From: JBFLXN01 sp040755715 [NCBI: Candidatus Edwardsbacteria bacterium]
Lineage (GTDB): Bacteria > Edwardsbacteria > AC1 > JBFLXN01
NCBI GenBank assembly: GCA_040755715.1
Contig: JBFLXN010000059.1
Span: 1 to 14,376 of the forward strand
DNA length: 14,376 bases
Direction of reading: 5' to 3'
Shown here: piece after piece, positions 1-14,376 of the stretch
Layout of the letters: every line of letters starts with the position of its first letter
How positions within the stretch are numbered: the stretch's first letter is position 1
Translations under genes and position numbers: made by a program
Notes under the pieces: generated by a model
Databases searched by the model: none
What the model was told of the DNA's origin: nothing
The model's input: only the letters and a program-made list of their open reading frames with translations

Positions 1-26
1 TAAATAAACAGCCTATCTTCATCCAT
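1..26 (-). CDS. Possible start of an unidentified gene, cut by the window edge
   Basis: An ATG at 24-26 on the minus strand opens a frame reading MDEDRLFI before the window ends. It is preceded by a good Shine-Dalgarno sequence, AAGGAG, with a four-base gap to the ATG. It would be the next gene downstream of the FAD dehydrogenase. Eight residues are too few to assign a family. The alpha subunit of the dehydrogenase is one guess from context only. Between this start and the dehydrogenase stop (27-155) the plus strand is strongly pyrimidine-rich and shows no convincing gene. Confidence 0.35.
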
Positions 27-126
27 AAAGCTCCTTAAATCTCTTCTCTTATCTCCCCAATCTCTCTCTTTTTCTTCTCTTCATCCCTAATCTTTACTTA
101 TATTTCTCATTTTGCAGAAGTCTATA

Positions 127-161
127 ACTATCAACTATAAACTATCTACTATCCACTATTT
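127..161 (+). repeat. 7-bp tandem array, consensus ACTATNN, five units
   Basis: Five consecutive 7-bp units of the form ACTATNN run from 127 to 161; the first four bases are constant and the last two or three vary. It is the same family as the arrays at 1293-1324 and 1611-1645, in the same orientation as the latter. The stop codon of the dehydrogenase (156-158 on the minus strand) lies inside it, so the array has become the end of that gene. Confidence 0.8.
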
Positions 162-1289
162 CATCACTTCTGCTTCGGCAAATTTCCTACTCAAGGCGAA
201 TTCTGAAATAGGTGGTGAAGTTTTTTGGCTAGTTATGAATTCAGCCATTATCTTTCCTAAGGCTGGACCGAGCATAAATCCATGCCCGCACATCCCGCCA
301 CAAACATAGAATCCCTCTATTTCAGTTCTATCTAAAATTGGATTGCCATCCGGTGTCATCTCATAGCTCCCAGCCCATTGTCTAATCACTTTCACATTTT
401 TCAAAGAAGGAACTAGCCGCACCATCCTTCGCGGCATATCTGTAAGAAATTCAAAAGAACTGTCTACTCGTTTGCCCGGCACCGGGGGAACAGGTGTATA
501 ACACCCGATGAATTGGCCGGTAGGGTGAACCTGCAAAAAATAACAGCCATCAGGACGATAGTCAACTAACATTGGCTCAAACAATTTCTCCACTCCTTCA
601 GTAATCAAGGCTTCGTGCCTTTCAGGCTCAACCGGAATCTCCACCCCCACCATCTTTCCTACTTCTTTTACCTCAGGCCCGGCAGCATTCAAAACCATTC
701 CCGCAGAATATTTTTCACCCTTGCTGGTCTTTATTCCATTTACTCTGTTCCCTTTTACGATAATCTCCTTCACTTCAGTATAGGAAAATATCTTTCCACC
801 ACATCTTTTGATACCTTTTGCATATTCGTAAGTCACAGAAAAAGGATTTGCCTGACCGTCAGTTGGACAATAGGCACCGCCTAAAAGACCATCAGTATTC
901 AAACCGGGAATGATTTTTTTGACTTCTTGAGAGGTGACAAATTCTACTGGCAGTCCTACAGATTTTTGCAATGAAATTGCCTTTAAATAGTCATTCTTCT
1001 TCTCTTCGCTATGGGCTAAGAATAAATATCCTCCTTGATACCATTCCACAGATTTGCCAAACTCTTCCTCCATCTGACTAAATAGAGATACACTCTGTAT
1101 CATCAATTTGACCATACTCTTTGTCGTGAATTGCTGTCTGACTCCTCCAATGCATCGTCCGGTTGAACCGGAGCAGAGGTATTCTTTTTCAAAGAGAAAG
1201 ACTTTTAAACCACTTTTAGCAAGATAGTAACTGGTGGCGCAGCCGATGATTCCGCCACCGATGATAATCACATCTGCATTTCTGCTCAT
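156..1289 (-). CDS. FAD-dependent amine/amino-acid dehydrogenase, sarcosine oxidase beta (SoxB/DAO) type
   Basis: This 377-residue protein is a flavoprotein of the glycine/sarcosine oxidase (DAO) family. It opens with a dinucleotide-binding fold, DVIIIGGGIIGCATSYYL, followed by the acidic end of the second strand (FEKEYLC) and the stretch SGSTGRCIGGVRQQF typical of SoxB, HcnC and dye-linked proline dehydrogenase beta subunits. The C-terminal FAD-contacting motif GGMCGHGFMLGPALGK is intact. The family oxidises secondary amines or amino acids and passes electrons through partner subunits; the [2Fe-2S] BFD protein upstream in the operon would be such a partner. I chose the ATG at 1289 because MSRNADVIIIGGG starts directly before the FAD fold. 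The upstream ATG at 1322 would add 11 residues encoded purely by the 7-bp repeat array. No clear Shine-Dalgarno precedes it, as expected if the array displaced the original leader. The substrate cannot be told from sequence. Confidence 0.85.
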   Translation of the reverse strand: MSRNADVIIIGGGIIGCATSYYLAKSGLKVFLFEKEYLCSGSTGRCIGGVRQQFTTKSMVKLMIQSVSLFSQMEEEFGKSVEWYQGGYLFLAHSEEKKNDYLKAISLQKSVGLPVEFVTSQEVKKIIPGLNTDGLLGGAYCPTDGQANPFSVTYEYAKGIKRCGGKIFSYTEVKEIIVKGNRVNGIKTSKGEKYSAGMVLNAAGPEVKEVGKMVGVEIPVEPERHEALITEGVEKLFEPMLVDYRPDGCYFLQVHPTGQFIGCYTPVPPVPGKRVDSSFEFLTDMPRRMVRLVPSLKNVKVIRQWAGSYEMTPDGNPILDRTEIEGFYVCGGMCGHGFMLGPALGKIMAEFITSQKTSPPISEFALSRKFAEAEVMK

Positions 1290-1292
1290 AAT

Positions 1293-1324
1293 ATAGTTTA
1301 TAGTTCGTAGTTCATAGTTCATAG
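1293..1324 (-). repeat. 7-bp tandem array, left arm, four and a half units
   Basis: On the minus strand this reads as repeated GAACTAT-like heptamers with single-base changes (an A-to-C variant and a G-to-A variant). It is inverted relative to the array at 1611-1645. It starts two bases after the stop codon of the original four-helix-bundle frame and ends just before the dehydrogenase ATG. Confidence 0.8.
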
Positions 1325-1325
1325 A

Positions 1326-1581
1326 TTATAGAGACTGCTTGATTGAGTTAGCCAAACTCGTCAGCATTTTACCAATTTCATTCCCTCTTTGAAAAACGGC
1401 CTTTCCCTTCAGCAATATTCATAGCAATGGATGTAACAGCAGATTCTGCCTGCTCTATCAGTCTGAAATGCTTCCTGTCTGTATTAAGGTTCTCAAGGGC
1501 ATCAATGACAATATTAGCAAACTCTATCGCCTTTTGCCAAACTTCCAGTTCTTCAAATCCAAATTTAGCCTCTTTTTCCAT
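1326..1581 (-). pseudogene. Four-helix-bundle protein (23S rRNA intervening-sequence/Avd-like), internally deleted
   Basis: The frame from the ATG at 1581 gives 67 residues. They match the first half of the IVS-type four-helix-bundle family (TIGR02436): FEELEVWQKAIEFANIV near the N-terminus, then a helix ending in the signature SIAMNIAEGKGRFSKRE. A stop follows at 1378-1380. The family is usually about 115-125 residues. Directly after this, in another frame, lies a perfect family C-terminus, IGKMLTSLANSIKQSL, ending at the TAA at 1326-1328. About 35-40 residues of the middle are therefore missing and the remainder is out of frame; the junction is near 1380. A good Shine-Dalgarno, GGAGGT, sits five bases before the ATG. 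Members of this family have no catalytic activity and are often found in many copies per genome. Confidence 0.8.
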
Positions 1582-1610
1582 TACACCTCCTAATTTTAGT
1601 GACCCGCCAC

Positions 1611-1645
1611 GAACTACGAGCTATGAACTATGAACTATCAACTAT
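1611..1645 (+). repeat. 7-bp tandem array, right arm, five units
   Basis: Five 7-bp units with consensus GAACTAT run from 1611 to 1645, each differing from consensus by at most one base. The stop codon (1628-1630) and the last five codons (IVDSS) of the [2Fe-2S] protein are encoded by the array. Confidence 0.85.
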
Positions 1646-1915
1646 GTCTTGCTTGCCTAATATTTCCAAAGTAATTGGTTTCAGGGGGGGGCGAGTGGTG
1701 GGGATTAGGATTTTTTCTATCTTCTGACTGGTTTCCCGGACTAATAGTTGACTAATCAATCGCCGACAAGTTCGTCCTTGACAGTGTCCCATACCACAGC
1801 GAGTGATTCGCTTTATTTCCTCAAGTGTTCTAAAACCTTTGCGAATCGCGGTCAATATTTCCTCTTCGGTTACATCCTCACACCGGCAGATGATAATTGA
1901 ACCCTTTTTCTTCAT
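1628..1915 (-). CDS. BFD-type [2Fe-2S]-binding protein, electron-transfer partner of the dehydrogenase
   Basis: A 95-residue protein of the Fer2_BFD family. Four cysteines expected to hold a [2Fe-2S] cluster are present: C10 and C12 in IICRCEDVT, then C45 and C50 in TRCGMGHCQGRTC. This spacing matches the small domain found in HcnA-like proteins and in dye-linked amine and proline dehydrogenases, where it relays electrons between flavins. The usual tail, RPPLKPITLEILG, is followed by KQDIVDSS, whose last residues come from the 7-bp repeat array, so the native C-terminus has probably been replaced. The ATG at 1915 overlaps the stop of the UPF0597 gene as ATGA, which indicates translational coupling. 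A run of eight C on the coding strand (1684-1691) falls within the RPP codons. The family call is firm; the exact partner complex is inferred. Confidence 0.85.
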   Translation of the reverse strand: MKKKGSIIICRCEDVTEEEILTAIRKGFRTLEEIKRITRCGMGHCQGRTCRRLISQLLVRETSQKIEKILIPTTRPPLKPITLEILGKQDIVDSS

Positions 1916-2716
1916 ATTCTTTTCGTATGACTCTTTAATATTTTTACTAAATTCTCTTCAGTTCGGGACATACTTTTGGAAATCAATCCAATATTTTTTA
2001 CTGTGTCTTTAAAAGTTTCACTTACAATGCCATTTCCAGCAGGTATAATTACTCCATTCAGAGCCAAGAGGCTACATTGAATGGCTGAGACACTGGCTGA
2101 AGACAACTTAATCGCACATCCTGTCTTTGCGCCATCACACAGAGTTCCAACAATGTTTCCCGAAATATTTCTTATTGCTCCTTCAATTTGCTTGCTTGTT
2201 CCACCTAAGAGATAAGTAATACCTCCAGCCGCACCTATTCCAGATTTTACCACACAGCCACAGATTGGTGTTAGATAACCTGTATAATAGGTAACATAGC
2301 AGGTCAGAAGAATAGATAGTCCTACAGATTCAAGTATTTTATCCTGACGAATTTTATTTTTCTTGCCTGCTACCAGAATGGGAATAATAGAGACGATACC
2401 TTTCTGCTTTTTTAAAATCGTTTTTAGAGATAGTGGAAAAAAGGTTCAGACCTGATTGTGGATTACAGAAGATTCCCAAAGTAGCGGCGATGTCTATTCC
2501 GATTTTGCTACCAGTTCTTGGCAGACCAACAGCAAAAGAATTTTTATAGACATTCCGGTCAACGGTCAAAATAATTCTGTCAATCTGTGGTGGCTTTATC
2601 CCTTTCTTTTCACTTAAAGTTTTAAAGGCATAAGCAGAAGCCAATCCCACTGCACTGGGTTCGGTACAGCCTAAAACTGGTTTTACCTGTTCTTTAAGTA
2701 AAGTAGATACTGTCAT
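1912..2716 (-). pseudogene. UPF0597 L-cysteine desulfidase / serine dehydratase alpha-like gene, internally deleted
   Basis: Two frames on the same strand together give both ends of one UPF0597 (YhaM/CdsB) protein. The first part, from the ATG at 2716, carries LLKEQVKPVLGCTEPSAVGL with the family's N-terminal cysteine and the segment NSFAVGLPRTGSKIGIDIAA, ending around NDFKKAE. At about 2400 the family sequence jumps to the other frame and resumes at GIVSIIPILVAGKKNK, then TPICGCVVKSGIGAAGG, TLCDGAKTGCAIKLSSASV and on to the stop at 1912. Intact members have about 430 residues; roughly 180-190 from the middle are missing and the frame is shifted. The cysteines thought to bind the [4Fe-4S] cluster survive. 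The family cleaves L-cysteine to sulfide, ammonia and pyruvate, or is related to serine dehydratases. The last frame overlaps the [2Fe-2S] gene by four bases. A TTG at 2740 could be an alternative start. Confidence 0.85.
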
Positions 2717-2782
2717 CCCGTTAGATTTCCCCTTAAACAATTTTTCTCTTCTGATTCTTCTTCATTTTTATGTTGAAGAATG

Positions 2783-2810
2783 GTAGGGGTTAAATATATT
2801 GAACCCCTAC
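2783..2810. repeat. 28-bp near-perfect palindrome overlapping a stop codon
   Basis: The arms GTAGGGGTT and AACCCCTAC surround an AATATATT core; only one symmetric position pair mismatches. The stop codon of the DUF4159 gene (2807-2809) lies within the right arm. On the gene's strand no T-run follows, so it is a poor intrinsic terminator, although it could form a hairpin in the transcript. Confidence 0.7.
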
Positions 2811-3475
2811 TGTGTTAACACATACCAGATAATATTTGTTCCCATTTTAAAGGCAGATTCCCTTTTCTCCGGAGGGTCATTGTGAGCCGGAGTCCATCCA
2901 TCAGTAATATTACTGTTATAAGTATAAAAGACGACCAGCCGTCCTTCATAAAAAATACCGTAGCCATGCGGTGCACCAGGATAATGCTCATGAATCTTCG
3001 GCAGTCCTTGAGGAAAGTTATAGAAACAATGATAAATAGGATGCTCAAAGGGCAATTCTAAAAGTTCCGCCTGAGGGAAAACTTTTTTTATCTCCCGGCG
3101 AAATGCCTCGTCCATTCCATAATCATCATCAGCATATAAAAACCCGCCAGCGGTCAGGAATTTTCTGAGACGAGTAATTTCTTCATCACTAAATCTGATA
3201 TTGCCATGTCCGGTGATGAACAAGAACGGATAATTAAACAGGTCTTCATCAAGTAAAGAGACAATTTTTTGCTCCTCTTTTACTTTAAGTCCAGCCCACT
3301 CTTTTAGTTCTTTAGCCAGGTTCGGAATGATTTCCGGGTCATTATACCAATCACCCCCCCCAGCATATTTTAACCGAGCCAAAACTATTTCCTGAGAATA
3401 GAGGGAGACAGCGAAGTTAAGATGGAAAAACAAAGTTAGAGATATAAAGATGTAGACAGATTTAAGTGGCTTCAT
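2807..3475 (-). CDS. Secreted DUF4159-domain protein
   Basis: A 222-residue protein with an N-terminal signal peptide (MKPLKSVYIFISLTLFF, then a short polar stretch to about YSQ) followed by a DUF4159 domain. Family hallmarks are LKYAGGGDWYNDP shortly after the signal, LFITGHGNIRFSDEE, the ADDDYGMDEAFRREI segment, and a glycine/tyrosine-rich end (GYGIFYEGRLVVFYTYNSN). The fold is thought to resemble class I glutamine amidotransferases/ThuA; the molecular role is unknown. I chose the ATG at 3475 because it begins the signal peptide; the longer frame uses a TTG at 3505 and no ribosome-binding site supports it. A G8 run on the coding strand (3354-3361) encodes the conserved GGG. The gene is isolated between repeats and is probably transcribed alone or read through from tgt. 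Confidence 0.85.
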   Translation of the reverse strand: MKPLKSVYIFISLTLFFHLNFAVSLYSQEIVLARLKYAGGGDWYNDPEIIPNLAKELKEWAGLKVKEEQKIVSLLDEDLFNYPFLFITGHGNIRFSDEEITRLRKFLTAGGFLYADDDYGMDEAFRREIKKVFPQAELLELPFEHPIYHCFYNFPQGLPKIHEHYPGAPHGYGIFYEGRLVVFYTYNSNITDGWTPAHNDPPEKRESAFKMGTNIIWYVLTQ

Positions 3476-3506
3476 ATAGATGTTAGTTAAGCGTAAAACG
3501 TTCAAA

Positions 3507-3648
3507 GGTTACGATGCTCGTATCGTAAATCTTGAGAAAGTTTGCACAGTTTTTTGGGTTTACATAGTCTCTTGGGTTATAAAACTCAAGAAACTCAATG
3601 AACTCAATAAACCTAATAAACTTATTAACCGAAACGGACATCGTAACC
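3507..3648. repeat. Repeat cluster bounded by a 10-bp inverted repeat
   Basis: GGTTACGATG at 3507-3516 is matched exactly in inverse at 3639-3648. On the minus strand the right end continues as irregular GGTTAC/GGTTAA hexamers up to about 3668. Inside are two copies of TTGGGTT (3554-3575) and the 9-bp tandem array at 3583-3627. This fills the gap between tgt and the DUF4159 gene; no coding frame is evident in it. Confidence 0.6.
3583..3627 (+). repeat. 9-bp tandem array, consensus AACTCAATA, five units
   Basis: Five consecutive 9-bp units start with AAC; the three central ones are AACTCAATG, AACTCAATA and AACCTAATA, and the outer two are more diverged. This is a separate repeat family from the 7-bp arrays. 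Confidence 0.75.
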
Positions 3649-3673
3649 GTAGCCCTTAACCGTAACCTCCAAA

Positions 3674-5010
<1,337 letters not shown>

Positions 5011-5035
5011 GACTATTCTGCGCCTTTTGCGAATT

Positions 5036-6796
5036 TCAAAACTCGTTTTTCAATCCGAGATGAATCTTGCCATCCATAATGCCATCCTTTTCGCCCAATC
5101 CGTAATCAAGACCGATAATACCGAGTCGGGAGTTGAGTCGCAGGCCTAAACCGTAGCCAGGCTTTCGTCCAACTTGAAACTCTTTTCTTTTGAAATATCC
5201 CAAATCAATAAAGAAGAAGAAAAAGGATTCTGGCCTTAAAAGAAAACGATATTCAGTATTGAGCCAGACAATTTCTTCCCCACTAAATTCTTCTTCTCTG
5301 TAGCCCCGCAGACTATTTGCCCCCCCCATGGGAAAAAGTTCATAAACCGGAACAGGTGACTCGTTAGAGATAAGTTTTCGCCCGTGGAATAAAAAAGCAA
5401 AAATTTGGTAATGACGGACTGGAATTTCCCACTCCAGATTAGTTGACATCTTTACATAACTTACCCGATTATTAAGGGGGGTATAATTTTTTTTCAGTTC
5501 ATAGTCCAGGGAAAAATCTATTCTTCCACCTCGGTGTTCCTCACTCTTTTTGAAATCAAGAGAAGTTCCGGCGGTTCCTTTGTATTCAATGGCTTTGGCA
5601 AGAGGATTATTTTTTCTTTCACCAGGAACAATGATTTCTTCACCAAAACCAGCATCAAAAGAAAAGTGAGTTCCCCAGAAAAATCTCAACCATATTTTGC
5701 CGGCGGTCTGGGCATAAGTAGAATCTACTACCTCGTGGCTGACGAAAAAACCGAGTATGAATGGTTTGGAGAAAAGCCACGGCTCTTCATAACCCAGTTC
5801 AATCTTGGAGTTAGAGGGGGCAGGACGAAGCCATTTTAAGTTTGCTTTTCTCCCAGTGCCCAAGAGATTCTTAACTGAAAAATCAACTAATCCTGTAAGT
5901 CTTCCCTTTTCACTCTCCATCGCTGGAGCATAGCCGACCAGTCCCGTGAAACTATTATTTTTCTTTTCTTCTACTTCTTCCAAAAGTTTCCATTCTCCTT
6001 CTATTTCGCCTTTGACTACTTTTATTTCACCGACATTTTTGAATAATCCCAAAGTCAGAAGTCTTCTTCTGGCAGAGTTTATTTTTTGCTGATTGTAGAC
6101 TTCTCCCTCTTTGATGCGCATTTCTCTTTTGAGCACATAGTCCTTGGTTGTCTCATTTCCCTTAAACTCAATCTTCTGAATGTGAACCAGTGGACCTTCA
6201 GAAATTTTCAAGATTAAAAAAAGAGAATCATTTTCTAGCTGAAAATCACTTACCTCAATCCAAGCATAAGGAAAACCATGATTTTCATAGTAAGAGATGA
6301 TGCTCTCCATCCCAGTTTCAAAAAGTTCAGTTTTAAAAATCTTGCCGGACGCTAATCCTAACAGGTCTTGCAATTTGGTAGTAGCTAAAAAACTATTTCC
6401 TTCCCACAAGACTCTGCTCAGGCAATTTTTCTGTCCTTCTTGAAGAATCACTTTAACAATTAATCCATTGGCAAGTGAGTCAATCTGCAAAGAAGAAATT
6501 TCTGCCTTCAGATACCCTTGTTCTTGATAGCGCTCAAGGAGGTGGATGAGGTCTTGTTCCAGGGTCTTCTGGTCAAAGGAGAAATTTTTCTTTGTCTTAA
6601 ATTGAGAGATAATCTGGCGAGTAGTAAATAGTCTATTCCCCGATATAGATAGCTCCTTTACAGGGAGGGCTTTGGTTTCAGAGTAAACTCTCGCACCTTG
6701 ATAAGGTGCGGGGTAAAAGAGGCAAGGAGAAAAGACAAAAACCAAAATTGCCGCAGTCTTTCTTAAAATTGCGGTAATCAATGTGATATGTTTCAT
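5036..6796 (-). CDS. bamA: Omp85/BamA-family outer-membrane assembly protein
   Basis: This 586-residue outer-membrane protein has a hydrophobic leader (about 1-35), three POTRA-type domains (about 46-121, 123-201 and 204-275; for example VKELSISGNRLF and IQKIEFKGNETTKDYVLKRE), and then a C-terminal barrel ending in phenylalanine. The lid-loop signature GGANSLRGY (491-499) is intact. Omp85 proteins insert beta-barrels into the outer membrane. Canonical BamA has five POTRAs and about 800 residues, so this is a short version; it could be the organism's BamA, a TamA-like paralogue, or another Omp85 branch, and the symbol is tentative. The ATG at 6796 begins the leader. There is no Shine-Dalgarno: a strong promoter lies so close that the predicted leader is only about nine bases. 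The residues APYQGARV after the leader are encoded by a palindrome. A G8 run (5320-5327) sits in the GGANS codons. Confidence 0.85.
   Translation of the reverse strand: MKHITLITAILRKTAAILVFVFSPCLFYPAPYQGARVYSETKALPVKELSISGNRLFTTRQIISQFKTKKNFSFDQKTLEQDLIHLLERYQEQGYLKAEISSLQIDSLANGLIVKVILQEGQKNCLSRVLWEGNSFLATTKLQDLLGLASGKIFKTELFETGMESIISYYENHGFPYAWIEVSDFQLENDSLFLILKISEGPLVHIQKIEFKGNETTKDYVLKREMRIKEGEVYNQQKINSARRRLLTLGLFKNVGEIKVVKGEIEGEWKLLEEVEEKKNNSFTGLVGYAPAMESEKGRLTGLVDFSVKNLLGTGRKANLKWLRPAPSNSKIELGYEEPWLFSKPFILGFFVSHEVVDSTYAQTAGKIWLRFFWGTHFSFDAGFGEEIIVPGERKNNPLAKAIEYKGTAGTSLDFKKSEEHRGGRIDFSLDYELKKNYTPLNNRVSYVKMSTNLEWEIPVRHYQIFAFLFHGRKLISNESPVPVYELFPMGGANSLRGYREEEFSGEEIVWLNTEYRFLLRPESFFFFFIDLGYFKRKEFQVGRKPGYGLGLRLNSRLGIIGLDYGLGEKDGIMDGKIHLGLKNEF
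6690..6712. repeat. Palindrome within the bamA coding sequence
   Basis: CTCGCACCTT (6690-6699) and AAGGTGCGGG (6703-6712) pair at nine of ten positions with a three-base loop. It falls in the variable linker between leader peptide and first POTRA domain and is translated in frame. The CCCCGCAC motif recurs in the hairpin at 6895-6921. Confidence 0.5.
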
Positions 6797-6811
6797 TTGT
6801 CACTATAAATA

Positions 6812-6840
6812 ATTATACCATATTTTACTCAAAAATTCAA
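6812..6840 (-). promoter_or_regulatory. Near-consensus housekeeping promoter for bamA
   Basis: On the minus strand TTGAAT (6840-6835) is followed after exactly 17 bases by TATAAT (6817-6812). A transcript starting about seven bases downstream would begin near 6805, only about nine bases before the bamA ATG at 6796. Confidence 0.7.
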
Positions 6841-6872
6841 GGTTTTTTCAAAGTGAATGGGCCCTGTGAGCT

Positions 6873-6937
6873 AAAAAATGTAACCACAGATAAACCCCGC
6901 ACTCATTGCATAGGTGTGGGGTTCATCTGTGGTTACA
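6873..6937 (-). terminator. Strong hairpin plus T-run terminator after acylphosphatase
   Basis: The arms 6879-6902 and 6914-6937 pair at 22 of 24 positions around an 11-base loop. On the minus strand the hairpin is followed at once by a run of six T (6878-6873). It closes the pcm-SLOG-acylphosphatase unit and separates it from the bamA promoter. Its arms also carry the AACCACAGAT core found in the palindromic repeats at 4865 and 14260, so it may be a repeat doing duty as a terminator. Confidence 0.8.
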
Positions 6938-6975
6938 AATTGTAAATCCGTGTACATCTGGCGATTTTTGGGTTA

Positions 6976-7257
6976 TTATCGCCGGATGGTGAAGCCGATA
7001 TATTCTTCCGAATATTCTTTCCACTCTACCTCAACGCCAGTAACATGGGCAGAAGGAGGACCACGATGCAGGGCTTTCAGAAAGTCAAGGAGAATTCCCT
7101 TTTCTCCTTCAGCAACCACTTCTACACTGCCATCCCAGAGATTTCTCGCATAGCCAGTGATTCCCCTTGCGGTTGCTTCTTCCTGGGAAAATGCTCTATA
7201 AAATACGCCTTGCACAACTCCTTTTACAATAGCTTTGAAGGCGACTTTTTCAGACAT
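6976..7257 (-). CDS. acyP: Acylphosphatase
   Basis: A compact 93-residue acylphosphatase, the usual length. The two signatures are present: VKGVVQGVFYRAF with the phosphate-binding Arg21, and GYARNLWDGSVEVVAEG with the catalytic Asn39. It hydrolyses acyl phosphates such as 1,3-bisphosphoglycerate or carbamoyl phosphate. The start at 7257 (MSEKVAFKAIV) is supported by a Shine-Dalgarno region AGGAAGGAAAG a few bases upstream; earlier ATG and TTG codons at 7290 and 7296 would add an unrelated tail. It lies 45 bases after the SLOG gene in the same direction and is followed by a strong terminator. The C-terminal codons overlap a small six-base-pair hairpin (6960-6983). Confidence 0.93.
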   Translation of the reverse strand: MSEKVAFKAIVKGVVQGVFYRAFSQEEATARGITGYARNLWDGSVEVVAEGEKGILLDFLKALHRGPPSAHVTGVEVEWKEYSEEYIGFTIRR

Positions 7258-7302
7258 GTTTTTGACTTTCCTTCCTGTGCCTGTTTCCATCAACAAAAGG
7301 CT

Positions 7303-7782
7303 TTAGAGTGGGTCGGAATATTGAGCTGTGACAGTCTGCTTAGCATTTTTATAAGCCAATTCCACTGCTTCTTTTGGATTTTTAGTCCTGATAATGGGTA
7401 CCTTTATTTTCCAGGTATTCAGACCGATTACAGGGATTTCCAGTTGCAAAGCAAAGGCGATTTCTGAAAGGGTTCCATACCTACCAGTAATAGCAATAAT
7501 CGCATCTGATGAGCGAACGATAATGATATTTCTGGCAATACCTAAACCAGTAACGATTGGAATCTGGACATAGGAATTAGCATCTTCTCTTTTGTTTCCA
7601 GGAAGAATACCAATAGTGATGCCGTTTTTCTCTCTGGCACCCTTGCAGGCGGCTTCCATCACGCCTCCCAGTCCACCACAAATCAAAATGCCACCTCTTT
7701 TAGCGATCTCTCGTCCCACTTCGCAAGCTAACTCGGCGGTGGCTTGATTACAGGTAGAAGAACCGATGACACCAATGACCAT
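7303..7782 (-). CDS. TIGR00725-family SLOG/Rossmann nucleotide-binding protein
   Basis: A protein of about 159 residues with a LOG/TIGR00725-type Rossmann fold. It shows VIGVIGSSTCNQ at the start, the glycine-rich GGILICGGLGGVMEAACKGA, the PGNKREDAN segment and GRYGTLSEIAFAL, the equivalent of the PGGxGTxxE motif of LOG proteins. SLOG proteins bind nucleotides or nucleotide-derived ligands; some relatives cleave cytokinin riboside monophosphates. Whether this one is catalytic is unknown: the LOG arginine-containing motif is altered. I prefer the ATG at 7782; a GTG two codons earlier (7788) is possible, and neither has a clear Shine-Dalgarno. It is 20 bases downstream of a palindromic spacer and precedes acyP. 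Confidence 0.8.
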   Translation of the reverse strand: MVIGVIGSSTCNQATAELACEVGREIAKRGGILICGGLGGVMEAACKGAREKNGITIGILPGNKREDANSYVQIPIVTGLGIARNIIIVRSSDAIIAITGRYGTLSEIAFALQLEIPVIGLNTWKIKVPIIRTKNPKEAVELAYKNAKQTVTAQYSDPL

Positions 7783-7802
7783 ATCCACTATTCATTGCAA
7801 AA

Positions 7803-7870
7803 TGCAAAATTAACAATTAGCAATGCAAAGCGTTTGTTTTTATTCCTCATTGATAATTGCTAATTTTGCA
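7803..7870. repeat. 23-bp inverted repeat between pcm and the SLOG gene
   Basis: The arms 7803-7825 and 7848-7870 match at 21 of 23 positions with a 22-base loop. They are built on TGCAAAATTA and CAATTA motifs. It is A+T-rich and has no following T-run, so a terminator role is doubtful. It forms its own repeat type, unlike the other palindromes in the window. Confidence 0.75.
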
Positions 7871-7876
7871 ATTAAA

Positions 7877-8521
7877 TTACTCCCCATACCATCCATACTT
7901 GCCAATCAAAGGGACAAAGACACAACCAAAGAGCCGATGGATTTTGGATTTGCTGTTATTCTTTTCAACTACTGTCAGGACTTGTGAGTAGAGGTCTCCT
8001 AAGGGAATGACCATTTTGCCATCTTCGGTTAATTGCTCAAGTAGAGGTTTAGGAACATCAGGTGCGCCGGCGGTAATTAGAACCCGGTCATACGGAGCAA
8101 ATTCGTTCCAGCCAATAGTTCCATCTCCCATTCTAATTGCAATATTTTGGTAACCAAGCTTGTCTAAAACTTCCCGCGCCCGTCTGGCAATTTTAGCCAA
8201 TCTTTCAATAGAGAAGACTTGGTTAGCTAATTCTGCCAGAATTGCTGTTTGATAGCCACTTCCTGTGCCAATCTCTAAAATCTTTTCATTACCCTCAAGT
8301 TCCAATGCCTCAGTCATTGCCGCTACCATATAGGGTTGAGAAATAGTCTGTCCTTCTCCGATGGGAAGAGGATAATCATCATAGGCTCTTTCCTGTAAAG
8401 CCTCATCCACAAAAAGGTGACGGGGAACTTTATTCATTACTTCCAAAACTCGCGGGTCCTTTATACCTCTTCGTTTAAGCTGTTGCTCAACCATTAAATT
8501 TCGGCTTTTCTCAAAATTCAT
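7877..8521 (-). CDS. pcm: Protein-L-isoaspartate O-methyltransferase
   Basis: A full-length enzyme of 214 residues that methylates isoaspartyl residues in aged proteins and so starts their repair. It contains the substrate-loop segment GEGQTISQPYMVAAM (55-69), the S-adenosylmethionine motif I ILEIGTGSGYQTA (81-93), the acidic end of the next strand (FSIERL), a GDGTIGW segment and RVLITAGAP. The start at 8521 lies inside the end of surE, an 11-base overlap, so translation is probably coupled. The surE-pcm order is the classic arrangement known from enterobacteria. The C-terminus ending in KYGWYGE matches the family. Confidence 0.96.
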   Translation of the reverse strand: MNFEKSRNLMVEQQLKRRGIKDPRVLEVMNKVPRHLFVDEALQERAYDDYPLPIGEGQTISQPYMVAAMTEALELEGNEKILEIGTGSGYQTAILAELANQVFSIERLAKIARRAREVLDKLGYQNIAIRMGDGTIGWNEFAPYDRVLITAGAPDVPKPLLEQLTEDGKMVIPLGDLYSQVLTVVEKNNSKSKIHRLFGCVFVPLIGKYGWYGE

Positions 8522-9284
8522 GATTCAATTCTTTTTCCCAGACTTTTAAGATTTTAATAGCACCATAGTTTGTCAAATCTAGATGAAAAGGGGTGATAGA
8601 AATACTATTATTTTCAATGGCGGCAAAATCAGTATTTTCCTCTTTTTCCCAACCGGGGTCTTCACCGTCAATGATATATAGTTTCTTACCTTCCTCACCT
8701 GCCTTTTCTATAATTACATCCCGATAAATTCGCTTGCCCAGTCGGGTGATTTTTACTCCCTTAATTTTTTTCTTTGGAAGATTGGGAACATTGACATTGA
8801 GCAAAGTATTTTTAGGCAAACCATTTTTTTTAATGAGCCTTACTAACTGGGCGGTGAATTTAGCCGCTAGATCAAACCGGCAATGATTCCAGCTGGTAAC
8901 TGAAACAGAAATAGAAGGAATACCTAAGAGCGTTCCTTCAATTGCTCCTGCTACTGTTCCCGAATAAGTAACATCATCACCTAAATTTGGTCCCTGATTG
9001 AGGCCGGAGACGACGAGATCTGGCTTGCGCTTAAGAAGTCCACGCACCGCCAACATCACACAATCTGTGGGTGTCCCGTCAACGCTGGCAGTTCTTCTGT
9101 CAAGCCAGACAACTTCCAAAGGTTGCCGTAGTGAAAATGAATGACTGGCACCACTTTTTTCATCCTTGGGAGCAAAAACAAAGACTTCACCTAAAGGCAA
9201 AAGTTCTCGGTGGAGAACCTTTAGCCCTTCGGCTTTGATGCCATCATCATTGGTGAGAAGAATAAGAAATTTGGGTCTTTTCAT
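8511..9284 (-). CDS. surE: 5'/3'-nucleotidase SurE
   Basis: A full-length enzyme of 257 residues that removes phosphate from nucleoside 5'- and 3'-monophosphates and from short polyphosphates. The metal site is visible: Asp13 and Asp14 in LLTNDDGI, Ser44 in KSGASHSF and Asn96 in VSGLNQGPNLGDD. The segment VTYSGTVAGAIEG is also typical. The ATG at 9284 overlaps the stop of the glycosyltransferase (ATGA), and its own 3' end overlaps pcm by 11 bases, so the three genes form one translationally coupled unit. Confidence 0.97.
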   Translation of the reverse strand: MKRPKFLILLTNDDGIKAEGLKVLHRELLPLGEVFVFAPKDEKSGASHSFSLRQPLEVVWLDRRTASVDGTPTDCVMLAVRGLLKRKPDLVVSGLNQGPNLGDDVTYSGTVAGAIEGTLLGIPSISVSVTSWNHCRFDLAAKFTAQLVRLIKKNGLPKNTLLNVNVPNLPKKKIKGVKITRLGKRIYRDVIIEKAGEEGKKLYIIDGEDPGWEKEENTDFAAIENNSISITPFHLDLTNYGAIKILKVWEKELNHEF

Positions 9285-9949
9285 TGCCAGAGAGATTTTA
9301 TGGCTAAGACAATAAAGAGTAAGGTGTCAAGGATTTTGTTGATGTGACTCTTCTCGGTTCCATAAATAGTAGGAATAAAAATAGAACTGATTATATATCT
9401 CTTTCTACCTGCTTTGATTAACAGTTCATCCTCAGCCTCGTATCTATGAGTCAAGATAGGAACACTTTGCAAAACTTTTGTCTTTATCAGTCTATAGCCA
9501 GATTGACTGTCTTCTATCTTTACTCCGCCCAAAAGCGATACCACTATGGCAGTAATTCTGTTAGTAAGAAACCGGTCAAAGGGCATTCCTTTCAAATCGT
9601 GGCGTCGGGAACCGACGACTATATCTGAATCCTTGTTTTTGGTTTGTTTAATAAACTGAGGTATGTATGAAGGTCTATGCTGTCCATCGGCATCTAAGGT
9701 GATAACCGCTTCGTAACCCTGCTTGAGTGCATAAACAAATCCTGTGACAAGCGCTGCTCCTTTTCCTTGATTTTTTTGATGAGAGAGAAGGACGACTCCC
9801 TCTTGCTGGACGACCTTTGAAGTATTGTCCTTTGAGCCGTCATCAACAACAATGATGTCTTTTTTACCGATGAAACGACTTGTTTCTTTCAGCAATAACG
9901 GTAGAGTTTCTCCCGCATTGTAGGCAGGAATGACGACGGCAATTTTCAT
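9281..9949 (-). CDS. GT2-family glycosyltransferase (polyprenyl-phosphate sugar synthase-like)
   Basis: A 222-residue family 2 glycosyltransferase. It has MKIAVVIPAYNAGETL, the nucleotide-binding VVDDGSKDNTS with Asp36 and Asp37, the metal-binding LDADGQH with Asp86 and Asp88, and DSQSGYRL, which resembles the dolichyl/undecaprenyl-phosphate mannose or glucose synthase branch. A hydrophobic C-terminal segment (about 203-220) could associate with the membrane. The likely role is loading a sugar onto a lipid carrier for envelope glycan synthesis; donor and acceptor are not determined. I reject the longer frame up to 10021 because it runs through the tRNA gene. The ATG at 9949 has no obvious Shine-Dalgarno and lies 23 bases after the tRNA, so the message may come from the same transcript. 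It couples to surE by ATGA. Confidence 0.88.
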   Translation of the reverse strand: MKIAVVIPAYNAGETLPLLLKETSRFIGKKDIIVVDDGSKDNTSKVVQQEGVVLLSHQKNQGKGAALVTGFVYALKQGYEAVITLDADGQHRPSYIPQFIKQTKNKDSDIVVGSRRHDLKGMPFDRFLTNRITAIVVSLLGGVKIEDSQSGYRLIKTKVLQSVPILTHRYEAEDELLIKAGRKRYIISSIFIPTIYGTEKSHINKILDTLLFIVLAIKSLWQ

Positions 9950-9972
9950 TCGTAGAAAAGTTAGGTGAGTTT

Positions 9973-10049
9973 TGGTCGGGGCGACCCGATTTGAACGGGT
10001 GACTCCTTGGTCCCGAACCAAGTGCGCTACCGGGCTGCGCTACGCCCCG
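9973..10049 (-). tRNA. tRNA-Pro (anticodon CGG), CCA encoded
   Basis: A complete 77-base cloverleaf: acceptor stem CGGGGCG/CGCCCCG, D-stem GCGC/GCGC, anticodon stem CTTGG/CCAAG with loop TTCGGGA (anticodon CGG), T-stem ACCCG/CGGGT with loop TTCAAAT, discriminator A and an encoded CCA. The whole closely resembles bacterial tRNA-Pro(CGG). The glycosyltransferase starts 23 bases downstream. Confidence 0.96.
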
Positions 10050-10055
10050 CTAAAA

Positions 10056-10085
10056 ATACAAATGCTAAGTCCTAATCGATGTCAA
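10056..10085 (-). promoter_or_regulatory. Possible tRNA-Pro promoter
   Basis: A perfect -35 TTGACA (10085-10080) lies 18 bases before TTGTAT (10061-10056), a poor -10 match. A start about seven bases later would fall at the 5' end of the tRNA (10049). The -35 is convincing and the -10 is weak. Confidence 0.4.
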
Positions 10086-10110
10086 TCAGGTTGTTGATTT
10101 AACCTCCGAA

Positions 10111-11625
10111 TCACACCGTAAACGAAAGGAAAATAGTAGTTCCTTCTCGCTTCAAAAGCAATGATAATTGTTGACCGGGTTTAATCTTTTGAACTATCTT
10201 ATTAAATTCTTCAGAAGTTTTTACCGTCTGGTTGTTTACCTTTTGAATCAAGTCGCCCACTTGAATTCCTAAGCGTTCCGCTAAACTTCTACTTTCCACG
10301 CTACTTACAATCAAACCGTCTTTTGAATCAGAGACAATTAGGCCAAGTTTTGTTTTTAGTTTGGCAGTCTTTGGTGGTGAAACTTCTTCTAACTTGAATC
10401 TTATTTCTTTTTCTACACCTTTTCTTTCTACTGAGATGACGAACATTTCACCATAGCGTAGGTCAGAAACAATATCTTCCCAGTCACCTATTTTGCCTAT
10501 TCTTTTTTTCTGACATTGAAAGATGACATCGCCTAATTCAATCCCGTTAGTCTCGGCTAAACTGCCCGATTGAATGTCAGAAACAACTACCCCTTCCTTT
10601 CTCTTCAAATTCATACTCTCTGCTAAAAGGGGCGTAATTTCCTGGACTCTTATGCCTAAGTTCACTCGTTTAACTTCTCCATGTTTGACCAATTCTTCAA
10701 GAATCTTCTTTGCCCGGTTGATGGGGATAGCAAAACCGATTCCTTCTGAACCCCGGCTGGAGGTGAAAATAAAAGTGTTGATTCCAATTACTTCTCCATC
10801 GGCATTGACCAGTGGTCCACCAGAATTGCCTGGGTTGATGGCCGCATCAGTTTGAATCATTTCCCGATAGACCTGGACTCGGCCCCTTTCAGGCTTAATT
10901 ATTCTTTTAGTTGCACTAATCACGCCAATAGTTACAGTGGGTTGTGTATCTTCCAAAAGAAAGGCAAAAGGATTGCCAATAGCAATTGCCCATTCACCGA
11001 CAACGAGATTGTCTGAATTACCCAGAGGGGCAGAGGGAAGATTTTTCCCTTCAATTTTGACAACCGCAATATCTGAGGGCATATCAGCCCCAATGAGTTT
11101 CCCGTCAAACTGTCTCCCATCAGGTAGGGTTACTTTGATAACATCTGCATCTTCCACTACATGTTCATTGGTGAGAATATAGCCTTGGGGATTGATGAGA
11201 ACACCTGAACCGAGGCTGCGAATTTGTTGGTGATATTCTCTCGGAGGGAAGAAATCGCGCCAAAAGTTGTCAAAAAATTCATCGCCGAAAGGAGTAAAAA
11301 ATGGATTCTCCCGAATGATTCTGGTCTGAATTACATTGATAGAAACCACTGCCGGACCGACCTTTTGGGCAGCTAAAACAATAGCATTTTTTCGGGAAGC
11401 CGTAATTGATTCAGTTTCAGCTATTAGTGAAAGAGAGGCTGTTCTCCCACCTTGGTAAGTTAGGGACTGGTTTAACTGGCGTTTGACCTGTCCGCCGTAT
11501 TTGTGGCGGATGGGATTGAGTCCGAATAATCCGCCTGTAGCGGAAAAGAGAAAACAGACCAACAGAGCACCAAAAATGGCGCCAAGAATAGATCCCAATA
11601 CTGTAAATAAGAGATTTTTTCGCAT
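10111..11625 (-). CDS. HtrA/DegP-type serine protease, membrane-anchored, two PDZ domains
   Basis: A 504-residue periplasmic quality-control protease (S1C family). A single N-terminal membrane segment (about 3-28) is followed by a linker, a trypsin-like domain with the triad His155 (TNEHVVED), Asp185 (SDIAVVK) and Ser268 (NPGNSGGPL), and two PDZ domains (about 330-415 and 425-504). The architecture resembles DegS/DegP/DegQ; the retained anchor is DegS-like but two PDZ domains are DegP-like, so I give no symbol. The ATG at 11625 has AAGGAT eight bases upstream; the longer TTG-started frame (11655) is unsupported. The linker after the anchor (about residues 30-47) is encoded over two G+C-rich palindromes. 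It follows the nucleotidyltransferase by 41 bases and may be co-transcribed with it. Confidence 0.94.
   Translation of the reverse strand: MRKNLLFTVLGSILGAIFGALLVCFLFSATGGLFGLNPIRHKYGGQVKRQLNQSLTYQGGRTASLSLIAETESITASRKNAIVLAAQKVGPAVVSINVIQTRIIRENPFFTPFGDEFFDNFWRDFFPPREYHQQIRSLGSGVLINPQGYILTNEHVVEDADVIKVTLPDGRQFDGKLIGADMPSDIAVVKIEGKNLPSAPLGNSDNLVVGEWAIAIGNPFAFLLEDTQPTVTIGVISATKRIIKPERGRVQVYREMIQTDAAINPGNSGGPLVNADGEVIGINTFIFTSSRGSEGIGFAIPINRAKKILEELVKHGEVKRVNLGIRVQEITPLLAESMNLKRKEGVVVSDIQSGSLAETNGIELGDVIFQCQKKRIGKIGDWEDIVSDLRYGEMFVISVERKGVEKEIRFKLEEVSPPKTAKLKTKLGLIVSDSKDGLIVSSVESRSLAERLGIQVGDLIQKVNNQTVKTSEEFNKIVQKIKPGQQLSLLLKREGTTIFLSFTV
11491..11544. repeat. Two TCCGCC-type palindromes inside the HtrA linker
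   Basis: TCCGCC (11491-11496) and GGCGGA (11505-11510) frame an eight-base loop, the same layout as the intergenic hairpin at 4891-4910, including the first two loop bases. A second, shorter one (TCCGC/GCGGA, 11530-11544) lies 19 bases away. Both are translated in frame in a low-constraint linker. Confidence 0.55.
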
Positions 11626-11666
11626 ATTTTTATCCTTATTAGTGACTCTGTTCAATTTAAACTATC

Positions 11667-12128
11667 TTACTTAGTTCTCTTTTTTAACTCATCTCGGAAT
11701 GCTTCCAGCCGTGGTAGTTCTTCCTTATCTCTTTGTCTTTTAGCAACCTTTTTACTTTTGATTATATCATCAATTGAAGCGCAGGGAAATTTACCCTCAA
11801 TAAGCGTGCTATGTTTTTCGGCTTCATCAAAAGATTCTATCCCGTCAGGGGCAAATACTATGTCAAGGGGAAATGGCCCCCCTCTAATTTGGATAAAGTC
11901 TTTTCCGGTAATTATTGCTTGTTCAAGTATCTCATCCAGGTCAAATTCCAGTTCCCTCAAGGCTTCTACAAGGTTCTTACCATTTTCTTCCGATTTCTTG
12001 GGAAATATATCTATATCCTGCGTTGTTCCTGGATAGCCATAGAGAACCGCCCCCCCTTTCCCAATAAAAAGATATTTAACTCTATGTTTATCAAAAAGCT
12101 CTACTAATCTTGTGATTTTATCAATCAT
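11667..12128 (-). CDS. Minimal nucleotidyltransferase-fold protein (DUF6036/AbiEii-like)
   Basis: A 153-residue protein with the core of the polymerase-beta nucleotidyltransferase fold. It shows KYLFIGKGGAVLYGYPGTTQ followed by the metal-binding pair Asp38 and Asp40 in DIDIF, and a third acidic residue, Asp89, in FPLDIVF. Such small proteins occur as stand-alone transferases and in toxin-antitoxin or abortive-infection modules; the substrate is unknown here. The lysine-rich C-terminus (IDDIIKSKKVAKRQRDKEE) resembles the helix seen in this group. The start at 12128 overlaps the preceding small gene by eight bases, so the two are probably coupled and act together. A G7 run (12050-12056) encodes the KGG motif. 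Confidence 0.7.
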   Translation of the reverse strand: MIDKITRLVELFDKHRVKYLFIGKGGAVLYGYPGTTQDIDIFPKKSEENGKNLVEALRELEFDLDEILEQAIITGKDFIQIRGGPFPLDIVFAPDGIESFDEAEKHSTLIEGKFPCASIDDIIKSKKVAKRQRDKEELPRLEAFRDELKKRTK

Positions 12129-12357
12129 CTACTGTATAATAACCTAACCACTTTGGTAAATTTTTATTTGCCCACTTGCGATATTCGTCCATTGTTTCAA
12201 ATGTCCGGTAAGGAACATCATCTATTACTGGCAATTTCATTGATATAAATCCCAATTCAATGCGCTCTTTATTACTCCGCAAGAGGCCATCCTGGAAGTC
12301 AAGTCTTAACTGTTCTTCTTCATTTAACCTGCCTAAGTGATAAATAAGTTGTTTCAT
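12121..12357 (-). CDS. Small conserved protein paired with the nucleotidyltransferase
   Basis: A 78-residue protein of unknown function. It starts MKQLIYHLGRLNEEEQL and ends with an aromatic, charged region (FETMDEYRKWANKNLPKWLGYY) that looks like a conserved motif rather than random sequence, though I cannot name a family. There is no signal peptide or membrane segment. I chose the ATG at 12357; an upstream TTG (12387) would add a hydrophobic stretch without support. It overlaps the nucleotidyltransferase by eight bases. A partner or regulator of that protein is the natural guess from context only. Confidence 0.65.
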   Translation of the reverse strand: MKQLIYHLGRLNEEEQLRLDFQDGLLRSNKERIELGFISMKLPVIDDVPYRTFETMDEYRKWANKNLPKWLGYYTVDD

Positions 12358-12424
12358 AAAAATAACTATTACAGCGGTAGAAAGCAATGATTACGGCGAC
12401 TAAGGTGATAAAACCATTGGCGTA

Positions 12425-12451
12425 ATTATAAGAATTATTCTGAAGCGGCAA
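12425..12451 (-). promoter_or_regulatory. Possible promoter for the small protein / nucleotidyltransferase pair
   Basis: A perfect TATAAT (12430-12425) lies 15 bases after TTGCCG (12451-12446), at the very end of thyX. A start about seven bases downstream would leave a leader of about 60 bases before the ATG at 12357. The -35 match and the short spacer are weak. Confidence 0.3.
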
Positions 12452-13058
12452 GATAGCGAGACAGAAATGGTTCTTTCTTGTAGATTTCTCTTTTTATCTC
12501 CTTAAGTAATCCTCGGATTTCCCATTGGGCATGCGGGTCAAGCCTCAAGCCTGCCACATGTCTCAATTCTCTCAGATTCATTGTTACCAGAATATTAGTG
12601 GTTACTGCGTTAGGTAAAACATACCGTGCATCTTCAGGGCGGATTCCTTTTTCTATCAGCATTTGGTAAGTCTCATAGGTTTTTCCTATCGTCTCTTCAA
12701 ATTTATCCAGTAATGCTTTTTTCCTTCTGATTGCTGAGGGGGTGACGATTCTCATCTCTTTACGATTTTTGAAACGAACATAGCGTTGACTCTGTTGGCT
12801 GTAACTGGCTAAGCGATGTCTGACTAATTGATGTGAACAGGCCCGAGAAATTCCTTCAATGGCAAAGGTAAAAGAGATATGTTCCAAAACAGATTCGTGT
12901 CCCAGTTTAATAATTTTATCAACCAAACTCTGCATCTGTTTTTTTGTCTTCTTCACTCTCCAGATCTCTTGAGGTGTCAGATGTGAATAGCAGGTTCTGG
13001 CCGCCGTGAAGATTACTTCCAAAGGCCTGGTGGTATAATTTATCAGTTTAACTTTCAT
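12435..13058 (-). CDS. thyX: Flavin-dependent thymidylate synthase
   Basis: A 207-residue ThyX, which makes dTMP from dUMP using methylene-tetrahydrofolate, FAD and NADPH. The signature RHRx7S is present as RHRLASYSQQS (80-90), followed by QRY. The C-terminal segment PEDARYVLPNAVTTN and the LRELRHVAGLRLDPHAQWEIR region supply the dUMP- and folate-binding residues of the family. The length is near the usual 210-250. The start at 13058 lies within the end of the cNMP-binding regulator gene (11-base overlap), implying coupled translation. No folate-pathway genes are nearby. Confidence 0.95.
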   Translation of the reverse strand: MKVKLINYTTRPLEVIFTAARTCYSHLTPQEIWRVKKTKKQMQSLVDKIIKLGHESVLEHISFTFAIEGISRACSHQLVRHRLASYSQQSQRYVRFKNRKEMRIVTPSAIRRKKALLDKFEETIGKTYETYQMLIEKGIRPEDARYVLPNAVTTNILVTMNLRELRHVAGLRLDPHAQWEIRGLLKEIKREIYKKEPFLSRYLAASE

Positions 13059-13716
13059 ATTTTTCCGCTTCTTTGAATTTCTCCTTCAGGGTGATGTAGC
13101 GCATATATTCATCTAGGTCATTCATTGAAGGGACAGTCATCTTCTTTTCTTCAAGGCGGATAAGTTTGATGTTGAGTAATTTGTGTAATAATTCTTTAGC
13201 CTTTTCGGCTGTGATTCCAACAGTATTACCAAAATCCTCGTATGAGTAGTCAAAGTCCAAAACTACCCCACCATCGGGTGTGGTAATTCCTCTTTCTTTA
13301 GCGAGGCTTTGAATCATCGCCACGACCCGTCGCAATTCATCCCGAATTAGTAAAAATTCCACCTGCCGATTGGTTGCCCTCAGTCTTCGGGACATTGTTT
13401 CCAAGACATACTCAATCATTGGATTTTCTTTGAGTTGTGCCTTAAAAGCTTCACGGTCTACGATTAGCAGTCTTGTCTCTTCTAAGGCGGTGGCGGTAGC
13501 CGAGCGGGGGCTGCCATCAATCAGCGCCATTTCACCAAAGAAATCGCCTTCTTTCAAGACAGCCAAAGTCTTTTCTACCTGACCACTGCGCTTGGAGATT
13601 CTCACTTTGCCCGAGCGAATGAGAAACATTTGTTCTCCTGACTCACCCTCATGAAAAAGAGTTTCTCCGGGACGCAAAGTCTTTTCAAATTCATGTGGAG
13701 CAATTTCTTCAGGCAT
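13048..13716 (-). CDS. Crp/Fnr-type regulator with cyclic-nucleotide-binding domain
   Basis: A 222-residue protein with an N-terminal cNMP-binding domain (about 8-115) and a helical linker to a C-terminal winged-helix region (about 150-200). The phosphate-binding cassette FGEMALIDGSPRSATATA (60-77) is close to consensus, including Arg71, so it may bind cAMP or cGMP. The DNA-binding part, YEDFGNTVGITAEKAKELLHKL, fits the Crp helix-turn-helix only loosely and may be diverged or use other contacts. The ATG at 13716 is well supported by a Shine-Dalgarno GGAGG (13725-13721). A TTGACT hexamer at 13760-13755 could be a -35 element but I see no good -10. The gene overlaps thyX by 11 bases. Confidence 0.85.
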   Translation of the reverse strand: MPEEIAPHEFEKTLRPGETLFHEGESGEQMFLIRSGKVRISKRSGQVEKTLAVLKEGDFFGEMALIDGSPRSATATALEETRLLIVDREAFKAQLKENPMIEYVLETMSRRLRATNRQVEFLLIRDELRRVVAMIQSLAKERGITTPDGGVVLDFDYSYEDFGNTVGITAEKAKELLHKLLNIKLIRLEEKKMTVPSMNDLDEYMRYITLKEKFKEAEKYES

Positions 13717-13797
13717 ATTCCCTCCTATTTTAGAATCACATAAATCTCCTCAAAAGTCAACAGACTCCGAAGTTAGGCAAAGTGCGAAAAAATATTG

Positions 13798-14017
13798 TTA
13801 TTCCTTCGGTTGTTTAAGAAGAATCTTGTTTTCAAATTCTCTAAATTCTACCGCTAGGGCTTTGAATACATCTAATCGCCCTAAGATAAAAGGCACTTCT
13901 TCTATTAAAGCCCATCCAATCCGGGCCGAAATCGCAAAGTTTTCAATCCGGAATAATCGGTTTTAGGATGTGGCCGAGTTTTTCTGACTGTCTCTTCAAG
14001 AAAGGAAATTCAATCAT
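13798..14017 (-). pseudogene. Retropepsin-like aspartic peptidase gene, internally deleted
   Basis: From the ATG at 14017 the frame reads MIEFPFLKRQSEKLG and on to KPIIP, then stops at 13943-13945. In the next frame, from about 13950, comes ENFAISARIGWALIEEVP followed by FILGRLDVFKALAVEF and a lysine-rich end, terminating at the TAA at 13798. The second part matches the C-terminal half of small clan AA (retropepsin-like) aspartic peptidases, including the ILGR turn. The catalytic D-[ST]-G-A loop, which should lie between the two parts, is absent, and I estimate 60-70 residues are lost. The start overlaps the DUF5678 stop as ATGA, an intact trace of a coupled gene pair. The family call rests on pattern memory, so it is moderate. 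Confidence 0.65.
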
Positions 14018-14214
14018 ACCACAAGCTCCTTGTCCAGCGGAAGAACTTTATAGATGAACGCTTCCTTACCTTTTTTCCCGGCTTCTTCCAAAACTTTCTT
14101 GAAATCTTTCCCATGGGCTACTATTTTATCATCCACTATTGCGATATATTCTCCAATATACTTTTCTTCTATCTCTGGATGAGATAGTAACCAATTAAGT
14201 TCCTTATTACACAT
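14014..14214 (-). CDS. DUF5678-family small protein
   Basis: A 66-residue soluble protein containing the DUF5678 core: a tryptophan-bearing first helix (NWLLSHPEIEEKY), then IGEYIAIVDDKIVAHGKDF and KVLEEAGKKGKEAFIYKVLP. The function is not known; such proteins commonly precede small aspartic-peptidase genes, as here, and may form a two-gene module. The ATG at 14214 has a strong Shine-Dalgarno, GAGGAGG, five bases upstream (complement at 14221-14227). Translation is coupled to the next gene by ATGA, but that gene is broken. Confidence 0.8.
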   Translation of the reverse strand: MCNKELNWLLSHPEIEEKYIGEYIAIVDDKIVAHGKDFKKVLEEAGKKGKEAFIYKVLPLDKELVV

Positions 14215-14253
14215 ATATTCCTCCTCTAGTCTTTCAATCTATTTAACATCAAG

Positions 14254-14376
14254 ATATTTAGCCACAGATTAACCCCGTTAGAAATCTTCTCTAACTTACA
14301 TTTTGCAAGTTTAGTCTTGGAATTTTCCCATACTTTTTGGTAATTTCTAACGGGGTTAACACAGAAATATGGAAAC
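14254..14376. repeat. Interspersed repeat with ATATTTAGCCACAGATT core, interrupted
   Basis: The first 17 bases are identical to 4859-4875. Removing the element at 14273-14355 together with one TTAA copy rejoins the sequence as GCCACAGATTAACACAGA, which reads as a continuous repeat of this type. It runs off the window's end. Confidence 0.6.
14269..14359. mobile_element. Candidate MITE: 17-bp terminal inverted repeats ending in TTAA
   Basis: TTAACCCCGTTAGAAAT (14269-14285) and its exact inverse (14343-14359) enclose 57 bases without a gene. If TTAA is counted as the duplicated target, the element is 83 bp (14273-14355) with 13-bp perfect ends, inserted into an older repeat. TTAA is itself palindromic, so it may equally be part of the inverted repeat. 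No transposase is in the window. Confidence 0.6.

Follow-up and report, generated by a model that had tools for sequence, protein, structure and literature searches.

The closest described systems are the intervening sequences (IVSs) of 23S rRNA and, as small genes bounded by repeats, the RAYT/REP elements. The latter consist of a small gene between inverted repeats, are intergenic, and occur in several copies per genome. In Coxiella burnetii, the 23S IVS carries an S23p open reading frame (ORF), has a 28-bp terminal stem, is excised by RNase III, and displays tandem heptamers upstream of the ORF, according to the part of the article available to us (PMC4990558). Genes of the 23S_rRNA_IVP type have also been located in 16S as well as 23S insertions of CPR bacteria (PMC11270868) and within cas loci, for example at cmr2/cmr3 in Pleurocapsa, where they are counted as CRISPR-linked functions (PMC3936711; PMC10910872), again as given in the accessible portions of these articles. 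The accessible text of a further article likens 23S_rRNA_IVP to the Avd protein of diversity-generating retroelements (PMC10053308). Finally, the TAACTGA heptamers of Beggiatoaceae, Cyanobacteria and Bacteroidetes form intergenic, direct arrays of 7-mers near start codons; in the portion of the article at hand, neither an S23 nor a helix-bundle gene is mentioned (PMC4679880).

The window, by which we mean the whole 14,376-nucleotide stretch of Candidatus Edwardsbacteria DNA that was analyzed, carries a gene of the PF05635 (23S_rRNA_IVP) family between two protein-coding genes. Positions 1292-1645 are, in our view, probably one copy, now decayed, of a small mobile element in which a PF05635 gene lies between inverted tandem arrays that constitute its ends. 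The features of the locus are listed below.

1628-1915, minus strand: Fer2_BFD [2Fe-2S] protein, the upstream host gene, with its stop codon inside array A3
1609-1645, plus strand: array A3 of GAACTAT units, the arm upstream of the minus-strand gene, overlapping the 3' end of the Fer2_BFD gene
1586-1591, minus strand: Shine-Dalgarno sequence AGGAGG of the four-helix-bundle gene, identified by eye, preceding the ATG
1378-1581, minus strand: four-helix-bundle ORF (23S_rRNA_IVP, PF05635), truncated, 67 amino acids
1326-1382, minus strand: C-terminus remnant of the PF05635 gene in another frame, ending with TAA at 1326-1328
1292-1332, minus strand: array A2, GAACTAT units on the minus strand, the downstream arm of the element
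156-1289, minus strand: DAO-family FAD oxidoreductase, the downstream host gene, with its ATG directly after A2
126-159, plus strand: array A1, a third array of the GAACTAT unit, at the 3' end of the oxidoreductase gene, outside A2-A3 and of uncertain membership in the element

The initial annotation had described two arrays of GAACTAT type in opposite orientation, a four-helix-bundle gene with its own Shine-Dalgarno sequence between them, and a position between a [2Fe-2S] gene and its dehydrogenase partner. The arrays are real: no period-7 array of the strength of A2 and A3 appeared in 300 dinucleotide shuffles of the window, and the two arms match each other with a score of 24 when inverted and of 9 when direct. 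The Shine-Dalgarno sequence was found as described, and Pfam places the neighboring genes in the Fer2_BFD and DAO families. The last codons and the stop of the Fer2 gene are overlapped by A3. The family of the central gene was likewise correctly recognized (PF05635, E 1.2e-13; TIGR02436, E 1.4e-11), but the gene is not intact. ORF 1378-1581 covers only positions 1-57 of the 106 positions of the Pfam profile, that is, its first half, while a peptide in the next frame, GNEIGKMLTSLANSIKQSL, resembles the C-termini of the family from about residue 95 on, with a best score of 44 that was equalled by only one of 200 shuffled peptides. Because the C-terminus-like peptide lies in another frame, the gene would have lost both its middle (approximately 35-40 residues) and its frame; judged from its reading frames, it is a decayed copy.

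The third array, A1, matches A2 in inverted orientation with a score of 18 and A3 in direct orientation with a score of 20. It is perhaps the end of another copy, either lost or lying off the window. Located past the oxidoreductase gene, A1 is so oriented that it and A2 bracket that gene as a further inverted pair. Two other observations concern the remainder of the window. A gene resembling the serine dehydratase alpha family (PF03313) at 1912-2740 is apparently split into ORFs 2354-2740 and 1912-2253, the Pfam match being in the second only, and possibly represents a broken gene or a sequencing error. A separate tandem array of a 9-mer, AAACTCAAT, occupies another intergenic gap at 3582-3628 and has no adjacent IVS gene.

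With the 23S IVS, the window shares a PF05635/S23 ORF (here truncated), terminal inverted repeats, and a sporadic distribution, as far as the accessible description of the IVS goes. The two differ in setting, since the IVS resides in rRNA and is cut out by RNase III whereas the window copy lies between the protein genes Fer2_BFD and DAO. Furthermore, arrays in both arms and copy-specific units are not mentioned for the Coxiella IVS in the available part of PMC4990558. Like RAYT/REP, the window has a small gene between inverted repeats; unlike it, the gene is PF05635, no Y1 transposase domain was found in the scanned ORFs, and the ends are arrays of period 7 instead of palindromes without that period. 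More generally, none of the 20 window ORFs scanned encodes a transposase, a Y1 protein or a reverse transcriptase. This last point also sets the window apart from the system of Avd, a related four-helix-bundle protein that works with a reverse transcriptase and with template and variable repeats, in the accessible account of it. The TAACTGA type is characterized by one fixed unit per genome and by arrays that are nearly always single and direct, according to the same portion of PMC4679880. In the relatives of the window, the units of PF05635 genes vary from copy to copy. Overall, the window copy appears to resemble a 23S intervening sequence placed outside rRNA, and what seems to be new is the combination of inverted arrays with a non-rRNA setting. 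In a literature search that had most subscription papers and all preprints outside its range, we recognized no description of non-rRNA copies flanked by inverted arrays, or of their movement.

A literal search for GAACTAT arrays around other copies of the gene gave little. Three GAACTAT units with at most three mismatches were found at just 16 places, confined to 7 of the 31 related genomes searched, the same 31 in which PF05635 produced 209 matches distributed over 29 genomes. The reversed control pattern of this search outnumbered GAACTAT in several genomes. It occurred at 31, 25 and 49 places in genomes G014, G018 and G024, respectively, which contain many arrays of another heptamer-like unit. 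The idea that arrays are absent from other copies was overturned, however, once any unit was allowed. The unit is copy-specific, which explains the scarcity of GAACTAT arrays in the related genomes; the flanks of related copies carry other units in inverted arrays, for instance TTCGGTN/ACCGATA and AGAAGAT/CTTCTTA. The expectation of arrays flanking other copies therefore survives the failure of the literal test, since the unit differs from one copy to the next.

Inverted arrays are a common property of PF05635 genes in the genomes sampled. Flanks were scored by the local match between the 250 nt upstream of each copy and the reverse complement of the 250 nt downstream, with a threshold of 18 that was chosen on the first of two sets. 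Set 1 comprises 146 of 157 copies, the window's own included, drawn among the matches listed of the 209; 11 copies with short or N-rich flanks were dropped. Among these listed matches, 59/146 copies reached the threshold in inverted orientation and 18/146 in direct orientation, compared to 2/146 when flanks were swapped (within the same genome where possible) and 6/704 for other genes. Excluding the window's copy leaves 58/145, present in 24 of the 29 genomes. Set 2 comprises 108 of 113 copies (5 dropped), mostly the best match per genome and hence mostly intact, and was scored with the same procedure and threshold; it derives from further genomes (7 of 12 with matches) and from three phylum samples centered on Aminicenantes, Neomarinimicrobiota and Caldithrix genomes. 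Here the inverted score was reached by 77/108 copies and the direct score by 23/108, with 7/540 for flanks swapped across genomes and 3/80 for other genes. By group, the counts in set 2 were 19/25, 25/28, 17/27 and 16/28. A total of 87/146 and 31/108 copies remained below the threshold in the two sets. Note that copies are not independent and that the sets are partly related: at 60% protein identity they collapse into 70 and 60 clusters, of which 38 and 41, respectively, hold an array-bearing copy.

Copies on plasmids behaved in a similar manner. In 14 of 31 matching records (12 cyanobacterial, one from Azospirillum and one from Gemmatirosa), 12 copies scored at least 18 and the remaining two scored 17; four of these records are related Nostocales with alike units, in which swapped scores rose up to 29. 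The phage records searched yielded no match. Several plasmid IVS genes of cyanobacteria lie between cas genes, one between cas10 and cmr3 (locus L327) and two between cas6 and cas4 (L329 and L330). Their array flanks suggest that these genes are insertions rather than cas genes.

The same comparisons bear on coincidence, the notion that heptamer arrays are dispersed over gaps and neighbor these genes only by chance. Solitary arrays do exist. In a plain count of tandem arrays, which is a weak measure, an array was present on either side of 19/148 PF05635 copies and 18/556 control genes, and A1 beside the oxidoreductase gene is another example. In the same count, however, both sides were occupied in 4/148 copies and in none of the 556 control genes. 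The scores of sets 1 and 2 contradict chance as well, and among the set-1 control genes whose gaps to both neighbors measured 80 nt or more, only 5/305 reached the inverted score. We regard coincidence as having a negligible probability.

Within a copy, unit and period are common to both arms, and the unit follows the lineage of the protein and differs between copies even within one genome. Autocorrelation of the PF05635 flanks peaked at lags of 7, 14 and 21 in both sets, with a weaker series at 8 and 9 in set 1 and no such series in control flanks. Paired arms had median lengths of 41 and 40 nt. The same period was found in both arms in 82 of the 83 copies that have arrays in both flanks, and the 77 both-side copies scoring at least 18 included 52 with a period of 7, 18 with 8, three with 9, two with 10, one with 6, and one that was mixed. 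When arms were defined by period alone, without selection on match score, the order of unit variants was partly mirrored between arms, with a mean rank of 0.326 (0.5 indicating no order), ranks of 0.05 or less in 17/83 copies, and ranks of 0.95 or more in none of the 83.

This mirrored order agrees with one alternative, an RNA-processing hairpin in which the arms would pair in the transcript, the ORF would occupy the loop, and RNase III would excise the insert as in the 23S IVS, the arrays being kept for the sake of RNA pairing and not as ends at the DNA level. The Coxiella IVS speaks in its favor too, given that its ORF belongs to the same family and that it combines the terminal stem, RNase III excision and upstream heptamers described above. 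Against it, differences between arms showed no excess of changes that keep G-U pairs (126 vs. 123 and 156 vs. 154), which indicates that RNA pairing is not the visible constraint, and a search of Rfam with window positions 1-2500 returned no match. Such a hairpin would be compatible with mobility, but as an explanation of the arrays we consider it unlikely.

The location of the elements is also patterned. IVS genes lie between two same-strand genes in 94/140 cases, compared to 527/1004 for other genes. In 16 of 37 array-bearing copies on the same strand as the preceding gene, the outer edge of the upstream arm was within 15 nt of the preceding stop codon, and in 9 it overlapped the end of the gene. 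In loci L058 and L069, IVS elements seemingly lie right beside tRNA genes, as read from flank sequence.

If these units are inserted, related loci should exist in which the gene is missing, and the initial annotation had suggested looking for an empty site in orthologous operons. A scan of genome contigs recovered 43 oxidoreductase loci, and in 15 of them, including the 8 closest, Fer2 is the immediate upstream neighbor (the aligned Fer2 and oxidoreductase parts are separated by -4 to 166 nt); no Fer2 match was found upstream in the other 28. Searches of all 43 loci with 40 family proteins and with the hidden Markov model gave no IVS match. The Fer2-oxidoreductase gap without IVS in the related loci implies that, in the window, this gap has either received an insertion or been replaced. 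Further pairs of filled and empty sites could be compared in several places. In the closest of them (L111 vs. L131, with flanks 90-95% identical), the element starts immediately behind the upstream gene's stop codon and ends a few nucleotides before the next start codon, replacing the intergenic sequence of the empty site rather than forming a clean insert. No target duplication was readable at the filled and empty sites compared, where no empty site was close enough. Of the traits of classical IS and MITE elements, inverted ends and empty sites are thus present, with ends that are arrays of a copy-specific unit. In addition, one gene cluster, present in five related genomes (loci L091, L110, L111, L131 and L092), holds 5, 3, 3, 2 and 3 IVS matches, respectively, at junctions that partly differ between genomes.

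The relationships among copies provide a record of both inheritance and movement. Flank sequence was common to most pairs of copies with proteins at least 70% identical and rarely to pairs below 50%. Among 139 pairs at least 60% identical, 55 shared the neighborhood on both sides and 62 shared no neighbor (46 of them with enough context). The clearest case of movement appears to be a pair of copies in genome G173, the only clean recent duplication found. The two occupy separate junctions within a single cluster of same-strand genes, at a distance of 3.3 kb, and their core is 94.8% identical; the match sets in where the upstream array starts and stops a few nucleotides beyond the downstream array, with no further match found. 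Note that the arms of the pair score 17 each, just below the threshold. A second family, in genome G138 (L365-L369), has arrays and lesions (the same stop codon and deletions) that are common to distant decayed copies, and perhaps reflects non-autonomous spread. However, a number of other short tandem arrays and shared repeats form a mosaic around its copies, and for this reason we did not count the family as proof that defective copies move.

These data also weigh on an alternative in which the genes have no mobility of their own, being carried by recombination and by horizontal transfer of neighborhoods, with arrays that are regulatory or translational and supply multiple purine-rich units resembling Shine-Dalgarno sequences upstream of the gene. 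On the coding strand, purines made up more than half of the upstream arm in 86% and 82% of cases, which fits this reading, as do the many close pairs that are syntenic on both sides. It does not account well for the pairs without a common neighbor or for the two copies at two junctions of one cluster, and a regulatory array leaves the inverted downstream arm unexplained. We find this alternative quite improbable. The reading of the locus as an element with repeat-array ends, proposed in the initial annotation, is in part supported by the arrays at other copies in both sets and on plasmids, by the empty sites, and by one recent copy pair that carries arrays; it required amendment in that the gene is broken and the third array had been overlooked.

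Three families were considered as the partner enzyme for such movement. One possibility is that Y1 (REP-associated) transposases mobilize the elements in trans, the arrays playing the part of REP hairpins, and co-occurrence gives it some appeal. Counts of Y1_Tnp and IVS were associated in two phyla with odds ratios of 8.9 and 8.6 and rho of 0.63 and 0.65, values that are uncorrected for kinship, as are the weaker ones obtained for DDE_Tnp_1 (odds ratios of 4.3 and 5.2, rho of 0.35 and 0.49) and, in one phylum, for RVT_1 (odds ratio of 5.1, rho of 0.36). However, 7/37 and 7/42 of the IVS-bearing genomes had no Y1 match, and the flanks of Y1 genes from the same phyla (L371-L410, 37 of 40 loci usable) were of palindrome type, with 22/37 reaching the inverted and 18/37 the direct score and no period of 7. 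Since Y1 flanks are palindromic and lack period 7, their kind of end differs from that of PF05635 arrays. The Y1 transposase was consequently rejected as the mobilizer, co-occurrence being present but anatomy not, and this explanation is, in our estimate, very unlikely. The reverse transcriptase was set aside as a partner on the basis of a co-occurrence weaker than that of Y1.

We return to the mobile element with array ends, for which the following steps can be envisioned. The protein would recognize its own arrays and bring the ends together, and it would mark the unit for an enzyme supplied in trans, and insertions would be tolerated mostly in intergenic gaps. The window gene has lost its middle and, for this reason, this copy would not be autonomous. 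A sequence search of structures identified one solved PF05635 relative, 2gsc, with five chains; the available part of PMC4990558 describes this protein as a homopentamer that forms a toroid. A ring-shaped protein binding a tandem array is plausible. We had also considered that five units per arm might fit a pentamer, but arm lengths that peak at 4-5 units spread widely (median 6) and short arms escape detection, so nothing follows from them.

A broader proposal can be put forward tentatively, and we hold it with somewhat less than even confidence: PF05635 genes may be the core of an unrecognized class of minimal mobile elements in many phyla, whose ends would be, in place of fixed terminal repeats, inverted tandem arrays of a short, lineage-drifting unit read by the element's own ring-shaped protein, with rRNA IVSs and the IVP genes of CRISPR operons as special cases. 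Many bacteria encode numerous PF05635 proteins, whose annotation goes no further than 'four helix bundle protein' or 'S23 ribosomal protein'. With an array end that is shared yet copy-specific, the family acquires a role (recognition of arrays) and a lifestyle (movement) that can both be tested. Array ends also offer a common frame for rRNA intervening sequences, and the PF05635 genes found in CRISPR and other operons may be insertions and not working parts.
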